Assembly (NCBI GenBank): GCA_017400135.1
Contig: JAFPVJ010000027.1
Coordinates: forward strand, 62,001 to 126,000
Source: Bacteroidales bacterium
GTDB lineage: Bacteria > Bacteroidota > Bacteroidia > Bacteroidales > UBA932
DNA length: 64,000 nt
Direction: 5' to 3'
A model generated the notes under the pieces. It had not been told where the DNA came from, searched no databases, and saw only the letters and a program-made list of their open reading frames with translations. Position numbers and translations under genes: made by a program. Shown here in pieces: positions 1 to 64,000 of this stretch (positions are counted from its first letter, which is position 1; every line of letters starts with the position of its first letter).

Positions 1-448
1 AACCGACCGCGCACATCGGGATTTCCCCGTGGCGGAGGCGGAACTCTCCGACGCGCACGTGGCCGTCGATGCGGGCCTTTTCCGCGAAATCATCCTCGAC
101 GCCCTTGGCGGTCGCGACATCCTGCCGTCCCTCGTAATTGATGAAGACGCTCTCCTGCAGGACGAAAGAGGTGGATGCGACTTCCTCCCGCCCGTACAGC
201 CAGTCGAAGGCTTCTCCCTCGGGGAGGAATACCTTGCCCTCGGCGGGCCTGACGAGCGCATCGGGTGCGAGATCGTCCAGGTTCTGACGGATCAGTGAGT
301 CAAAGCCGTTGTAGACGGAGAGGATGATGACCAGGGCGGCTGTCCCGATGGCCATGCCGATGGCGCTGATCGCAGAAATGATGTTGATCACATTGTGCGA
401 TTTCCTGGCGAAAAGGTATCTTCTGGCGAAAAAAAACGGCAGGTTCAT
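1..448 (-). CDS. ABC transporter permease, FtsX/LolC-LolE type (3' end cut by window edge)
   Basis: The first 149 codons of an inner-membrane permease are present; the rest lies left of the window. The start MNLPFFFARRYLFARK is followed by a hydrophobic segment (about residues 20-45, with the run NVINIISAISAIGMAIGTAA), then a soluble domain beginning SLIRQNLDDLAPD. This N-terminal pattern is typical of LolC/LolE-like lipoprotein-release permeases, which pair with a LolD ATPase. The ATG at 448 lies about 20 bases downstream of a good -7 box (470-477), and no other gene intervenes. The family is recognised from the N-terminus only, so the exact role (lipoprotein release or another MacB/FtsX export function) cannot be fixed. 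Confidence 0.8.
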   Translation of the reverse strand, partial: MNLPFFFARRYLFARKSHNVINIISAISAIGMAIGTAALVIILSVYNGFDSLIRQNLDDLAPDALVRPAEGKVFLPEGEAFDWLYGREEVASTSFVLQESVFINYEGRQDVATAKGVEDDFAEKARIDGHVRVGEFRLRHGEIPMCAVG

Positions 449-469
449 TCCGGGACGTATAAAACCATA

Positions 470-499
470 CAAATATACTCTTTTGCCGTTAATTTCAAA
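470..499 (-). promoter_or_regulatory. Bacteroidota promoter of the FtsX-type permease
   Basis: Read on the minus strand, a perfect -7 box TATATTTG occupies 477-470 and a TTTG -33 element lies at 499-496, with an 18-base spacer. The expected transcription start is near 463, giving a leader of about 15 bases before the ATG at 448. Confidence 0.55.
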
Positions 500-598
500 A
501 GGCCGGTTACCTCGCGGCAGCCGACCTTTGAACGTGTACTAAAACCTAAACCTGCCTTATAGATGCAGGGTCCGGTCCAAACGTTGCACGCAAAAATG

Positions 599-625
599 AA
601 AAAAGGCCGGAAAAATCCAGCCTTT
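599..625 (-). terminator. Rho-independent terminator of the HC1-like gene
   Basis: On the minus strand AAAGGCTGGA, a TTTT loop and TCCGGCCTTT form a 10-bp stem with one wobble or mismatch, continuing into a T run. It begins about 20 bases after the stop codon of the histone-like gene. Confidence 0.75.
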
Positions 626-644
626 CATCCGTTGTGTCAGGAAT

Positions 645-821
645 TTATTTCTTGGCAACCTCGACGGAAACCTTACGGAACTCCTTCAGGTCCTTCATGA
701 GGGCCAGAGCGGCCTTACGGGCGCGGGCGCCGGCGGCCTTGTTTCCCTTGACAACCTGAGCTTCGGCGTTGACCTCAAACTCGGCGATGTTAGCCTTGAT
801 CTGTTCTACAAGCTTTTTCAT
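645..821 (-). CDS. Histone H1-like HC1 family DNA-binding protein
   Basis: A 58-residue gene too short for most ORF cut-offs. The product begins MKKLVEQIKANIAEF and continues with GNKAAGARARKAA, then KEFRKVSVEVAKK. It is rich in Lys, Ala and Glu and matches the small HC1-like nucleoid protein found across Bacteroidales, which is annotated as histone H1-like protein. The expected role is general DNA binding or compaction. It is monocistronic: a strong promoter lies at 871-902 and a clear terminator at 599-625. Family assignment is from recall of the sequence pattern; function in this organism is inferred. Confidence 0.85.
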   Translation of the reverse strand: MKKLVEQIKANIAEFEVNAEAQVVKGNKAAGARARKAALALMKDLKEFRKVSVEVAKK

Positions 822-870
822 AATGTTGTTAATATTAGTAAATTAGAGATACAGTTCTTCTCATTCGGTC

Positions 871-902
871 GCAAGGTAGGAAATACTTGAAATAATTGCA
901 AA
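871..902 (-). promoter_or_regulatory. Promoter of the HC1-like gene
   Basis: Minus-strand TTTG (902-899), a 20-base spacer and a -7 box TACCTTGC (878-871), one mismatch from TAnnTTTG. The leader is about 45 bases. The box lies between the pth stop and the HC1-like start. Confidence 0.65.
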
Positions 903-916
903 TTTTTTTTGAAAAA

Positions 917-1543
917 TCAGTCATTCTCTTGACTTTGCGGCTTGGAATTGAGGAAATTCATCGCAAAATCGGGCCCTGCCGTGCAGTAAGTCTGGATGCC
1001 GTCGCGGATACGCAGTCCGGTACGGGCGATCAGTTCCTCTTTCTCCGGCCCCAGCTCTCCGAGGACATAGTCGATCTGTTCCCCCGGATGGAAATCATTG
1101 CCGATGCCGATGCGGATGCGGGCGAAACGCTTCGTCCCCAGGCAGTCCTGGATGCTCTTCAGCCCGTTGTGGCCGCCGTCGCTGCCCTGAAGGCGCATCC
1201 GGACCGTGCCGAAAGGCAGGTTCAGGTCGTCGCAGATGACGATCACGTTGGACAGGGGAAGCTTGATTTTCTGGATCCAGTACAACACGGCATTGCCGCT
1301 GAGATTCATGTAGGTCGAAGGCTTGAGCAGGTGGATCTTCCGGCCCCGGTAGGGGAAGACGGCGACGGAGCCGTAGCGTTTGGATTCAAAAAGGATATTG
1401 GATGCCTGCGCCCAGGCATCCAATACCATGAATCCGAGATTGTGTCTCGTATGGGCATACTCGTTGCCGATGTTACCCAATCCGACGACCAAGTAGTTCA
1501 TACTGGGATCGACAATCTCTTTCTTTCTCCGGAAGAAGCACAT
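917..1543 (-). CDS. pth: Peptidyl-tRNA hydrolase
   Basis: Cleaves peptidyl-tRNA released from stalled ribosomes; cytoplasmic. The family motifs are all present: GLGNIGNEY near the N-terminus, the catalytic His in YAHTRHNLGF, KPSTYMNLSG, ICDDLNLPFG and GGHNGLKSI. The annotated ATG overlaps the rplY stop (TAATG), which suggests translational coupling and gives a 14-residue extension before MNYLVVGLGN. Many homologues begin at that second Met (position 1501), so the true start is one of these two. At 208 residues, or 194 from the inner start, it has normal length. Co-transcribed with rplY, a common arrangement. Confidence 0.95.
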   Translation of the reverse strand: MCFFRRKKEIVDPSMNYLVVGLGNIGNEYAHTRHNLGFMVLDAWAQASNILFESKRYGSVAVFPYRGRKIHLLKPSTYMNLSGNAVLYWIQKIKLPLSNVIVICDDLNLPFGTVRMRLQGSDGGHNGLKSIQDCLGTKRFARIRIGIGNDFHPGEQIDYVLGELGPEKEELIARTGLRIRDGIQTYCTAGPDFAMNFLNSKPQSQEND

Positions 1544-2121
1544 TACTCTTCGACGGGAGCCTCAGCCACGCTGTTGCGGGTGGACTTGACGCCGCAGATG
1601 ACGGCACCCTTCTGGGTGAGGATGGTGACATTCTCCGCCTGGAGGTCGCCGGCCTTGAACTGCTGGTCCAGCTGCAGGGGAGTGATGTCGATCGGGAGAG
1701 AATCCGGCAGGTCGGCCATCTTGGCGCTGACCTTCACCTCGCGGAGAAGCTGGTAGAACTTGCCACCACGCTGCACGCCGGCGGCGTGACCGGAGATGAC
1801 GAGCGGAACCATGATCGCGATGGGCTTCACCTCGTCGACGGCGAGGAAGTCCACGTGCAGGCACTCGTCGGAGACGGGATGCCACTGGAGCTCGTGAAGG
1901 ACGGCGGTGTAAGCCTGGCCATTGTCAAGCTTGAGGTCCACGATGTAAGACTTCGGAGTGTTGGTGAGACCCTTGAGCTCCTTCGCGTCGACGGTGAAGA
2001 GGACATTGTCCATACCGAGACCATAGAGGTTGCAAGGGACGAGGCCCTGACGGCGGAAAGCCTTGATGACGGCCTTGTTGGCGGCCTGACGGATCTGGCC
2101 TTTCAATTCAAAATGCTGCAT
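1543..2121 (-). CDS. rplY: 50S ribosomal protein L25/general stress protein Ctc
   Basis: 192 residues, the long Ctc form: an N-terminal L25 5S-rRNA-binding domain (MQHFELKGQIRQAANKAV, then RRQGLVPCNLYG) and a C-terminal TL5/Ctc beta domain (VPLVISGHAAGVQRGGKF, then PIDITPL). It binds 5S rRNA in the large subunit. The C-terminus is acidic (EAPVEE), as in other Bacteroidota. It is the first gene of a two-gene operon with pth. The roughly 80-base leader contains two hairpins (described separately). Confidence 0.95.
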   Translation of the reverse strand: MQHFELKGQIRQAANKAVIKAFRRQGLVPCNLYGLGMDNVLFTVDAKELKGLTNTPKSYIVDLKLDNGQAYTAVLHELQWHPVSDECLHVDFLAVDEVKPIAIMVPLVISGHAAGVQRGGKFYQLLREVKVSAKMADLPDSLPIDITPLQLDQQFKAGDLQAENVTILTQKGAVICGVKSTRNSVAEAPVEE

Positions 2122-2148
2122 TGTAAGTTTGTTAAAATGTGTTACTCA

Positions 2149-2195
2149 GGCTGTCAAAAGCAGCCCCCATTGCACCAAAAAGCGCAGGGCTTTTT
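2149..2195 (-). promoter_or_regulatory. Structured leader of rplY with two hairpins
   Basis: Between the predicted transcription start (about 2201) and the rplY ATG (2121), the minus-strand RNA can form AAAAAGC-5 nt-GCTTTTT (2195-2177) and then GGCTG-7 nt-CAGCC (2165-2149). The first could act as a weak attenuator, the second as a protein- or ribosome-sensitive stem. Autoregulation by L25 is an inference only. Confidence 0.35.
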
Positions 2196-2207
2196 CAAAA
2201 TGCGCGG

Positions 2208-2237
2208 CAAAGATAGGAAAAAAAACTTATTGGACAA
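2208..2237 (-). promoter_or_regulatory. Promoter of rplY-pth
   Basis: Perfect minus-strand -7 box TATCTTTG at 2215-2208, a 19-base spacer and a TTG -33 element at 2237-2235. The promoter overlaps the last codons of the upstream C11 peptidase gene (stop at 2227-2229). Confidence 0.7.
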
Positions 2238-3522
2238 GCGAAGTTGCTTTGTTCCAGGCCAATGTCTTGTAATATTCGTCCAGATAGGCGCTGCCGTTGT
2301 TGGGCAGGTACATGCTGAGGCCGCAGTAAGCCCGGAAGGTGAAACCTCCGGATCTGGGCATGAAGGCCGGCGTATGGATCTCATAACTGACGCATTCCGC
2401 AAGGGCCCTGTCAACGGCGGAAGAACCGGCTCCGGCCTGGTCCAGGATGTCCTTCAGGTCATAAAACCAGTGGTGGGATGCGCGGAACAGGGGTTGCACG
2501 GAAGAAGGCCTGACGGTTGCAATGGCCGTTCTCCCGTCCTCGAAGGCGGTCCGGCAGGCGGCGGCCAGAGCCTCCAGCTTGCTGCAGTCAATCAGGCTGT
2601 AGGAGGCGGACTGATAGTCTCCGCTTTGGGAAGAATAGCATTCGTAATAATCATCCAAGACGCCCTTGATGTCGGGATCTCCACTTTTGAGCAGACGAGC
2701 CGCGATTTTCGTGTAATCCAGACCATCGGCCAGGATTTCCGTGGGGGAGAAGCCCAGGAAGGAGCACTTGTCCTTCAGCTCGTAGGCCACTTCGACACAG
2801 CCCATGAGGCAAATGTCCATCAGGATATAATCAAAGTGGAAGGGAATTCCGGCAGCCAGGTCCTTGATGTCCATTTCGTAGGAATACTGGGTCCCTCCTT
2901 CATTGGTGCGTTCTTCCCCGAAGGAACGGACCTTGGGCCCGGGTAACGGCTCGGTCTCTTCGTAAAGGACAGGGCCGGAAGGGAAGGTGATGCGAGGCGC
3001 CACTTTGGCCCCCGTTCCGCCGGTGGCGACCTGGTATTTGTCCGGATGGCCGTAGTAGTCGATGGGCAGCCAGCCGGTGCCGTGGGAGGCAAAGATCATC
3101 CCGTAATGGTCGGACTTGAAAGTTTCGGCGACATAGTTGAGGCTCCGGGCCATCACTTCTTTCTTGGTCAGGAAATCGCTCTCACCCAGACGCGTGAGCG
3201 TGTCCAGGACCGGCGTACCCTTCTTGTCCTTGTACAGACGGATGATGCAGGGCTTCGTCTTGACTCCGTAGAGGCCGTAGGAAGTCGGGTGGTGGCCGAC
3301 GATCACGATGGCCTTGTCGTCGCCGGCTGCAGGGAGGTCTCCCTGCGTGAATTCATGGATGTCCTCCCGCAGATTCTCGGACAGGCTGTTGCAGCCCGCC
3401 TGGTACAGGATCAGGACCTTGTCGTACTTTTTCTCCTTGGATTTCTTGCAGCAACGGTCCTCGCAGCCGACGCACAAAATTGCGACGGCGAGCAGTACGA
3501 CGAGTGCCTTCAATCCTTTCAT
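2227..3522 (-). CDS. Clostripain-family (C11) cysteine peptidase, lipoprotein
   Basis: A 431-residue predicted exported lipoprotein: signal peptide MKGLKALVVLLAVAILCVGC with lipobox Cys20, then a Cys/Lys-rich stretch (EDRCCKKSKEKK). The C11 catalytic pair is visible: His147 in FASHGTGW and Cys238 in DICLMGC. C11 enzymes of gut Bacteroidales (clostripain, fragipain) cleave after Arg or Lys and often mature by autocleavage. Likely cell-surface or periplasmic; substrate unknown. It is transcribed from its own promoter, divergent from tyrS. Length fits single-domain members. Confidence 0.9.
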   Translation of the reverse strand: MKGLKALVVLLAVAILCVGCEDRCCKKSKEKKYDKVLILYQAGCNSLSENLREDIHEFTQGDLPAAGDDKAIVIVGHHPTSYGLYGVKTKPCIIRLYKDKKGTPVLDTLTRLGESDFLTKKEVMARSLNYVAETFKSDHYGMIFASHGTGWLPIDYYGHPDKYQVATGGTGAKVAPRITFPSGPVLYEETEPLPGPKVRSFGEERTNEGGTQYSYEMDIKDLAAGIPFHFDYILMDICLMGCVEVAYELKDKCSFLGFSPTEILADGLDYTKIAARLLKSGDPDIKGVLDDYYECYSSQSGDYQSASYSLIDCSKLEALAAACRTAFEDGRTAIATVRPSSVQPLFRASHHWFYDLKDILDQAGAGSSAVDRALAECVSYEIHTPAFMPRSGGFTFRAYCGLSMYLPNNGSAYLDEYYKTLAWNKATSLVQ

Positions 3523-3529
3523 ATCGTGG

Positions 3530-3537
3530 CAAAGTTA
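3530..3537 (-). promoter_or_regulatory. -7 box of the C11 peptidase gene
   Basis: Minus-strand TAACTTTG, 8 bases upstream of the ATG at 3522. I see no convincing -33 element. It lies back to back with the tyrS -7 box at 3550-3557. Confidence 0.5.
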
Positions 3538-3549
3538 AGATAATTTGAC

Positions 3550-3557
3550 TAAATTTG
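3550..3557 (+). promoter_or_regulatory. -7 box of tyrS-rbfA
   Basis: Plus-strand TAAATTTG, 28 bases before the tyrS ATG at 3586, in the 63-base divergent spacer shared with the C11 peptidase gene. The -33 element is not clear. Confidence 0.5.
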
Positions 3558-3585
3558 CACTGATTTTGTATATATCGATCAGAAG

Positions 3586-4875
3586 ATGAAGAATTTTGTA
3601 CAGGAACTGACCTGGCGCGGCATGATCCAGGACATCATGCCCGGAACGGAAGAAAAACTGATGGAGGGCCCGACGGCCGCCTACGTCGGCATCGATCCGA
3701 CGGCGGATTCGCTGCATATCGGGCACCTTGTCAGTGTCATGATACTCAAGCATTTCCAGAACTGCGGCCACAAGCCCATCGCCCTGGTGGGCGGTGCGAC
3801 CGGCATGATCGGAGACCCTTCGATGAAGTCCGCCGAGCGCAACCTGCTGGACGAGGAAACCCTGAACCACAACGTCGCCTGCATCAAGGCGCAGCTGGCC
3901 CGCTTCCTCGATTTCGAGTCGGACGCCCCCAACAAGGCGGAGCTCGTCAACAACTACGACTGGATGAAGGATTACACTTTCATCAACTTCATCCGGGACA
4001 TCGGCAAGCACATCACCGTCAATTACATGATGGCCAAGGACTCCGTCAAGAAGCGCCTGTCGCGCGACTCCAGCGAGGGCATGTCCTTCACCGAGTTCAG
4101 CTACCAGCTGATGCAGGGTTATGACTTCTACTGGCTGTGGAAGAACAAGGGCTGCGTCCTCCAGCTGGGAGGCAGCGACCAGTGGGGCAACATCACGACC
4201 GGCACGGAGCTGATCCGGCGCATGGACGGCGGCGAAGCCTTCGCCCTGACCTGCCCGCTGATCCGCAAGGCCGACGGGACTAAGTTCGGCAAGACCGAGA
4301 AGGGCAACATCTGGCTCGATCCCGAGCGCACCTCGCCCTACGAGTTCTATCAGTTCTGGCTCAATGTGGCCGACGACGATGCCGAGCGCTACATCAAGAT
4401 CTTCACGATGCTGGACCGCGAGACGATCGAGTCTGCCATCGCGGAGCACCGCGAGGATCCCGGCCGCCGCAGCCTGCAGAAACTGCTGGCCAGGGAGATA
4501 ACCATCATGGTCCACGGCCAGGAGGCCTTCGAGAATGCCGTAGCCGCCACGCAGCTGCTTTTCGGCAACGTTTCCTCCGAGGTTTTCCGCAAGATGGACG
4601 AGCGGACGGTCCGGGAGGTCTTCGCCAACGTGCCGTCCTTCGAGGTCGAGGCCGCGGAGTTCCCCTGCAACCTGCTCGACCTGCTGGCCGTCAAGACGCA
4701 GGTGTTCCCCTCCAAGGGTGAAGCCCGCAAGATGGTCCAGGGCGGCGGCGTGTCCCTCAACAAGGAGAAAGTCTCCGACATCAACGCCGAAGTGACGTCC
4801 GCGGACATCATCAACGGCCATTACATCCTGGCCCAGAAGGGCAAGAAGAACTATTATATCATCAACGTCAAGTAA
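3586..4875 (+). CDS. tyrS: Tyrosyl-tRNA synthetase
   Basis: Class I aminoacyl-tRNA synthetase charging tRNA-Tyr. The HIGH motif is H44-I-G-H47 (SLHIGHLVS), and the KMSKS equivalent is KFGKT ([12 protein letters not shown]), as in TyrS-type enzymes. [12 protein letters not shown] is the tyrosine-pocket signature. The C-terminal S4-like RNA-binding domain is present ([19 protein letters not shown]). 429 residues is the normal size. The stop codon is followed directly by the rbfA ATG. Confidence 0.98.
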
Positions 4876-5223
4876 ATGGACAAGGCACCGACCACCCGAC
4901 AGTTGAAAGTCGCACGGGAGATCCAGAAAGATCTCGCGGAGATCCTGCGCAGCAAGGGGATGGCCGTCTTCGACGGGGCCATGGTCACCGTCAGCGAAGT
5001 GCGGGTCAGCCCTGACCTGTCCATCGCCAAGACCTACGTCAGCATCTTCCCTTCGGAGAAAGCGGAAAAGGTGATGACGATCCTGGAAGAAAATGTGCGG
5101 GGATACCGCGGGGAGCTCGGCCGCAAGGTCGGCAAGCAGTTCCGCATCGTCCCCGAGATCGTTTTTTATCTCGATACTTCCCTCGATTATGCCGAGCATA
5201 TCGAGGAACTGCTGAAAAAGTAA
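4876..5223 (+). CDS. rbfA: Ribosome-binding factor A
   Basis: 115-residue 30S maturation factor with a KH-like fold, binding the 16S 5' domain. The start TTRQLKVAREIQKDLAEIL and the segment VTVSEVRVSPDLSIAKTYVSIF match the family, and the C-terminal PEIVFYLDTSLDYAEHIEELL is characteristic. It begins the base after the tyrS stop, so the two are co-transcribed; the M6 protease gene follows 13 bases later. Confidence 0.95.
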   Translation: MDKAPTTRQLKVAREIQKDLAEILRSKGMAVFDGAMVTVSEVRVSPDLSIAKTYVSIFPSEKAEKVMTILEENVRGYRGELGRKVGKQFRIVPEIVFYLDTSLDYAEHIEELLKK

Positions 5224-5236
5224 TTCCGGCCCGACC

Positions 5237-7318
5237 GTGAAACGCCTCTGCTTCTGCCTGACCTGCCTGATCCTGGCCGTGCTCCCGCTCGGAGCGGTGC
5301 CGGCCAAGCCGGGTGTGCTGCGTCACACGCAGCCGGACGGAACCGTGGTGGAATACGTCATCCGTGGCGACGAGAACGGGCATTGCATGATGACGACGGA
5401 CGGGTGTGCGCTCATCCTGGATGATGCGACGCGGACCCTCCGTTACGCTTTTTATGACGCGGACGGGCGCAAGCGCGATTCCGGCGTCGCCGTCGGGGCT
5501 TCCGGTGCGGAAGCGGCCCTCGCCGCGAGCCGGGCGATCCCGTACGGCCGGATCCGGCGCAGCGCCGCCAGGCGGCGTTTCCATCCCGCTTTGCCGGAGA
5601 AGCCAGCTCTGACCCGTGCCGAGGAAACGCCACAGAGCCGGGCTATCGTCATCCTGGCTCAGTTCCAGGACATCGCGTTCCGTTTCACACAGGAGGATTT
5701 CCAGCACCTGCTCAATCAGCAGGGTTATGATTACGAGGGGGCTTCCGGCAGTGCGCTCGAGTATTTCAACGCCCAGTTCCGGGGTGCGCGGGACTTTATC
5801 TTTGACGTGGGGCCGGTTGTCACCCTGAGCCGGGATCACGCTTATTACGGGGAGGACGACGAAGAAGGAAACGACCTTCGTGCCGCCCTCGCGGTGGCGG
5901 AGGCCTGCGCCCTGTCCGATGCGGAGGTCGATTTCTCGCAGTATGACTTCATCTATGTCTTCTATGCGGGCGGCAATCCCGCCGACGGGGGCGCTTCGGA
6001 TGACCATATCTGGCCGCACGCCTGGGATCTGCTTTCCGCGGGCATCCGCCTGCGCCTGGACGGCAAGTTGATCACGAACTACGCGATGTCGTCGGAATTG
6101 ATGAACCTGGGTCGCACGCCTTTGAATTTTACCGGCATCGGAACCTTCTGCCACGAGTTCAGCCATATCCTCGGACTGCCCGATTTCTACGACGTGGATG
6201 AAGAGAGGAGTGGCGGACAGTCGGACGGACTTTGGGGGACGCTCTCCCTGATGGACAGCGGCAATTACAACAACGACGGAAGGACGCCGCCGAACTATTC
6301 CGTCGTCGAGTTGGAGATGCTCGGTCTGCTGGAGCCGGAACCCCTGGAGGCCGGAATCTGGTCCCTGAATCCGATGACGACGACACGCCGGGGCTTCCGT
6401 ATGGATACGGACACGGAAGGGGAGTATTTCCTTTTCGAGTGCCGTGCTTCCTCGGGCTGGGACCGTTTCATCGGAGGCAGCGGCCTGCTGGTCTATCAGT
6501 TGGACAAGTCCGACCGTGACGCCGGCTATTCCGAGGATTCGGAGATCAACATGACCGCCGCGCAGCGCTGGGAGTACAACGAAGTCAACTGCCGGCCGGA
6601 CCATCCTTGTGCCCGAATCGTTGCGGCCCTGCCGCGCGCCTCGTCCGTTTCGCAGGTTTTCTTTCCGTATGGTACGCATATCGCGCTCACGCCCGTGTCC
6701 GATCCGCCTTTCGCGTTTTGGAGCGGAGAAACGTCCCCCTATTCGATCGTCGGGATCAAGAAACTGAGCGGTGTCATCAATTTCTCCGTCAACGGCCCGA
6801 TCGCGCTGGATGAGGAGGATGTGTTCCAGGATGCCGCCATCTTCAACTGGCACACCGATGTGGAGTCCTGCAAGCGGCTGCCCACCCTGGTGCGCTGGAC
6901 GGACTCGAACGGTACGACGGAAGAGCGGCTGGTGGAGCCCTACGAATCGGGAGAATATGCCCTGGTGCTGGAAGACCTGAAGCCGGGAGAACGCTACGAC
7001 TTCTCCCTCTGCTATGTCATCGACGATGAGGAAGTTTTCCCGTTCGGCCTGACCTTCACCACGTCGCGGTATGGTGGCCTGCCTTATATCCACATGGGCT
7101 CCCGCCGTACCTCCAATGCTTCCGCGAAAAACAAGATCCCACTGCGCGTGATGAATGCGCAGGGCGCGACAGGGGTGGCCTGGACGCTGAACGGACGCAG
7201 CATCGTTCCCGATGCGGACGGGTATTATGAAATACGGAGAGCGGGTACGCTCAAGGCCGTCGTGAGCTATTCCGACGGGACGCAAGACATTATCATCAGG
7301 GAGGTTTCCGTCAAATGA
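5237..7318 (+). CDS. M6-family secreted metalloprotease (immune inhibitor A-like)
   Basis: 693 residues with a signal peptide (MKRLCFCLTCLILAVLPLGA). The start is GTG, 13 bases after rbfA. The catalytic zinc motif is H306-E-F-S-H310-ILGLPD, the extended HExxHxxGxxD of M6 peptidases. Before it lie SRAIVILAQFQD and a propeptide-like N-terminal region with DGTVVEY and DGCALIL, also typical of bacterial M6 proteins. The C-terminal third appears to be beta-rich accessory domains with a fibronectin-like segment (EDLKPGERYDFSLCYVID). It overlaps the next gene by 4 bases (ATGA). Likely surface or secreted; target unknown. Confidence 0.88.
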   Translation: MKRLCFCLTCLILAVLPLGAVPAKPGVLRHTQPDGTVVEYVIRGDENGHCMMTTDGCALILDDATRTLRYAFYDADGRKRDSGVAVGASGAEAALAASRAIPYGRIRRSAARRRFHPALPEKPALTRAEETPQSRAIVILAQFQDIAFRFTQEDFQHLLNQQGYDYEGASGSALEYFNAQFRGARDFIFDVGPVVTLSRDHAYYGEDDEEGNDLRAALAVAEACALSDAEVDFSQYDFIYVFYAGGNPADGGASDDHIWPHAWDLLSAGIRLRLDGKLITNYAMSSELMNLGRTPLNFTGIGTFCHEFSHILGLPDFYDVDEERSGGQSDGLWGTLSLMDSGNYNNDGRTPPNYSVVELEMLGLLEPEPLEAGIWSLNPMTTTRRGFRMDTDTEGEYFLFECRASSGWDRFIGGSGLLVYQLDKSDRDAGYSEDSEINMTAAQRWEYNEVNCRPDHPCARIVAALPRASSVSQVFFPYGTHIALTPVSDPPFAFWSGETSPYSIVGIKKLSGVINFSVNGPIALDEEDVFQDAAIFNWHTDVESCKRLPTLVRWTDSNGTTEERLVEPYESGEYALVLEDLKPGERYDFSLCYVIDDEEVFPFGLTFTTSRYGGLPYIHMGSRRTSNASAKNKIPLRVMNAQGATGVAWTLNGRSIVPDADGYYEIRRAGTLKAVVSYSDGTQDIIIREVSVK

Positions 7319-7728
7319 GGCACTGGTATCGCATAGGATGGCTGCTGGCTTTCGCGCTGCTCGCGGCAGGTTGCAACCGGGATGGATTCAGCAAGTCCGA
7401 CCTGGAGATCACGAACGTCTGTCTCAAGGTCAAGGGCATCGTGGCGTATGAGTACATTCCCGAAGCTTCCCAGATCGCCTTCAACCGGGGGCGTAAGGAG
7501 TTCCGTGCCGGCACGGACACCATGTCCGATTATTTCCTGCTGAGGATGTCGGATGTCCCGCGTGAAAACGGCCAGGTCTTCACGGGATACCTTCAGTGGA
7601 CGACGGACGATGACATCGTGACGCGCAGCAACCTGTCTTTCAAGGTCGAAAGGATAGGGGACGACGGGACGGTGTGGCTCTGGTGCGCCGCACAGAAAAT
7701 CACGGTCGTGATCAAACTGCTGAATTAG
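7315..7728 (+). CDS. Small lipoprotein of unknown function, coupled to the M6 protease
   Basis: 137 residues with a clear lipoprotein signal ([20 protein letters not shown]). The mature part is beta-rich and ends in [18 protein letters not shown] recognise no family. The ATGA overlap with the M6 protease suggests coupled translation, so it may be a partner, anchor or inhibitor of the protease (inference). Its stop overlaps the tdk stop on the other strand by 4 bases. Confidence 0.75.
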
Positions 7729-8300
7729 GCCTTTTCTGCTTTGATCGCCTCGTTGTAGCAATTCCTGCACAACGGCTCATAGACATCCTTTTCTCCGAGG
7801 ACGACCAGTTTCTTGCTCTTGGACAGCCGGTGGGAGTGGTTGGCGAGGGCGCCGCAGCGCACGCAGATGGCGTGGACTTTCTGCACGTCCTCCGCCACGG
7901 CCAGCAGGGCCGGAATGGGGCCGAATGGCTTGCCGAGATAATCGGTGTCCAGACCGGCGATGATGACGCGGATGCCGCGGTCGGCCAGGGTCTGGGCCAC
8001 GCTGACGAGACTTTCGTCGAAGAACTGCGCCTCGTCGATGCCGACGACTTCGGTGTCCGCAGGCACGTCAAGCATCTCGGCAGGAGAGGAAATGGGTTTC
8101 GACTTGATGCTGTGGAGGTCGTGCGAGACGACATCTTCATCGGAGTAACGTTTGTCGATGACGGGCTTGAACGTCGCGATCTTCTGGTTGGCGAACTGGG
8201 CCCTTTTCAGCCTTCTGATCAGTTCTTCGGTCTTGCCGGAAAACATGGAGCCGCAAATTACTTCGATGCAGCCGGATTTTTTGAAACTTTCTGAAAACAT
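7725..8300 (-). CDS. tdk: Thymidine kinase
   Basis: Salvage kinase phosphorylating thymidine with ATP. The P-loop [14 protein letters not shown], the DEAQFF Walker-B-like motif and the zinc ribbon cysteines (CVRC and CRNC) identify type II TK. I chose the ATG at 8300 ([14 protein letters not shown], 191 residues). A longer reading from a TTG at 8327 would begin inside the -7 box at 8325-8332 and so cannot be transcribed from it. Convergent 3' overlap of 4 bases with the small lipoprotein gene. Confidence 0.95.
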
Positions 8301-8305
8301 TTCCT

Positions 8306-8332
8306 TACTTTTGCAGTACTTGTGCAAATGTA
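8306..8332. promoter_or_regulatory. Back-to-back promoters of tdk and the Glu-Pro-linker gene
   Basis: Plus strand: -7 box TACTTTTG at 8306-8313, with a possible TTTG -33 at 8280-8283 (22-base spacer), serving the gene at 8348. Minus strand: -7 box TACATTTG at 8332-8325, serving tdk. The two transcription units start within about 30 bases of each other, so their polymerase footprints overlap. Confidence 0.6.
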
Positions 8333-8347
8333 AAAAAGTTTTGCGTT

Positions 8348-9064
8348 ATGAAAAAGACAGGGTGGCAGATTTTGTCGGAGATCCGGGAGGCCTTGGGCGT
8401 CATCAACGGGAAGATCGCGGAAGTGGAGCTGCAGCTCGCCGAGCTGGAAGGTTTCATGGACTTTGACGAAGAGGCGGAACCCGAGCCGGAGCCGGTCGCC
8501 AAGCCGGAGCCCGCTCCGAAACCGGTCCGGAAGCCCGAACCTGTCGTTGCGCCGGCCCCCGTCGCCGTGACTCCGGAACCGGACATCGTCCCTGAACCTG
8601 CACCCGTGGAGGAAGTCGCCATCGAACTGGACGACGTCGTCGAGATGCCCGAGCCGGAACCTGTCCCCGAACCAGAACCCGTCATCGTTCCTGAACCGGA
8701 ACCCGAACCGGTCTTTGCCCCCGAACCGGAACCGGCGCCCGTCGTTCCCGAGCCCGAGGCACCCAAGCCGAAACCGGCCGTCATCGACGTGATGGCGGAC
8801 AAATGCGCCTGGAAGACCGACATCCCCGGATCGCCGGTACGCAACATCATCAGCGGCATTTCGCTCAACGACCGCATCCTGTTCGTCAACACGCTCTTCA
8901 AGGGTGACGCGCAGGCCTTCCAGGCCACGATCTCCCTGTTCAATTCGTACGAGACCCTGTCCCAGGCGGAGGAATTCATCCTCAGCAACTATCCCGGCTG
9001 GAACCTCGATTCCGAGGTGGTCTACCGCTTCATGATGGCCGTGCGCCGCAAGCTGAGCCGGTGA
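8348..9064 (+). CDS. Uncharacterised protein with Glu-Pro-rich repeat linker
   Basis: 238 residues in three parts. Residues 1-45 look helical and coiled-coil-like ([29 protein letters not shown]). About residues 46-145 are a low-complexity (E/V/A)PEPxP linker, probably an extended rod like that of TonB. The C-terminal 90 residues are a compact conserved-looking domain ([18 protein letters not shown], then [15 protein letters not shown]). There is no signal peptide or membrane segment. The same C-terminal domain type occurs in Bacteroidota hypothetical proteins near rsmI; no function is known to me. The stop overlaps the rsmI ATG (TGATG). Confidence 0.8.
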
Positions 9065-9798
9065 TGGCGGGCAAGCTGTACATCGTTCCCACCCCTGTCG
9101 GCAACCTGGAGGACATGACCTTCCGGGCGGTGAAGGTGTTGCAGGAGGCGGACCTCATCCTGGCGGAAGATACCCGGACGACCACCGTCCTGCTCAAGCA
9201 CTATGACATCCACGGGAGACTGCAGTCGCATCACAAGTACAACGAGCACCAGACCGTAGAAGCCGTCAAGGAGCGTATCCTGGCGGGCCTGGACGTGGCT
9301 CTGGTGAGCGATGCCGGCACGCCCGGCGTATCGGACCCCGGTTTCCTGCTGGTGAGGACCTGCGCGGCGGAAGGGATCGAAGTCCAGACGCTGCCCGGTG
9401 CCACGGCCTGCATCCCGGCCGTCGTGTCTTCGGGACTGCCTTGCGACCGTTTCTGCTTCGAGGGCTTCCTTCCCCAGAAAAAGGGCCGCCAGACGGCGTT
9501 GAAGGCCCTGGCGGGGGAGACGCGGACGATGGTCTTCTACGAATCGCCCTACCGGCTGGTCAGGACCTTGGATCAATTCGCCGAAACCTTCGGCCCCGAC
9601 CGCCTCTGCTCCGTGGCGCGCGAGATATCCAAGATCCATGAAGAACACAGGCGCGGCACGCTCGCCGAGGTGTCGGCCTGGTTCAAGGAGCACGAACCCA
9701 AAGGTGAAATCGTCATCGTGGTGGCGGGCGCCCCGTCCCGTCGCAGAGAGAAAGAGGAGGGAGAAGATGAAAAAAACAGTTCCGGCGGAGGAAGATAG
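9064..9798 (+). CDS. rsmI: 16S rRNA (cytidine1402-2'-O)-methyltransferase
   Basis: SAM-dependent methyltransferase of the tetrapyrrole-methylase fold that modifies C1402 in the 30S decoding centre. Diagnostic stretches: LYIVPTPVGNLEDMTFRAVK, AEDTRTT, LVSDAGTPGVSDPG and FEGFLPQKKGRR-like FLPQKKGRQ. The ATG at 9064, overlapping the previous stop, is preferred over the GTG at 9061. Its 3' end overlaps the next gene by 32 bases. Confidence 0.95.
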   Translation: MAGKLYIVPTPVGNLEDMTFRAVKVLQEADLILAEDTRTTTVLLKHYDIHGRLQSHHKYNEHQTVEAVKERILAGLDVALVSDAGTPGVSDPGFLLVRTCAAEGIEVQTLPGATACIPAVVSSGLPCDRFCFEGFLPQKKGRQTALKALAGETRTMVFYESPYRLVRTLDQFAETFGPDRLCSVAREISKIHEEHRRGTLAEVSAWFKEHEPKGEIVIVVAGAPSRRREKEEGEDEKNSSGGGR

Positions 9799-10759
9799 AC
9801 GTCCTTCCGCGACATTCCGGGTGGGCGCGATCGCGCTCGTTTTCCTGATCATCGGTTACCAGCTGGCCCTGTTCGTGTACAAGGCCTCGGTATCGGCCGT
9901 CGTCGCGCACCGGGACAGGCCGGATACGGTCTATGTCGTGGATCCCGCCCTGGCCCGGAAGGTCCTGTCCGGGTCCGGGATGGCCGCTCATTCCGGCCCT
10001 GACACCACGGAGAGCACCGTCATTGCCGGCTCCGACCGGGGTTCTGAGATGGCCGGTCAGGCCGGCCTTGACGCTTTTACCGTCCGGCGCGACGCCTCCC
10101 ATTCGCCACAGGCCCAGGCCGTCGAACGCCGTTTCGCGCCCCGGCGCTACGAATCCTTCCCCTTCAATCCCAATACGGCGACGGAAGAGGAGTTCCGGCG
10201 TCTCGGATTCAGCGAGAAACAGGCGCAGGCCATCCTGCATTACCGGGAAAAGGGCGGGCGCTTCCGCCGCAGGGAAGACTTCGCCCGCTCCTTCGTGGTC
10301 GCGGATTCCGTCTTCGAGAGGCTGGAACCCTACATCCGCATTCCGAAAGTGGATCTGAACACCGCGGATTCGGCCGCTTTCGACGCCCTGCCGGGCATCG
10401 GTCCCTTCTATGCCGGCAGGATGGTCTCCTACCGGCGGGAACTGGGCGGCTACTCCTATCCCGAACAACTGATGGACATCTGGAAGTTCGACCGCGGGAA
10501 ATACGACGCACTCGCCGACCTGATCGTCGTCTCAAAGCCCTACCGATATCCCCTCTGGACCCTTCCGGAAGACTCCTTGAAACGGCATCCCTACATCCGC
10601 TCCTACGCCGCCCACGGCATCGTCCTTTTTCGCTCTGCCTCCCCGCAGGAAGACTGGACCGTGGAAAACCTCGTCAAGGCCGGCATCCTGAAACCCGAGC
10701 AGGGCGCCAAACTCAGCCCTTGCGTGGATGGTGCTCCAGCACCGACGCCTGCCAGGTAG
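9767..10759 (+). CDS. Membrane-anchored helix-hairpin-helix (ComEA-like) protein
   Basis: 330 residues from the ATG at 9767. One N-terminal membrane segment (about residues 20-42, FRVGAIALVFLIIGYQLALF) is followed by a low-complexity spacer. Helix-hairpin-helix modules follow: FPFNPNTATEEEFRRLGFSEKQAQAILHYR, then VDLNTADSAAFDALPGIGPFYAGRMVSYR, and a third weaker copy near YSYPEQLMDIWKF. ComEA-like proteins bind DNA at the cell envelope in natural competence; Bacteroidota have many uncharacterised relatives, so a DNA-uptake role is only suggested. The gene overlaps rsmI by 32 bases and xerD (opposite strand) by 47. Confidence 0.82.
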   Translation: MKKTVPAEEDRRPSATFRVGAIALVFLIIGYQLALFVYKASVSAVVAHRDRPDTVYVVDPALARKVLSGSGMAAHSGPDTTESTVIAGSDRGSEMAGQAGLDAFTVRRDASHSPQAQAVERRFAPRRYESFPFNPNTATEEEFRRLGFSEKQAQAILHYREKGGRFRRREDFARSFVVADSVFERLEPYIRIPKVDLNTADSAAFDALPGIGPFYAGRMVSYRRELGGYSYPEQLMDIWKFDRGKYDALADLIVVSKPYRYPLWTLPEDSLKRHPYIRSYAAHGIVLFRSASPQEDWTVENLVKAGILKPEQGAKLSPCVDGAPAPTPAR

Positions 10760-11597
10760 ACGAATCGACGTGCGTGTAGATCTCCGTCGTCAGGATGCTC
10801 TCGTGCCCCAGCATCTCCTGCACCGCCCGCAGGTCCGCCCCGTGCTCGATCAGATGCGTGGCGAAACTGTGCCGGAACGTATGCGGCGAAATCTCCTTCC
10901 GGATACCGGCCGACAGCGCCTGCGCCTTGATCATGTTGAACATCGAAACCCGGCTCAGCGAGCGCCCGAAACGGTTCAGGAACAAGATGTCCTCGGATTC
11001 CGTGTCCGCCGGTGCGATCCGGGCCGCCAGATAGGCCCGGACGGCGTCCGCCGCCGCTTCGCCCAGCGGAACGATGCGCTGCTTGTCGCCCTTGCCGATG
11101 ATGCGTACGAACCCTTCGTCCAGGTACACGTCCGAAATCCGCAGCCCCACGGCCTCCGACACGCGCAGGCCGCAGCCGTACAGGACCTCCAGGATAGCCC
11201 GGTCCCGCAATCCCGCCCAGTCGGACAGGTTCACGGACTCCAGGATGGACGTGACCTCCTCCTCGGACAGGACGGCCGGCAGATAACGTCCCAGCTTGGG
11301 CGCCTCCACCGGATCGCAGGGGTTGTCCTTCCTTTCTCCTTCCAGGATCATCCAGTCGAAAAAAGACCGCAGCGACGAGAGGATATGCGCCTGGGTGCGC
11401 TTGGACACCTTGTCCGAGCGCTCCGCCAGATAGTCCATCACGGCATCCGGACCGGCGTCGGTGGGCGTGACCCCGGAAGCCTCGAAGAAATCCCGCACCT
11501 CGGAGCGGTAGGATGCCACCGTGTGGGGCGACATCTGCCGTTCCATCCGCAGATAATAGGCGTAATCCTTAATCCAGCGTTGCGTAGTCGCGTCCAT
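10713..11597 (-). CDS. xerD: Site-specific tyrosine recombinase XerD-type
   Basis: 294 residues with an N-terminal SAM-like core-binding domain and a C-terminal catalytic domain. The catalytic set is complete: R145 (GCGLRVSEAV), K169 or K172 (GKGDKQRIVP), H239 and R242 (SPHTFRHSFATHL), H265 (LGHES) and Tyr274 (TEIYTHV). Size and motifs fit XerC/XerD chromosome-dimer resolvases, not an integrase: no phage or mobile genes surround it. The 5' end overlaps the DPP III gene by 29 bases. The XerD rather than XerC label is a judgement. Confidence 0.88.
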   Translation of the reverse strand: MDATTQRWIKDYAYYLRMERQMSPHTVASYRSEVRDFFEASGVTPTDAGPDAVMDYLAERSDKVSKRTQAHILSSLRSFFDWMILEGERKDNPCDPVEAPKLGRYLPAVLSEEEVTSILESVNLSDWAGLRDRAILEVLYGCGLRVSEAVGLRISDVYLDEGFVRIIGKGDKQRIVPLGEAAADAVRAYLAARIAPADTESEDILFLNRFGRSLSRVSMFNMIKAQALSAGIRKEISPHTFRHSFATHLIEHGADLRAVQEMLGHESILTTEIYTHVDSSTWQASVLEHHPRKG

Positions 11598-13560
11598 AGG
11601 CGAGCATCTGCTTCAGATAGTCGTCGTTGTAGACCAGCCTGTAGTCCACGGTCTTGCCCCGGCGGACCACCGGCACGATGTCCGGATTGATGAAGCCGCC
11701 GTACGGTTTCAGACCCAGCGCATCGTAGCGCTCCTTGACCTCCTTGTGCAGGACGGGGTCGATGTGGACCGCGTAGGTCTCCACCAGCGCCTTGCCGGCG
11801 GCATAGTCGCCCTCGGACTTGATGCGCTGGATCTCGGCGAGCAGCTGCGCGAACAGGCCCCGCAGCGCCTCATAGTCGTTGACGACGAAATAGGTCTTGC
11901 CGTCGCGCACCCGCTTCTCGATGACCTTGTCGGCCGCGCCCTTCTCATAGCACCATTGGGCGATCAGCTGGCGGTTCTGCATGTGCGCTTCGGTGTTGGA
12001 CTTGCCCAGCTCCACGCGGTTGAACTGCACCATCAGGCCGTTGCGGATGTAGCCGGCATATTCGGCCTTGTAGGCCTCCGGCGAAGGCAGGATGCCCAGT
12101 TCGACCAGTTTCGGGTCGGCGGCATAGTAGAGGCCGAAGAGGTCGGCGCGCGCTTCCTCCAGGGTCGAGGAGTATTCGCCCATCGCCGTGGTCGAGACGC
12201 CCGGCAGCAACTGGCCGGAACCGTGACCCAGACACTCGTGCAGGTCGGTGTGGATCTCGTCGGCGATGCCGCCGTACTGCTTGGCCAGGGCGATCTCCGC
12301 CTCGTCCCAGGCGAATTCGGCGAGGGTGCTGTTGGGCAGTTCCTGGGCCGAAAGGTCGTAGGCGTGGGTGATGTTGGCGATGGTGACCGACTTGGAGCCG
12401 TAGTCCTTGCGGATCCAGTCCGCGTTGGGCAGGTTGATACCGATCGGAGTCGAAGGATAGCAGTCGCCGGCGAGGGCCAGGGCGTTGATGACCTTGGCCG
12501 ACACGCCCTTGACCGTCTTTTTCTTGAAACGCGGATCGACGGGGGAGTGGTCCTCGAACCACTGGGCGTTGGCGCTCAAGATCTCGGTGCGCTTGGATGC
12601 CTCGTCGTCGCGAATGTTGACCAGCGCCTCCCAGGCGCCCTTGCGCCCGAGCGGGTCGTTGTAGTCCTCGACGAAGCCGTTGACGAAGTCCACCTTGCCG
12701 AGGGTGTCCCGCACCCAGGCGATGTTGTACTCGTCCCAGAGACGCAGGTCGCCGGTACGGTAATATTTGACCAGCAGGTCGATATATTCCTTCTGCAAGT
12801 CCGATTCCGCATACAGGGCCGCCTGTTCGAGTTCGGAGCAGATCCTGTCGATGGCAGGCCCGTAAATGCCTCCGGACTTCCAGGGCTTTTCCACAACCTG
12901 TCCGTCTTCCTTGACCACCTTGGAGTTGAGGCCGTAGGAGACGGGCGTCTCATCGGTGGGATCCGCCAGGGCCGCATAGTAGGCTTCCACCTCCTCGCGC
13001 GTCACGCCTTCGTAGAAGTTGACGGCCGACAGAGCCACGATATCGCCGTCCGGCGAAGTGGAACGGCGCTGAAGGAAGTCGTCCCCATAGACGAAGTCCA
13101 GCAGCTGCGCCGAGTCGCCCTTGTACCCGACGGCTTCCAGCAGGGAGTCGAAATAGTCCCGGCTGCAGGCGGGGAAGAACTTGTCTTCGGCATAGTGGTG
13201 ATGGACGCCGTTGGAGAAGAAGACGCGCTTGGCGTAGACGAGCCAGTCCTGCCATTCGGCGCATTCCTTGTCGCCCTTGTATTCATTCAGGACCTGCTCC
13301 AGGGCGTGGCGGAGGGGCAGGTTATACTGGCAGTTCTGGTCCCAGAAGATGTCGCGTCCCCATTTGGCCGCTTCGGCCAGGTGGTAGGCGTAGGCTTTCT
13401 GCTCAAGGGTCAGGGCGTCCCAGCCGGGGACCTGATAGCGCATCACCTTGATGTCGGCGAAAGTATCCAGGGTATACTTGAACTCCTCTTTTTTTTGCGT
13501 GCAGGCGACGGCGGCCGCCACCGATCCCGTGAGAATCAACATTTTGACGAAAGTTTTCAT
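11569..13560 (-). CDS. Dipeptidyl-peptidase III (M49), lipoprotein
   Basis: Zinc exopeptidase releasing N-terminal dipeptides. From the chosen start [10 protein letters not shown] (663 residues), the motif H441-E-C-L-G-H446 and the second motif EEARAD (E468/E469) match DPP III; HECLGH rather than HELLGH is the form known from the Bacteroides enzyme, at nearly the same residue numbers. A lipoprotein-like signal ends at Cys20 (GSVAAAVAC), so it is probably exported. The longer frame begins upstream of the -7 box (13579-13586), and MKNM at 13569 would leave almost no leader, so the ATG at 13560 was preferred. Confidence 0.92.
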
Positions 13561-13578
13561 ATTCTTCATTTTCTTGTG

Positions 13579-13595
13579 CAAAAGTAGTAAATTTG
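13579..13595. promoter_or_regulatory. Divergent -7 boxes of DPP III and tpiA
   Basis: Minus strand TACTTTTG (13586-13579) for DPP III; plus strand TAAATTTG (13588-13595) for tpiA. Only one base separates the two boxes. The -33 elements are not clear. Confidence 0.5.
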
Positions 13596-13634
13596 CGCCG
13601 CGAAAATAGTAAAACACAACAAATATCGTCACTT

Positions 13635-14390
13635 ATGAGAAAGAAAATCGTTGCGGGAAACTGGAAGATGAACACCACCGTTCCCGAGGGCGTTGAGCTC
13701 GCCAAAGCAGTCGTTGCCAAATCCGTCGAGGTCCCTGCCGGCGTCGGACTGATCGTCGCCACCCCGGCCACCCACCTCTGCCCCGTCGCCGAGGTCGTGA
13801 AGGGCACGCGCGTCGAGCTTTCCGCCGAGAACTGCGCGGACAAGGAGAAGGGCGCCTACACGGGTGAAGTCAGCGCCGCCATGGTCGCTTCGACCGGTGC
13901 GCAGTGGACCATCCTGGGTCACTCCGAGCGCCGTCAGTACTATGGAGAGACCGATGAGAAACTCGTCGAGAAAGTGAAACTCGCTCTGGCCAATAGCCTG
14001 AAGGTCATCCTCTGCGTCGGTGAGAACCTGGAGGAGCGGGAGGCGGAGCGCCACTTCGAGGTGGTGAAGACCCAGACCGAGAACGTCCTCTTCCAGTTCA
14101 CGGCGGAAGAGATGGCTTCCATCGTGATCGCCTACGAGCCCGTCTGGGCCATCGGTACCGGCAAGACCGCGACCGCGGAGCAGGCCGAAGAGATCCACGC
14201 CTTCATCCGCAAGGTCCTCGCCGACCATTTCGGCAAGAAAGTCGCTGCGGACATGACCATCCTCTATGGCGGCAGCTGCAAGCCTTCCAACGCGAAGGAG
14301 CTTTTCGCCCAGCCCGACATCGACGGCGGTCTGATCGGCGGCGCGTCCCTCAAGGCCGACGACTTCATCGGCATCGCGCTGGCGTTCTAG
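13635..14390 (+). CDS. tpiA: Triosephosphate isomerase
   Basis: Interconverts dihydroxyacetone phosphate and glyceraldehyde 3-phosphate in glycolysis. 251 residues. Motifs: GNWKMN with the catalytic Lys, the electrophilic His in GHSERR, the catalytic Glu in [14 protein letters not shown], and the phosphate-binding [13 protein letters not shown] and GGLIGGASL near the end. The ATG at 13635 ([11 protein letters not shown]) is the conserved start. A strong terminator follows at 14415-14445, so it is probably transcribed alone. Confidence 0.98.
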
Positions 14391-14414
14391 TCTGCCTCGA
14401 CTTTACAGGTATGA

Positions 14415-14445
14415 CCGTCCGGGAACCGATCCCGGGCGGTTTTTT
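14415..14445 (+). terminator. Rho-independent terminator of tpiA
   Basis: CCGTCCGGGA, loop ACCGA, TCCCGGGCGG, then six T. The 10-bp stem has one G-T wobble and starts 25 bases after the tpiA stop. Confidence 0.9.
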
Positions 14446-14520
14446 CTTTTCCTGCCGGTCTCCGGAGGGCCTGTCGGTAAAGCGGCGTTGTTGTCTTTGA
14501 AAAAATAATGTATTTTTACA

Positions 14521-17052
14521 ATGCTTATGTGTTTCATCAAACCGATTCCCTTTATCCTCTTGTTTCTCTCGCTTTCCTGCATGAGAACTGCTCCGGCCGT
14601 GGAGGAAGGAGTCAGCCGGTCTCTCGCCACGTATCGCTCGGAGATGGTTTCTGATGTCCGCTACGACCTTGCATTCCTTCTTCCGTCGGATCCCGGCCAA
14701 AGGGTGATGGGTTGTGAGGGTGTTGTATTCTCCCTGAAGAAAAGGGCATCTATCCAGCTGGATTTCCGGGGCGGTCCTGACTCGGTCCTGGGAGTGAAGG
14801 TCAATGGAACAGAACGCCCGGCCGACTGTCGAAATGAGCATATTTTCATTAGCGGACGATGGCTCCGGAAAGGGACGAACAAGGTCGAGGTGTCATTTAT
14901 CTCTGACAGCCGTTCCCTCAACCGCAATCCGGGTTATCTTTATACCCTATTTGTGCCCGATCGTGCCCGGACCGTCTTTCCTTGTTTCGACCAGCCGGAC
15001 ATGAAGGGGCGTTTTTCCCTCAGGCTCGATCTCCCGGCCGCATGGGAAGCCGTCTCAAACAGTCCCGTCCAGTCCGCCGAGGTGTCAGGGGATCGGAAAG
15101 TGATCACATTCGAGGAGACCCCTCCGCTGAGCACCTATCTGTTCGCTTTTGCGGCAGGAGAGTGGCAGAAAGTAACCCGTATGCGGAACGGAAGGCCGCT
15201 GAGCGCCTATTACCGGGAGACGGACCCGGACAAAGTGGCCCAACTGGACGAAATCTTCGATCAGGTATTCCACTCCCTGGACTGGATGGAAGAATACACG
15301 GGGATTCCCTGTCCTTTCGGGAAATACGACTTCGTGATCGTTCCGGGATTCCAGTTCGGCGGCATGGAGCACCCGGGAGCCATCCTCTACAACGACAAGC
15401 GCATCTTCCTCGGGGCTTCTCCGACTACTGCGGAAAAGTTGTCTCGGATCGAACTCATCGCCCACGAAACCTCCCATCTGTGGTTTGGGGATGCCGTTAC
15501 CATGCGCTGGTTCAATGACGTCTGGACCAAGGAGGTCTTTGCGAACTATTTCGGTGCCAGGATATCGACCCCGTTCTTCCCGGAAGTGAACGTCCCGCTC
15601 CGTGACTTCAGGAACTTCAACGTCAATGCATACGCCGAGGACCGGACGGCGGGGACGAATGCCATCCGCCGGGATCTTCCGAATCTCTCCAGTGCCGGTC
15701 TCATCTATGGGAACATCGTTTATGACAAGGCCCCGGTCGTGATGCGTATGCTCTCCGACCTTCTGGGTGAGGAGGCCTTCCGGGACGGTGTGCGGGAATA
15801 TCTCCGAACCTATCTGTACGGCAATGCCGACTGGAATGACCTCATTTCTATCTTGGACAGCCGGACCGAACTGAATCTGAGGGCATGGAGCCGTGTGTGG
15901 GTGGAAGAAAAGGGTATGCCGAAGATCAGCTACTCCATCGTGGGTGACACGCTCTCCGTGCGGCAGGAGGACCCGCAGGGAAGGGGCCTGGTCTGGCCGC
16001 AGCGTATCTCCTTCGGGGATGCGGCGGGCGAGACGGCCGCTACGGTGTGGAGCGATGCCCCGGTGGTCTCCGTAGTGCTCCCGAAGGCTCATCCTGAAGT
16101 CCTTTTTCCGGATCCGGATGCCCAGTCATACGCTTGGTTTGTACTGGACAAAGCGACTGCAGAGGCTGCGATGGCGATGCTCCCTGCCATTCCACGGCCG
16201 GAAGAGAGACTGACACTGCTGGCCACCCTTTACGAGAACACACTTTGTGGGGACCTTGTCCCGGATGCCTTTATTGAAGTTCTGGGCAGGATGCTGCGTG
16301 TCGAGCGCGATCCGCTCATTGCCGGAGCTGCCTCTTCCTTCCTGAAGACGCTTTCCATCCATGGACCCCTTGCCGGCTCCGAGCGCCTGGAGAGCTTGCT
16401 TTTCGAAGTGGTTTCTGACAGGTCGGTTTCAGAAGAAATACGTCTGACGGCGTTCCGCACCCTATTCGGGGTGTTTCAGACGGATAATGTCCGATCCACC
16501 CTTTGGAAAGTCTTCCGGGAAGGGAATGGGTATCAGGGACTGAAACTGGGCGTGCAGGACTACATGACCCTCGCCTACGAGCTTGCGATACGGTTTCCCG
16601 ATCGATATGAACTGATCCGTACGTTCCAGGAAGGGCGACTGGAAAACCCGGATCTCTTGCGGGAGTTCCGCTATGTATACAGGGCGGTATCCCCGGACAG
16701 GGAATTCAGGGACTCGCTTTTCTCCTCACTCCTTTCCCCGGAGAACCGGAGCGTGGAACCCTGGGCTGCATCGGTCTTGTCTTATCTCAATCACCCTCTC
16801 CGCCAGAAGGAGGCGCTATCCTACATCTATCCGGGGCTGGAAGAATTGCCGGAAGTACAGCGTACGGGGGATATCTTCTTCCCGAAGAACTGGTGTACGA
16901 GCCTTCTTCGAGGCCATGGAAGCAAGGAGGCCTGCTCGGAGGTGGAACGTTTTCTCCATAATCATCCGGACTTTCCTGAACTGCTGAAAGGGAAACTATT
17001 ACAGAGCGCGGATTGTCTCCTCCGGCAGAAAGGGGATGGGGAAATGAAATAA
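14521..17052 (+). CDS. M1-family zinc aminopeptidase, lipoprotein
   Basis: 843 residues. The signal has a lipobox ending at Cys20 (LLFLSLSC; ATGs at 14521 and 14527 are both possible). The exopeptidase motif is GGMEHPGA at residues 280-287 (GAMEN in classical members), and the zinc site is H315-E-T-S-H319 with E338 (NDVWTKEVFANY). The remaining half is an ERAP1-like helical C-terminal domain. Expected role: periplasmic or surface removal of N-terminal residues from peptides, feeding the same peptide pool as DPP III. The spacer before it holds TTG-N19-TATTTTTA, a weak promoter giving a very short leader. Confidence 0.93.
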   Translation: MLMCFIKPIPFILLFLSLSCMRTAPAVEEGVSRSLATYRSEMVSDVRYDLAFLLPSDPGQRVMGCEGVVFSLKKRASIQLDFRGGPDSVLGVKVNGTERPADCRNEHIFISGRWLRKGTNKVEVSFISDSRSLNRNPGYLYTLFVPDRARTVFPCFDQPDMKGRFSLRLDLPAAWEAVSNSPVQSAEVSGDRKVITFEETPPLSTYLFAFAAGEWQKVTRMRNGRPLSAYYRETDPDKVAQLDEIFDQVFHSLDWMEEYTGIPCPFGKYDFVIVPGFQFGGMEHPGAILYNDKRIFLGASPTTAEKLSRIELIAHETSHLWFGDAVTMRWFNDVWTKEVFANYFGARISTPFFPEVNVPLRDFRNFNVNAYAEDRTAGTNAIRRDLPNLSSAGLIYGNIVYDKAPVVMRMLSDLLGEEAFRDGVREYLRTYLYGNADWNDLISILDSRTELNLRAWSRVWVEEKGMPKISYSIVGDTLSVRQEDPQGRGLVWPQRISFGDAAGETAATVWSDAPVVSVVLPKAHPEVLFPDPDAQSYAWFVLDKATAEAAMAMLPAIPRPEERLTLLATLYENTLCGDLVPDAFIEVLGRMLRVERDPLIAGAASSFLKTLSIHGPLAGSERLESLLFEVVSDRSVSEEIRLTAFRTLFGVFQTDNVRSTLWKVFREGNGYQGLKLGVQDYMTLAYELAIRFPDRYELIRTFQEGRLENPDLLREFRYVYRAVSPDREFRDSLFSSLLSPENRSVEPWAASVLSYLNHPLRQKEALSYIYPGLEELPEVQRTGDIFFPKNWCTSLLRGHGSKEACSEVERFLHNHPDFPELLKGKLLQSADCLLRQKGDGEMK

Positions 17053-17057
17053 GTTTT

Positions 17058-17065
17058 TATATTTG
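17058..17065 (+). promoter_or_regulatory. -7 box of the sugar isomerase/oxidoreductase pair
   Basis: TATATTTG just after the M1 peptidase stop, with the next ATG at 17073. This would give a nearly leaderless transcript. No good -33 element. Confidence 0.4.
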
Positions 17066-17072
17066 TGTCATT

Positions 17073-17942
17073 ATGAAGAAGTTTTTCCAAATCTACGGTA
17101 TCGTTCTCCTGTCTGCCCTGGCTCTGGCGGGCTGCAAGGAGACGGTGGCCACCTTCGATCTTGACGAGCACATCGGCATCTGCGGACTGAACCGCGCCCC
17201 GGCTGCCGTGGCCTGCGGACTGGACTATCTGGAGGCGAACGTGTCCTCATTCCTGGTCCCGGAGCAGCCGGATTCGGTCTTTGCCGCCCAGCGGAAGATG
17301 GCCGATACCCTGGGCCTGCCCATCTATTCGGCCAACGGCTTCTTCCCCCGCGACATCCTGGTCGTGGGACCGGAGGCTGACCTGGAACGGGCCGGGCGCT
17401 ATGCGGAAGTCGCCATCCGGCGCGCCGCCGAGGCCGGGATCAAGATCCTGGTCCTGGGCAGCAGCCGTTCCCGCACCATTCCCGAGGACTTCCCGCGCGA
17501 GGAAGCTGAGGATCAGTTCCTTTCCCTGCTGAACAATATGGTGCCCGTGGCCGAGGAATGCGATGTCATCGTGGCAATCGAGCCCCTGCAGGAGAGCGAA
17601 ACCAATTTCATCAATACGGTGGAGGAAGGCGCTGAGATGGCCCGCAAGACCGGCAGTCCCCACATCTGCGTCATTGCCGACATCTTCCACATGATGCGGG
17701 TAGGGGAGACCCCGTCCGGCATCCTCGCCGCGGCGGACAAACTGGTCCACTGCCACATCGCGGAAGTGGGGGACCGCACGGCTCCCGGCGTCGCGGGCGA
17801 TGACTTCACCCCGTATTTCAGGGCGCTGAAGAAGATCGGCTATACGGGCCGCATTTCCTTCGAGTGCAAGTGGCACGACGTGGCGACCGAGCTGCCCGTC
17901 GCCGTCCAGGTTTTGAAAGAACAAATCCAATCCGTCAAATAA
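17073..17942 (+). CDS. Sugar phosphate isomerase/epimerase-like TIM-barrel lipoprotein
   Basis: 289 residues. The lipoprotein signal MKKFFQIYGIVLLSALALAGC is followed by an AP-endonuclease-2/xylose-isomerase-like TIM barrel. Putative metal ligands: Glu in IVAIEPLQ, Asp and His in IADIFHMM, His in HCHIAEVGDR, and Glu in RISFECKW. These match the family of sugar epimerases and isomerases, including those acting in 3-keto-sugar metabolism. The lipobox implies a periplasmic or surface enzyme, unusual for this normally cytoplasmic family but recurrent in Bacteroidota. Two bases separate it from the oxidoreductase gene, so they form an operon. Confidence 0.85.
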   Translation: MKKFFQIYGIVLLSALALAGCKETVATFDLDEHIGICGLNRAPAAVACGLDYLEANVSSFLVPEQPDSVFAAQRKMADTLGLPIYSANGFFPRDILVVGPEADLERAGRYAEVAIRRAAEAGIKILVLGSSRSRTIPEDFPREEAEDQFLSLLNNMVPVAEECDVIVAIEPLQESETNFINTVEEGAEMARKTGSPHICVIADIFHMMRVGETPSGILAAADKLVHCHIAEVGDRTAPGVAGDDFTPYFRALKKIGYTGRISFECKWHDVATELPVAVQVLKEQIQSVK

Positions 17943-17944
17943 TC

Positions 17945-19300
17945 ATGCAGACCAGAAGAGAGTTTTTGAAGACCAGCCTGCTGGGCACGGGTGGCCTGGT
18001 GCTGGGCGGCCTGTCCCTGGATTCGGCGCTCTATGCCAAGTCGAAGAAGGCCAACGACATCGTCAAGGTGGGCATCGTGGGCTTTTCGGACCGCTGCCGC
18101 GGTTCGCTGATTCCCTCGTTCATGAACCACGCCGAGGAACTCGGCTTCGAGATCGTCGCCGTCTCCGACATCTGGAAACGCCGGCGCGAAGAAGCGGCGG
18201 AGTATTTCCGGAAGAATTACAACAAGGAAGTCAAGCTCTTCCGCAACAACGAAGAGCTCTACGACTCGAAGATGTGTGACGCGGTCATCATCTCGACGGC
18301 CGATTTCCAGCATGCCACACATCTGATCGAGGCGGTCAAGGCCGGCTGCGATGCCTATTGCGAGAAACCTTTCGCCGAGACGATGGAGGATGCCCGCAAG
18401 GCCCTCAAGATCGCGAAGAGGTCCAAATGCATCATCCAGATCGGTTCCCAGCGCCGTTCGGCGCCCAACTACCAGGCGGCATACGAGTACATCCAGTCCG
18501 GCAAGTTCGGCCCGATCGTGATGGTCGAAATGAGCTGGAACGTCAACCAGCCCGGCCGCTGGCGCCGACCCGAACTGGTCGCTCAGTGCCGCGAGGAGGA
18601 TACCGATTGGAAACGCTTCCTGTGCAACCGCCCCTACGAGCCGTGGGATCCGCGCAAATACTTGGAGTACAGGCTGTTCTGGCCGTATTCATCCGGTATC
18701 CCGGGACAGTGGATGTCCCACCAGATCGATACGGTCCACTGGTTCACCGGCCTGAGCCATCCGCGCAGCGTCGCCGCCAACGGCGGCATCTATCTCTGGA
18801 AGGACGGGCGCCGCAACTATGACACCCTGACGGCCGTGATGGATTACGGCCCGGAAGGGAGCGACGAGGGATTCCAGGTGCAGTACACCTCCCGCTTTAC
18901 CAACTCGGCGGGCGGCGTCAAGGAGTTGTATTTCTCCAACGGCGGCACCCTGAACCTCGACACCAACGAGGTGACTTCCGCCGGTGGCATGAAGGAGAAG
19001 GATGCGAAGGCGATGGGCCTGGAGGCCAATCTGCTGGACACCTTCAAGCTGCCTTCGATCCGGGTGGAGACGGCGGCCAACACGGGCGGCGACCCGATGA
19101 CGAGCCTGCACATGCGCAACTGGATGGAGTGCGTGCGCAGCCGCAAGGAGACGAACGCGCCGGTGCTGGCGGGTTACAACCATTCCATCGCGACGATGAT
19201 GACCAATGCCGCCGTACGCAGCGGCGAAAAGGTCACCTTCGACGAGAAGAAGCAGGAGATCCTTGCCGGCGGCAAGGTCTTCGATCCCTACGCTTACTGA
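17945..19300 (+). CDS. Gfo/Idh/MocA-family oxidoreductase with Tat signal
   Basis: 451 residues. The N-terminal twin-arginine motif [14 protein letters not shown] is followed by an NAD(P)-binding Rossmann fold ([15 protein letters not shown]) and the family lysine motif EKPFAE. The C-terminal alpha/beta domain is complete. Such enzymes oxidise or reduce sugar hydroxyls with NAD(P)+, often keeping the cofactor tightly bound when exported. Together with the preceding lipoprotein isomerase it suggests periplasmic conversion of a sugar or glycoside. The 3' end overlaps trpS by 7 bases in convergent orientation. Confidence 0.9.
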
Positions 19301-20439
19301 TATTTCTTTTGCTGCTCTTCGATGAGGGCTTCGAGAACGCCCTCGTCGAAGTAGTTGATCCGCATCGCGCGCTTGACGTCGGCCAGGGTTTCCGCGGCGA
19401 CCGAGCGCGCGATTTCGCTGCCCTTGCGCAGTACCTCGTAGACGTACGGCAGGTTCTTTTCCAGCTCCTTGCGGCGGGCGCGGATGGGGGAGAGGGTGTC
19501 GTTGAGGACTTCGAAGAGGAAGTTCTTGACCATCATGTCTCCCAGGCCGCCGGCGCGGTACTGCGCCTTGACCTCGTCCAGGGAGTGGAAGTCGAAACTG
19601 ACTTTCTTGCCGTGGAAGCAGTCGCCGAACTTTTCGAAATGCTCCGGCCTGCAGAAGGCGTCCAGATAGGTGAATACCGGATTGCCCTCCACGTGGCCGG
19701 GATCGGAGACCTGCAGGTGCGTGGGGTCGGTGTACATGCCCCGGACCTTCGTGCGGAGCTCTTCCTCGCTGTCGGACAGGTAGATGCAGTTGCCCAGGGA
19801 CTTCGACATCTTGGCCTTGCCGTCGGTGCCGGGCAGGCGCAGGCAGGCGGCGTTGTCGGGCAGCATGATCTCCGGCTCGACGAGGGTCTCGCCGTAGGTG
19901 GCGTTGAACTTCCGGACGATTTCGCGCGTCTGCTCGATCATCGGCTCCTGGTCCTCGCCGACCGGGACTGTCGTCGCCTTGAAAGCGGTGATGTCCGCCG
20001 CCTGGCTGATCGGGTAGCAGAAGAATCCGACGGGGGTGCCGGCCTTGTTGTCGGCCCCGTCCGCGCTCTCCGAAAAGCCCCTCCACTGGAGCTCCGCCTT
20101 GACGGTGGGATTGCGCTGGAGGCGCTGGACCGTCACGAGGTTCATGTAGAAGAAGGTCAGCTCCGTCAGTTCGCTGACCTGCGACTGGATGAACAGCACC
20201 GACTTTTCGGGATCCAGCCCGCAGGACAGGTAGTCGAGGGCCACCTCGATAATGTTCTGCCGGACTTTCTCCGGGTTGTCCGCATTGTCCGTCAGCGCCT
20301 GTGCGTCGGCGATCATGATGAAAATTCTGTCGAAAAGGCCGCTCTCCTGGAGTTCCACCCTGCGGCGCAGGGACCCGACATAATGTCCGATATGAAGGCG
20401 ACCGGTGGGCCGGTCGCCTGTGAGGATGATTTTGCTCAT
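19294..20439 (-). CDS. trpS: Tryptophanyl-tRNA synthetase
   Basis: 381 residues; charges tRNA-Trp. Class I signatures: [18 protein letters not shown] (HIGH) and [12 protein letters not shown] (KMSKS). It is longer than the E. coli enzyme owing to an extended C-terminal region, in the range of Bacteroidota TrpRS. It starts 2 bases after the recA stop and must be co-transcribed with recA. Confidence 0.97.
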
Positions 20440-20441
20440 TG

Positions 20442-21470
20442 TCAGTCTTTTATGTTGGCCAATGCGGCCCGGATCTGAGCCTCGATCTCATCGCAGAGCT
20501 CGGGGTTGTCCCTCAGGAGCTGCTTGACCGCCTCGCGGCCCTGGGCGAGCTTTTCGCCGTTGTAGCTGAACCAGCTGCCGCTCTTCTTGATGATGTCGTA
20601 CTCGACGCCGAGGTCGATGATTTCCCCGGTGTGGGAAATGCCTTCGCCGAAGACGATGTCGAACTCCGCCTTCTTGAACGGTGGGGCCATCTTGTTCTTG
20701 ACGACCTTGACGCGGGTGCGGTTGCCGAGTGCTTCCTCGCCGTCCTTGATCTGGGTGGTGCGGCGAACGTCGATGCGAACGGAAGCATAGAACTTGAGTG
20801 CATTGCCGCCCGTGGTAGTCTCGGGATTGCCGAACATGATGCCGATCTTCTCGCGCAGCTGGTTGATGAAGATGCAGCAGGTGTTGGTCTTGGCGATGTT
20901 GGCGGTCAGCTTGCGGAGCGCCTGGCTCATCAGACGCGCCTGGAGACCGACCTTGTTGTCGCCCATCTCGCCCTCGATCTCGGCCTTCGGGGTGAGGGCC
21001 GCGACAGAGTCGATGACGACGATGTCGATCGCGCCGGAGCGGATCAGGTTGTCGGCGATCTCGAGGGCTTGCTCGCCGTTGTCCGGCTGCGAGATCAGCA
21101 GGGTCTCGAGGTTGACGCCAAGGGCCTTGGCGTAGGTACGGTCGAACGCGTGCTCCGCGTCGATCATCGCGGCGATGCCGCCTTGTTTCTGGGCCTGGGC
21201 GATCGCGTGGATCGCCAGGGTCGTCTTACCGCTGGACTCGGGGCCGTAGATCTCGATGATCCTTCCCCGGGGATAACCGCCGATGCCGAGGGCGTGGTCA
21301 AGCGCCACGGAGCCGCTCGGAATGACTTGCACATCCCATTGTGGCTGATCTCCCAACTTCATGATCGTCCCTTTCCCGTAATCTTTCTCAATCTTGTCGA
21401 TCGTGGCCTGCAATGCCTTCAGTTTGGCGGCATTGATATCGGAGGCCTGTCCTTCAACTTCTTTAGCCAT
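20442..21470 (-). CDS. recA: Recombinase RecA
   Basis: 342 residues from the ATG at 21470 ([20 protein letters not shown]). Walker [15 protein letters not shown], Walker B-like [15 protein letters not shown], and loop L2 ([20 protein letters not shown]) are intact. Functions in homologous recombination and SOS induction. The TTG further upstream (21527) would start in the promoter. A -7 box lies at 21525-21532, and the leader carries a perfect 9-bp hairpin. Confidence 0.98.
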
Positions 21471-21496
21471 AATGTTTTTGTTTATAAGTTTCGTGC

Positions 21497-21520
21497 CCTG
21501 CGCCGCACATCCGGCGCAGG
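21497..21520 (-). promoter_or_regulatory. Perfect GC hairpin in the recA leader
   Basis: CCTGCGCCG (21497-21505), a 6-base loop and CGGCGCAGG (21512-21520) form a perfect 9-bp stem. It sits just downstream of the expected recA transcription start (about 21518), so it begins near the 5' end of the mRNA. It could be an operator palindrome or a 5' mRNA stem. No T run follows, so it is not a terminator. Confidence 0.55.
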
Positions 21521-21524
21521 TAAG

Positions 21525-21532
21525 CAAAGATA
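21525..21532 (-). promoter_or_regulatory. -7 box of recA-trpS
   Basis: Perfect minus-strand TATCTTTG, 55 bases before the recA ATG. No clear -33 element. Confidence 0.55.
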
Positions 21533-21578
21533 ATCAAAAACGCTGCAATCTTGCATTATTTTTCATTATTTTTGTGGT

Positions 21579-22631
21579 ATGAAAGACTGCCTTCTCGGAA
21601 AAACTCCCTCGGAGCTCAAGGAATGCGCCCTGGCGGCCGGACTTCCTGCTTTTGCGGGCAAGCAGATCGCCCAGTGGCTGTATGTCCACCGGGTGGCGTC
21701 TTTCGACGAGATGACCAATCTTTCCAAGGCCGGGCGCGAACGCCTGAAAGAATTGTACGACCCCGGCGTGACAAAGCCCGCGGGTTTTGCCGAGTCCGTG
21801 GACGGGACGCGAAAATATCTTCTCCCCGTGTCCTGCCCGACCCCGGGGGGAATGGAGGATTCCGCCGTCGAGGCGGTCGTGATCCCGGACGCGGAGCGCA
21901 AGACCCTGTGCGTATCCTCCCAGGCCGGCTGCAAGATGGGCTGCCGTTTCTGCATGACGGGACGCCAGGGTTTCCACGGCAACCTGTCCGCCGCGCAGAT
22001 CCTCAATCAGTTCGTCGCCATCCCCGAGAGCCAGGAATTGACCAATGCGGTCTTCATGGGAATGGGGGAGCCCCTGGACAACTTTGACGCCGTCATGCGC
22101 GCCATTGAAGTGCTGACCGCGGACTGGGGTTTCGGCTGGAGTCCGAAACGCATCACGCTTTCGACCATCGGCGTGCTGCCGAACCTGCGCCGTTATCTGG
22201 ACGAATGCAAGTGCCACCTGGCGGTCAGCGTCCACAATCCCTTCCCCGACGAGCGGGCGTCGATGATGCCCGTGCAGAAGGCCTGGCCCCTGCGCGACGT
22301 CGTGGAACTGATCAGGCAATATGACTTCACGGGGCAGCGCCGCGTGAGTTTCGAATATACGATGTTTGCGGGCTTCAACGATGACAAACGCCATGCAGAC
22401 GCGCTCGTGCGCCTCTTCTCCGGCCTGGAGTGCCGGGTCAACCTCATCCGGTTCCACAAGATTCCGGATTTCCCTTTTGAGACGTCGCCAGACCTGGTGA
22501 TGGAGCGTTTCCGGGACCGCCTGTCGGCCCATGGAGTGACCACCACCATCCGTTCCTCGCGGGGCGAGGATATCCTGGCGGCCTGCGGCCTGCTGGCCGG
22601 AAAACACCAAAATGAAGCGAACGATGAATAG
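21579..22631 (+). CDS. rlmN: Dual-specificity 23S rRNA/tRNA adenine-C2 methyltransferase
   Basis: 350 residues; radical-SAM enzyme methylating A2503 of 23S rRNA and A37 of some tRNAs. The radical-SAM cluster motif is CKMGCRFCMTG, and the second catalytic Cys region is near the C-terminus (RSSRGEDILAACGLL). FMGMGEPLDN is a family signature. The ATG at 21579 follows a TATTTTTG box (21567-21574) so closely that the transcript would be close to leaderless. The 3' end overlaps the patatin gene by 20 bases. Confidence 0.95.
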   Translation: MKDCLLGKTPSELKECALAAGLPAFAGKQIAQWLYVHRVASFDEMTNLSKAGRERLKELYDPGVTKPAGFAESVDGTRKYLLPVSCPTPGGMEDSAVEAVVIPDAERKTLCVSSQAGCKMGCRFCMTGRQGFHGNLSAAQILNQFVAIPESQELTNAVFMGMGEPLDNFDAVMRAIEVLTADWGFGWSPKRITLSTIGVLPNLRRYLDECKCHLAVSVHNPFPDERASMMPVQKAWPLRDVVELIRQYDFTGQRRVSFEYTMFAGFNDDKRHADALVRLFSGLECRVNLIRFHKIPDFPFETSPDLVMERFRDRLSAHGVTTTIRSSRGEDILAACGLLAGKHQNEANDE

Positions 22632-25083
22632 GAAGGCTTTGAAATGGGTGGCGGCTGCCGTCCTGGCTCTGCTGCCTTTGAGCGCCGGCGCGCAACTCTC
22701 CACGGCCAGCGTGGATCCCGAAGGGGATGCCGTCGCATTCGAGCAGGTAAGGAAGAAAATGGACCGGATCCGCCGGACCGAGCATAGACCCACGGTGGCC
22801 CTGGTGCTCAGCGGCGGCGGAGCGAAGGGTGCTGCGCACGTGGGCGTGCTCCGCTACCTGGAGGAGCAGCAGATCCCTGTCGACGTGGTCGTGGGGACCA
22901 GCATGGGCGGCCTGATCGGCGGCCTGTATGCGTTGGGCTACGATGTCCCTTATCTGGATTCCCTGGTCACGACGATGGACTGGAACCTGGCCCTCAGCGA
23001 CAAGGTCCCGCAGGATTACATTTCTTACGCGACCAAGATGTACAAGGAGAAATACATGCTCTCCGTGCCTTTCCATTATTCGGAAGACGTCTTCCGCGCC
23101 ATGATCGGACAGACGCCGGAAGAGCAGGCCGCCAGGAAAAAAGGGAAAAGGGGAAGGGCTGCCGCCCAGCTCGAGCGCAGCGGCATGGTCCAGGATCCGA
23201 CGACCGGGATGGAGCTCCCGATCAACAACATCGCGCGCAGTCTGCCGGCCGGATACATCAACGGCCTGAATGTCAACAATATCTTCAGCTCTATTTCTGC
23301 CGGTTACCAGGATTCGGTCAGTTTCCTGGATTTCCCCATCCCGTTCTGTTGCGTGGCGTCCGACCTGGTCAGCTGCAAGGCGAAGAACTGGACTTCCGGC
23401 TCCATCAACGAGGCCCTGCGTTCCACGATGTCCATCCCCGGCCTCTTCGACCCGGTCCGCACCCACGGCATGGTGCTGGTGGACGGCGGTACGCGCAACA
23501 ATTTTCCGACCGATATCGCCCGGGAGATGGGGGCGGACTATGTGATCGGCGTGGATTTGTCCGACAAGGATATGACCTACGAGGAGATCAACAACATCGC
23601 GGACATCCTCTGGACTTTCATCGACATGCTGGGCCGCGAGGCCTTCTCCAAGAATGTGGACAATGTGGACGTGTTCATCAAGCCGCATCTGCGTGAGTAC
23701 AACATGCTCAGCTTCGATACGAAGAGCGTCAAGACCATCGTGGGCCGCGGATATGACGCCGCCGTCCGTCAGGCCGACGCGATCAGGTCCCTGAAGGCGA
23801 TGATGCCGGATGCGTCGAAGACCCTGCGGGCCCGCCCGGCCGACGACATCGGCCGCACGCCCCTGCAGATCGCCAGCATCGAGTTTGAAGGGATGGCCGA
23901 CCGGGATTCGCGCTGGCTGTCCAAGAAACTGAAATTCAAGGCTGGAGATTATATCAACCGGACGCAGATCGACAAAGCGGTCGCCATGATCTTCGCCACC
24001 GGCTCCTTCGAGTCCGTCACCTACCGCCTGCTGGGCAGCGAACAGCCCTACCGGCTCGTGTTCCTGTGCCAGAAGCGGCCGATCCACCAGTTCGGCTTCG
24101 GCTTCCGCGCGGACAATGAGACGCTGGTGGATGCCATCGTCAACGTCGGCCTGGGGGCCCATCAGATCGCGGGAGTCAAGTTCGACCTGACCGGCAAGCT
24201 GGGCATGAACAAGTATGCCCAGGCCCATCTTTCCTTCGACGGACTCCGGACGCCGACGCTGAACTTTGACGCCAAGATCAGCGGCTACACGGCGGATGTC
24301 ACGACGGATGAGGCCCTGTTCCGCCTCAAGTATTGGAGCCATCAGGAAGAAGTGTATTTCTCCAATATGCACTGGAGGCATCTGGACTTCAATGTGGGCG
24401 GCCGCAACAAGTTCATCCGGGCGACGGACTGGCTTTCCAACCAGAACGTGGCGGCGTCTTCCGATGTGCTTTCGTCCATGGGAGGCAATTATACTTCCGC
24501 TTTCGCCAATGGTCGCATATATACGCTGGACGATTCCTATTTCACGATGCGGGGCATTGATTTCAATGCGAATTACGAGTGGGTGTTCGCCAAGGACATG
24601 AAGATCGGCTTTGCCGACGAGCACCTTGCGTCCGTGCGCTTCCGCACTGCTCTCCCGTTCGGCCGCCATATCTCCCTGCTGTTCGGCGTCAACGCCCGCG
24701 CCGTGCTGAACGGCGACAACGATGACATGACCAACCTGCCGCTCAAGAATTTCATCGGCGGTACGATGGCGGGGCGCTACATCGATCAGCAGATCCCGTT
24801 CTGCGGCTTCGGCGGCATGATGCTGGTGGACAATTATCTCGCAACGGCGGACGCGGCGCTGCGCCTGCGTTTCGGACGGAATCTCTTCACGACCTTCCAG
24901 GCGGGCGCTTTCAAGGCGGAGGATACCCTCGGCGGTTTCCTCGACATCCAGAACAAGCTGGTCCTGGGCGGTTGTTTCGAACTGGGTTACAAGACCATCG
25001 CGGGCCCGCTGCGACTGGATGTCCGTTGGAACGACTTGAGCAAGAAGGTGGGCGCATACGTCAGTTTCGGCTATGATTTCTAA
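22612..25083 (+). CDS. Patatin-like phospholipase with BamA-like outer-membrane barrel
   Basis: 823 residues with a signal peptide (ALKWVAAAVLALLPLSAGAQ). The patatin domain has oxyanion motif SGGGAKG (68-73), nucleophile Ser97 in GTSMGG and Asp291 in VDGGTRNN. A POTRA-like segment (IASIEFEGMADRDSRWLSKKL) follows, then an Omp85-type barrel ending in YVSFGYDF. This is the PlpD/type V-d-like architecture common in Bacteroidota, combining a lipid acyl hydrolase with its own barrel. ATGs at 22612 and 22624 are both possible. It overlaps recX by 11 bases, so rlmN, this gene and recX form one unit. Confidence 0.92.
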   Translation: MKRTMNRKALKWVAAAVLALLPLSAGAQLSTASVDPEGDAVAFEQVRKKMDRIRRTEHRPTVALVLSGGGAKGAAHVGVLRYLEEQQIPVDVVVGTSMGGLIGGLYALGYDVPYLDSLVTTMDWNLALSDKVPQDYISYATKMYKEKYMLSVPFHYSEDVFRAMIGQTPEEQAARKKGKRGRAAAQLERSGMVQDPTTGMELPINNIARSLPAGYINGLNVNNIFSSISAGYQDSVSFLDFPIPFCCVASDLVSCKAKNWTSGSINEALRSTMSIPGLFDPVRTHGMVLVDGGTRNNFPTDIAREMGADYVIGVDLSDKDMTYEEINNIADILWTFIDMLGREAFSKNVDNVDVFIKPHLREYNMLSFDTKSVKTIVGRGYDAAVRQADAIRSLKAMMPDASKTLRARPADDIGRTPLQIASIEFEGMADRDSRWLSKKLKFKAGDYINRTQIDKAVAMIFATGSFESVTYRLLGSEQPYRLVFLCQKRPIHQFGFGFRADNETLVDAIVNVGLGAHQIAGVKFDLTGKLGMNKYAQAHLSFDGLRTPTLNFDAKISGYTADVTTDEALFRLKYWSHQEEVYFSNMHWRHLDFNVGGRNKFIRATDWLSNQNVAASSDVLSSMGGNYTSAFANGRIYTLDDSYFTMRGIDFNANYEWVFAKDMKIGFADEHLASVRFRTALPFGRHISLLFGVNARAVLNGDNDDMTNLPLKNFIGGTMAGRYIDQQIPFCGFGGMMLVDNYLATADAALRLRFGRNLFTTFQAGAFKAEDTLGGFLDIQNKLVLGGCFELGYKTIAGPLRLDVRWNDLSKKVGAYVSFGYDF

Positions 25084-25534
25084 GGACGACAAACTGCTTT
25101 CTTCGCTGCAGACGCTCTGCGCCCGGAAGGAGTATTGCAGCGCTGACATGTACAAGAAGGCGCTGAAGGGGCTGGACGGGGATGAAGACGGGGCCGCGGA
25201 AATGGTGGCGTTGCTGGTGAAGGACAAATTCGTGGATGACCTGCGCTATGCGACGGCGTTTGCGCGAGACAAGGCGGGCCTGGACGGCTGGGGGCCGGTG
25301 AAGATCCGTTTCCAGTTGCGGGGGAAGGGGATTGCTGCCGCTACGATCGACGAGGCGCTTGCCGCCGTCGATGCGGACAAGGCGGGCGAGCGGATGCGGG
25401 CGGTCCTGGAGGCCAAGGCACGCACCCTGAAGGGCGATCCGGAACTACGGCTGAAGCTCCTGAAATTCGGCCTCCAGCGCGGCTACGAATACGACCGCCT
25501 CGATCCTGCGGTCCGCGATATACTCGGGCGCTAG
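25073..25534 (+). CDS. recX: Regulatory protein RecX
   Basis: 153 residues, mostly helical with three-helix repeats: LCARKEYCSADMYKKAL, then LVKDKFVDDLRYATAFARDKAGLDGWGPVKIRFQLRGKGI, a typical RecX stretch. RecX binds RecA filaments and limits their activity. It is not adjacent to recA but lies about 3.6 kb away on the other strand, the last gene of the rlmN operon. The stop is 8 bases before a long hairpin. Confidence 0.9.
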   Translation: MISKDDKLLSSLQTLCARKEYCSADMYKKALKGLDGDEDGAAEMVALLVKDKFVDDLRYATAFARDKAGLDGWGPVKIRFQLRGKGIAAATIDEALAAVDADKAGERMRAVLEAKARTLKGDPELRLKLLKFGLQRGYEYDRLDPAVRDILGR

Positions 25535-25541
25535 TGCCTGG

Positions 25542-25621
25542 ACGCCAGGTGGCCCTGAAGTTTTGGCTGCAGGAAAGAACCCTACGGGGAATGCAGCCAA
25601 AACTTCAGGGCCACCTGGCGT
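25542..25621. repeat. 30-bp perfect inverted repeat between recX and pdxA
   Basis: Left arm 25542-25571 begins ACGCCAGGTGGCCCTG and ends TTTTGGCTGCA. Right arm 25592-25621 is its exact reverse complement. The 20-base loop (25572-25591) contains CCCTACGGGG. The repeat fills almost all of the 97-base gap between two convergent stops. There is no T tract, and the stem is far longer than a usual terminator, so it may be a mobile palindromic unit or a transcription or RNase III barrier for converging polymerases. Confidence 0.9.
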
Positions 25622-25631
25622 TGATGAACGT

Positions 25632-26726
25632 CTAGGCGATCTGGGGGCGGCCGGTGCGGCGCTCGGGCTTGGGCTCGTCGCCCTCCCGCGGCCGCATCTT
25701 CCCCGCCTGCAACGCATCGTACGCCTTGCGGTTACGGAAAATGTCGATGGCCCGGTAAATGGATGAACGCATCGAACTGGGATCCGCCTCGTCACGTCCG
25801 GCCATCGCGTATGCCGTGCCGTGGTCCGGAGACGTGCGGACGATCGGAAGTCCTGCCGTGAAATTCACTCCATCCTCGAAGGAAATGGCCTTGAACGGCT
25901 CCAGGCCCTGGTCGTGGTACATCGCCAGCGTCGCATCGAATAGACTGTATTCCCGGACGCCGAAATAACCGTCGGGAGAGAAGGGACCGTAGGCCAGGAT
26001 GCCTTCGTCCTGAGCTTTTTGAATGGCCGGAATGATGACCTTCTCCTCCTCGTCGCCCAACAGGCCGCCGTCGCCGCTGTGGGGGTTGAGACTCAGGACC
26101 GCGATCTTCGGGTTGTCGATGCCGAAATCCCGCTCCAGGGAAGCCTTCATCAGGCGCAGCTTGCTGAGGATCTTTTCTTCCGTGATGCTGGAAGCGACGT
26201 CCTTCAGCGGGATATGGCCCGTCACGACACCCACCTTGAGCGCATCGCTGACCATCAGCATCGTGATGTCCTTGACGCCGAACGCGTTCTGAAGATACTC
26301 GGTGTGGCCGGCATAGCCGAATCCCTCCCGGGACATCGCCTTCTTGTTGAAGGGAGCGGTGACCAGGACGTCGATGTTGCCGTCCTTGATGTCGCGGACC
26401 GCCCATTCGAGGGAAGTCATCGCGGCTTTCGCCGACTCGGGCGTCGGCTGGCCGGGCTCGACGAACACGTTGTCCGGCAGGCAGTTGACGATGTTGATCC
26501 GTCTGGGATGCGCCTCCCTGGCGGAACGGATCACGTTGGTGTCCAACTGGTCTATCTCGTGGATCAGCTTCTTGTAGAAGCCGAATATTTTGGAGGATCC
26601 GTAGATGACGGGCGTGAACGCCTCGAGGATACGGGGATCGGAGAGCGCCTTGATGATCACCTCGTAACCGATGCCGTTGCCGTCACCCTGCGTGATGCCT
26701 ACGATGGGTTTTCTTTCATTTGCCAT
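25632..26726 (-). CDS. pdxA: 4-hydroxythreonine-4-phosphate dehydrogenase
   Basis: 364 residues; NAD-dependent step in the DXP-dependent route to pyridoxal phosphate. Conserved regions: VGITQGDGNGIGYEV at the N-terminus, VTAPFNKKAM, GHTEYL, and the metal/substrate site LAMYHDQGLEPFK, then TSPDHGTAYAMAG. The C-terminal 30 residues (MRPREGDEPKPERRTGRP) are a charged tail beyond the usual fold. Starts one base after the rnhA stop. Confidence 0.95.
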   Translation of the reverse strand: MANERKPIVGITQGDGNGIGYEVIIKALSDPRILEAFTPVIYGSSKIFGFYKKLIHEIDQLDTNVIRSAREAHPRRINIVNCLPDNVFVEPGQPTPESAKAAMTSLEWAVRDIKDGNIDVLVTAPFNKKAMSREGFGYAGHTEYLQNAFGVKDITMLMVSDALKVGVVTGHIPLKDVASSITEEKILSKLRLMKASLERDFGIDNPKIAVLSLNPHSGDGGLLGDEEEKVIIPAIQKAQDEGILAYGPFSPDGYFGVREYSLFDATLAMYHDQGLEPFKAISFEDGVNFTAGLPIVRTSPDHGTAYAMAGRDEADPSSMRSSIYRAIDIFRNRKAYDALQAGKMRPREGDEPKPERRTGRPQIA

Positions 26727-26727
26727 A

Positions 26728-27228
26728 TCATTGTTCGAATAAGGAGTTTTCCGTTTCTTCCTGCCGGTAGCCGCTGTCGGGAGGCAGGTCCGGCTGCTTG
26801 TAGGCCGCCACCGCCAGTTGGTCGCAGCGTTCGTTTTCCGGATGGCCGGCGTGACCCTTCAACCAGTGGAAGGTTACCTCGTGGCGCCGGTACAGGGGAT
26901 TGAAGCGCAGCCAGAGATCGGCGTTTTTCTTCTTCTTGAAGCCCGTGGCGAGCCATTTGTCCAGCCAGCCTTCAGTAACGGCCTTCACGACGTAGGTCGA
27001 GTCGCTCCAGACCTCCACCCGGGCCTGGTCCCAGCGTATCGCTTCCAGACCCTTGATCACGGCCAGCAGTTCCATCCGGTTGTTGGTGGTGAGGGCGAAT
27101 CCGCCCGACATTTCCTTGCGCAGACCGGCGCAGGTCAGCACGACGCCATAGCCGCCGGGACCGGGATTGCCGCTCGCGGCTCCGTCCGTGTAGAGATAAA
27201 TCGTCGGTTTTTGCGTCTGCGTATCCAT
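26728..27228 (-). CDS. rnhA: Ribonuclease HI
   Basis: 166 residues. Catalytic carboxylates are visible in YTDGAASGNPGPGGYG, NRMELLAVIKGLEAI, VWSDSTYVVKAV and ENERCDQLA, with the conserved His in KGHAGHPEN. Removes RNA from RNA:DNA hybrids. First gene of an rnhA-pdxA operon reading from the spacer shared with the rfb operon. Confidence 0.96.
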   Translation of the reverse strand: MDTQTQKPTIYLYTDGAASGNPGPGGYGVVLTCAGLRKEMSGGFALTTNNRMELLAVIKGLEAIRWDQARVEVWSDSTYVVKAVTEGWLDKWLATGFKKKKNADLWLRFNPLYRRHEVTFHWLKGHAGHPENERCDQLAVAAYKQPDLPPDSGYRQEETENSLFEQ

Positions 27229-27235
27229 ACTTATG

Positions 27236-27264
27236 CAAAATTAAGCATATTTTTGTTAAATTTG
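27236..27264. promoter_or_regulatory. Divergent -7 boxes of rnhA-pdxA and the rfb operon
   Basis: Minus strand TAATTTTG (27243-27236), 8 bases before the rnhA ATG. Plus strand TAAATTTG (27257-27264), 21 bases before the rfbD ATG. -33 elements are not obvious. Confidence 0.5.
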
Positions 27265-27284
27265 TGTGTTTGAACCCTAGGGAA

Positions 27285-28163
27285 ATGAATATACTCGTCA
27301 CAGGCGCCAACGGGCAACTCGGCACGGAGATCCGGAATCTGTCGGAGGGGATGGGCCATCGTTTCATCTTTTCCGACGTGAACGCCGTTCCCGGCCGGGA
27401 AACGGTCTATCTGGACATCACCAACCTGGATGCCATCCGTATCGTCTGCCGCTCCGAGGCGGTGGATGTCATCGTCAATTGCGCGGCTTACACGGACGTG
27501 GCGAAGGCGGAGGACGACATCGGTTTCGCGGACCTGCTGAACCACGTCGCACCCGGCAACCTGGCCACGGTCGCCCGGGAGACCGGCGCGACGCTGATCC
27601 ACATCTCCACGGACTATGTCTTCCACGGTGATGCTTCCATTCCTTACCGGGAGGAGGACGAGCCGCATCCCCTGGGCGTATACGGCAGCACCAAGCTTCA
27701 GGGCGAGGATGCCGTCCGGGCCTCCGGTTGCAAGTACCTTATCTTCCGGACGGCGTGGCTCTATTCCCCGTATGGGAAGAATTTCGTCAAGACGGTGCTC
27801 CGCCTGACGGCCGAGAAGCCGGAGATGAAGTGCGTCTTCGACCAGGTGGGGACGCCCACCTACGCCGCAGATCTGGCGGCCCTGATCCTGAAAGTGATCG
27901 CCGACGGCCGGCTGGACCGCACCGGCGTCTATCATTATACGAACGAGGGAGTCATCTCCTGGTACGATTTCGCCCGGGCGATCGCCCGGATCGCCGGCCA
28001 CGGTGCCTGCGACATCCGTCCCTGCCACAGCGACGAATTCCCGTCCAAGGCGGCGCGTCCACACTATTCCGTGCTGGACAAGACCAAGGTCAAGGAAACG
28101 TTCGGCGTGGAGATCCCGTACTGGCTGGATTCCCTGGAAAAATGCATCAAAAGACTCTCCTGA
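27285..28163 (+). CDS. rfbD: dTDP-4-dehydrorhamnose reductase
   Basis: 292 residues; final NAD(P)H step to dTDP-L-rhamnose. SDR fold with [24 protein letters not shown] and the catalytic YGSTKLQGE (YxxxK). A longer reading from 27264 starts within the -7 box, so the ATG at 27285 was chosen. First gene of a four-gene rhamnose operon; it is unusual that rfbD leads. Confidence 0.96.
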
Positions 28164-28164
28164 C

Positions 28165-29070
28165 ATGAAAGGCATCGTTCTCGCGGGCGGTTCCGGCACC
28201 CGCCTCTATCCGATTACCAAAGGCGTCAGCAAACAGCTGCTGCCGATTTTCGACAAGCCGATGGTCTATTATCCGATCTCGACCCTGATGCTGGCCGGCA
28301 TCCGGGACATCCTGATCATTTCCACGCCCCAGGACCTGCCCGCCTTCAAGCGGCTGCTGGGCGACGGAAGCGACTACGGCGTGTCGTTCAGCTATGCGGA
28401 ACAACCCTCTCCCGACGGTCTGGCACAGGCGTTCATCATCGGAGATGAATTCATCGGAGACGACAGCGCCTGCCTGGTGCTGGGCGACAACATCTTCCAC
28501 GGCGCCGGCTTCGTGCCCATGCTCCGGGAGGCGGTGCGCACCGCGGAGGAGGATGGCAAGGCGACCGTTTTCGGCTACTGGGTCAACGACCCCCAACGCT
28601 ACGGCGTCGCCGAGTTTGACAGGGAGGGCAACTGCCTCAGCATCGAGGAGAAACCAGCCAACCCGAAGTCGAACTATGCCGTCGTGGGCCTTTACTTCTA
28701 TCCCAACAAGGTGGTCGACGTCGCCAAGCACATCAAGCCATCCGCCCGCGGCGAACTGGAGATCACGACGGTCAACCAGCGTTTCCTCGCCGACGGCGAA
28801 CTGAAGGTGCAGACGCTCGGCCGGGGCTTCGCCTGGCTGGATACGGGCACGCATGACTCTCTTTCCGAGGCTTCCACCTTCGTCGAAGTGATCGAGAAAC
28901 GCCAGGGCCTGAAGATCGCCTGCCTGGAAGGGATTGCGTATCGCAAGGGATGGATCAGTGAAGATCGGATGCGGGAGCTGGCGGCACCGATGCTGAAGAA
29001 CCAGTACGGCCAGTACCTGCTCAAGGTGATCGACGAATGCCGGCAGACGGGTTTAGACAATCTGGAGTGA
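28165..29070 (+). CDS. rfbA: Glucose-1-phosphate thymidylyltransferase
   Basis: 301 residues; first step, Glc-1-P plus dTTP to dTDP-glucose. Nucleotidyltransferase motif [25 protein letters not shown], then [10 protein letters not shown] and the sugar-binding region [12 protein letters not shown]. Starts one base after rfbD and overlaps rfbC by one base (TGATG). Confidence 0.97.
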
Positions 29071-29639
29071 TGGAAGTGATCAAAACGCCGCTGGAAGGAG
29101 TCGTCATCCTCGAGCCCAGGGTGTTCGGGGACGCACGGGGCTATTTCCTGGAGAGTTGGTCCCAGAGGGTGTTCGACGAACTGGTCGGACCGGTCCGTTT
29201 CGTCCAGGACAACGAAAGCAAGTCCTGTTACGGCGTGGTTCGGGGCCTGCACTATCAGAAACCGCCTTTTTCCCAGAGCAAGCTGGTGCGTTGCGTGCGG
29301 GGTGCCGTCCTGGACGTGGCGGTGGATATCCGCCGCGGTTCTCCGACTTTCCTCCAGCATGTCGCCGTCGAGCTGACGGAGGAGAATCACCGCCAGATGT
29401 TCATCCCCAAGGGTTTCGCCCACGGTTTCGCAGTCCTGTCGGAGGAGGCCGTGTTCCAGTACAAATGTGACGAATTCTATCATCCGGAAGCGGATGCGGG
29501 CATCCAGCTTTTCGACGAGGCGCTCGGTATCGACTGGCGCATTCCCCGTGAGGAAGCCATCCTCTCGGAAAAAGACCGGATCCGGGAGAAGATCTCACTG
29601 GACCATCTTGATTTTGACTATTTGAATGACCGTTTTTGA
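29070..29639 (+). CDS. rfbC: dTDP-4-dehydrorhamnose 3,5-epimerase
   Basis: 189 residues; cupin epimerase of the dTDP-rhamnose route. Motifs: EPRVFGDARGYFLES, VQDNESKS, VRGLHYQKPPFSQSKLVRC with the catalytic His, and MFIPKGFAHGFAVLS. The start overlaps the rfbA stop. It ends with DRF one base before the rfbB ATG. Confidence 0.97.
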   Translation: MEVIKTPLEGVVILEPRVFGDARGYFLESWSQRVFDELVGPVRFVQDNESKSCYGVVRGLHYQKPPFSQSKLVRCVRGAVLDVAVDIRRGSPTFLQHVAVELTEENHRQMFIPKGFAHGFAVLSEEAVFQYKCDEFYHPEADAGIQLFDEALGIDWRIPREEAILSEKDRIREKISLDHLDFDYLNDRF

Positions 29640-29640
29640 T

Positions 29641-30783
29641 ATGGACTACAAACGCAGTATCATCATCACCGGCGGCGCTGGCTTCATCGGAAGCCATGTC
29701 GTACGCCTCTTTGCCAACAAATATCCGGATTACAAGATCATTTGTCTGGATGCCTTGACCTATGCCGGCAACCTGGCCAATCTCAAGGACGTCGAGGAGA
29801 AACCGAATTATCGTTTCGTGAAGATGGATATCTGCGATTTCGATGCGGTCTATGCCCTGATGCAGCAGGAACAGGTGGACGGCATCATCCACCTCGCCGC
29901 CGAGAGTCACGTGGACCGCAGCATCAAGGATCCCTTCACCTTCGCCAGGACCAATGTCCTGGGCACGCTTTCCCTCCTGCAGGCTGCCCGCCTGTACTGG
30001 GAGTCCCTTCCGGAGAAATATGAAGGGAAGCGTTTCTATCACATTTCGACCGATGAGGTCTACGGGGCCCTGGAGATGACCTGCCCGGAGGGCGTCGAGC
30101 CTCCCTTCACGACGAAAGCCTCTTCCGGCAAGCGCCACCTGGCATACGGTGAGCGTTTCTTCACGGAAGACATGAAGTATCAGCCGCACAGCCCGTACAG
30201 CGCCGCCAAGGCCTCTTCGGACCATTTTGTGCGTGCCTTCCACGATACCTACGGGTTGCCCGTGGTCGTGACCAACTGTTCCAACAACTACGGTCCCTAC
30301 CAGTTCCCTGAGAAGCTGATCCCGCTGTTTATCAACAATATCCGCCACCGCAAGCCCCTGCCGGTTTACGGCAAGGGAGAGAACGTGCGCGACTGGCTCT
30401 ATGTCGAGGACCATGCCCGTGCGATCGATCTGATCTTCCACGAAGGCCAGGACGGAGACACCTACAACATCGGTGGCTTCAACGAGTGGAAGAACATCGA
30501 CCTGATCCGCGTGCTGATTGCCACGGTGGACCGCCTGCTCGGCCGTCCCGAGGGGGCGGACGACGATCTGATCACCTTCGTCACCGACCGCGCCGGCCAC
30601 GACCTGCGCTATGCCATCGACTCGACCAAACTGCAGAAGGAACTCGGCTGGGAGCCGTCCCTGCAGTTCGAGGAAGGCATCGAGAAGACTGTCCGCTGGT
30701 ACCTGGACCACCAGGACTGGCTGGACAACGTCACTTCCGGCGACTACCAGAAGTACTACGAGACGATGTACGCCGGGCGCTAA
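29641..30783 (+). CDS. rfbB: dTDP-glucose 4,6-dehydratase
   Basis: 380 residues; second step of the pathway, NAD-dependent. Extended-SDR motifs: [30 protein letters not shown], the catalytic triad region ISTDEVYG, and YSAAKASSDH. The ATG at 29641 is preferred to 29626, which would overlap rfbC. It is convergent with the large hydrolase gene, only 9 bases apart. Confidence 0.97.
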   Translation: MDYKRSIIITGGAGFIGSHVVRLFANKYPDYKIICLDALTYAGNLANLKDVEEKPNYRFVKMDICDFDAVYALMQQEQVDGIIHLAAESHVDRSIKDPFTFARTNVLGTLSLLQAARLYWESLPEKYEGKRFYHISTDEVYGALEMTCPEGVEPPFTTKASSGKRHLAYGERFFTEDMKYQPHSPYSAAKASSDHFVRAFHDTYGLPVVVTNCSNNYGPYQFPEKLIPLFINNIRHRKPLPVYGKGENVRDWLYVEDHARAIDLIFHEGQDGDTYNIGGFNEWKNIDLIRVLIATVDRLLGRPEGADDDLITFVTDRAGHDLRYAIDSTKLQKELGWEPSLQFEEGIEKTVRWYLDHQDWLDNVTSGDYQKYYETMYAGR

Positions 30784-30792
30784 GCCTTGTTT

Positions 30793-33700
30793 CTATTCCT
30801 CCACGATCAGCTTGACCGGACCGATCAGGCCTGCGTGCGGCGTCCCCTGGTAGGGGGAGGGGATGGTCTGGTAATGGTTGGAGAGGGAACTGTAGACCAG
30901 CACTTCGATGTGATTCCTGCCGCGGTGTGCGTATTTCGTAATGTCCAACCTGTAGGGTGAAGCCAGCAGTACATCCACCTTCTTCCCGTTGACGGCTACT
31001 TCACAAGTTGCGTCTACTTCTCCCAGGTCCAGCCACAGTCGTTTCCCTTTGTCCCGGATGCGGATGTCTTTGCCGTAGCGGATACCGCCTGAGAAGAAGC
31101 GCAGGGCCCCTGCCCGGGTCCAGTCTCCCGGGACGAGTCTTCCGCCCTTGCAAGTCAGTTTTACCGGTTCCGTAAAGAATGCGGCGCCCGGATGGTCTGG
31201 TACGGCTTGATGCCAGACGACGACATTCGCGACACCGGGGTTCGCTGGCAAATGGTCTGCGACATAGCGAAGAACGGGATGTCCGTCGCTTGCCATGCCT
31301 TCGCCGGTCTGGCGGAAAGGAACGGCCGTACCGTCCACGCTGATATCGAGAATGGGTCCTGCCGTCTCGAATGCCATCGCAACCGTGCCTGGCGCTGTCT
31401 TGAACTCGGCGAAGCAATCCGATCCGGAGTCCTTGATGACAAACGGGACGAAGGGCGTTCCGTACCAGCGGGAAGCGACGATGGTGTCATACATTCCGCG
31501 TTCCCTGGGCAGCGGCGTGCCTTCCGGATAGAGCAATACCATGCTCCGGTCACGCTTGTCGATCGTGGAGGATACCAGTTTCTTGAGACTGTAGTCCATC
31601 TTCCGCGTATCTTTGTAGGCGAGGACCATGCTATGGATGCCTTTCGTCAGCGTGAGGGTAGGTTCCGTGACGGTCTGTCCGTCAATCAGGATGCGATAGG
31701 GTTCAACGCCCAGGCGGAAGAGCGTATACCGTCCGTCAGCCGGGACATCCAGCTCTGCGGCGAAGAGTTGGTGCCCGCCCTGGTCCAGGATGAGGAAACG
31801 GTCGTCGACTTTCGACTTGAGGCCGTGCCAGCCCTGGCTGCCCGGACTGTTGAAGACGCCATACTGCCAGGAGAAATAGTAGCCGTCGGACCAGTTGTAC
31901 GTCGGGCCGATGATTTCCAGCAGGGCGTCCAGATCCATATCGGCAGGCACATTGGCAGTACGCATATAGGGTGCATATCCATAAACGGCTTCAACGGGGC
32001 TGCTCATCGTTCCCATGGGAAGACATTCGAAGGCACGGGCTTCCACGCCGATGCAACCTTCGCTCGCCGGCAGGCGGAAATCGCCCCAGCGGTTGTCCAT
32101 CGTCGGTATGATGTCGATGTCCCATTCTCCTTGAAGACTGACCTCCTGCCGCTGTGCAAAGGCGGACATGTCCGTGAGCTTGTCGCTGGTGCGGGCAAGA
32201 CCGGGGGAGAAGACCAGCAGCATTGAATTGCCGGTCGGTCCGTCATATTTCACCGTGGTGCGTCCGTCCCGGCTGCTGACGACATCGAGGGGCGTGATGG
32301 TCCCGTGCATGGCATCCCAGCGTTCGGCCTTTCCCTTGGCGCGGAAGGTCATTTCTTCTCCGGAAACGACATCCATCACCATGTAGACATCCTGTTTTCC
32401 GACCCGGCGGTGAAGGACTTTGCCGCGTCCGGAAGATGTGACGAAGTCGGGCGTGATCCGCATCCGGATATCCCGGACGAGGGCATCGGTCTGGTCTGCC
32501 TTGAAACGGGCCGTCGCATCAATCCCTGGCATGGCACAGTCGACGGTCAGGACGATGCCGCCGCTCCGGATGAACTCCTGGATCCTGGCAAGCGTTTCGG
32601 CGTGCAGGGCGCGCGTCCCGGCCAGGATCAGGACCTGGTAACGCTCGTCGGCCACTTCCAGGGCTTTCTTGTGCACGACCGCTTTCTGCAGGGACTGGAA
32701 GTCGATGAAATCATAGTCCAGGCCATGCTCGCTGAGGGCCATCGCTACATTGAATATCAGGTCCGCCTTGGCTTCCGGATAGGCCTGCATCGTTTCTGTG
32801 GGATAGAGGATGGCGATGTCGCAGACATGCACGCCCTGGCTGAGGACGAAACTCATGCGCTCCGCGTACTTCAGCCAGTGTTTCATGTGCGGCCAATAGG
32901 GCATGCGGAAATGGAAACAGGGCGGGGCCCATTCCCACCAGCCGCCGTGGGTCGAATAATAGAGCCCGTGCATGCAGAGCAGGTTGCCGCCGGCGATCAG
33001 GTGGTGGTCCAGCTGGCGCGTGAGCACGCCGCCGTTGGCGTCCCAACCCATGCTGTGGAAGGCTTCCAGCCAGGTCCGCGGGCGCTCATAGAGATGCGCG
33101 ATGCTGCTGGACACCTTGGTCTGGCGGAAACTGCTGCCGCGCGAGGGGGCGTCGTTGCCCGGGGCGGTGAACCAGCTCACGGTGCGGAAATAATCCAGGT
33201 ACTGCAGGGGGCGCAGGCCGCGGCCCATGTTGTCGCAGCCGTAGATCAGGCCGCGGTCCGCATTCCAGTCGAAGATGGGCTTGAAATAGCGCTCTTCGGC
33301 GAGCTGGGTGACGACTTCGGCGTAGTCCAGGCGCACCCGGGCCGCTTCTTCGTCGATTTCGCTGTCTTTCGTGGCGAAAAGGGCGTCCAGATGGGGGAGG
33401 ATGTCATAACCCTTCCGGGCGAGGAAGATCGAATCCATCCCCTCGCACCAGGAACGGATGTCCAGGTAATACATCAGTTCGTCCTGGAAGAAATAGTTCA
33501 TGCCTTCGCGGGCCTCGGCGTCCATGCCGTCCTCGAAGGGTTGGAGATACTGTGCTACCATCCGCCGGCCGAAATCCGGATGCAGTTCCGGGGCCGGGGT
33601 TGTATAAAATATTTCGACGCCCAGGCTGTCTGGACTGTTGCGCAGGCTCAGCACGTGCAGGTCTTCCATTTCAGACTTGTGCAGGGTTTCTCCGCGAAGG

Positions 33701-34245
33701 AAGAGCTTTCGCTCCAGATGCCCGGGATAGTCGCGCATTTCTTTGCTGAAGCGGATGCTGTCCACGATCTCGCCGTTTTTGGGCCAGCCGATGACATAGT
33801 CGTCCATGCCGAGGCCGATGCCTTTCCGGGCGCAGCGTTTGGAATATTCGTTCCAAATCTTCCTCCATTCCGGAGACAGGACCCTGGGCTCCCCGGCGCT
33901 CACCCGGCCGCAGGGACCGTGCCCCTGGGCGTTGAGGAGGCTGTCCACCCGGTAGTCCGTGTGGTTGTAGCTGACGCAGAGCCCGTCGGTCGAGGCATCT
34001 GACAGGATTTCAAGTTGTTCCGTCAGCCGCTCCAGGTCCAGCGGATCCCCCGTCCACCAGTAGAAGGGGACGTTGCCGTAGCCTTTAGGAGGGTCGGCGA
34101 ATCCCTTTCGGATGTCAATGTCTCCGGTGCGGGAGGGCCAGCCTTTGTGATACTGGGCAGGAATGTCCCGGGCGAAAGCGCTTCCGATGCCGGCGATGCC
34201 CAACATGAAGGAAAGGAGGAAAGACAGCAAACTCGTTCGTTTCAT
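30793..34245 (-). CDS. Large exported glycoside hydrolase, GH106-like (alpha-L-rhamnosidase type)
   Basis: 1150 residues with signal peptide MKRTSLLSFLLSFMLGIAGIGSAFA. The N-terminal PFYWWTGDPLDLERLTEQL (residues 60-78) and GLCVSYNHTDY resemble the start of the GH106 catalytic barrel. The C-terminus carries beta-sandwich carbohydrate-binding-like regions (LWLDLGEVDATCEVAVNGKKV, then HRGRNHIEVLVYSSLSN), typical of GH2/GH106 galactose-binding modules. The size fits. Lying tail to tail with the rhamnose operon makes rhamnosidase activity attractive, but this is inference; other large hydrolase families share such modules. Confidence 0.65.
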   Translation of the reverse strand: MKRTSLLSFLLSFMLGIAGIGSAFARDIPAQYHKGWPSRTGDIDIRKGFADPPKGYGNVPFYWWTGDPLDLERLTEQLEILSDASTDGLCVSYNHTDYRVDSLLNAQGHGPCGRVSAGEPRVLSPEWRKIWNEYSKRCARKGIGLGMDDYVIGWPKNGEIVDSIRFSKEMRDYPGHLERKLFLRGETLHKSEMEDLHVLSLRNSPDSLGVEIFYTTPAPELHPDFGRRMVAQYLQPFEDGMDAEAREGMNYFFQDELMYYLDIRSWCEGMDSIFLARKGYDILPHLDALFATKDSEIDEEAARVRLDYAEVVTQLAEERYFKPIFDWNADRGLIYGCDNMGRGLRPLQYLDYFRTVSWFTAPGNDAPSRGSSFRQTKVSSSIAHLYERPRTWLEAFHSMGWDANGGVLTRQLDHHLIAGGNLLCMHGLYYSTHGGWWEWAPPCFHFRMPYWPHMKHWLKYAERMSFVLSQGVHVCDIAILYPTETMQAYPEAKADLIFNVAMALSEHGLDYDFIDFQSLQKAVVHKKALEVADERYQVLILAGTRALHAETLARIQEFIRSGGIVLTVDCAMPGIDATARFKADQTDALVRDIRMRITPDFVTSSGRGKVLHRRVGKQDVYMVMDVVSGEEMTFRAKGKAERWDAMHGTITPLDVVSSRDGRTTVKYDGPTGNSMLLVFSPGLARTSDKLTDMSAFAQRQEVSLQGEWDIDIIPTMDNRWGDFRLPASEGCIGVEARAFECLPMGTMSSPVEAVYGYAPYMRTANVPADMDLDALLEIIGPTYNWSDGYYFSWQYGVFNSPGSQGWHGLKSKVDDRFLILDQGGHQLFAAELDVPADGRYTLFRLGVEPYRILIDGQTVTEPTLTLTKGIHSMVLAYKDTRKMDYSLKKLVSSTIDKRDRSMVLLYPEGTPLPRERGMYDTIVASRWYGTPFVPFVIKDSGSDCFAEFKTAPGTVAMAFETAGPILDISVDGTAVPFRQTGEGMASDGHPVLRYVADHLPANPGVANVVVWHQAVPDHPGAAFFTEPVKLTCKGGRLVPGDWTRAGALRFFSGGIRYGKDIRIRDKGKRLWLDLGEVDATCEVAVNGKKVDVLLASPYRLDITKYAHRGRNHIEVLVYSSLSNHYQTIPSPYQGTPHAGLIGPVKLIVEE

Positions 34246-34316
34246 GATTCCGGTTTTTTCTATTTTGGACCGAATTGGTATATTTGTTGCAGCCCAACTC
34301 TACGAAAATAGCGAAT

Positions 34317-34350
34317 TTTGTGCGTTTTTTCGCCAAAAAAGCTATATTTG
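34317..34350 (+). promoter_or_regulatory. Promoter of the outer-membrane barrel gene
   Basis: TTTG (34317-34320), a 22-base spacer and a perfect -7 box TATATTTG (34343-34350). The leader to the ATG at 34372 is about 15 bases. A second TATATTTG at 34279-34286 lies upstream on the same strand. Confidence 0.6.
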
Positions 34351-34371
34351 TACAAACCAAAACAAATTAAA

Positions 34372-34983
34372 ATGAAGAAAATTCTTTGTTCCATCTTTGC
34401 GGCAGCCCTGATGCTGCTGGGTACGAGCGCTTATGCTCAGCTTGCTGTCGGCGCCGGTTATGTCAATTCGAAGCAGACGCTGAAGTCAAGCAGCACTTCT
34501 TATTCCATGCCTACCAACGGTTTCTATGCCGGTCTCGAGTACAATGTCCCTGTGGGTGATTACTTTGGCCTTTCCGCGGGTGCGAATTTCGAATATCTGA
34601 TGTCCAAGGACTACTCCCTCGGTGTCATCAGTGGTGAATTCACCGAGCAGTATGTCAATGTTCCCGTGCATATCAATGCCGGATTCCCCCTGGCGGACGG
34701 TATCCGTCTGTTCGCTTTCGCAGGCCCGACCTTCAGCTATGCCCTGGCGGGCAAGGTGAATGTCAATTCCCTGAGCTATGACGTCTACAAGTCCGAGAAT
34801 TACAACCGCTTCGACGTCCTGGTCGGTGGCGGTGCCGGTCTGGACCTGATGAACAAGATTCGCCTGCAGGTCGGCTATGACCTTGGCATGTTCAACAAGT
34901 TCCCGAAGAACCACGACGGCAGCGAAGCTTCTTCCCAGCTGAACCGCAACCGGCTCTATGCCGGTCTGGCATTCCTCTTCTAA
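34372..34983 (+). CDS. Small outer-membrane beta-barrel protein (OmpX/porin-family type)
   Basis: 203 residues. Signal peptide MKKILCSIFAAALMLLGTSAYAQ, then alternating beta strands (LAVGAGYVNSKQ, GFYAGLEYNVPV, FGLSAGANFEYL) and a terminal aromatic strand LYAGLAFLF, the outer-membrane insertion signal. About 8 strands would fit. Function not known. It has its own promoter and is followed by a terminator at 35006-35033. Composition and A/T-richer codons suggest a well-expressed gene. Confidence 0.85.
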   Translation: MKKILCSIFAAALMLLGTSAYAQLAVGAGYVNSKQTLKSSSTSYSMPTNGFYAGLEYNVPVGDYFGLSAGANFEYLMSKDYSLGVISGEFTEQYVNVPVHINAGFPLADGIRLFAFAGPTFSYALAGKVNVNSLSYDVYKSENYNRFDVLVGGGAGLDLMNKIRLQVGYDLGMFNKFPKNHDGSEASSQLNRNRLYAGLAFLF

Positions 34984-35005
34984 TTGGAATTTTTCTTATC
35001 TTTAT

Positions 35006-35033
35006 GGGGTCGGCCGATGGGCCGGCCCCTTTT
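35006..35033 (+). terminator. Rho-independent terminator after the barrel gene
   Basis: GGGGTCGGCC, loop GATG, GGCCGGCCCC, then TTTT. A 10-bp stem with one G-T pair, only 22 bases after the stop and ending just before the GH36-like ATG. Confidence 0.8.
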
Positions 35034-35039
35034 CGTTTT

Positions 35040-37424
35040 ATGAAAAAGACCTTCCTGCTCCTGCTGACGGCTTTCATCGCCGTCGTCCCGCTTCCTGCCA
35101 GAAACCTGTCGGTGGGGAACGGGGAATTCCGTTCCGATCTTGTTTTCCGCGGGCATCGCTTCCTGGGTGCCTCCTTTACAGACCTGCGTTCCGGCACGGA
35201 ATGGTCCGCCGAGGGCGGGCCGATGCTGTTCGAACTGTGCATCGACGGCCGGGTGGTGACCTCCGCCGATCCGGTCTGGGATTATGCCGGATTGTCCCGA
35301 CAGACGCTGGTCAACGGGGGCGTGGTGACCTCTTTCTCCTTCCGAGGCCGCGGCGCGTTGAAGGGCCTGACCCTGGTCTGGGACCGGGAAGTCTTTCCCG
35401 ACGGCGCCTTCATCCGGGAGCGGCTGCGCCTGTCTGCAAGCCCGGGAAAGGTCTTTCGCTTGACCTGCCGCGACGAGGCCAATCACCTGGTGTTTCCATG
35501 CTATTCCTTTGAGGAAGAGAGTCCGGTCCGGGCCAGGGAACTGCGCATCGGCACTTTCCGCCCCAGGCGGGCTTTCCCCGATCACCACATGTTCCATCCT
35601 GACAGCGTCCTGTTCGACGTGGGACCCGAACTCCGGGAAGTCAAGGGCCCCTTCCTGATTCTCTCGGGGCCTTCCTTCAAACTGGTCACTTCCTACGAGC
35701 ACGCTTCCCAGGACCATGCCGATGCAATGTCCGTGAAGAAAACGGGTGCCGCGGTCCAGACCGTGGACGGCAACGATGGCAGCCAGGGAGTCGAGGGAGA
35801 CGTACGGCCGCTGACGGACGATGACCTGTGGTTCATCTCGACTTTCGTTTCTCAGTCGGACGGCCGACTGGTCCTGGGCGACCGGATCCGGCACGGCGGC
35901 TACCTGGACGGAGAGGTGATTCCTTCCGGGAGCTGGTACGAGACAGTTTGGTCCACACTCAGCATCCTGCCGCCCGAAGGGGATGAGAACCAGGCCATCG
36001 CCGACTATCTGCTGACCCGGATCACGGAGAACCCGGAGTCCCGCGTAGCGGATTTCTATTACAATACCTGGGGCCTGCAGCGGCATACGAAAACGCTCTA
36101 TCCCGTGATGAACGAAGCTCGCTTGCGCGAGGAGATGCGCTATGCCGCGGAGTGCGGCGTGCAGACTTTCGTGCTGGATGACGGCTGGCACGAGACCTTC
36201 GGTCACTGGGTCTGCAATCCCGAACGGATCCCGTCGGGCCTGCGGGCCCTGTGCGCTTATATGGATTCACTGGGACTGCGCCCCGGCATCTGGCTCTCCC
36301 TGCCCGGAGCGGGCCTCACGACGGAACGGACGCTGGCCCATCCGGAGTGGATCATCCGGGATCAGGCGGGCGAAGCGGTGCTGGCCCAATGGAAAAACCC
36401 CGTTTACGATCTGGTGGGGCCTTGTTATGACGCCCTGCTCTCCGACTTGAAAGCATTGTGCGACGAGGGCATCCGTTTCTTCAAGTGGGACGCGATGAAC
36501 CTGCTGACCAGTACGCTGCCGGACCTGTACCATGGAGATGCGTCCTATTCCCCGCGGGAACGGGCGGACCGCTACAATTATCTGCTTCCGTTCTATGTGA
36601 CGCGCATGATGCGCGAACTGCGCGAGTATTGTCCCGGTACGGTGGTGGAAATCGACCTGACGGAGCCGGAACGCTGCCTGGTCGGACTACAGGTGCTGCA
36701 GGAGGGTAAATACTATTTCATCAACAACGGCTCGTCGAAATATGACGATTATTCGACGTACCGGACCCGGAGTGTACGGGCGGTGATCAACCGCTACGCG
36801 TCCTTTATGCCGCAGGAACTGTTCACATACGCCGTTTATCCCCACGATGAAGCCGGCGCACAGGCGTACAACATCACGACGGCATTGACCGCAGGCCATG
36901 GCATCTGGGGGGATCTGTCGATGATGACGCCGGAGGAGCGTTCCGTTGTCAAGGGGCTTTTTGACAAGGCTTCGCTGATATTGCCTCATATCCGGGGCGC
37001 GCGCGTTGAAGTAACCGGGGAGATCGGCGATACACCGGAGGTTTATGTCCAGCGGCAGTTCGAGACCGGCTGGGCGCTGGTAACGGCGTTTGGCTCTGAT
37101 TCCCAGGGCATTCCCCTAACGGTGGGAGTCCGGACCTCCGAGGTGCAGGGCGTGCTGGGGCATCCGTATTGCCTGTGCCCGGAGGGCGTGGAACTGACGC
37201 TTTCTTTCTGCAAGGAAAATGATTGTGCCTCGGCCTTCGTGCTCGGCGGCAAAGGCTCTGGAGCGCAGGTGTATTCATCCACGGGCTGCTTAGAATCGAT
37301 TGTACCTGAGGCACGGGGACTTCGCGTGACGGCGGCCACCGATTCGGAAGTCAGCGTCGGCATGCCGGACGGACGTCTCGTTACGCGTTTCCTTCCGGCC
37401 GGTTCCGGTTTTCTTTTTGAGTAG
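35040..37424 (+). CDS. GH36-like alpha-galactosidase, exported
   Basis: 794 residues with a signal peptide (MKKTFLLLLTAFIAVVPLPA). An N-terminal beta-supersandwich is followed by a TIM barrel with FVLDDGW (378-383), GIWLSLPG and RFFKWDAMN, where Asp484 is the likely nucleophile. GH36 enzymes remove alpha-galactose from oligosaccharides by a retaining mechanism. The missing C-terminal signature makes subfamily and substrate uncertain. The ATG at 35040 was chosen for its signal peptide. The 3' end overlaps the WecG-like gene by 44 bases on the other strand. Confidence 0.82.
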   Translation: MKKTFLLLLTAFIAVVPLPARNLSVGNGEFRSDLVFRGHRFLGASFTDLRSGTEWSAEGGPMLFELCIDGRVVTSADPVWDYAGLSRQTLVNGGVVTSFSFRGRGALKGLTLVWDREVFPDGAFIRERLRLSASPGKVFRLTCRDEANHLVFPCYSFEEESPVRARELRIGTFRPRRAFPDHHMFHPDSVLFDVGPELREVKGPFLILSGPSFKLVTSYEHASQDHADAMSVKKTGAAVQTVDGNDGSQGVEGDVRPLTDDDLWFISTFVSQSDGRLVLGDRIRHGGYLDGEVIPSGSWYETVWSTLSILPPEGDENQAIADYLLTRITENPESRVADFYYNTWGLQRHTKTLYPVMNEARLREEMRYAAECGVQTFVLDDGWHETFGHWVCNPERIPSGLRALCAYMDSLGLRPGIWLSLPGAGLTTERTLAHPEWIIRDQAGEAVLAQWKNPVYDLVGPCYDALLSDLKALCDEGIRFFKWDAMNLLTSTLPDLYHGDASYSPRERADRYNYLLPFYVTRMMRELREYCPGTVVEIDLTEPERCLVGLQVLQEGKYYFINNGSSKYDDYSTYRTRSVRAVINRYASFMPQELFTYAVYPHDEAGAQAYNITTALTAGHGIWGDLSMMTPEERSVVKGLFDKASLILPHIRGARVEVTGEIGDTPEVYVQRQFETGWALVTAFGSDSQGIPLTVGVRTSEVQGVLGHPYCLCPEGVELTLSFCKENDCASAFVLGGKGSGAQVYSSTGCLESIVPEARGLRVTAATDSEVSVGMPDGRLVTRFLPAGSGFLFE

Positions 37425-38166
37425 TCCGTTTCCGGGCCCGTTCTTCACCCAGGATCCCGGGCGTGTAGCGTAGGATCTTTCCCACGCGGCGCAGCTGCTT
37501 TCGCGGTTCGCTGAAGATGCGGTACAGGAATTCCAGGTGCATCCTGACCATCCACTGAGGCGCGCGCCGGATGCCCAGGCCCGCCCGGAAATTGAATACC
37601 GCTCCCACCGGAATGATGACGCCCCGGTGCAGCAGGGGAGCGAGCCGGGCGGCGAAAAACTCCTGCTTCGGTGCGCCGAGCGCTATCCAGACGATGTTGG
37701 GATCGGCAGCATTCACTTCATCGGCAATGGCTTCGTAGTCGAAGCCGTCGACATCCGCGAAGGGGAGTTCCTGGAAGAGCATGCCGTTGATGGACGGATC
37801 GATCTCGGCGAGGCGTTCGCGCAGGGCGTCCAGCACTTCCTGCGAGGCGCCGAGAAAAGCCATCCGGTACTTGCGGGCGCCGGTGATGTCGCGGAAGATG
37901 TCGCTGCCGCTGTATTGCGCCGGCCGGAAGCCGTAGAGGCGTTTCAGATAGAGCGGAACCCAGGAACTGTCACAGATGGAGAACAGTGCGCCCTGCACGA
38001 CGGTGCGATAGGCCGGATCCCGGTGGACCTGGACCAGCACGTTGCCATCCGCCACGCAGACGTATGCAGCCGCTCTGGCGGGCAAGCTCCGATCGCAGTG
38101 CGCGTCGATGCGCTCCAGCGCCTGTTCGCGCGAGAATTCGTAGTCGATATGGAAATACCTGGCCAT
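37381..38166 (-). CDS. WecG/TagA/CpsF-family glycosyltransferase
   Basis: 261 residues from the ATG at 38166 (MARYFHIDYEFSREQAL). An earlier ATG at 38211 would overlap the beta-helix gene by 38 bases. GT26 features: ADGNVLVQ (position of the family's DG motif), YGFRPAQYSGSDIF, WIALGAPKQEFF and GVIIPVGAVFNFRAG. The family adds ManNAc or ManNAcA residues to lipid-linked acceptors (WecG, TagA). It is the last gene of the polysaccharide operon and likely supplies an early transfer after the WecA-type initiator. Donor sugar inferred from family only. Confidence 0.9.
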   Translation of the reverse strand: MARYFHIDYEFSREQALERIDAHCDRSLPARAAAYVCVADGNVLVQVHRDPAYRTVVQGALFSICDSSWVPLYLKRLYGFRPAQYSGSDIFRDITGARKYRMAFLGASQEVLDALRERLAEIDPSINGMLFQELPFADVDGFDYEAIADEVNAADPNIVWIALGAPKQEFFAARLAPLLHRGVIIPVGAVFNFRAGLGIRRAPQWMVRMHLEFLYRIFSEPRKQLRRVGKILRYTPGILGEERARKRTTQKENRNRPEGNA

Positions 38167-38173
38167 GTGTAAG

Positions 38174-39691
38174 TTATTGACGTGGATTCTTTTCAAATCG
38201 GATCTTTCCATCTACTTTATTGCCTAAGATCAATACTCCGACATTGGCTTCCTTGACTTGACTGCCTGGCATGGTGACGACTTCCGGGACCAGACGCGAA
38301 TCAATGCTCCAACTATTAGGGGTCCGCTGGATGACGTTGCCGGAAACGGTCACATGGGACGCACCGTCATCCAGGAAGATGCCTCGATTGTCCTTCATCC
38401 CTATATAATCGTGGATGTAGTTATTCCGGATGTGCGTCTTGTCGTTCTGCGTGAAGACATAGATGGCGCCGGAATCCATGAGCGTATAATCTTGATAGGC
38501 ATCCATATAGGATGACGTGTACCAGAGTTCGTTATATTCGACAGTTCCGGTGATCTTGCAGGACCTCTCTTGTCGGTAGTGCATGCCGATAGCGATGCCG
38601 CCATATCCAAAATCTGAAATTTTATTGCCGCGGACAAGATAATCTTCCCCGGCACACCCGATACAGAAGTCGTTGGTCATCGCCAGACCGACATGATGGA
38701 AGATATTATTACTGATGTGCGTCCCGGGGGCAGCAAAAGAGTTGACGCCACCTCGGTAGCAATCGTGAATATGATTGCCGGAGAACGTAAAGACCGGCGA
38801 ATAGGCAACCTGGATCAGATTGGAATGGATGCCGCAGAACTCGCAATCCGTGATCGTGATCCCTTCTGTCTGAGTGTTCGTGAAGTCCATCAGAGCATAG
38901 ACGTTGTCCCGGTTTCCTACAAAGCGGAAGTCTTGGAAGGAGATGGATTTGAAAGCGGCCCCGTAGGCCGTCAGCAGTCGGCCGGCCTGACAGAGGTGTA
39001 TGGAATCGACACCTTCTTTGAGACGAATGACTCCGTCCTGGACGCAGATCGGCGCATCTTTCATATTCAGGAGTTTGAATCGCGGGAAGCGTCTGGCGTA
39101 GTCGAAGTCCATATTGAGATCTTCGACGCCCTCTTCCGCATAGAAGGTGACGGCTCCTTCTTCGATAGAATGTACCTTCATCATTCGGCTCTTATACCAT
39201 TGCGTGACCAGGATGTAGCACTGGGAAATATCGCCGACCGAGGCTGGGCTCAAAGATTTGCATTTCAAACGGAAAAGATGACGATCCTTGTCTTGCGTCC
39301 GAACCTGGCTGTCCGCATGGAAGACCGGACTCCAGGCAAATACGTCGTTTCCGTCCGAGAGGATACCGGTCCCGGCATCTAAGGTGGAAGTGAGGGGGCT
39401 TCCGTCCGCGTAGTCTTCACCTCGGGCCGTCAGCGTGGCTCCGTTCCCGATAAACCGAATGCTTGTTCCCGGGGCTTGTATCCCGTCCAGCCGCAGTATG
39501 CGTTCGTCAAAAAAGTATGTGCCGGGCTCAAATTGGAAGGTGATTTCCTGAGGCTGGCTATTCAAGCAGGACTGTAGGATCTGCGGGATGGACGCAAAGC
39601 GTTCCTGCGAGTCAATTCGGATCGTGATTACACCTCCGTCACTGCTCGTCAGACCTGCCAGGACTCCCCATAACAATAACAGACGATTCAT
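38174..39691 (-). CDS. Right-handed parallel beta-helix protein, exported
   Basis: 505 residues with a short signal-like N-terminus (MNRLLLLWGVLAGLTSS). Repeated strand-turn units such as NVYALMDFTNTQTEGITITDCEF, IQVAYSPVFTFSGNHIHDCYRGG, THISNNIFHHVG and KTHIRNNYIHDYIG are classic beta-helix (PbH1/NosD-like) coils. Such folds occur in polysaccharide lyases, glycoside hydrolases and C5-epimerases. Placement inside a Wzx/Wzy operon points to modification or trimming of the exported glycan. It overlaps the upstream GT4 gene by 4 bases. Catalytic residues cannot be assigned. Confidence 0.8.
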   Translation of the reverse strand: MNRLLLLWGVLAGLTSSDGGVITIRIDSQERFASIPQILQSCLNSQPQEITFQFEPGTYFFDERILRLDGIQAPGTSIRFIGNGATLTARGEDYADGSPLTSTLDAGTGILSDGNDVFAWSPVFHADSQVRTQDKDRHLFRLKCKSLSPASVGDISQCYILVTQWYKSRMMKVHSIEEGAVTFYAEEGVEDLNMDFDYARRFPRFKLLNMKDAPICVQDGVIRLKEGVDSIHLCQAGRLLTAYGAAFKSISFQDFRFVGNRDNVYALMDFTNTQTEGITITDCEFCGIHSNLIQVAYSPVFTFSGNHIHDCYRGGVNSFAAPGTHISNNIFHHVGLAMTNDFCIGCAGEDYLVRGNKISDFGYGGIAIGMHYRQERSCKITGTVEYNELWYTSSYMDAYQDYTLMDSGAIYVFTQNDKTHIRNNYIHDYIGMKDNRGIFLDDGASHVTVSGNVIQRTPNSWSIDSRLVPEVVTMPGSQVKEANVGVLILGNKVDGKIRFEKNPRQ

Positions 39692-40788
39692 TCCATACTT
39701 TTTTCAAGACATTCGATCAGTTTCCTTTCAAAATGCTCTGGCGTGAACGACGATTCATACGCACGTCTCCCATTCTGTCCCATGTTTAATCTTCGTTCAG
39801 GCTGGTCCATTAGTTCTGCGATGGCGCGGGAGAGGGATTCCGGGTCCCTTTTATTGCAGATAAGGCCGTTTACTCCGTCCTGGACCATGTCGGGGATTCC
39901 CCCTTCGTCGGTCGTAATCACAGGAAGCGCATGTTGCATGGCTTCCAAGATACACAAAGGAAAACAGTCATCGTAGGTCGGGAAAACGAATAAGTCTGCC
40001 GTTTGCAGCGCGTGCTCTTTCTCGTCCCCATAGCGTGCTCCTTCGTAATGGACATACTTCTCCAGCCCCTCTTTCCGGATGAGGTCCTTGAGCGTAGTGC
40101 GGGTGATCTCAACGGATTCATTCCCGATGATGCGGCAGTAGAAATCTTTGCCATCGTTCATCAACACGCGGCAAGCTGCGATCAGATCCAGCACTCCCTT
40201 GCTTTCAATGAGATTGGAAATGAACAACAGTTCGACTCGGCCCTGGTCCCGTGTCCGCTTTGCTACTGTACAATCCGGGATTCCGTTCGGGCAGATCAGG
40301 ACCTGGCTCTCTGGCACAATTCCGGCGATGTCGGGATATAGATACTTGGAAAGAAGGATTACCTTGGATTTATTGTAGGCAAGGGATAGCAATTTGCGAT
40401 ACCCTCTCCGGTCCAGATCCCGTGCCATTCCTTTATTGTGCTGGTGAAGGACGACTTTACGACCAAAAAGTTTACACAGAATCACGAACGGAAAATCTTT
40501 GAGGAAACCTCTCCCGTGACAAGTAATGGCAAGGTAGCATAGGTCGTATCGCCGGGTCGCGAGTTTCCATCCGGTCTTGCATAGTGCCCCAAGGAAACGA
40601 AGGATTTTTTGGGGCCGGAACTTGTCGATTTCTTGTATTGAACGCGATGTGGACAGGTTGATGAAGTCGCAGTCGAAAAGCGCGTTGATCCGCTCGCTTT
40701 CGCGAATCTGTCGACTGACCACCGTCGATCCGTGAACGGGCGGTGGCAGCGGCACGATAAAGAGTATATGTCTTCGTTCGCGGTTCAT
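39688..40788 (-). CDS. Glycosyltransferase family 4 protein
   Basis: 366 residues from the ATG at 40788. GT-B fold: N-terminal HILFIVPLPPPVHGSTVVSRQ, then ICPNGIPDC and RVELLFISNLIESKGVLDLI. The C-terminal donor site is FVFPTYDDCFPLCILEAMQHALPVITTDEGGIPDMV with the EAM motif of GT4. A retaining transferase using a nucleotide sugar on the cytoplasmic face; donor and acceptor unknown. ATGA overlaps at both ends place it firmly in the operon. Confidence 0.93.
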   Translation of the reverse strand: MNRERRHILFIVPLPPPVHGSTVVSRQIRESERINALFDCDFINLSTSRSIQEIDKFRPQKILRFLGALCKTGWKLATRRYDLCYLAITCHGRGFLKDFPFVILCKLFGRKVVLHQHNKGMARDLDRRGYRKLLSLAYNKSKVILLSKYLYPDIAGIVPESQVLICPNGIPDCTVAKRTRDQGRVELLFISNLIESKGVLDLIAACRVLMNDGKDFYCRIIGNESVEITRTTLKDLIRKEGLEKYVHYEGARYGDEKEHALQTADLFVFPTYDDCFPLCILEAMQHALPVITTDEGGIPDMVQDGVNGLICNKRDPESLSRAIAELMDQPERRLNMGQNGRRAYESSFTPEHFERKLIECLEKSME

Positions 40789-41714
40789 CGCTGGTCGTGC
40801 TTGGGCCGGAACCAGCGTTTGAGACGGGTCTGGATCCCGGCGATCCGGGCCTGGAGGATTTGCCGGTGCGTCCACCTTTCTATGACGGGATCCCTTTTCA
40901 TGTCCGCCGGGAATGTATAGGGCTGGAGCAGACGACCCACAGGCGCATGGCTGAATGGATCGCTGGCATCTGGGGCATAATGGGTCCCGTCCCCGACTCC
41001 GATACCCACGTTGCGGGTCAGATTGACGTAGGGGACCAAGGAAAGGCCATTCTGCTGGAAAAGCGTGAAGGTCCATTGGTAATCCCAGGTATGCCAGATC
41101 CCAGTGTCCTGAAAACTCTTGTATAGTTTCTGGCAGCAGTAATGCAGATAGATGCCGAGGAAGAAGCCGTAAAACCGAATCCATCGGCTCAGCGGTGCGC
41201 TCTGCGCCGTTTTCATCTCGAGGTCAAAATGGGCCCAGGCCCTCCGCCAGGAGGCCCATCCCCAGATATTGGCATAATGGCTGAACCCGCAACGGGAAGA
41301 TTCGGCCAAGTGGGATTTCGGAACGAAGGATGACACCAGCATGACCTCTCCGTCGTTCTTGTACCGGGGCAGAGCCTCTTCACAGAATACAAAAAAATCG
41401 AGGGAAGGAAGCACGTCGTCTTCGACGATGCAACCATACTCTTCGTTATCAAAGAACCAGCTGATGGCCGTACTCACTCCAAGCCCGCATCCCAGGTTTT
41501 TTTCCTGAAACAAGGTTTTGACCTCGCACGGCCAATCTATTTGGCGAGTGATGGCGCGTGCTTCTTCGCACCGTTCCTTCTCCCCGGCTTTGTTCTCCCG
41601 TGGACCGTCAGCGGCGATGTACAACCGATCCGGACGATAATCCCGGATGCGCTCGAAGACAACGGCTTCCGTCTCCGGTCGGTTGAAGATGATAAACAGG
41701 ATGGGGGCTTTCAT
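40785..41714 (-). CDS. GT-A type glycosyltransferase (HlpA-like)
   Basis: 309 residues. Starts PILFIIFNRPETEAVVFERI, then LYIAADGPRENKAGE and CIVEDDVLPSLDFFVFCEEAL. The EDD is the probable metal-binding DxD equivalent. The C-terminal region has SHYANIWGWASWRRAW, a hallmark of these hemolysin-like (HlpA) nucleotide-diphospho-sugar transferases in polysaccharide loci. Acceptor unknown. It overlaps the downstream GT4 by 4 bases and starts 6 bases after the UXS stop. Confidence 0.85.
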   Translation of the reverse strand: MKAPILFIIFNRPETEAVVFERIRDYRPDRLYIAADGPRENKAGEKERCEEARAITRQIDWPCEVKTLFQEKNLGCGLGVSTAISWFFDNEEYGCIVEDDVLPSLDFFVFCEEALPRYKNDGEVMLVSSFVPKSHLAESSRCGFSHYANIWGWASWRRAWAHFDLEMKTAQSAPLSRWIRFYGFFLGIYLHYCCQKLYKSFQDTGIWHTWDYQWTFTLFQQNGLSLVPYVNLTRNVGIGVGDGTHYAPDASDPFSHAPVGRLLQPYTFPADMKRDPVIERWTHRQILQARIAGIQTRLKRWFRPKHDQR

Positions 41715-41720
41715 CGATTA

Positions 41721-42665
41721 TCAAAGATAGGTTTCAAAGTATGCGATGGTCTTCTTGAGACCGTCTTCCAACTGGATTTTCGGTGTCCAACCGGCCAGAT
41801 TGTCTTTGGCGCAGCTGATGTCCGGACGTCTCTGTCTGGGATCGTCGGATGGTAAGGGCTTGAACACGATCTTGGATCGGGATCCAGTCAGGTCGATGAT
41901 TTTCCGGGCCAGCTCCAGCATCGAGAATTCTCCTGGATTACCGAGGTTGACCGGACCGGTGAAGTCGTCGGGCGTATTCATCATTCGGATCATCCCTTCG
42001 ATCAAGTCGTCGACATACTGGAAACTGCGGGTTTGGTTGCCGTCTCCATAGATCGTAATGTCCTGATTCCGAAGCGCCTGCATGATAAAGTTGCTGATTA
42101 CGCGCCCGTCATTGGGGTCCATCCTCGGGCCATAGGTGTTGAAGATCCGGATGATCTTGATCCGGACGCCATTCTGTCGGTGGTAATCCATGAACAGGGT
42201 CTCCGCACAACGTTTTCCCTCGTCATAGCAGCTGCGTATGCCGATAGGATTGACGTTGCCCCAGTAGGATTCGACCTGGGGATGGACGATGGGGTCGCCG
42301 TAAATTTCGCTGGTGGAAGCCTGCAGGATCTTGGCCTTGCAATACTTGGCAAGTCCCAGCATGTTGATGGCCCCCAACACGGAGGTCTTGATGGTCTTGA
42401 CGGCATCATACTGGTATGCCGGAGGTGACGCAGGGCAGGCAAGGTTGTAGATCTCATCCACCTCTGCAATATAAGGGTTAATCACGTCGTGGCGGACCAG
42501 CTCAAAGTGGTCGTGGCCGATCAAGTGGCGGATATTGTCTTTCCGGCCTGTGAAATAGTTGTCCAGACAGATCACGTCGTGACCTTCCCGGATCAGGCGA
42601 TCGCACAGGTTCGAACCGATGAATCCGGCTCCTCCCGTGACTAGGATACGTTTCATATTATTCAT
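41721..42665 (-). CDS. uxs: UDP-glucuronate decarboxylase (UDP-xylose synthase)
   Basis: 314 residues of the extended SDR family. [22 protein letters not shown], the short insertion typical of UXS ([21 protein letters not shown]), [10 protein letters not shown] and [13 protein letters not shown] with the YxxxK site distinguish it from dehydratases. Converts UDP-GlcA to UDP-xylose and CO2. No UDP-glucose dehydrogenase is seen in the window, so UDP-GlcA must come from elsewhere. The ATG at 42665 overlaps the previous stop (ATGA), which decides the start. Confidence 0.93.
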
Positions 42666-43513
42666 GTTTTAATTGTTTTGAGCCAAAATGAAGGAAACAG
42701 AAGATGGATGAAATTCGTGAGGAAAGAGATGCAGGCCGGGAATAACCCGAAATGGCGCCGCTTGAAACGAAAGAATTCGAACGGGTTGTTGCCGGCGGGA
42801 CTGAAAAAATTATCCCACCTTTTCCGGAAAGATTGTTCCGGGTCCATCCAGACAACAGGCTTCTCGTGGAGGTCGCAGGTCCCGCAGATTCCTGGGACTA
42901 CAAAGATTTCAAGGCCGGCTTCCCGGGCCCGCAGGCCGTAGTCCAGATCTCCCAAAGCATGGTGATAGGCCGGATCGTTCTTCCCGATGGCGGCAAAGAC
43001 GGATGCCGGAATGAGGACCAGGTTGCCGTTCATGGTGTCGCAGGCCTGTTCTGTTTCCAGGTCCACGATAACACGGCCGTCTTTCCATCCTCCGTAAGTA
43101 ATGGCACTGCTATCATTCGAAGCGCAGGTGCTGCCCACGATAACGGCCTTGTCAACGTGGCGCTCCGAGGCGGCCAGCAGCCTGGAAAGGGCATCCCGGA
43201 ATACGAACGTGTCATCGTTGACCCACCAATAGTAGTCGTAGCCTTCTTTCTCCGCTGCCGTCCATGCCGTAAACATTCCCCGGTTCCAGAAGAGGTCCCC
43301 GTCGCCGGGGAGGATCCGTACCGCCGGGTAAGATTGCCGGACGGCCTCGGCGGTCCCGTCCGTGCACCCGTCATCGGTCAGGAAGACGGCAAGGCTGTAC
43401 CGGGACCGGTCGAATGACAGGTCCGCCAGGTGCTCCAGGCACGACAGGGTAGTCGCGCACCGGTTGTGCACGGTCATCAGGATAGCGATTCGTTTTCTTG
43501 CGTCTTGTTCCAT
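42662..43513 (-). CDS. Glycosyltransferase family 2 protein
   Basis: 283 residues from the ATG at 43513. The GT-A start [22 protein letters not shown] is followed by [20 protein letters not shown] (DDG nucleotide site) and [20 protein letters not shown] (NDD, metal-binding DxD equivalent). Similar to rhamnosyl- and galactosyl-transferases of O-antigen loci. A rhamnosyl transfer using dTDP-rhamnose from the nearby rfb operon is possible but unproven. It overlaps the Wzy-like gene by 37 bases. Confidence 0.9.
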
Positions 43514-44736
43514 ACGAATCTGATCTTTCGCTTTCTTGCCGGCGATTCCCGGACACTCCCGAAGTTGAGGAACGGGAACATCATGAACCAAGGATAATTC
43601 AGGTAATATTCTCCCTGGAGGAGCAGGATGACCATCAGGACGACCATCCACCAGGCGCGAAGCGTCCGGTTGAATCCGATGGCCATCAAGTAGGACAGCA
43701 TAAAGAGAAGTCCCATGGAGGCGATGCAGCCGGAAAACCCGTTCCCCAGGCCGTCCAGGCTTTCTTTGTCATATCGGCCCAGATGGAAACGATAGCGGGT
43801 CTGGTCGGAAAGCCCGTTGCCAAACACCGGATGAGAGAAGATATACTGTAAGTCAAAAATGAAGGAACCGATCCGCGAATCATTCACGTCCGATTCCGTC
43901 AGGTTCTCGCTGGCCAGGATTTCCCGCTGGATCTTCTGCCCGAGGAAGTCGATCCGGGTAAAGGCGAAGATGGCTCCCAGCAGGAGGATCAAGGCCACAC
44001 CGTACGCGATCCATTTCCCGTACCCCTTCCGGTTCTCCCGGATCAGGAAATACAGGAGGAAGATCGCAAAAGTGATATATCCCGTGGTGCTGGTCGTCGT
44101 CAGCAAACTGACGGACATGATCAGGAAGGACACTTTGTGTTTTTTCCACAAAGCCCGCGGTTGGTCTACGAAGAGAAGCCAAGTGGCAATGATATAGCCG
44201 GCAAATGCTCCTGGCTCCCAGAACATGCCACTGTTTCGGAAGAGGGTGTCCTTATAGGGCTCCTCCCAAGTCTGGGTATAGATGATCAGCGACTTTGACT
44301 TCATGTCAATGTCGAGGGGCGATTCGAAGCGGACGCCGGTCAGGTTGATCAGGTAAAAGACCAGGCTGACGAGACAGATCCCGCTCATGACCCGGATGGC
44401 TGTATCAGGAAGCCGGTGGCCCATGTAGGAAGCGAGAAGGATGGCGCAAAGCAGCTTGACGATGAGATTTAGGGACCCCAGGACGGTAATTTGGCCGAGC
44501 AGGAGGAACTGGCATCCAAAAATGACAGCGAGCAGAATGATCCAGATTGCGCTTTGTTTCAAGGCCTCCCGCTTGATCTTGAAACCAGATACGGCCAGGA
44601 TCACCAGCAGCATGAGACCGTAGACGAATTTGCCCAGCGGGACCGTACTGACAAAAGCCGGGTTGCCGCTGATGCAGAACATGAGCAGTACCAGGAAATC
44701 GTCGATATATCGCTGTTTAATCCTGTATTTCCCCAT
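43477..44736 (-). CDS. O-antigen/capsule polymerase-like membrane protein (Wzy type)
   Basis: 419 residues with about 10-12 hydrophobic segments (for example FVYGLMLLVILAVSGF, IWIILLAVIFGCQFLLL, LLCAILLASYMG) and a long loop with WEEPYKDTLFRNSGMFWEPGAFAGYI. Family members share topology rather than sequence; the periplasmic loop GMFWEPGAFA resembles that of O-antigen ligases and polymerases. Its position between glycosyltransferases and a Wzx flippase supports a polymerase role. It overlaps the GT4 gene upstream by 20 bases. Confidence 0.78.
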   Translation of the reverse strand: MGKYRIKQRYIDDFLVLLMFCISGNPAFVSTVPLGKFVYGLMLLVILAVSGFKIKREALKQSAIWIILLAVIFGCQFLLLGQITVLGSLNLIVKLLCAILLASYMGHRLPDTAIRVMSGICLVSLVFYLINLTGVRFESPLDIDMKSKSLIIYTQTWEEPYKDTLFRNSGMFWEPGAFAGYIIATWLLFVDQPRALWKKHKVSFLIMSVSLLTTTSTTGYITFAIFLLYFLIRENRKGYGKWIAYGVALILLLGAIFAFTRIDFLGQKIQREILASENLTESDVNDSRIGSFIFDLQYIFSHPVFGNGLSDQTRYRFHLGRYDKESLDGLGNGFSGCIASMGLLFMLSYLMAIGFNRTLRAWWMVVLMVILLLQGEYYLNYPWFMMFPFLNFGSVRESPARKRKIRFVWNKTQENESLS

Positions 44737-45949
44737 AAATCGTCAGCAGGTCTTGTTTGATGGCATTGCGATCGTGCCGCTTTGCCGCGACGGACCGCAT
44801 CTCCGTATTGTCGAAACGGGGTGACTCCCGGAAGGTGTCAAGGATTCGTTCGGCCAAGAGGGAAGGATCTTCAAACGGATACAAGCTTCCGCAGGAAAGA
44901 TTCGGGATCAGGTCCGCCGTCCCTCCAACATCGGAGGCAACGCAGGGAATCCCGAGCATCTGCGCCTCGCAGAGGGAGTTGGGACTGTTCTCAATGATCG
45001 AAACCAGTGCAAAGACGTTGGCAGACAGGAGTTCAGCCTTGACTTTTTCCGCGTCGGCTGCCCCGATGAACTGTACAGCCTTGTCCAGATGGTTGCGTTG
45101 GATCCGGTCGCTCAGCAAGCAGGCATATCCGTTTCGGAGCATCCGGTCTTTGAGGGAGTTGCCTCGCAACACATTCGGCCCGGAGATACGGACGTGGGTA
45201 TCCGGATACTGTTCCAGAACCAGGGGAAGCGCTTCAAGCAATTGGTGGACTCCTTTGATGGGATTATGCCCCTGGGACACAAAGATGCGGTGCTGCACAC
45301 AGGAAGAATAACTCCAGCGCCCGGAATAAAAGGGGGCGCGGAGGGCTTCGTTGCAGAAATGATAGTGCAACTGCGGATGGATGCCCAGGCTGACCGCCTT
45401 GTCCCAGGACGTCCGTCCGATTACATGCTGGACGGTCCGGAGCAGTTCCACCTCATATTCGCCCCTGCGGGCCATGTCGGCCTGCTGCGTGAAGACCGTA
45501 TCTTTCCGGATCCTGTCCCGGAGCGAAATGCTTTTGCGCAGCGTTTCTTCTGCAATACCCCCAAAATATACTTTTTGATATTCGCTGACCAGCCCCTGCA
45601 AGGAGACGACGACGTGGTGTGCGCCGCAGGCTTTTACATAATCCAGGGAGTGCTTGTACTCGCTGCCGTGAATGTGGATTACATCCGGTTCTATCCGGTC
45701 CCGGATCTCTTTCCAGGGATTGCTGTCCGGCGGGAATACGAAATGGGTCATGGTCTCCCCTTGCAGGCCTCGGAGCTCTCCGGCCAGTGGCGACGGTGCG
45801 GCCGTGAACAGTTGAAGGTCTTTTTCGCTGGAAAGAGCGTCGGCGAGGGCGCACACCCAGCTGCCCGTGGAGTTGGAAACTTCGGGACGACCGGTCAACA
45901 GGCAGCGCGCTTCCGGCAGCGGCGTGTTAAGGATCCAAAGGACTTTCAT
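44717..45949 (-). CDS. Glycosyltransferase family 4 protein
   Basis: 410 residues. N-terminal KVLWILNTPLPEARCLL, then CALADALSSEKDLQLFT. The C-terminal GT-B half carries RIFVSQGHNPIKGVHQLLEALPL and FALVSIIENSPNSLCEAQMLGIPCVASDVGGTADLI, with a E-AQM site in place of the usual EAM. Retaining sugar transfer is expected; donor unknown. It overlaps the wzx gene by 23 bases. Confidence 0.9.
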   Translation of the reverse strand: MKVLWILNTPLPEARCLLTGRPEVSNSTGSWVCALADALSSEKDLQLFTAAPSPLAGELRGLQGETMTHFVFPPDSNPWKEIRDRIEPDVIHIHGSEYKHSLDYVKACGAHHVVVSLQGLVSEYQKVYFGGIAEETLRKSISLRDRIRKDTVFTQQADMARRGEYEVELLRTVQHVIGRTSWDKAVSLGIHPQLHYHFCNEALRAPFYSGRWSYSSCVQHRIFVSQGHNPIKGVHQLLEALPLVLEQYPDTHVRISGPNVLRGNSLKDRMLRNGYACLLSDRIQRNHLDKAVQFIGAADAEKVKAELLSANVFALVSIIENSPNSLCEAQMLGIPCVASDVGGTADLIPNLSCGSLYPFEDPSLLAERILDTFRESPRFDNTEMRSVAAKRHDRNAIKQDLLTIYGEIQD

Positions 45950-47312
45950 TACTTTCAGTCAGTTTGGTCTGAAATAACCTTCTATATTGAAGGGGGGCAA
46001 GAAGAAATCCATTGAAGTTGGCGACAATGGATGCAATCAAGATGGACGGGATACCGCAGCCCAGTTTGTAGAGTCCGTATGCAACCCCCAGAAACACCAA
46101 TGGGGATATGCAAGAAGCGATGGCCTGTACCTTGAGTTCTCCGGCTCCATTGAGGAGGTCGACATAAATGGTGCCGTACATGAATACCATATTGTACAGC
46201 ATGACCCAGAAAGAGAGCCAAAATCCGACACTGACCTTGTCTCCAACCCAAATGTGGTAGACCGGATGGGAAAGGACCAGCATGAGTGGAGCCACAAGCG
46301 CCATGAGGCCAAATAATTTCAGATATCGATCTTTGGCTTTTCGCACCCAGTCATAGTCCTTCCGTGCTATGGCGTCGGTCACGGCGGTCCAGAGAGGGGC
46401 TGTAAAAATGCCCCAAACCATCATCAGGATACCGAAATATTTGTATGCAATATTGTATTCGGTTACATCATCCGGGCCGAAATACCGGATGATGAGGAAG
46501 TTCACCATTTGGAACTGGATAACAGCCGCAATCTGGATGATGAAAAACTGGATCCCAAGTTTCATGAGATCGGGTACAGTCTTGAAATCAACTTCTTTCA
46601 AGCGGGGGGCAATGGCTTTATATCTTTTGCTGAAGAGAGTGAGATTAAACAGGCCAACCACCAGGAGTGGCGCTATACAAAGGCCTAAGCAGAGCTTGAT
46701 CAGGTCCCCTTGTGTCGTCCGTGTGAGGATATAGATGATTAGGATGGAGACAAGTTGCTGGATCAAAGAACGCAAGGCTGCGTCGGCGGGGCGCTGATCC
46801 GCCAACATGACGACATTGATGGTGGACAGGATGAAGTTCAAGCTGAAATACGTGATGATAATCGCTACGGCTGAGACGAATCCTTTCGGGTCGCCGACCT
46901 CGATGTTGAGCAGCCGGCTCCAGTCAATGTGTGGAATGATTAAAAGCAGGATGACCATCAAGGGGATGAAGATCAAGGTGAGCAACGCGTAGGTAGTACT
47001 CACATATTTCTTCCCCAAGACCATATCCTCGTGTGCAAAAGCCTCTGCCAGGCGATTCCGGAGTCCTTGGTTCAATCCAATGTCAAAAAATGAGAACCAG
47101 GCAACCATCGAGCTGAGAGTCAGCCAGATGCCGTATGTTTCGTTATCGACATAGTTGAGAGTGATAGGGACGAGTAGCAAACCGGTCAGAATGCTTCCTC
47201 CTTTAATCAGCAACATCCAGAACACATTACGCCGAGCCTTGGCCGAGCGCTCTCCGCCCTGCGAGTTGAACTCAAGCAGAAACTGCCTTATTCTCTGGAC
47301 GAAGCTGCTCAT
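45927..47312 (-). CDS. Polysaccharide flippase (Wzx/MATE-like)
   Basis: 461 residues, about 12 membrane segments (ILTGLLLVPITLNYV, LLTLIFIPLMVILLLI, VAIIITYFSLNFILSTI and others) of the MOP exporter superfamily. Moves lipid-linked repeat units across the inner membrane. This is the most A+T-rich gene of the operon: a 60-base sample at 46501-46560 is about 43% G+C by hand count, against about 67% at 47881-47940 in the neighbouring wecA gene. Begins 3 bases after the initiator gene. Confidence 0.9.
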   Translation of the reverse strand: MSSFVQRIRQFLLEFNSQGGERSAKARRNVFWMLLIKGGSILTGLLLVPITLNYVDNETYGIWLTLSSMVAWFSFFDIGLNQGLRNRLAEAFAHEDMVLGKKYVSTTYALLTLIFIPLMVILLLIIPHIDWSRLLNIEVGDPKGFVSAVAIIITYFSLNFILSTINVVMLADQRPADAALRSLIQQLVSILIIYILTRTTQGDLIKLCLGLCIAPLLVVGLFNLTLFSKRYKAIAPRLKEVDFKTVPDLMKLGIQFFIIQIAAVIQFQMVNFLIIRYFGPDDVTEYNIAYKYFGILMMVWGIFTAPLWTAVTDAIARKDYDWVRKAKDRYLKLFGLMALVAPLMLVLSHPVYHIWVGDKVSVGFWLSFWVMLYNMVFMYGTIYVDLLNGAGELKVQAIASCISPLVFLGVAYGLYKLGCGIPSILIASIVANFNGFLLAPLQYRRLFQTKLTESNESPLDP

Positions 47313-47315
47313 CGG

Positions 47316-48476
47316 TCATTCGATTCCTTTATCCATCCAGTTCTGGATTCTCATCCAAATTCCGCTCTTCTCCGAACGGTCGCTGATTCGCGCGCCCGTC
47401 TTTTCCATCCTTCCCAGCAGCCAGGCGCCGCCGCCGTCGAGGAGGGCGGTGACGGCAATGACGGTATAGAGCTGCACCTCGGCGGAAGCGCCACAGACCC
47501 AGACGAGCAGGAATGCCCCGATGATGACCAGCGCCATCCCCAGCATCGACAGGGTCGTGGCGAGGTGGGAAAAGCCGCACCGGATGAAATGGTGGTGCAG
47601 GTGCAGGTTGTCGGGTTTCAAAGGAGACCGTCCTTCGCAGATGCGGACCGTCATCACGCGCAGTGTGTCGGCGACCGGGATGGCGACGACCGCAAGCGCA
47701 AAGGCGATGAGGTTGAAATTCACCCGTCCGTCCAGATATTCGGCGATGTGGAAATGCCCGCCCAGGATGCTGATGACCAGCCAGGAAACTAGGATGCCCA
47801 GGAGCATCGAGCCTCCGTCGCCGAGGAACATCTTGCTCTTGACGCCGAAGACGTTGTGCAGGAAGAAGGTCACCAGGGCGCCGATGGTCACGGTGGCCAG
47901 GGCGGCGTTGCTGTAGTCGTGTGCCAGGAAGCAGAGCAGGCCGTAGAAGCCGCAGATCAGGATGCCGAAGCCGGAGAGCAAGCCGTCGATGCCGTCGATC
48001 ATGTTGATGGCATTGATCAGGCCCACGATGGTCAGCACCGTCAGGGGGATGGCCCAGCCGAGGGCCAGCCGGTGAATGCCCCATAGCCCCTGGAAATTGA
48101 GGATGCAGCTGCGGCTGCCGTAGATCAGCAGCAGGGCGACGGCGATCTCGATGAGCAGGCGCCGGCCCGGCGGCAATCCGATGATGTCATCCATGGTGCC
48201 GACGTAGAGCATGATCACCATGGCCGCCAGGACCGGCAGCAGCGCCGTCTGGTAAAACATCGTCTTGAAGAACATCAGTCCCACGGCGATACCGAAGAAG
48301 ACGACGACGCCTCCCAGCGTGGGGATGGGCCGTTGCTGCAGTTTGCGGGCGTCCGGATTGTCGACGATTCCTTTACGCAGGGCGATCCTGAGCGTAGGGC
48401 CATAGATCGCCCAGGTCACGGTGAGCGCGATGAAGAAGAGGATCAGCAGCCTCCATTTGGGCATCAGGTCTATCAT
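47316..48476 (-). CDS. wecA: Undecaprenyl-phosphate GlcNAc-1-phosphate transferase (WecA/TagO type)
   Basis: 386 residues with about 10 membrane helices. MraY/WecA signatures: VGTMDDIIGLPPGRR (DD motif), NAINMIDGIDGLLSGFG, and FLGDGGSMLLG. Transfers a sugar 1-phosphate to undecaprenyl phosphate and so begins repeat-unit synthesis. Begins at the ATG at 48476. The longer reading starts with a TTG in the -7 box at 48483-48490. It is the first gene of the polysaccharide operon. Confidence 0.92.
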   Translation of the reverse strand: MIDLMPKWRLLILFFIALTVTWAIYGPTLRIALRKGIVDNPDARKLQQRPIPTLGGVVVFFGIAVGLMFFKTMFYQTALLPVLAAMVIMLYVGTMDDIIGLPPGRRLLIEIAVALLLIYGSRSCILNFQGLWGIHRLALGWAIPLTVLTIVGLINAINMIDGIDGLLSGFGILICGFYGLLCFLAHDYSNAALATVTIGALVTFFLHNVFGVKSKMFLGDGGSMLLGILVSWLVISILGGHFHIAEYLDGRVNFNLIAFALAVVAIPVADTLRVMTVRICEGRSPLKPDNLHLHHHFIRCGFSHLATTLSMLGMALVIIGAFLLVWVCGASAEVQLYTVIAVTALLDGGGAWLLGRMEKTGARISDRSEKSGIWMRIQNWMDKGIE

Positions 48477-48482
48477 ATCAAA

Positions 48483-48490
48483 CAAAGATA
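48483..48490 (-). promoter_or_regulatory. -7 box of the polysaccharide operon
   Basis: Perfect TATCTTTG on the minus strand, ending 7 bases before the wecA ATG. No good -33 element at the expected distance. The transcript would be almost leaderless. This is the only promoter I can see for the 11-kb operon. Confidence 0.5.
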
Positions 48491-48515
48491 TAAAATAAAA
48501 CTGACAAATGCGGAA

Positions 48516-50015
48516 TCAATGCCTGCGCAGCCATTCCAAGGAGAAACGCTCGTACCAGAGCTCCACGCCGTTGATGTTTTCCTCGATGTAGGCGCCCAGC
48601 GTCCCGTCCGGCAGGACGGTAATGGAGGAATACATCGCATCCTTGTTGCTGATCACCTTGTGTTCGGGCCAGGTACGGCCTTCGTCGAAACTCAGGAAAA
48701 CGCTGACGTTCTCGCGACGCATCGAGTTGGGGATGGTGTGCAGGAGAAGGGTGTCGTCGTAACGGATCAGGTCGCCGTTGCAGGCGTTGGTATGGATCTC
48801 CGGCCAGGCTCCCCGCTGTCCCCAGGTCTGTCCGCCGTCTTCAGAGACGGCAAACCCCCGGTCGCCGTTCCGCCGGACGCTCATCAGGATGCGGCCGTCG
48901 GACAGCTCCACCATCTTGGCCTCGTCGCCGGGGTCGCCGGGTGCGCCGTAAGCGAGACCGGACACATGCCAGGTGGCACCGCCGTCGTCGGTGTAGACGG
49001 CGTGGTTGCAAAGCAGGTTGCCTTCCCGGGCCAGTACGCCCGCCACCAGCGCGCGCCCTTTGTGCGGACCCCGCTGCAGCACGAGGCCGTTACCGCTGCT
49101 GAAGAAGTTGGAATGATAGACCTTGCAGTAAGGATTGTCAGGATGCGGGCCCCAGATGGCGGCGGTGATGTCCACGGGCTCGGACCAGGTCCGCCCGTGG
49201 TCGCGGCTGAAGGCGACGTATGAGCGTTGGGGATTCTCCAAGGAGGAGTTGTAGAAATTCATCCCGCCGGCAAAGGTGCAGACGACCGTGCCGTCCGAGA
49301 GTTCCATCAGGCCGGGATCTCCGTAACCCCGGTAAGTTCCCTGGTTTTGGGCGATGGTGACGGGTTCGCTCCAGGTGTCGCCGTTGTCCAGGCTGTAACG
49401 GCTCACGACGTCGATTTCGGAGGGGAGGTCGTTTTCCGTGAGGTTGCGGCGGTCATTGACGACCAGCAGGGTCCCGTCGGAGAGTTGCCGGATGGCGGGG
49501 ATGCGCCAGTAGTTGGAACCGTAATCGCCGGGCGCGAAGAGCAGTTTGCGGCAGAGCAGGATTTCACGTGCTCCGCCATCGGGCGCTTCCGGAGCCAGGA
49601 CGGCACCTCGCATCCGGACGCCCGTGATGTCAGCGGAGACCTTTCCACCCTCCGCGGCATCGTCCGGGATGTCCGCACAGAGGGTGAAGACCGTCGAATC
49701 GCTGATCCCGGCTCCGCAGCGGAGCCGGTAAGCCGTCTTGCCGTCCCGGACCGCAGCGCATCCGAGAACCTGTCCGTCCCGGACCAGGGTGAGCATGGAC
49801 ACGTCCGAGGACGACGCCTCCAGCATCACGTCTACGGACCGGATCATACAGGGCCCTTCCGGAAGGACAGTCAGGGTCAGGAGGGTTTCCCCGGCATTGC
49901 CGCGCCCGGTGAAGCGGCTGTCACGCGAAAGAATAACCTCAGCCTTGTCCGGCGTGCATGCGACGGCGAGGAGCAGGGCGAAACCGGTCAGCAGGGCGGG
50001 AATCCATTTATTCAT
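48516..50015 (-). CDS. Sialidase (GH33), lipoprotein
   Basis: 499 residues from the ATG at 50015 (a Met three codons earlier is also possible). Signal MNKWIPALLTGFALLLAVAC with lipobox Cys20. The N-terminal beta-sandwich (CADIPDDAAEGGKVSADITGV) precedes the six-bladed propeller with the RIP motif at R171 (NYWRIPAIRQLSDG). Five Asp-box copies are visible: SLDNGDTW, SRDHGRTW, TDDGGATW, SEDGGQTW and SFDEGRTW. Releases sialic acid from host glycans. No sialic acid catabolic genes are seen nearby. Confidence 0.93.
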   Translation of the reverse strand: MNKWIPALLTGFALLLAVACTPDKAEVILSRDSRFTGRGNAGETLLTLTVLPEGPCMIRSVDVMLEASSSDVSMLTLVRDGQVLGCAAVRDGKTAYRLRCGAGISDSTVFTLCADIPDDAAEGGKVSADITGVRMRGAVLAPEAPDGGAREILLCRKLLFAPGDYGSNYWRIPAIRQLSDGTLLVVNDRRNLTENDLPSEIDVVSRYSLDNGDTWSEPVTIAQNQGTYRGYGDPGLMELSDGTVVCTFAGGMNFYNSSLENPQRSYVAFSRDHGRTWSEPVDITAAIWGPHPDNPYCKVYHSNFFSSGNGLVLQRGPHKGRALVAGVLAREGNLLCNHAVYTDDGGATWHVSGLAYGAPGDPGDEAKMVELSDGRILMSVRRNGDRGFAVSEDGGQTWGQRGAWPEIHTNACNGDLIRYDDTLLLHTIPNSMRRENVSVFLSFDEGRTWPEHKVISNKDAMYSSITVLPDGTLGAYIEENINGVELWYERFSLEWLRRH

Positions 50016-50036
50016 TTCTATCATAACTTATTGGGA

Positions 50037-50068
50037 TTGTAAATATAATTTTTTTCTTGCTAACTTTG
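50037..50068 (+). promoter_or_regulatory. Promoter of the His/Cys-rich protein-TonB receptor-HMA unit
   Basis: TTG (50037-50039), a 21-base spacer and a perfect -7 box TAACTTTG (50061-50068). The ATG at 50074 follows 6 bases later, so the leader is very short. Confidence 0.6.
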
Positions 50069-50073
50069 CAGAG

Positions 50074-50508
50074 ATGAAGAGGAAAGGACACATCAAGGAT
50101 TGGGTTTCCGTCGTCTCCGCGGCGCTGCTCGCCTGCTGGTATCTGCTCTCCGTGATTGGACTGGATGTCCATCAGGACAAGGAGCATGGCCGGACCTACG
50201 TGGTCTGCGGCATCACCGGGGGTGACTGCGAAGCGATCCATCCCCATGTCCATTGCCACGATGCGGACGCGGAAGGGGAGTGCCTTTCCGACGAGGAGTG
50301 TTGCTCCGACGATTTCGAGGCCGTGCTTGCCGTCGGCGGTACGCAGGAGGCACCGGTCCTGCCGGTCGTGTCCTCTTTCGTCCTGACTCTCCCTGTGGCG
50401 GTGGCGGATCTCCCGGCGCTCTTCTCTTTCCGGGACGTGCTCCGTCTCCATTCCCCGCCGCCGGGCGGAGGAGATCTCTTGTCCCGCATCTGCGTATTGA
50501 GAGCCTGA
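50074..50508 (+). CDS. Small His/Cys-rich membrane-anchored protein, unknown function
   Basis: 144 residues. One N-terminal membrane segment (about 10-30, WVSVVSAALLACWYLLSVIG). After it comes a cluster of potential metal ligands: His33, His38, Cys45, Cys52, His56, His58, His60, Cys61, His62, Cys70, Cys76 and Cys77. The C-terminus LRLHSPPPGGGDLL is conserved-looking. I recognise no named family, but small His/Cys proteins of this kind sit before TonB receptors of the CxxxCC type in Bacteroidota. A metal-binding accessory role is inferred from composition and neighbours. Confidence 0.75.
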   Translation: MKRKGHIKDWVSVVSAALLACWYLLSVIGLDVHQDKEHGRTYVVCGITGGDCEAIHPHVHCHDADAEGECLSDEECCSDDFEAVLAVGGTQEAPVLPVVSSFVLTLPVAVADLPALFSFRDVLRLHSPPPGGGDLLSRICVLRA

Positions 50509-50565
50509 TGATGACGGCCCCCGAAAGGGGTCTGTCGGATCAATCATACTCTTAATACGTTGATA

Positions 50566-52746
50566 ATGAAAAAAATCCTGTTTTATATCCTGGCAATGGG
50601 CCTGTGGGCCCTGCGCCCGTCCGGAGCGGAGGCACAAACTCCCTCCGGCACTCCTGCCGTACAGATGCCGGACACGGTAGGCATCTACGGGGAACGAAAG
50701 GACACGCTGGAACAGACGGTCTTCACCTCCCGCGGCAACGGCAATTTCCTATCCAAGGGCAAGGACATCCGCACGGAAGTCATCACGGCGGCGGGCCTCT
50801 GCAAGATGGCCTGCTGCAACCTGGCGGAGAGTTTCGAGAATTCGGCGAGCGTGACGGTCGGCTATTCCGACGCGGTCACCGGCGCGCGCCAGATCCGTCT
50901 CCTGGGCCAGAACGGCATCTACACCCAGATGCTGGACGAGAACCGGCCCGTGATGCGCGGCCTGGCGTCCCCCTTCGGGCTCAACTACGTGCCCGGACAG
51001 TGGCTGGAGAGCATCCAGATCGCCAAGGGAGTCACCTCCGTCATCAACGGCGTGGAGTCGATGACCGGCCAGATCAACATGGAGCACCGCAAGCCTACGG
51101 ACGAGAAGCCGCTTTATGTGCAGGCGTCCGTGATGGATGACTCCAAGACCGACCTCAACATCGTCAGTTCCCTCCAGTTTGACGAGGATGGGAAGTGGAG
51201 CACCGTCGTGCTCGGCCATATCGACGGCAATTTCAAGTCGATGGACCACAACGGGGACGGCTTCATGGATGATCCCCGTCAGCTGATGATGACGCTCAGC
51301 AACCGCTGGCTTTATTTCGACCCCAGCGGCATGCAACTGCGTTTCGGCTGGCGGGCGATCCGGGATCACCGGATGGGAGGCCAGATGCCGGCCGAGAACG
51401 ACCCCGGCCACGTGAGCTGGTCCGAAGCCTTCCCCAATTTGTGGAATTCCCAGATCTTCAACCAGAGCCTCGGCGGTTACCTGAAAGCCGGTTTCCCGCT
51501 CAACGAGGCCAATACGTCCAATGTCGCCTTGGTCGCCGATTATACCTACTACTCGATGGAAAGCGATTTCACGACGCGTACTTTCAACTCGGGCCAGCAC
51601 TCTGCGTTCGTCAATCTCCTGTATCAGAACCAGGATGTCGAGCAGCATCACTTTACGCTGGGACTCAGCGGGATGCTGGATGTGTTCAAGGATGAGTATG
51701 GGTATTCCACCCTGCTCACCGGCGGCCCCGGAACTCCTTCGACCTGGTACTGCTATGCCGGTCTCGCGCCGGTCACTTCCCAGGTGGAGAACGACAGCCG
51801 CCTGGGCGATGTGGGCGCTTTCGGCGAATACACTTTCCACTCCGCGGATGAGACGACCTTCAGCTCCATCCTGGGACTGCGGGGCGACTGGTTCAGCGGG
51901 GCCGGATTCCGATTCTCGCCACGCCTGACGCTTAAATGGGCGCCTTCCGAGAGCTGGGTGTTCCGTGCCAACGGCGGCCGTGGACTACGTTACAGCCTGC
52001 CGCTGCTGGACAACTTCGGTATCCTTTCCACGGGGAAGAAGATCGAGGGCTATTTCATGGACCACACGCTCGAGGATGCCTGGACCTTTGGGGGCAATGC
52101 CACCTGGTACATCGGCGGATCCTCTACCACTTATTTCAGCGTGGATTATTTCCGAACCCAGTTCAGGGAGCAGATGATCCTCGATTATGATGTTACTCCG
52201 GGTGTAATTGTCCTCAGCTCCCTGAGCCAGCTCCCGGATGCCCATTCCTATACCAACAACCTGCAGGCCGACTTCAGCACCGAACCTTTCGAGGGCCTGA
52301 CCCTGACCCTGACCGGACGCTGGACGGACGCCCGCCAGACCCGGATCTCCCAGACGGCCTCGGATGACGTCAAGCCGATGACCAGCCGCTACAAGGGGGT
52401 GCTGAACGTCCAGTACGCCACGCACCTGAACAAATGGATCTTCGACTTCACGGCCTCCATCAACGGCCCCTGCAAGGTCTGGGACTACATGAAGGGATAC
52501 GACGGGATGTATGCCGACGGTTACACGCCCGCCTTCCCGCTGCTCTATGCCCAGGTCACCAAACGGTTCAAGGGCGTGGACTTCTATGTGGGCGGAGAGA
52601 ACCTGACGAACTATCGCCAGCCTTCTCCCATCCTCCATGCCGACACGCCCTTCAGCGAGGGGTTCGACGCCAGCTGCGTCTGGGGCCCCCTGATGGGTAT
52701 CAAGATCTACGCGGGCATCCGCGTCACGATATGGAAAACAGAATAA
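50566..52746 (+). CDS. TonB-dependent receptor with CxxxCC plug motif (putative metal uptake)
   Basis: 726 residues from the ATG at 50566; a TTG at 50560 was rejected. Signal peptide MKKILFYILAMGLWALRPSGAEAQ. The plug begins ITAAGLCKMACCNLAESFENSASVTVGYSDAVTGARQIRLLG with C79, C83 and C84, then IYTQMLDENRP. A 22-strand barrel follows and ends with IKIYAGIRVTIWK. No carboxypeptidase-like SusC extension and no SusD partner, which argues against glycan uptake. The Cys triplet plus the HMA gene 12 bases downstream suggests a metal (Cu, Zn or Ni) substrate; this is inference. Confidence 0.88.
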   Translation: MKKILFYILAMGLWALRPSGAEAQTPSGTPAVQMPDTVGIYGERKDTLEQTVFTSRGNGNFLSKGKDIRTEVITAAGLCKMACCNLAESFENSASVTVGYSDAVTGARQIRLLGQNGIYTQMLDENRPVMRGLASPFGLNYVPGQWLESIQIAKGVTSVINGVESMTGQINMEHRKPTDEKPLYVQASVMDDSKTDLNIVSSLQFDEDGKWSTVVLGHIDGNFKSMDHNGDGFMDDPRQLMMTLSNRWLYFDPSGMQLRFGWRAIRDHRMGGQMPAENDPGHVSWSEAFPNLWNSQIFNQSLGGYLKAGFPLNEANTSNVALVADYTYYSMESDFTTRTFNSGQHSAFVNLLYQNQDVEQHHFTLGLSGMLDVFKDEYGYSTLLTGGPGTPSTWYCYAGLAPVTSQVENDSRLGDVGAFGEYTFHSADETTFSSILGLRGDWFSGAGFRFSPRLTLKWAPSESWVFRANGGRGLRYSLPLLDNFGILSTGKKIEGYFMDHTLEDAWTFGGNATWYIGGSSTTYFSVDYFRTQFREQMILDYDVTPGVIVLSSLSQLPDAHSYTNNLQADFSTEPFEGLTLTLTGRWTDARQTRISQTASDDVKPMTSRYKGVLNVQYATHLNKWIFDFTASINGPCKVWDYMKGYDGMYADGYTPAFPLLYAQVTKRFKGVDFYVGGENLTNYRQPSPILHADTPFSEGFDASCVWGPLMGIKIYAGIRVTIWKTE

Positions 52747-52758
52747 AAACCGATAATC

Positions 52759-53052
52759 ATGAAAAAGTTAGCTATCTTTGCCTGTACGCTGGCCCTGGTG
52801 GCGGTTGCCACCTCTTCCAAACCCAAGACGGTCAAGCGGACCGTGGTGTACGCATCCACCGTCGAATGCAAGAACTGCGAGAAGAAAGTGATGGAGAACA
52901 TCTCCTTTGAAAAAGGCGTGAAGGATGTCTCCGTGGACCTTTCCGACCGGTCGGTCAAGATCGTATTCGACGAGGCCAAGACGGACACGACGACCCTTGC
53001 CAAAGCCATTCGGAAGCTGGGCTACGGAGCGAAAGTAGTCAAGTTTGAATAA
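52759..53052 (+). CDS. Exported heavy-metal-associated (HMA) domain protein
   Basis: 97 residues: signal peptide MKKLAIFACTLALVAVATS, then a ferredoxin-like HMA domain with the metal-binding site C37-K-N-C40 (STVECKNCEKKVMENIS) and the trailing strand LGYGAKVVKFE. HMA domains bind and hand over Cu(I) or similar ions. Export to the periplasm and the position after the CxxxCC receptor suggest a periplasmic carrier. Overlaps the next gene by 8 bases. Confidence 0.9.
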   Translation: MKKLAIFACTLALVAVATSSKPKTVKRTVVYASTVECKNCEKKVMENISFEKGVKDVSVDLSDRSVKIVFDEAKTDTTTLAKAIRKLGYGAKVVKFE

Positions 53053-54019
53053 GACGGTCAAATACATCCTGTCATTTGCACTGGCGGCGCTGCTGGTGTG
53101 GATCGCATTCCGGAGCGTGGACTGGAAAGCCTTCCTGGAAGGCCTGAGGCTCACGCGCTGGGGCTATGTGGTCCCGTTCCTGGTCGCTTCCGTCGTGGCG
53201 CTGGTCTTGCGGACCACCCGCTGGCGGGACCTGCTGAAATCCGCTGGCCACGAGGTTCCCTGGATCCGGGTCTGGGATTCGCACAATGTCGGCAATCTTG
53301 CCAATGTGGCGCTGCCCGGTTCCGGGGAGTTCATCCGCTGCGGTTATGTGGTGGGGAAGTCCGGTTACGGCGACGCTTTCGGTACGGCCATGTTGGAACG
53401 GGCCTGGGATGTCGCCGCCGTCATCGTCATGATCATACTGGCCCTTGTCCTGGACCGGGGCAAATTCGGCCCGTTTTTCGTCGAGCAGGTCTGGACTCCG
53501 CTGTCCGGGAGGTTGAGTTTCTCGCTGTGGTGGCTGGTCGCCTTGCTCCTTGTCATGCTGGTCCTGTTTTTCTGGGCCGTCTTCCGTTTCCGGGAACGCA
53601 ACGGCATCTGCAGAAAGGTGGCGGACGCCGTCTCTTCCGTCGGCAGGGGCTTCGTCAGTTTCGGTAAACTGCCGCACAAGGGCCTGTTCCTCCTGTATAC
53701 GGTCTTGATCTGGATGATGTACCTGCTGATGTGCTTCTGCATTCTGAAAGCCGTGCCGGAACTCTCCGGACTGGGGATGGAGGACGCCCTGTTCTTTACG
53801 GCGGTGGGCAATATCGCTTCCGTCATTCCGGTACCCGGCGGCATCGGCGCCTACCATTATCTGGTGGCGCTTTCCGTCTCCACCCTGTATGGGGGAAGCT
53901 GGGAAACGGGACTCCTGTTTGCGACACTCCAGCACGAGATGCATGCGATCCTGATCATCGTGCTGGGCGTGATCTCGTATGTCGCGCTGAACTTACGGTC
54001 TCGCAATCAGCGTGCGTGA
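53045..54019 (+). CDS. UPF0104/YbhN-family membrane protein (LPG synthase TM-domain like)
   Basis: 324 residues, 7-8 predicted membrane helices (YILSFALAALLVWIAF, YVVPFLVASVVALVL, VIVMIILALVLD and later ones). The family segment HNVGNLANVALPGSGEFIRCGYVVGKSGYGDAFGTAMLERAWD is clear, as is IPVPGGIGAYHYLV. Related to the flippase-like part of lysylphosphatidylglycerol synthase; possible lipid translocation. The start is TTG at 53045, overlapping the HMA stop by 8 bases; no ATG gives a full N-terminus. Its 3' end overlaps the GT4 gene by 27 bases in convergent orientation. Confidence 0.87.
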   Translation: MNKTVKYILSFALAALLVWIAFRSVDWKAFLEGLRLTRWGYVVPFLVASVVALVLRTTRWRDLLKSAGHEVPWIRVWDSHNVGNLANVALPGSGEFIRCGYVVGKSGYGDAFGTAMLERAWDVAAVIVMIILALVLDRGKFGPFFVEQVWTPLSGRLSFSLWWLVALLLVMLVLFFWAVFRFRERNGICRKVADAVSSVGRGFVSFGKLPHKGLFLLYTVLIWMMYLLMCFCILKAVPELSGLGMEDALFFTAVGNIASVIPVPGGIGAYHYLVALSVSTLYGGSWETGLLFATLQHEMHAILIIVLGVISYVALNLRSRNQRA

Positions 54020-55171
54020 GGCAATGAGCGCGTTGTAGCGGTCCAGCACCTCGCCGACCACGTCTTCCCAGCTGCGCACGATGCTCCGGGAGGCCTGTTC
54101 GCCCACGCGGTGCACCCGCTGCGGATCGGCGATCAGTTCGCGCAGTTTTTCCTCAAAACTCTTGACGTCGTTGTCGATGAGGAATCCGTTCTCCCCGTCG
54201 GTGAGGATAGTGGCGGCCGTCGCTCCCTTGACCATGACGGCAGGGGTGTGCAAGGCGGCGGCTTCGCGCACCACGAGCGGGGCATTGTCGTACAGGGAGG
54301 GGAAGAGGAACAGGTCCGCGGCGGCATAGAACTTCTTGATGCGCTCTCGCTCCGTGATGTTGCCGATAAAGGTTACCTGGCGGTCCAGACCCTTCTCGGA
54401 GACCAGTTCCTTCATTGCGTCGGCAGCGTAGCCCGTGCCGACGAAGAACATGCGGAACTTCAGGTCCTTGATGGCTTCCAGGGCCTCGATGATGAACTTG
54501 ACGTTCTTCTCCCAAATGTGCTGGCCGACGAAGAGCAGGACGAATTCGTCCTTGCCTATGCCCATCGACTCGCGGGCTTCGACGAAATATTTCTCGGGGT
54601 AGTCGGCGCAGAGGTCGCTGCCGTTGTCCACGACCTCGACCGGGCCCTTGTAACCGTATTCGCGGATGACTTCCTCGACGGAAGCCTGGGGCACCCAGAC
54701 CTGGTCGGCGCCTTTATAGAAGGAGATGATGCGCTTGATGATCAGGTCCACGACGTGCTTTTCGGGGATGACGCGCGAGAAATCGTCCCTGTACTTGGAA
54801 TGGAAGGTGGCGATGCAGGGAATACGCTGCAGCTTGGCGACACGCTGGGCGGCCTGTCCGGTGCCGAAGGGGGAGTGGGCGTGTACGATCTTGAAACGGC
54901 TCTGCGAAATCTTGCGCAGGAAGGCCGGATCCATCTCGGCGACGCCCGTGACGTATGGCTTTCGGAAAGGGACGGGCACGGAGAAGAAATCGATGACGTC
55001 GAAGTCGTGCACGCTGTAGTCCGCTCCCGGGACGTTGGGCGTGATGACGGCCACGTCACCCACCATCTTCTGCATCCAGTAGGCATAATTGCTGACACAG
55101 ACCGATACTCCGTCCATCACGGGAGGGAAGCAGTCGTTGAACAGACCTACGTTATACGCGTTCTTTGCCAT
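53993..55171 (-). CDS. Glycosyltransferase family 4, diacylglycerol glucosyltransferase-like
   Basis: 392 residues. The N-terminal NVGLFNDCFPPVMDGVSVCVSNYAYWM with HAHSPFGTGQAA and IPCIATFHSKY matches PimA/DGDG-synthase-like GT4 enzymes. The donor-site region is LFLFPSLYDNAPLVVREAAALHTPAVMVKGATAA, with the E-x7-E glutamates partly retained. No signal. Probably builds glycolipids or an early glycan step; acceptor unknown. About 10 bases from the URO-D-like gene upstream, likely co-transcribed with it. Confidence 0.88.
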   Translation of the reverse strand: MAKNAYNVGLFNDCFPPVMDGVSVCVSNYAYWMQKMVGDVAVITPNVPGADYSVHDFDVIDFFSVPVPFRKPYVTGVAEMDPAFLRKISQSRFKIVHAHSPFGTGQAAQRVAKLQRIPCIATFHSKYRDDFSRVIPEKHVVDLIIKRIISFYKGADQVWVPQASVEEVIREYGYKGPVEVVDNGSDLCADYPEKYFVEARESMGIGKDEFVLLFVGQHIWEKNVKFIIEALEAIKDLKFRMFFVGTGYAADAMKELVSEKGLDRQVTFIGNITERERIKKFYAAADLFLFPSLYDNAPLVVREAAALHTPAVMVKGATAATILTDGENGFLIDNDVKSFEEKLRELIADPQRVHRVGEQASRSIVRSWEDVVGEVLDRYNALIASRTLIARP

Positions 55172-55181
55172 GGTTCGGTCG

Positions 55182-56249
55182 TCATCCCTTGTAAGACTGA
55201 ACGGTGTCGATCATCGCCAGGATATTCTCGACCGGCGTCCCGGCTTGGGCGTTGTGGCAGGAGCAACAGATGTAGCCGCCGCCCTTGCCCAGCGTATCCA
55301 GGCACATGCGGGCCTCTTCCCGTACCTCGTCGGCCGTGCCGTTGGGAAGGATGCGCTGGTTCTCGATCCCTCCGTGGAAGATCAGGTCTTTCCCGAACCT
55401 CTCCTTCAGGCCTGCCGTATCCATGCCGGGGCAGACATGCTGGATGGGGTTGAGGATGTCGACGCCGCATTCGACCAGCCCCGGTATGATGGGCAGGGCG
55501 GCGCCGTCCGTATGGTACAGCACCTTCTTTCCGTAACTGTGGATCAGGTCGCACCAGTTCTTCAGCCTGGGCTTGAAAAAGGTCTGCCAGGACTCCAGGG
55601 AAATCAGCAGATTGTTCTGCATGCCCATGTCGTCGCTGATGAAGACGAAGTCCAGGTCGTCGTTCAGCTCCTTCAGCACCCGTTCCAGCATGACAGTCTG
55701 GATGGCATCGATGCGCTCGATCGTGGCATCGAGGAATTCCGGGCACGCGATCGTGTCCATCAGCGCGTTTTCCAGGCCGCGCATCTGGCAATAGATTTCG
55801 AAGTGCGAGATCCAGGGACCAATCGTGGCAAAGTTCCACGAACGGGCCTTTTTCGCCAGCGCCTTGGCGCCTTCATAATCAAAAAGATCCGGATCCGGCC
55901 ACGAAGGGTAGGTCTCCAACTCGGACGGCTCCATATAGTCCGCAATCGGGGGATTGATGTACTCCTGGTAAGTAGCCAGTCCGGCCTTCACCATGCGGGT
56001 CGGGACGCCCCACGGGGTGATCTCGCCGCTGTCGTTCGGGTCGAAGAAGCGGCCGTTGTAGCCCGGGAAGATCCAGACGATCTTGTCCACTCCGAGGTGG
56101 TTGTACAGGGCCAGTTCGTCTTCTACGCCGGTGTATTTGCGAAGCGTATCCAGCACTTCCGGCGTGCACCACAGATCGACGGGGCGGCGGTCCACCGGCT
56201 GCCGGTTGACGGTCGCCATGATGCGTTCCCTGGGAGTCATCTGATCCAT
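55182..56249 (-). CDS. URO-D family protein (MtaA/CmuA-like)
   Basis: 355 residues from the ATG at 56249 (MDQMTPRERIMATVNRQPVDRRPVDLWC). This matches the uroporphyrinogen-decarboxylase superfamily. SYGKKVLYHTDGAALPIIPGLVECGVDILNPIQ and DLIFHGGIENQRIL are family regions also seen in methylcobamide:CoM methyltransferases. The heme-pathway UroD Arg/Asp set is not evident, so a corrinoid methyltransferase-like or unknown role in glycan-linked regions is more likely than heme synthesis. Divergent from the DUF4838 gene. Confidence 0.85.
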   Translation of the reverse strand: MDQMTPRERIMATVNRQPVDRRPVDLWCTPEVLDTLRKYTGVEDELALYNHLGVDKIVWIFPGYNGRFFDPNDSGEITPWGVPTRMVKAGLATYQEYINPPIADYMEPSELETYPSWPDPDLFDYEGAKALAKKARSWNFATIGPWISHFEIYCQMRGLENALMDTIACPEFLDATIERIDAIQTVMLERVLKELNDDLDFVFISDDMGMQNNLLISLESWQTFFKPRLKNWCDLIHSYGKKVLYHTDGAALPIIPGLVECGVDILNPIQHVCPGMDTAGLKERFGKDLIFHGGIENQRILPNGTADEVREEARMCLDTLGKGGGYICCSCHNAQAGTPVENILAMIDTVQSYKG

Positions 56250-56261
56250 ACCTGAAACAAT

Positions 56262-56293
56262 TTTGATGATTACACCAAATATAGTTAAATTTG
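56262..56293. promoter_or_regulatory. Divergent promoters of the URO-D-like and DUF4838 genes
   Basis: Plus strand: TTTG (56262-56265), a 20-base spacer and TAAATTTG (56286-56293), 7 bases before the ATG at 56301. Minus strand: TATATTTG (56283-56276) for the URO-D-like gene. The boxes are two bases apart. Confidence 0.6.
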
Positions 56294-56300
56294 AAAATAA

Positions 56301-58175
56301 ATGAAAGTTACCTTTATTTCTCTTAAACTGAGCATGGGCCTCCTGCTTCTCCTGGGATGGCTTTCCGGGACGGAGACGGCCCTGGCCCAGGTGATCGTGC
56401 TCCCGGACCAACCGACGGTCCTGGAAAAGACCGCCGCGGAGACCCTGAAGGAAGAATTGTACCGGATTTCCGGGGAAATGCTTCCCGTCGTTTCCGAACG
56501 GGAGGCTCCGAAAGGCCGGCGTGCGCCGTTCCGTTTCTATGTGGGTGCGACCCGGTTGGCCCACGCTGTGTGCGATTCCTTCTGCCGTGAGGCAGGGGAA
56601 TGGAAGGAAGATGAGATCCTGATCCTTCCGGGGAAAGGAGGGATGGTCCTGACCGGACATCCGACCCGCGGCCCGCTCTATGCTGTCAATACCTTGATTG
56701 AAGAAGGCTACGGCGTCCGCTGGTGGACCAGCACGGAAGCCGATTATCCGTCCCGCGGAATCCTTCCCGTCCCTCCCATCGCGCGGAGCTATGCCCCGCC
56801 GCTGATGATACGCGAGGCTTCGATCCTGGATGCCTACGACGCTGATTTCCGCGTCCGACTGCGCGGGAACGCTGTTTCCAGGATTCGCTGGGCGACCGAA
56901 ACGCCCCAGTTCATCCCGGCTGAAAAGGGCGGCTGTCACCGGCTCCTCTTCTTCGAGGGCCGGAAGAGCGCCTTCCATTCCTTCTTCGAGATCCTGCCTC
57001 CTAAGGAGCATTTCGACGCACATCCCGAGTGGTATTCAATGATCGGAGAAGAGCGCGTCGCCAAGCAGCTCTGCCTGACCAACAAGGAGATGGAGGCTGC
57101 CTTTATCCAGGAAACGCTTCGCCTGCTGCGGGCGCATCCGGAGGTGGATTTCATCTCCATCAGCCAGAATGACTGGCGGGGCGCCTGCGAATGCGAGGCC
57201 TGCCGGGCGGTCGAGGATGCCTGCGGAGGCGTCGCTTCCGGACCGGTCGTTCATTTCGTCAACCACGTCGCCGAGGCGGTCGAACGCGAATTTCCCCATG
57301 TTACCGTCGAGACTTTTGCATACGCCTATACCAAAGAGGCTCCGCAGAACGTCCGTCCCCGCCAGAACGTACTGATCCGGCTTTGCGACATCGAATGCCC
57401 GTTCTCTCTGCCGCTCGAAAGCGCAGACCATCCCGCCTCCGAGGGTTTCCGGAAGAACCTCGCCGACTGGACGGCCCTGGCGCCGGGCCAGGTCTTCGTC
57501 TGGGATTACGTGACGGATTTCAGCAATTCTCTGCTGCCGCATCCGAACCTGCTGAATCTGGGGCCGAACATCCGTCTTTTTGCGCAGAGCGGTGCCATCG
57601 GCGTGTTCGAGCAGGGGGATACCTGTTCCGGGGCGGGCGAGCTGGCTCCGCTGCGGCTCTGGTTGATTTCTCATCTGCTTTGGGATCCCTCTGCCGACGA
57701 TAGGGCCCTGATCGATGAATTCGTCCGGGGTTACTATGGAGAGGCGGCTGCCGAGGGCCTGTTCCGCTATATCGCGCTTGTCAATGAAACGGCGAGTGCA
57801 GGGAACTGTCCCGTACGTTGTTACCACGGCGACTGTTCCGGCTGGATGACCCCGGCGACCATCGTTTCCGCCGCCCGGGCGATGGAGGATGCGGTGGAAG
57901 CTGCCGCGGCTGCCGGAGAACCCTATCTCTCGCGTGTCCGTCGGGAAGCGCTCTCCACGCGGCATGCCATCCTGCTGCACTGGCAGGAGTGCCGCGCTTT
58001 CTGTGAGAAGCAGCAGATTCCCTGGACCTGGGGAGAGACGCGTCAGGAAGCGGCCCGGGCCTGGATCTCCGACTGTGAGGCCTTCGGTGTCCGTACGACC
58101 CGCGAGACGACGGCCGAAGAAGCGCCTGCCCGTTTCCGCGAGCAATGTGAAAAACTGTTAACACCCATTGAATGA
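56301..58175 (+). CDS. DUF4838-domain exported protein (GH20-like N-terminal domain)
   Basis: 624 residues, signal peptide to about residue 29 (GLLLLLGWLSGTETALAQ). An alpha/beta N-terminal domain (VIVLPDQPTVLEKTAAETLKEEL, then TGHPTRGPLYAVNTLIEEGYGVRWWT) resembles the GH20/GH67 N-terminal domain. The DUF4838 barrel follows with ISISQNDWRGACECEACRAVEDACGG. Such proteins are frequent in Bacteroidota polysaccharide loci; activity has not been established to my knowledge. It overlaps the beta-helix lipoprotein gene by 4 bases (ATGA). Confidence 0.85.
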   Translation: MKVTFISLKLSMGLLLLLGWLSGTETALAQVIVLPDQPTVLEKTAAETLKEELYRISGEMLPVVSEREAPKGRRAPFRFYVGATRLAHAVCDSFCREAGEWKEDEILILPGKGGMVLTGHPTRGPLYAVNTLIEEGYGVRWWTSTEADYPSRGILPVPPIARSYAPPLMIREASILDAYDADFRVRLRGNAVSRIRWATETPQFIPAEKGGCHRLLFFEGRKSAFHSFFEILPPKEHFDAHPEWYSMIGEERVAKQLCLTNKEMEAAFIQETLRLLRAHPEVDFISISQNDWRGACECEACRAVEDACGGVASGPVVHFVNHVAEAVEREFPHVTVETFAYAYTKEAPQNVRPRQNVLIRLCDIECPFSLPLESADHPASEGFRKNLADWTALAPGQVFVWDYVTDFSNSLLPHPNLLNLGPNIRLFAQSGAIGVFEQGDTCSGAGELAPLRLWLISHLLWDPSADDRALIDEFVRGYYGEAAAEGLFRYIALVNETASAGNCPVRCYHGDCSGWMTPATIVSAARAMEDAVEAAAAAGEPYLSRVRREALSTRHAILLHWQECRAFCEKQQIPWTWGETRQEAARAWISDCEAFGVRTTRETTAEEAPARFREQCEKLLTPIE

Positions 58176-59362
58176 TGAATCGATATCTTTTTCCGCTTGT
58201 CTGCCTTTTGGCTATGGTGTCGTGCACTTCGACGGAGCAGAAGATAGAAGAAGCCGCCCGTCTCGGCCAGCTCAACGTGATGCTGTTCGGTGCCAAGGGC
58301 GATGGCGTGACGGACGACACGGAGGCCATCCAGCGTGCGATCGATTACCTGGACGGCAGGGGAGGGGGAAAACTGTATTTCCCCTATACGAAGGCCGGAT
58401 ACCTTCTCTCGTCTCCGGCGAAGGAATACGCGCCCAACGGCAGGCTGGTCCGCGCCCAGCTGATCCTCCCTCCCGGTGGATCCACCATCCAGTTCGAGGG
58501 TGAGATGCCCTGCCAGCTCCTGTATTCCTATCAGGTCCGCCCGCTGGAGAGTGTCAAGCAACACTTTTCTCCCACGAAATTCGGGACTATGGGCCGGTCT
58601 AATACCTGCCTGCATTCCACCTGGGATGCTCCGGAAGTCACTGATTCGCTGGAAAGGCCCTGGGCCGTGCTGGCCGCTCCGGAAGGGGACGGCTGTGACG
58701 GGCGTTTCTCCAGAAGCCTTTTTGCCATGAAGAACATGGAGATCAAGGTGCATTTCGATACGGCCAAAATGTATCCCACCACGTCTGCGGCGTTCCTGAA
58801 GAATGTGTCACGGGTCCTCATCGAGGACTCGCAGTTCTGCCTGGATGAGCAGGTGGGGGATACGGAATTGCAAAAGTCCCTGCAGCACAACCCCTGCCAT
58901 ACCGTGGGACTGCACACCTCCGGCAACCAGAACGACGACCAGATCCTGCGCAATGTCGCGGTGCAGGGTTTCCGCTATGGCTTCGTCCTGGGCGAGCATA
59001 TCTGCGCGGACTATCTTTACGTCCACAACTGTGAGGAGGCCATCGTTTTCCACGATGCAACCCATCTGTCCACGATCGGTCACATCGTGGCCCAGCACAA
59101 CCGCGTCATTCTTTCCACGACCCGGGGGAAGTTGTTCGGCAACAATCCGGACCGGGTCAACCTGGCCGTGGGAGTCCTGAATTTCGAAGGTGGCCAGACC
59201 GTGCCGTCTCCGCCGGAAATCTCCAAGCTGGTATATGGCGTTTACGATCCGGAAAACCGTCTGCACGGTTCCATCCAGTGGCATGAGCCCTGGGGCCTGG
59301 GCGTGTTCCCCGTCTACGGCGCCGAACACTTTGTGATCAGCCGGTTCGCCGCCCAACCGTAA
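58172..59362 (+). CDS. Pectate-lyase-3-like beta-helix lipoprotein
   Basis: 396 residues. Lipoprotein signal MMNRYLFPLVCLLAMVSC (ATG at 58172 or 58175). The N-terminal MLFGAKGDGVTDDTEAIQRAIDYLDGRGGGKLYFP is the signature of pectate-lyase-3/GH28-type beta-helix enzymes, followed by beta-helix coils (VSRVLIEDSQF, ILRNVAVQGF, YLYVHNCEEAIVFH). Probably a surface polysaccharide-active enzyme. Linked to the DUF4838 protein by ATGA. Confidence 0.82.
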   Translation: MMNRYLFPLVCLLAMVSCTSTEQKIEEAARLGQLNVMLFGAKGDGVTDDTEAIQRAIDYLDGRGGGKLYFPYTKAGYLLSSPAKEYAPNGRLVRAQLILPPGGSTIQFEGEMPCQLLYSYQVRPLESVKQHFSPTKFGTMGRSNTCLHSTWDAPEVTDSLERPWAVLAAPEGDGCDGRFSRSLFAMKNMEIKVHFDTAKMYPTTSAAFLKNVSRVLIEDSQFCLDEQVGDTELQKSLQHNPCHTVGLHTSGNQNDDQILRNVAVQGFRYGFVLGEHICADYLYVHNCEEAIVFHDATHLSTIGHIVAQHNRVILSTTRGKLFGNNPDRVNLAVGVLNFEGGQTVPSPPEISKLVYGVYDPENRLHGSIQWHEPWGLGVFPVYGAEHFVISRFAAQP

Positions 59363-59368
59363 CGAAGC

Positions 59369-61729
59369 ATGACTGCCTTCCGCCGCGTCTTTCTCCCGAT
59401 TGCCTTCCTGCTGGGGAATCTCCTCGCCGGTGCGCAAACCCGCACGGCGGTCCTTTCCGGGTATGTCCGGGATGCGGAGAGCGGAGAACCGCTTCCCCAG
59501 GCGGTCGTGTACCTGGAGGACCGCAAGACGGGCGTCGCCGCGGACGCTGTCGGATTCTATTCCCTGCACGTTCCTGTAGGGAAACATACCGTCTTTTGCT
59601 CTTTCTTCGGCTACGAGACGGTGGAGATGCCGCTGGAGATCACGAAAGCCCTCCAGAAGGACTTTCACCTTAAGATCGACCGGAGCGAGCTGGAGGCCGC
59701 GACCATCTTCTCCCGGTCCAAGCGGGAGGAAATTAAGCTGCCGCAAATGGGCCTGGAACGGGTCGATGCAACCCTGGTGAAGAAGATGCCCGCGCTGATG
59801 GGCGAGTCTGACATCATCCGCGTCATCCAGATGATGCCCGGCGTCCAGACCCCAAGCGAAGGCTCCACCGGATTCAGCGTCCGGGGCGGGGGCATCGACC
59901 AGAACCTCATCCTCATCGACGGCGCTCCGGTCTATAACTGCGGCCATTTCCTGGGTTTCCTTTCCATGTTCAACGGGGATGCCATCAGGGGTGCAGACCT
60001 TTACAAGGGCGATTTCCCCGCCTCCTACGGCGGGCGGATTTCCTCGGTGCTGGACATCTCGACCAAGGACGGGAACAACCGGACCTTCGGCGGTAGCGCA
60101 TCCTTCGGCCTAATCACCTCCAAGCTTTTCCTGGAAGGCCCGATCGTTCCGGACAAACTGTCCTTCATGCTGGCTGGCCGGCGCACCTACATGGACCTTT
60201 TGCTTCCCTTCATCGGCGCCAAGCTTCCGGACAAGACGCAGATGTACTTCTACGACCTGAACGGAAAGCTCAGCTGGATCGCGGGCGAGAAGGACCGGGT
60301 GTATCTGAGCGCCTTCAGCGGCAAGGACGTGTTCGGCTTCAGCATGCAGGAATTCAATCTCACGGAGATGGTCTTCGGTTTCGCAAACCATACCCAGTCC
60401 CTGCGCTGGAACCACGTATACTCTCCCAGGCTGACCTCCGACGTCATCCTTTACAACTCCCTGTACCGCAATGACATCGGTACGGAGATGGATAGTGCCG
60501 ACTTCGACACGCGACAGGAGATCCGGGAGGCCGGCGTCAAGGCGGGCTGGACCTGGTACGTCAACGGCTCCAACACCCTTAAAGCTGGGCTCCAGACGGC
60601 CTGGTTCGGGGTTGTCCCCGGCAATACGGTCCCCCGGAACGAGGAGTCGATGGTCAAGGCGGTCAGGATCCCGGACAACTACGCATTCCAGCCTTCCGTT
60701 TACCTGCAGAACGAGCAGAAGATCGGTCTACTGACGCTCCGCTACGGTCTCCGCTATTCCATTTTCAATACCTACGGGCCCACGGAGCAGAAGTACTTTG
60801 ACCCGGATACCCACGAACTGACGGAAACCGTCCAGGTGGAAAAGGGGCGGCGCATCAGCACGCATTCCGGCCTGGAGCCGCGCATTTCCGCTTCCCTTCC
60901 CATCACGGACGATTTCTCCCTCAAAGGGGCCTGGGTGCGTTCCATCCAGTATCTCCAGCAGTCGCGGATCAGCATTACCGGCAGCCCGGTGGATGCCTGG
61001 TTCACCGCTTCCCCGAATGTGAAGCCGCAACGGTCCGACCAGTATTCCCTGGGATTCAACGCCCTTTTCACCGGCGGGGCGCTGCAGTTCTCCCTGGAAG
61101 GTTTCTACAAGGACAACCGGAACACGATGGACTTTGTGGACAACCCGGGACTGGTTCTGGCCGACCCGGACCGCGAAGGCCTTCTCCGCTTTGGAAAATC
61201 ATGGTCCTACGGCACGGAGCTGATGCTCAAGTACGAATTCGCCCGCTGGAACGGCTGGCTGTCCTATACCTGGTCCCGGGCCTGGTACGATATTCCCGAA
61301 CTGAACGGCGGCGATCCGTACCCGTCTCCGCTGAACCACGAGCACGCCGTCAACTTCGTGCTCAGCTACGATTTCTCCAAGCGTTGGTCCGCTTCCGCCG
61401 AATGGGTGTTCTACAGCGGCGCGCCCACCACCTATCCCGTCGGGCGCTTCGAGTATATGGGCCGCTGGGTCCCCGTCTATTCCAGCCGCAACGAGGACCG
61501 TCTTCCGGACTACCACCGGATGGACCTCTCGCTTACCTACCGCACCCGGCGGAGGGTGTTGGACAAGCGTTGGAGCGCCGAATGGAACCTGTCGGTGTAC
61601 AACGCCTATTCCCGGCACAACGCCTGGTCCATCGCCTTTACCTACAATCGGCAGGAGGAAACCGCGCATGCGGGCAAGGTGTACCTCTTCACCGCCATTC
61701 CTTCCCTGTCCTGCAACATCCAGTTCTGA
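59369..61729 (+). CDS. TonB-dependent receptor with N-terminal carboxypeptidase-like domain
   Basis: 786 residues. Signal (MTAFRRVFLPIAFLLGNLLAGAQ), then a carboxypeptidase-regulatory-like domain (LSGYVRDAESGEPLPQAVVYLEDRKTGVAADAVGFYSL), a plug with STGFSVRGGGIDQNLILIDGAPVYN, and a barrel ending in SLSCNIQF. This class pairs with DUF4249 lipoproteins rather than SusD; the DUF4249 gene starts 2 bases later. Substrate unknown. The preceding genes suggest a glycan-derived ligand. Confidence 0.9.
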   Translation: MTAFRRVFLPIAFLLGNLLAGAQTRTAVLSGYVRDAESGEPLPQAVVYLEDRKTGVAADAVGFYSLHVPVGKHTVFCSFFGYETVEMPLEITKALQKDFHLKIDRSELEAATIFSRSKREEIKLPQMGLERVDATLVKKMPALMGESDIIRVIQMMPGVQTPSEGSTGFSVRGGGIDQNLILIDGAPVYNCGHFLGFLSMFNGDAIRGADLYKGDFPASYGGRISSVLDISTKDGNNRTFGGSASFGLITSKLFLEGPIVPDKLSFMLAGRRTYMDLLLPFIGAKLPDKTQMYFYDLNGKLSWIAGEKDRVYLSAFSGKDVFGFSMQEFNLTEMVFGFANHTQSLRWNHVYSPRLTSDVILYNSLYRNDIGTEMDSADFDTRQEIREAGVKAGWTWYVNGSNTLKAGLQTAWFGVVPGNTVPRNEESMVKAVRIPDNYAFQPSVYLQNEQKIGLLTLRYGLRYSIFNTYGPTEQKYFDPDTHELTETVQVEKGRRISTHSGLEPRISASLPITDDFSLKGAWVRSIQYLQQSRISITGSPVDAWFTASPNVKPQRSDQYSLGFNALFTGGALQFSLEGFYKDNRNTMDFVDNPGLVLADPDREGLLRFGKSWSYGTELMLKYEFARWNGWLSYTWSRAWYDIPELNGGDPYPSPLNHEHAVNFVLSYDFSKRWSASAEWVFYSGAPTTYPVGRFEYMGRWVPVYSSRNEDRLPDYHRMDLSLTYRTRRRVLDKRWSAEWNLSVYNAYSRHNAWSIAFTYNRQEETAHAGKVYLFTAIPSLSCNIQF

Positions 61730-61731
61730 CC

Positions 61732-62607
61732 ATGAGAAAGTGCCTCCTCCCCCTGCTCCTGATCCTGTGCGCCTGCACGGAAAAGATCGACATTCAGTCG
61801 CGGTCAGATTACCACGACTATCTGGCAGTCGAGGCCACCCTCACCGACCGGCCAGAAGACCCGCAGCGGATCATTTTGTCCCGCACCATCTCCTACTTCC
61901 ATACCGAAGCGCAGCCGATGGTGAGCGGCGCATTCGTGAAGGTCAATGACGTGGTATTCAACGAGAAAGAGAACGGCGTGTACGAGGCTCCTGAAGGCTG
62001 GAGCGGCAAGGTGGGTGTAGAATACAAACTCCGGATCCGGCTCTCCGAGGGGAACGAATACGAAGCGGAGGCGATGATGCCGGAGCCCGGCTTCCGGATG
62101 GACGCGATCGACTATGCCTTTGCCGGTGACAAGACGCTGGGACTGGACAGTCTCTGGACCGTGGGCGTTTGGGGCTACGAGAAGGAAATCGACAGTTACT
62201 ATTTGGGTACCCACGCTGTGAACGGTTTTTACCAGCCCATGGAGATGGCCAAGGTGACGGATGACAAGTTCTTCAACCACAACGAAGTGGCGGGCTTCCC
62301 GATTGAGCCGCTCATGCAGTCGGAGCTCCTGCGGAAGCAGTACGGCGACTGCTACAAGTACCTGGAGGCCGGAGACGAGATCACCCTGGAGTTGTGGACC
62401 CTGGAGAAGGGATACTACGAATACCTCCTGGCCTTGACGATGAACAGCATCTCCATCCCGCTCTTCACCCCGCAGCCGGCCAACGTGCCCACCAACATCC
62501 GCGGCGAGCATGTCCTCGGCTACTTCGCCGTCTGCCCCGTCGCCCGCGCCAGCGTCACCGTCGACGATCCCTTCCGCCCGTATTTCAAAAGGATGTTTCC
62601 CTTTTAG
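61732..62607 (+). CDS. DUF4249-family lipoprotein, receptor partner
   Basis: 291 residues from the ATG at 61732. Lipoprotein signal MRKCLLPLLLILCAC. Beta-rich body with LAVEATLTDRPEDPQRIILSRT, GAFVKVNDVVFNEKENGVYEAP and a C-terminal ANVPTNIRGEHVLGYFAVCPVARASV, the typical DUF4249 ending. DUF4249 proteins are encoded next to TonB receptors of the preceding type and likely form an outer-membrane lid or ligand-binding partner. Function inferred from co-occurrence. Confidence 0.9.
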   Translation: MRKCLLPLLLILCACTEKIDIQSRSDYHDYLAVEATLTDRPEDPQRIILSRTISYFHTEAQPMVSGAFVKVNDVVFNEKENGVYEAPEGWSGKVGVEYKLRIRLSEGNEYEAEAMMPEPGFRMDAIDYAFAGDKTLGLDSLWTVGVWGYEKEIDSYYLGTHAVNGFYQPMEMAKVTDDKFFNHNEVAGFPIEPLMQSELLRKQYGDCYKYLEAGDEITLELWTLEKGYYEYLLALTMNSISIPLFTPQPANVPTNIRGEHVLGYFAVCPVARASVTVDDPFRPYFKRMFPF

Positions 62608-62619
62608 CCCCCTGTCTAT

Positions 62620-63342
62620 ATGAACGCACTTCTAGCACAAATGATGGCTCACGCCAATCCGGCTCAGGTGGCGGGACTGTCCCGCTTTTTCAAGACCGGG
62701 CCGGGCCAGTATGGGGAAGGGGACAAGTTTCTGGGAATCAAGGTCCCCGTGACGCGGGAGGTGGTGAAGGAATGTTGGCAGAAAACCAGTTTGAATGAAT
62801 TGGAGGAATGTATTGCCAGCGAATACCACGAGGTCCGTCTTGCGGCACTGCTGGCCCTGGTGGAAATCTTCAGGCATGCAGGAAAAAAGGCATTTGCCTG
62901 GTTGGAGATGACGAAGGAAGACTGCGTCCGTTTCTATTTAAGCCACACGGACCGCATCAACAACTGGGATCTGGTAGACCTGAGCTGCTATCCTCTGCTG
63001 GGAGAATGGCTGCTTGACAAGGATCGGACGCTCTTGTACGATCTGGCCCGGGACGGCCAGACGATTTGGGAGCAGCGCATCGGCATCGTAAGCACGATGG
63101 CTTTTATCCGCCACGGCCAGGTCCAGGACACATTCCAGATTGCCGACATTCTGCTCGACCATCCCCACGACCTCATCCACAAAGCGGTAGGCTGGCTGTT
63201 GAGGGAGGCTGGGAAACGGGACAAGGCCGCATTGGTCGAATTCCTGCGGCCCCGTTGTCAGACCATGCCCCGCACCATGCTCCGGTATGCCATCGAAAAG
63301 TTTCCCGAGGCGGAGCGACAGCTCTATTTGGCCAAACGATAG
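62620..63342 (+). CDS. DNA alkylation repair protein (AlkD family)
   Basis: 240 residues of HEAT-like helical repeats. The start ANPAQVAGLSRFFKTGPGQYGEGDKFLGIKVPVTREVVK is the family opening. RINNWDLVDLSC carries the Trp-Asp of the AlkD active site, and WEQRIGIVSTMAFIRHGQ follows. Removes bulky cationic or N3/N7-alkylated bases without flipping them (known for AlkD of Bacillus). It is 12 bases after the DUF4249 stop, possibly in the same transcript by read-through, and followed by a strong terminator. Confidence 0.9.
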   Translation: MNALLAQMMAHANPAQVAGLSRFFKTGPGQYGEGDKFLGIKVPVTREVVKECWQKTSLNELEECIASEYHEVRLAALLALVEIFRHAGKKAFAWLEMTKEDCVRFYLSHTDRINNWDLVDLSCYPLLGEWLLDKDRTLLYDLARDGQTIWEQRIGIVSTMAFIRHGQVQDTFQIADILLDHPHDLIHKAVGWLLREAGKRDKAALVEFLRPRCQTMPRTMLRYAIEKFPEAERQLYLAKR

Positions 63343-63350
63343 ACAAAAAG

Positions 63351-63386
63351 AAAAACCGCAATAGAATGCGCTCTATTGCGGTTTTT
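63351..63386. terminator. Bidirectional terminator between the AlkD-like gene and tRNA-Arg
   Basis: AAAAA, CCGCAATAGA, loop ATGCGC, TCTATTGCGG, TTTTT. A perfect 10-bp stem flanked by A and T tracts, so it can end both the plus-strand AlkD-like transcript and the minus-strand tRNA transcript. Confidence 0.9.
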
Positions 63387-63389
63387 GTG

Positions 63390-63463
63390 TGACTCCTACA
63401 GGACTCAAACCTGTAACCTTCTGATCCGTAGTCAGATGCTCTATTCAATTGAGCTAAGGAGCC
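63390..63463 (-). tRNA. tRNA-Arg (anticodon ACG)
   Basis: A 74-base cloverleaf on the minus strand. The acceptor stem GGCTCCT pairs with AGGAGTC (one wobble); D arm TTAGCTCAATTGAATAGAGC; anticodon stem-loop TCTGA-CTACGGA-TCAGA with ACG at positions 34-36; T arm with GTTTGAGTCC in place of the more usual GTTCGAATCC. CCA is not encoded. It reads CGN arginine codons. Located 35 bases downstream of rplS, with a 7-bp hairpin between. Confidence 0.92.
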
Positions 63464-63468
63464 GGTTC

Positions 63469-63486
63469 CGGACTCCGGAGAGTCCG
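63469..63486 (-). other. Small hairpin between rplS and tRNA-Arg
   Basis: CGGACTC, loop CGGA, GAGTCCG: a 7-bp perfect stem without a T tract on the minus strand. It probably does not terminate, and may mark processing of an rplS-tRNA transcript. Confidence 0.45.
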
Positions 63487-63498
63487 TATGGAAGTGGA

Positions 63499-63873
63499 TT
63501 ACTCGCCTTTGTTGGGGGTGAACTTCCTCTCCTTGATGCGGGCCTTCTTACCCTGCAGGTCGCGGAGGTAGAAGATACGTGCACGGCGGACCTTTCCGTA
63601 CTTGTTGACTTCGATGGAGTCGATGAAAGGAGACTCGTAGGGGAAAATCCTTTCGACGCCGACGCCGCCGGAAACTTTCCTGACGGTGAACGTGCGGGTG
63701 TGCGGGGTGGCACCGCTGATCTGGATGACCACGCCTCTGAACTTCTGAAGTCTGTCCTTGTCACCTTCCTTGATCCTGTAGGTCACGGTGATGGTGTCAC
63801 CGGCCTTGAACTCGGGGAAGCTGGCTGCTTTTCCATTGGAGAAAGCCTCTTCTACAATCTTGATGTAATCCAT
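63499..63873 (-). CDS. rplS: 50S ribosomal protein L19
   Basis: 124 residues; binds at the 30S-50S interface. The body [73 protein letters not shown] and [14 protein letters not shown] fits L19. Preceded by a strong promoter and a structured leader of about 75 bases; followed by tRNA-Arg. Confidence 0.98.
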
Positions 63874-63892
63874 AATTTCAAAATATTAACCG

Positions 63893-63944
63893 CGCAACGT
63901 CACTAAAACCAAATAAATAACCATAAAACACGTGAGAGGTTGCG
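63893..63944 (-). promoter_or_regulatory. Structured leader of rplS (candidate L19 leader)
   Basis: On the minus strand, CGCAAC (63944-63939) pairs with GTTGCG (63898-63893) and TCAC (63935-63932) with GTGA (63903-63900), enclosing an A/T-rich loop. This lies between the predicted transcription start (about 63949) and the ATG (63873). Ribosomal-protein leaders with closing stems of this kind are known for several proteins; autoregulation by L19 is inferred. Confidence 0.45.
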
Positions 63945-63955
63945 TTTTGGGACTG

Positions 63956-63986
63956 CAAAGGTAGAAAGATTTTTGGTGATAGCAAA
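63956..63986 (-). promoter_or_regulatory. Promoter of rplS
   Basis: Minus strand TTTG (63986-63983), a 19-base spacer and a perfect -7 box TACCTTTG (63963-63956). This is the best match to the Bacteroidota consensus in the window. Confidence 0.8.
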
Positions 63987-64000
63987 CTTTTTTTCAAAAA

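Follow-up and report, generated by a model that had tools for sequence, protein, structure and literature searches.

Among the described systems, the Rickettsia palindromic elements (RPEs) are the nearest known kind to the hairpin family reported here. RPEs are dispersed palindromes that occupy intergenic sites as well as in-frame positions in housekeeping genes, where they are tolerated as added peptides (cited sections of PMC10969869 and PMC6649704). In the cited section of PMC10969869, Rickettsia is presented as the outstanding case of in-frame palindromic elements in protein genes. The present family resembles RPEs in having copies inside conserved open reading frames (ORFs), with segments of TruB and a GHMP kinase that are missing from relatives. 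Nevertheless, it is unrelated to RPEs and is not a member by size, sequence, or mode of evolution. Its copies measure about 80 bp instead of about 150 bp (RPE facts from the cited sections of PMC10969869 and PMC6649704), and its hosts belong to a different phylum. It conserves the loop (arm identity 0.40) and not the stem or one peptide. Furthermore, RPE arms are described as losing their identity over time (cited section of PMC6649704), whereas the arms of this family diverge but mostly stay complementary.

REP, BIME, and REPIN elements share with the family their short, mainly intergenic palindromes, which are sometimes paired in opposite orientation, and a strand-specific structure. REP elements are the nearest in their strand-specific single-stranded DNA logic. 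They differ in that the stem of the present family is about 30 bp long and lacks a foot tetranucleotide of the GTAG/CGTC type, that its stems are variable and its loop conserved, that it is often located inside genes, and that no linked RAYT gene was found at 12 Y1 loci. The coding palindromes of Nematomorpha mitochondria are likewise long, matched in-gene inverted repeats that are dynamic between species, and template switching was proposed to keep their arms matched (cited section of PMC6649704). In that case, both arms code for conserved protein parts, and the cited section makes no mention of a dispersed element with a shared loop (PMC6649704). MITEs such as ERIC and Correia are also small, dispersed, and built of inverted repeats (cited section of PMC10969869), but the present family lacks a conserved terminal sequence, and no target duplication was found at its junctions, which align poorly. 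With bidirectional intrinsic terminators the family shares its location at 3' ends and a long GC-rich stem; it differs by the missing T tract, the shared 20-nt loop, and the copies within genes. The distinguishing mark of the family is a conserved loop between arms that change freely but remain matched. Among the matches listed in a search of the open-access literature, the family was not described.

The palindrome discussed here lies between recX and pdxA in a window of 64 kb, which is the whole stretch of DNA analysed. With a probability of roughly three in four, it is one copy of a dispersed palindromic family of about 80 bp in a three-species clade of Cryptobacteroides, whose arms are re-matched by template switching. 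The left arm (25542-25571, plus strand) and the right arm (25592-25621, plus strand) are exact reverse complements at 30 of 30 positions and flank a 20-base loop (25572-25591, plus strand) that is common to the family; the 30-bp arms and 20-base loop of the first-pass annotation are thus borne out. The loop holds a mini-hairpin, CCC-TACG-GGG, at 25580-25589 (plus strand), and the loop core CCCTACGGGGAATGC (25580-25594, plus strand) extends from the loop into the right arm. The whole element (25542-25621) is assigned to the minus strand, which would be the folding strand judging by the A.C/G.T asymmetry of the family, as this copy itself has no mismatch. The convergent neighbours carry the names given to them earlier, since both score above the respective cut-off: recX (25073-25534, plus strand) matches PF02631 with 54 bits (cut-off 26), and pdxA (25632-26726, minus strand) matches TIGR00557 with 358 bits (cut-off 290). 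The spacings had been given as 8 and 11 bases; by the coordinates they are 7 bases from the recX stop and 10 from the pdxA stop.

With loops of up to 150 bases allowed, this 30-bp stem is the longest exact stem in the window, and a perfect pair of this length is expected by chance about 8e-12 times in 64 kb. The next-longest perfect stems, of 15 and 13 bp at 63351-63386 and 1396-1425, are terminator-like and probably represent normal terminators, in contrast to the palindrome, which had been remarked to be far longer than a terminator stem. As RNA, the palindrome folds with -70.3 kcal/mol (z -12.1) on the plus strand and -66.0 kcal/mol (z -10.7) on the minus strand. Its arm has no further match within 3 mismatches in the genome of 2.3 Mb, and a 23-base part of it gave only one unrelated hit with 3 mismatches (G123) in 199 other genomes. 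Nothing useful was returned by an exact arm search of GTDB contigs and viral contigs or by a search of plasmids with the 97-base region. An Rfam search with 13 stretches yielded only microRNA-precursor models, all below the gathering score.

The family became apparent from the loop and not from the arms. The genome of the window (G000) was compared with the assemblies RGIG4902 (G200) and SRR873603_bin.55 (G201); the three represent sister species of Candidatus Cryptobacteroides (Bacteroidales), and the pdxA genes of G200 and G201 are 94% and 93% identical to that of the window. In G200, recX and pdxA are convergent with no such hairpin in the gap. The gap of G201 contains two long hairpins whose stems are unrelated to that of the window, while their loop cores (CCCTTCGGGGAATGC and CCCCTTCCGGGGAATGC) are nearly the same as CCCTACGGGGAATGC. 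The repeated unit is therefore the loop together with the architecture, and not the arm. For the same reason, an arm search misses the family: such a search had been suggested as a test of mobility, but with an arm that is unique in the genome it would wrongly reject a mobile repeat. A mobile palindromic unit was nonetheless the closest of the three options offered at first, and it stands with the correction that the arms differ among copies while loop and architecture recur.

The core CCCTNCGGGGAATGC has 16 exact matches in G000, including the copy in the window, compared with 0 for the reversed control; with one mismatch allowed, it occurs in 27 places versus 2 in the control. Selected by the core alone, 13 of the 16 occurrences cap long hairpins with different stems (pairing score of at least 20). 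The other three comprise one weak hairpin (L140), one unpaired core (L137), and one core running off a contig end (L150). When 440 kb of G000 were scanned simply for hairpins, both of the longest perfect stems, of 30 and 25 bp, proved to belong to the family. A covariance model, R1, found 47 matches in G000, 48 in G200, and 42 in G201, counted strand by strand, and none in two further relatives (G202 and G203). Its other matches on contig C27 fall outside positions 62001-126000, which agrees with the earlier remark that the window holds no second copy. After removal of double-strand matches, 112 distinct copies were obtained (31 in G000, 44 in G200, and 37 in G201), of which at least one is a contig-end duplicate (L284 of L185); these numbers are lower bounds, as 150 of 583-894 candidates were scored per genome. 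Pairing levels in this set of 112 copies, 101 of them with stems of at least 20 bp, are biased upwards because the search model rewards pairing, and the unbiased pairing figure is the 13 of 16 given above.

The genomes were assembled from metagenomes, and contigs end at or within copies in all three assemblies (L150 and L244 in G000; L281 and L284 in G200; L267 in G201). Copy numbers are therefore underestimated, and the hairpins of such elements may contribute unnoticed to the fragmentation of assemblies.

Beyond the clade, model R1 matched three of 150 relatives at E <= 1e-4, namely G000, G007, and G082, with divergent loops in the latter two. A broad model, R2, matched at least 32 of 400 genomes of the genus with 11 candidates scored per genome; judging by the coordinates, G238 and G247 in this count seem to be G200 and G201. 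All 11 loci inspected from other species are long hairpins with loops that are only partly alike; thus, not all such hairpins need belong to the family. Related-looking hairpins of other Cryptobacteroides species at L341, L342, L344, and L347 (in G384, G259, G142, and G366) have nearly identical stems, CGGAACGGCAACTGTCCC..., in contrast to the hypervariable stems in the clade of the window.

Within the clade, stem length is near constant, with 27-31 bp in 79 of the 112 copies. Among 15 aligned copies, 96% of the cells are paired and both sides have changed in 27 of the 30 stem pairs; the covariation score is 0.855 versus 0.196 after shuffling and at most 0.150 after sliding. A weak consensus of the arms fades about 30 nt from the loop, and arm identity within a genome is 0.40 versus 0.28 when shuffled, copies with short or gapped stems having been left out. 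This weak consensus and the above-chance identity suggest that the copies share common descent. Fifteen same-genome pairs in which both stems reach at least 20 bp match over at least 70 nt in a manner confined to the element, compared with 0-2 pairs (mean 0.6) across ten rounds with shuffled arms. The copy in the window is 79% like the one at G000:C1:12095 over 75 nt. Likeness of same-genome copies within the element only points to dispersal. In G200, elements at two unlinked sites are alike over 81 nt; at one of these sites, G000 has a collapsed hairpin with a 15-bp stem that matches its own copy at the other site. This pattern would be the expected trace of copying between sites.

A longer subtype is represented by three copies on one contig, G000:C9 (L239 4336-4414, L239 6711-6789, and L243 1372-1450), which are 82-92% identical over 88-102 nt and have unlike flanks. 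This trio comprises the most recent-looking copies in the genome.

Many element sites are common to the three species, as indicated by comparison of the flanks. In 13 shared-site pairs, one of which has only one flank matched, 364 pair positions were compared: 245 are unchanged and 73 have changed on both sides with both states Watson-Crick paired, while the rest are Watson-Crick versus A.C (25), Watson-Crick versus G.T (11), or other (10). Arm identity at these sites ranges from 0.25 to 0.96, and the matched flanks are about 70-94% identical. The first-pass annotation named recent formation as one of three possible implications of the exact arms. This does not follow, as 22 of the 101 copies whose stems reach 20 bp are perfectly paired, and at shared sites both arms change yet stay paired. 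Several shared-site pairs have the loop in opposite orientation with respect to the flanks. This is clearest for C24 of G201 versus C13 of G200, with one flank aligning, where the arms differ by one base and the loop is exactly inverted; two more inverted loops at shared sites have arm identities of 0.75 and 0.61. Template switching between inverted repeats leads to arm homogenisation and spacer inversion (cited section of PMC8604942), and arguments have been put forward that it preserves the hairpin stems of RNA genes (cited section of PMC8794818). From the pattern at the shared sites, we infer that template switching re-matches the arms.

The mismatches reveal an asymmetry between the strands. 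When the strand with the loop core is read, A.C mismatches number 114 versus 32 G.T (p = 5e-12), with 61 others; counted per copy, 56 have more A.C and 11 have more G.T. For copies within ORFs, the ratio of A.C to G.T is 39:11 if the model strand has the sense of the gene and 15:3 if its complement does; for copies in convergent gaps, it is 41:7. The small classes are not significant (5:3 and 3:1 for co-directional copies, 7:5 for those overlapping gene ends). The complement of the loop-core strand seems to be the folding strand, because the A.C mismatches become tolerable G.T/G.U wobbles there. We infer that the strand that matters is this complement, which corresponds to the minus strand of the window for the copy between recX and pdxA. 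RNA-level selection was considered as a source of the asymmetry and rejected, since the same bias is present in genes transcribed either way. The asymmetry is not easily explained by mRNA structure; a process of DNA folding on one strand could explain it, and the asymmetry points to such a process.

With respect to placement, genes around the copies were called by a home-made codon score and not by a standard gene finder. Among the 101 copies whose stems reach 20 bp, these calls place 58 between genes with a called neighbour on either side, 28 wholly within ORFs, and 10 across the end of a gene; for the remaining 5, only one neighbour was called. The intergenic copies divide into 41 convergent, 16 co-directional, and 1 divergent, versus a base rate of 47 convergent and 47 divergent among 274 gene pairs in stretches of G000. 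Copies in convergent gaps lie a median of 25 and 16 nt away from their two neighbours, and the co-directional copies favour neither orientation (9 versus 7). The preference for convergent gaps may reflect placement where the least harm is done, and it could also reflect selection for a function at the 3' end instead of mere tolerance.

The 28 copies inside ORFs occupy 24 ORFs, and 17 of the 20 ORFs scanned have a Pfam family. The hosts include DnaX, TruB, TruA, MurB, a GHMP kinase with two elements, and a Mur ligase with three, as well as dehydroquinase/EPSP synthase, phosphohexomutase, cyclomaltodextrinase, and a radical-SAM TRAM protein. By comparison of the sequences, TruB is a clean case of insertion: G000 and G201 align straight through, the match splits around the element in seven of nine genomes, and the 28 codons of G000 correspond to only 6 bases in G200. 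Two elements are present in the GHMP kinase of G201, and the segment is missing in all seven other genomes with a match. The murB gene of G200 seems to retain a decayed remnant at the place where G201 carries a copy, as seen in part of the alignment output. The Mur ligase of G200 (L233 12229-13743, on C19) stays in an open frame with its three elements. In the corresponding stretch of G201 (L235), two of the three are missing, and a shortened palindrome is found there.

No target-site duplication was found by scoring arms against flanks, and sites with and without the element give poor alignments around the junctions. Scores of at least 20 were reached by 0, 2, 0, and 0 of 93-95 copies in the four comparisons, versus 0.5, 0.2, 1.0, and 0.5 in the controls. 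In an element of the GHMP kinase of G201, 18 nt of the left arm match the corresponding gene of G200. Copying of the arms from the target site was rejected, as the only excess is that of the left arm versus the left flank (2 of 95 versus 0.2).

Several other explanations of the palindrome have to be weighed against a dispersed family with re-matched arms. A dedicated bidirectional terminator or 3'-end protector, in which an RNA hairpin insulates converging units and the loop binds a termination or decay factor, would be in line with the excess of convergent over divergent gaps, the short distances to the gene ends, and the covarying stems. However, the 8 bases that follow the stem include five or more T in only 4 of 94 copies on the complement strand and 3 of 94 on the model strand. 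More than a quarter of the copies lie wholly within reading frames, where the wobble asymmetry is independent of the transcribed strand. Together, the strand asymmetry, the missing T tracts, and the in-gene copies disfavour a dedicated terminator; the lack of orientation bias in co-directional copies and the missing hairpin in G200 also count against it, and this explanation is improbable. A device specific to recX and pdxA, such as a cruciform or a small RNA cut by RNase III, would account for a very stable hairpin that fills the gap exactly. About 30 copies are, however, present elsewhere in the same genome. The first-pass annotation had raised selection to separate converging polymerases at this site and named a conserved site as support for a local function; since the same convergent gap lacks the hairpin in G200 and contains two with unrelated stems in G201, a function specific to recX and pdxA is rejected and has hardly any probability left. 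Even less credible is chance, a chimera, or an assembly artefact. The assembly is fragmented, with 28 contigs and an estimated completeness of 88.6%, and several copies sit at contig ends, but separate assemblies of other species share the loop and the architecture, and the flanks run into intact and different genes, unlike in a fold-back chimera.

The family could also consist of true REP elements mobilised by a RAYT (TnpA-REP) transposase of G000, which is quite improbable. Six Y1/RAYT-like hits are present in G000, and the query that gave them itself matches the NCBIfam model REP_Tyr_transpos with 36.9 bits, below the cut-off of 80. Paired and clustered copies recall REP dimers, and the strand-specific folding signature is reminiscent of TnpA-REP, which acts on one strand (cited section of PMC8266576). 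Against this, no tetranucleotide is conserved at the foot of the stem, where the information content beyond the paired region does not exceed about 0.2 bit per position, and the stems of about 30 bp compare with 5-13 bp for REPs (cited section of PMC3733652). No transposase could be linked to the family: all three clade genomes possess Y1 (RAYT-like) genes, but so do 22 of 29 others (25 of 32 overall), and of the 12 Y1-gene loci examined, 10 have hairpins, none with the family loop core.

RAYT-like Y1 genes were noted at L287 (G000:C3), L288 (G201:C54), L289, L290, L291, L293, L296, L297, and L298. They encode about 300 amino acids, reach up to 12 hits per genome, and are often flanked by short hairpins of their own with other loops, e.g., TGCGCCCAATGG...CCATTGGGCGCA. 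Between 9743 and 9853 of L235 (G201:C25), short hairpins with TGCTCCCAATGG/CCATTGGGAGCA lie between two family elements. These resemble the ones adjacent to Y1 genes, so that two repeat families stand side by side. Apparently, several separate REP-like families exist in the genus.

The preferred reading is a dispersed family whose arms are re-matched by template switching. Its copies would have spread as a non-autonomous mobile repeat via a hairpin that one of its DNA strands forms when single-stranded, and would survive where insertion is least harmful, i.e., at gene 3' ends and in flexible protein loops. After insertion, the arms would drift fast, and template switching during replication would re-match them and occasionally flip the loop. 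The copy between recX and pdxA is probably a passenger, and any effect of a 3'-end hairpin on the recX and pdxA mRNAs would be incidental. A bolder version, which is rather unlikely, holds that only the loop of about 20 nt is inherited. Both arms of about 30 bp would be rewritten together, by template switching or by dedicated reverse-complement copying, on one specific single strand; the length of the hairpin would be kept and its sequence would not, while the element spreads between genes and into essential proteins.

The family serves as a warning that searches with arm sequences overlook repeats of this kind. It represents a natural experiment on how long stems stay matched during sequence turnover, offering three sister species with many sites in common, inverted loops, and an asymmetry between the strands, and it makes the explanation by template switching directly testable. 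As a second case, unrelated to that of Rickettsia and found in a rumen genus, it would suggest that the insertion of palindromic elements is a more general route of protein change.
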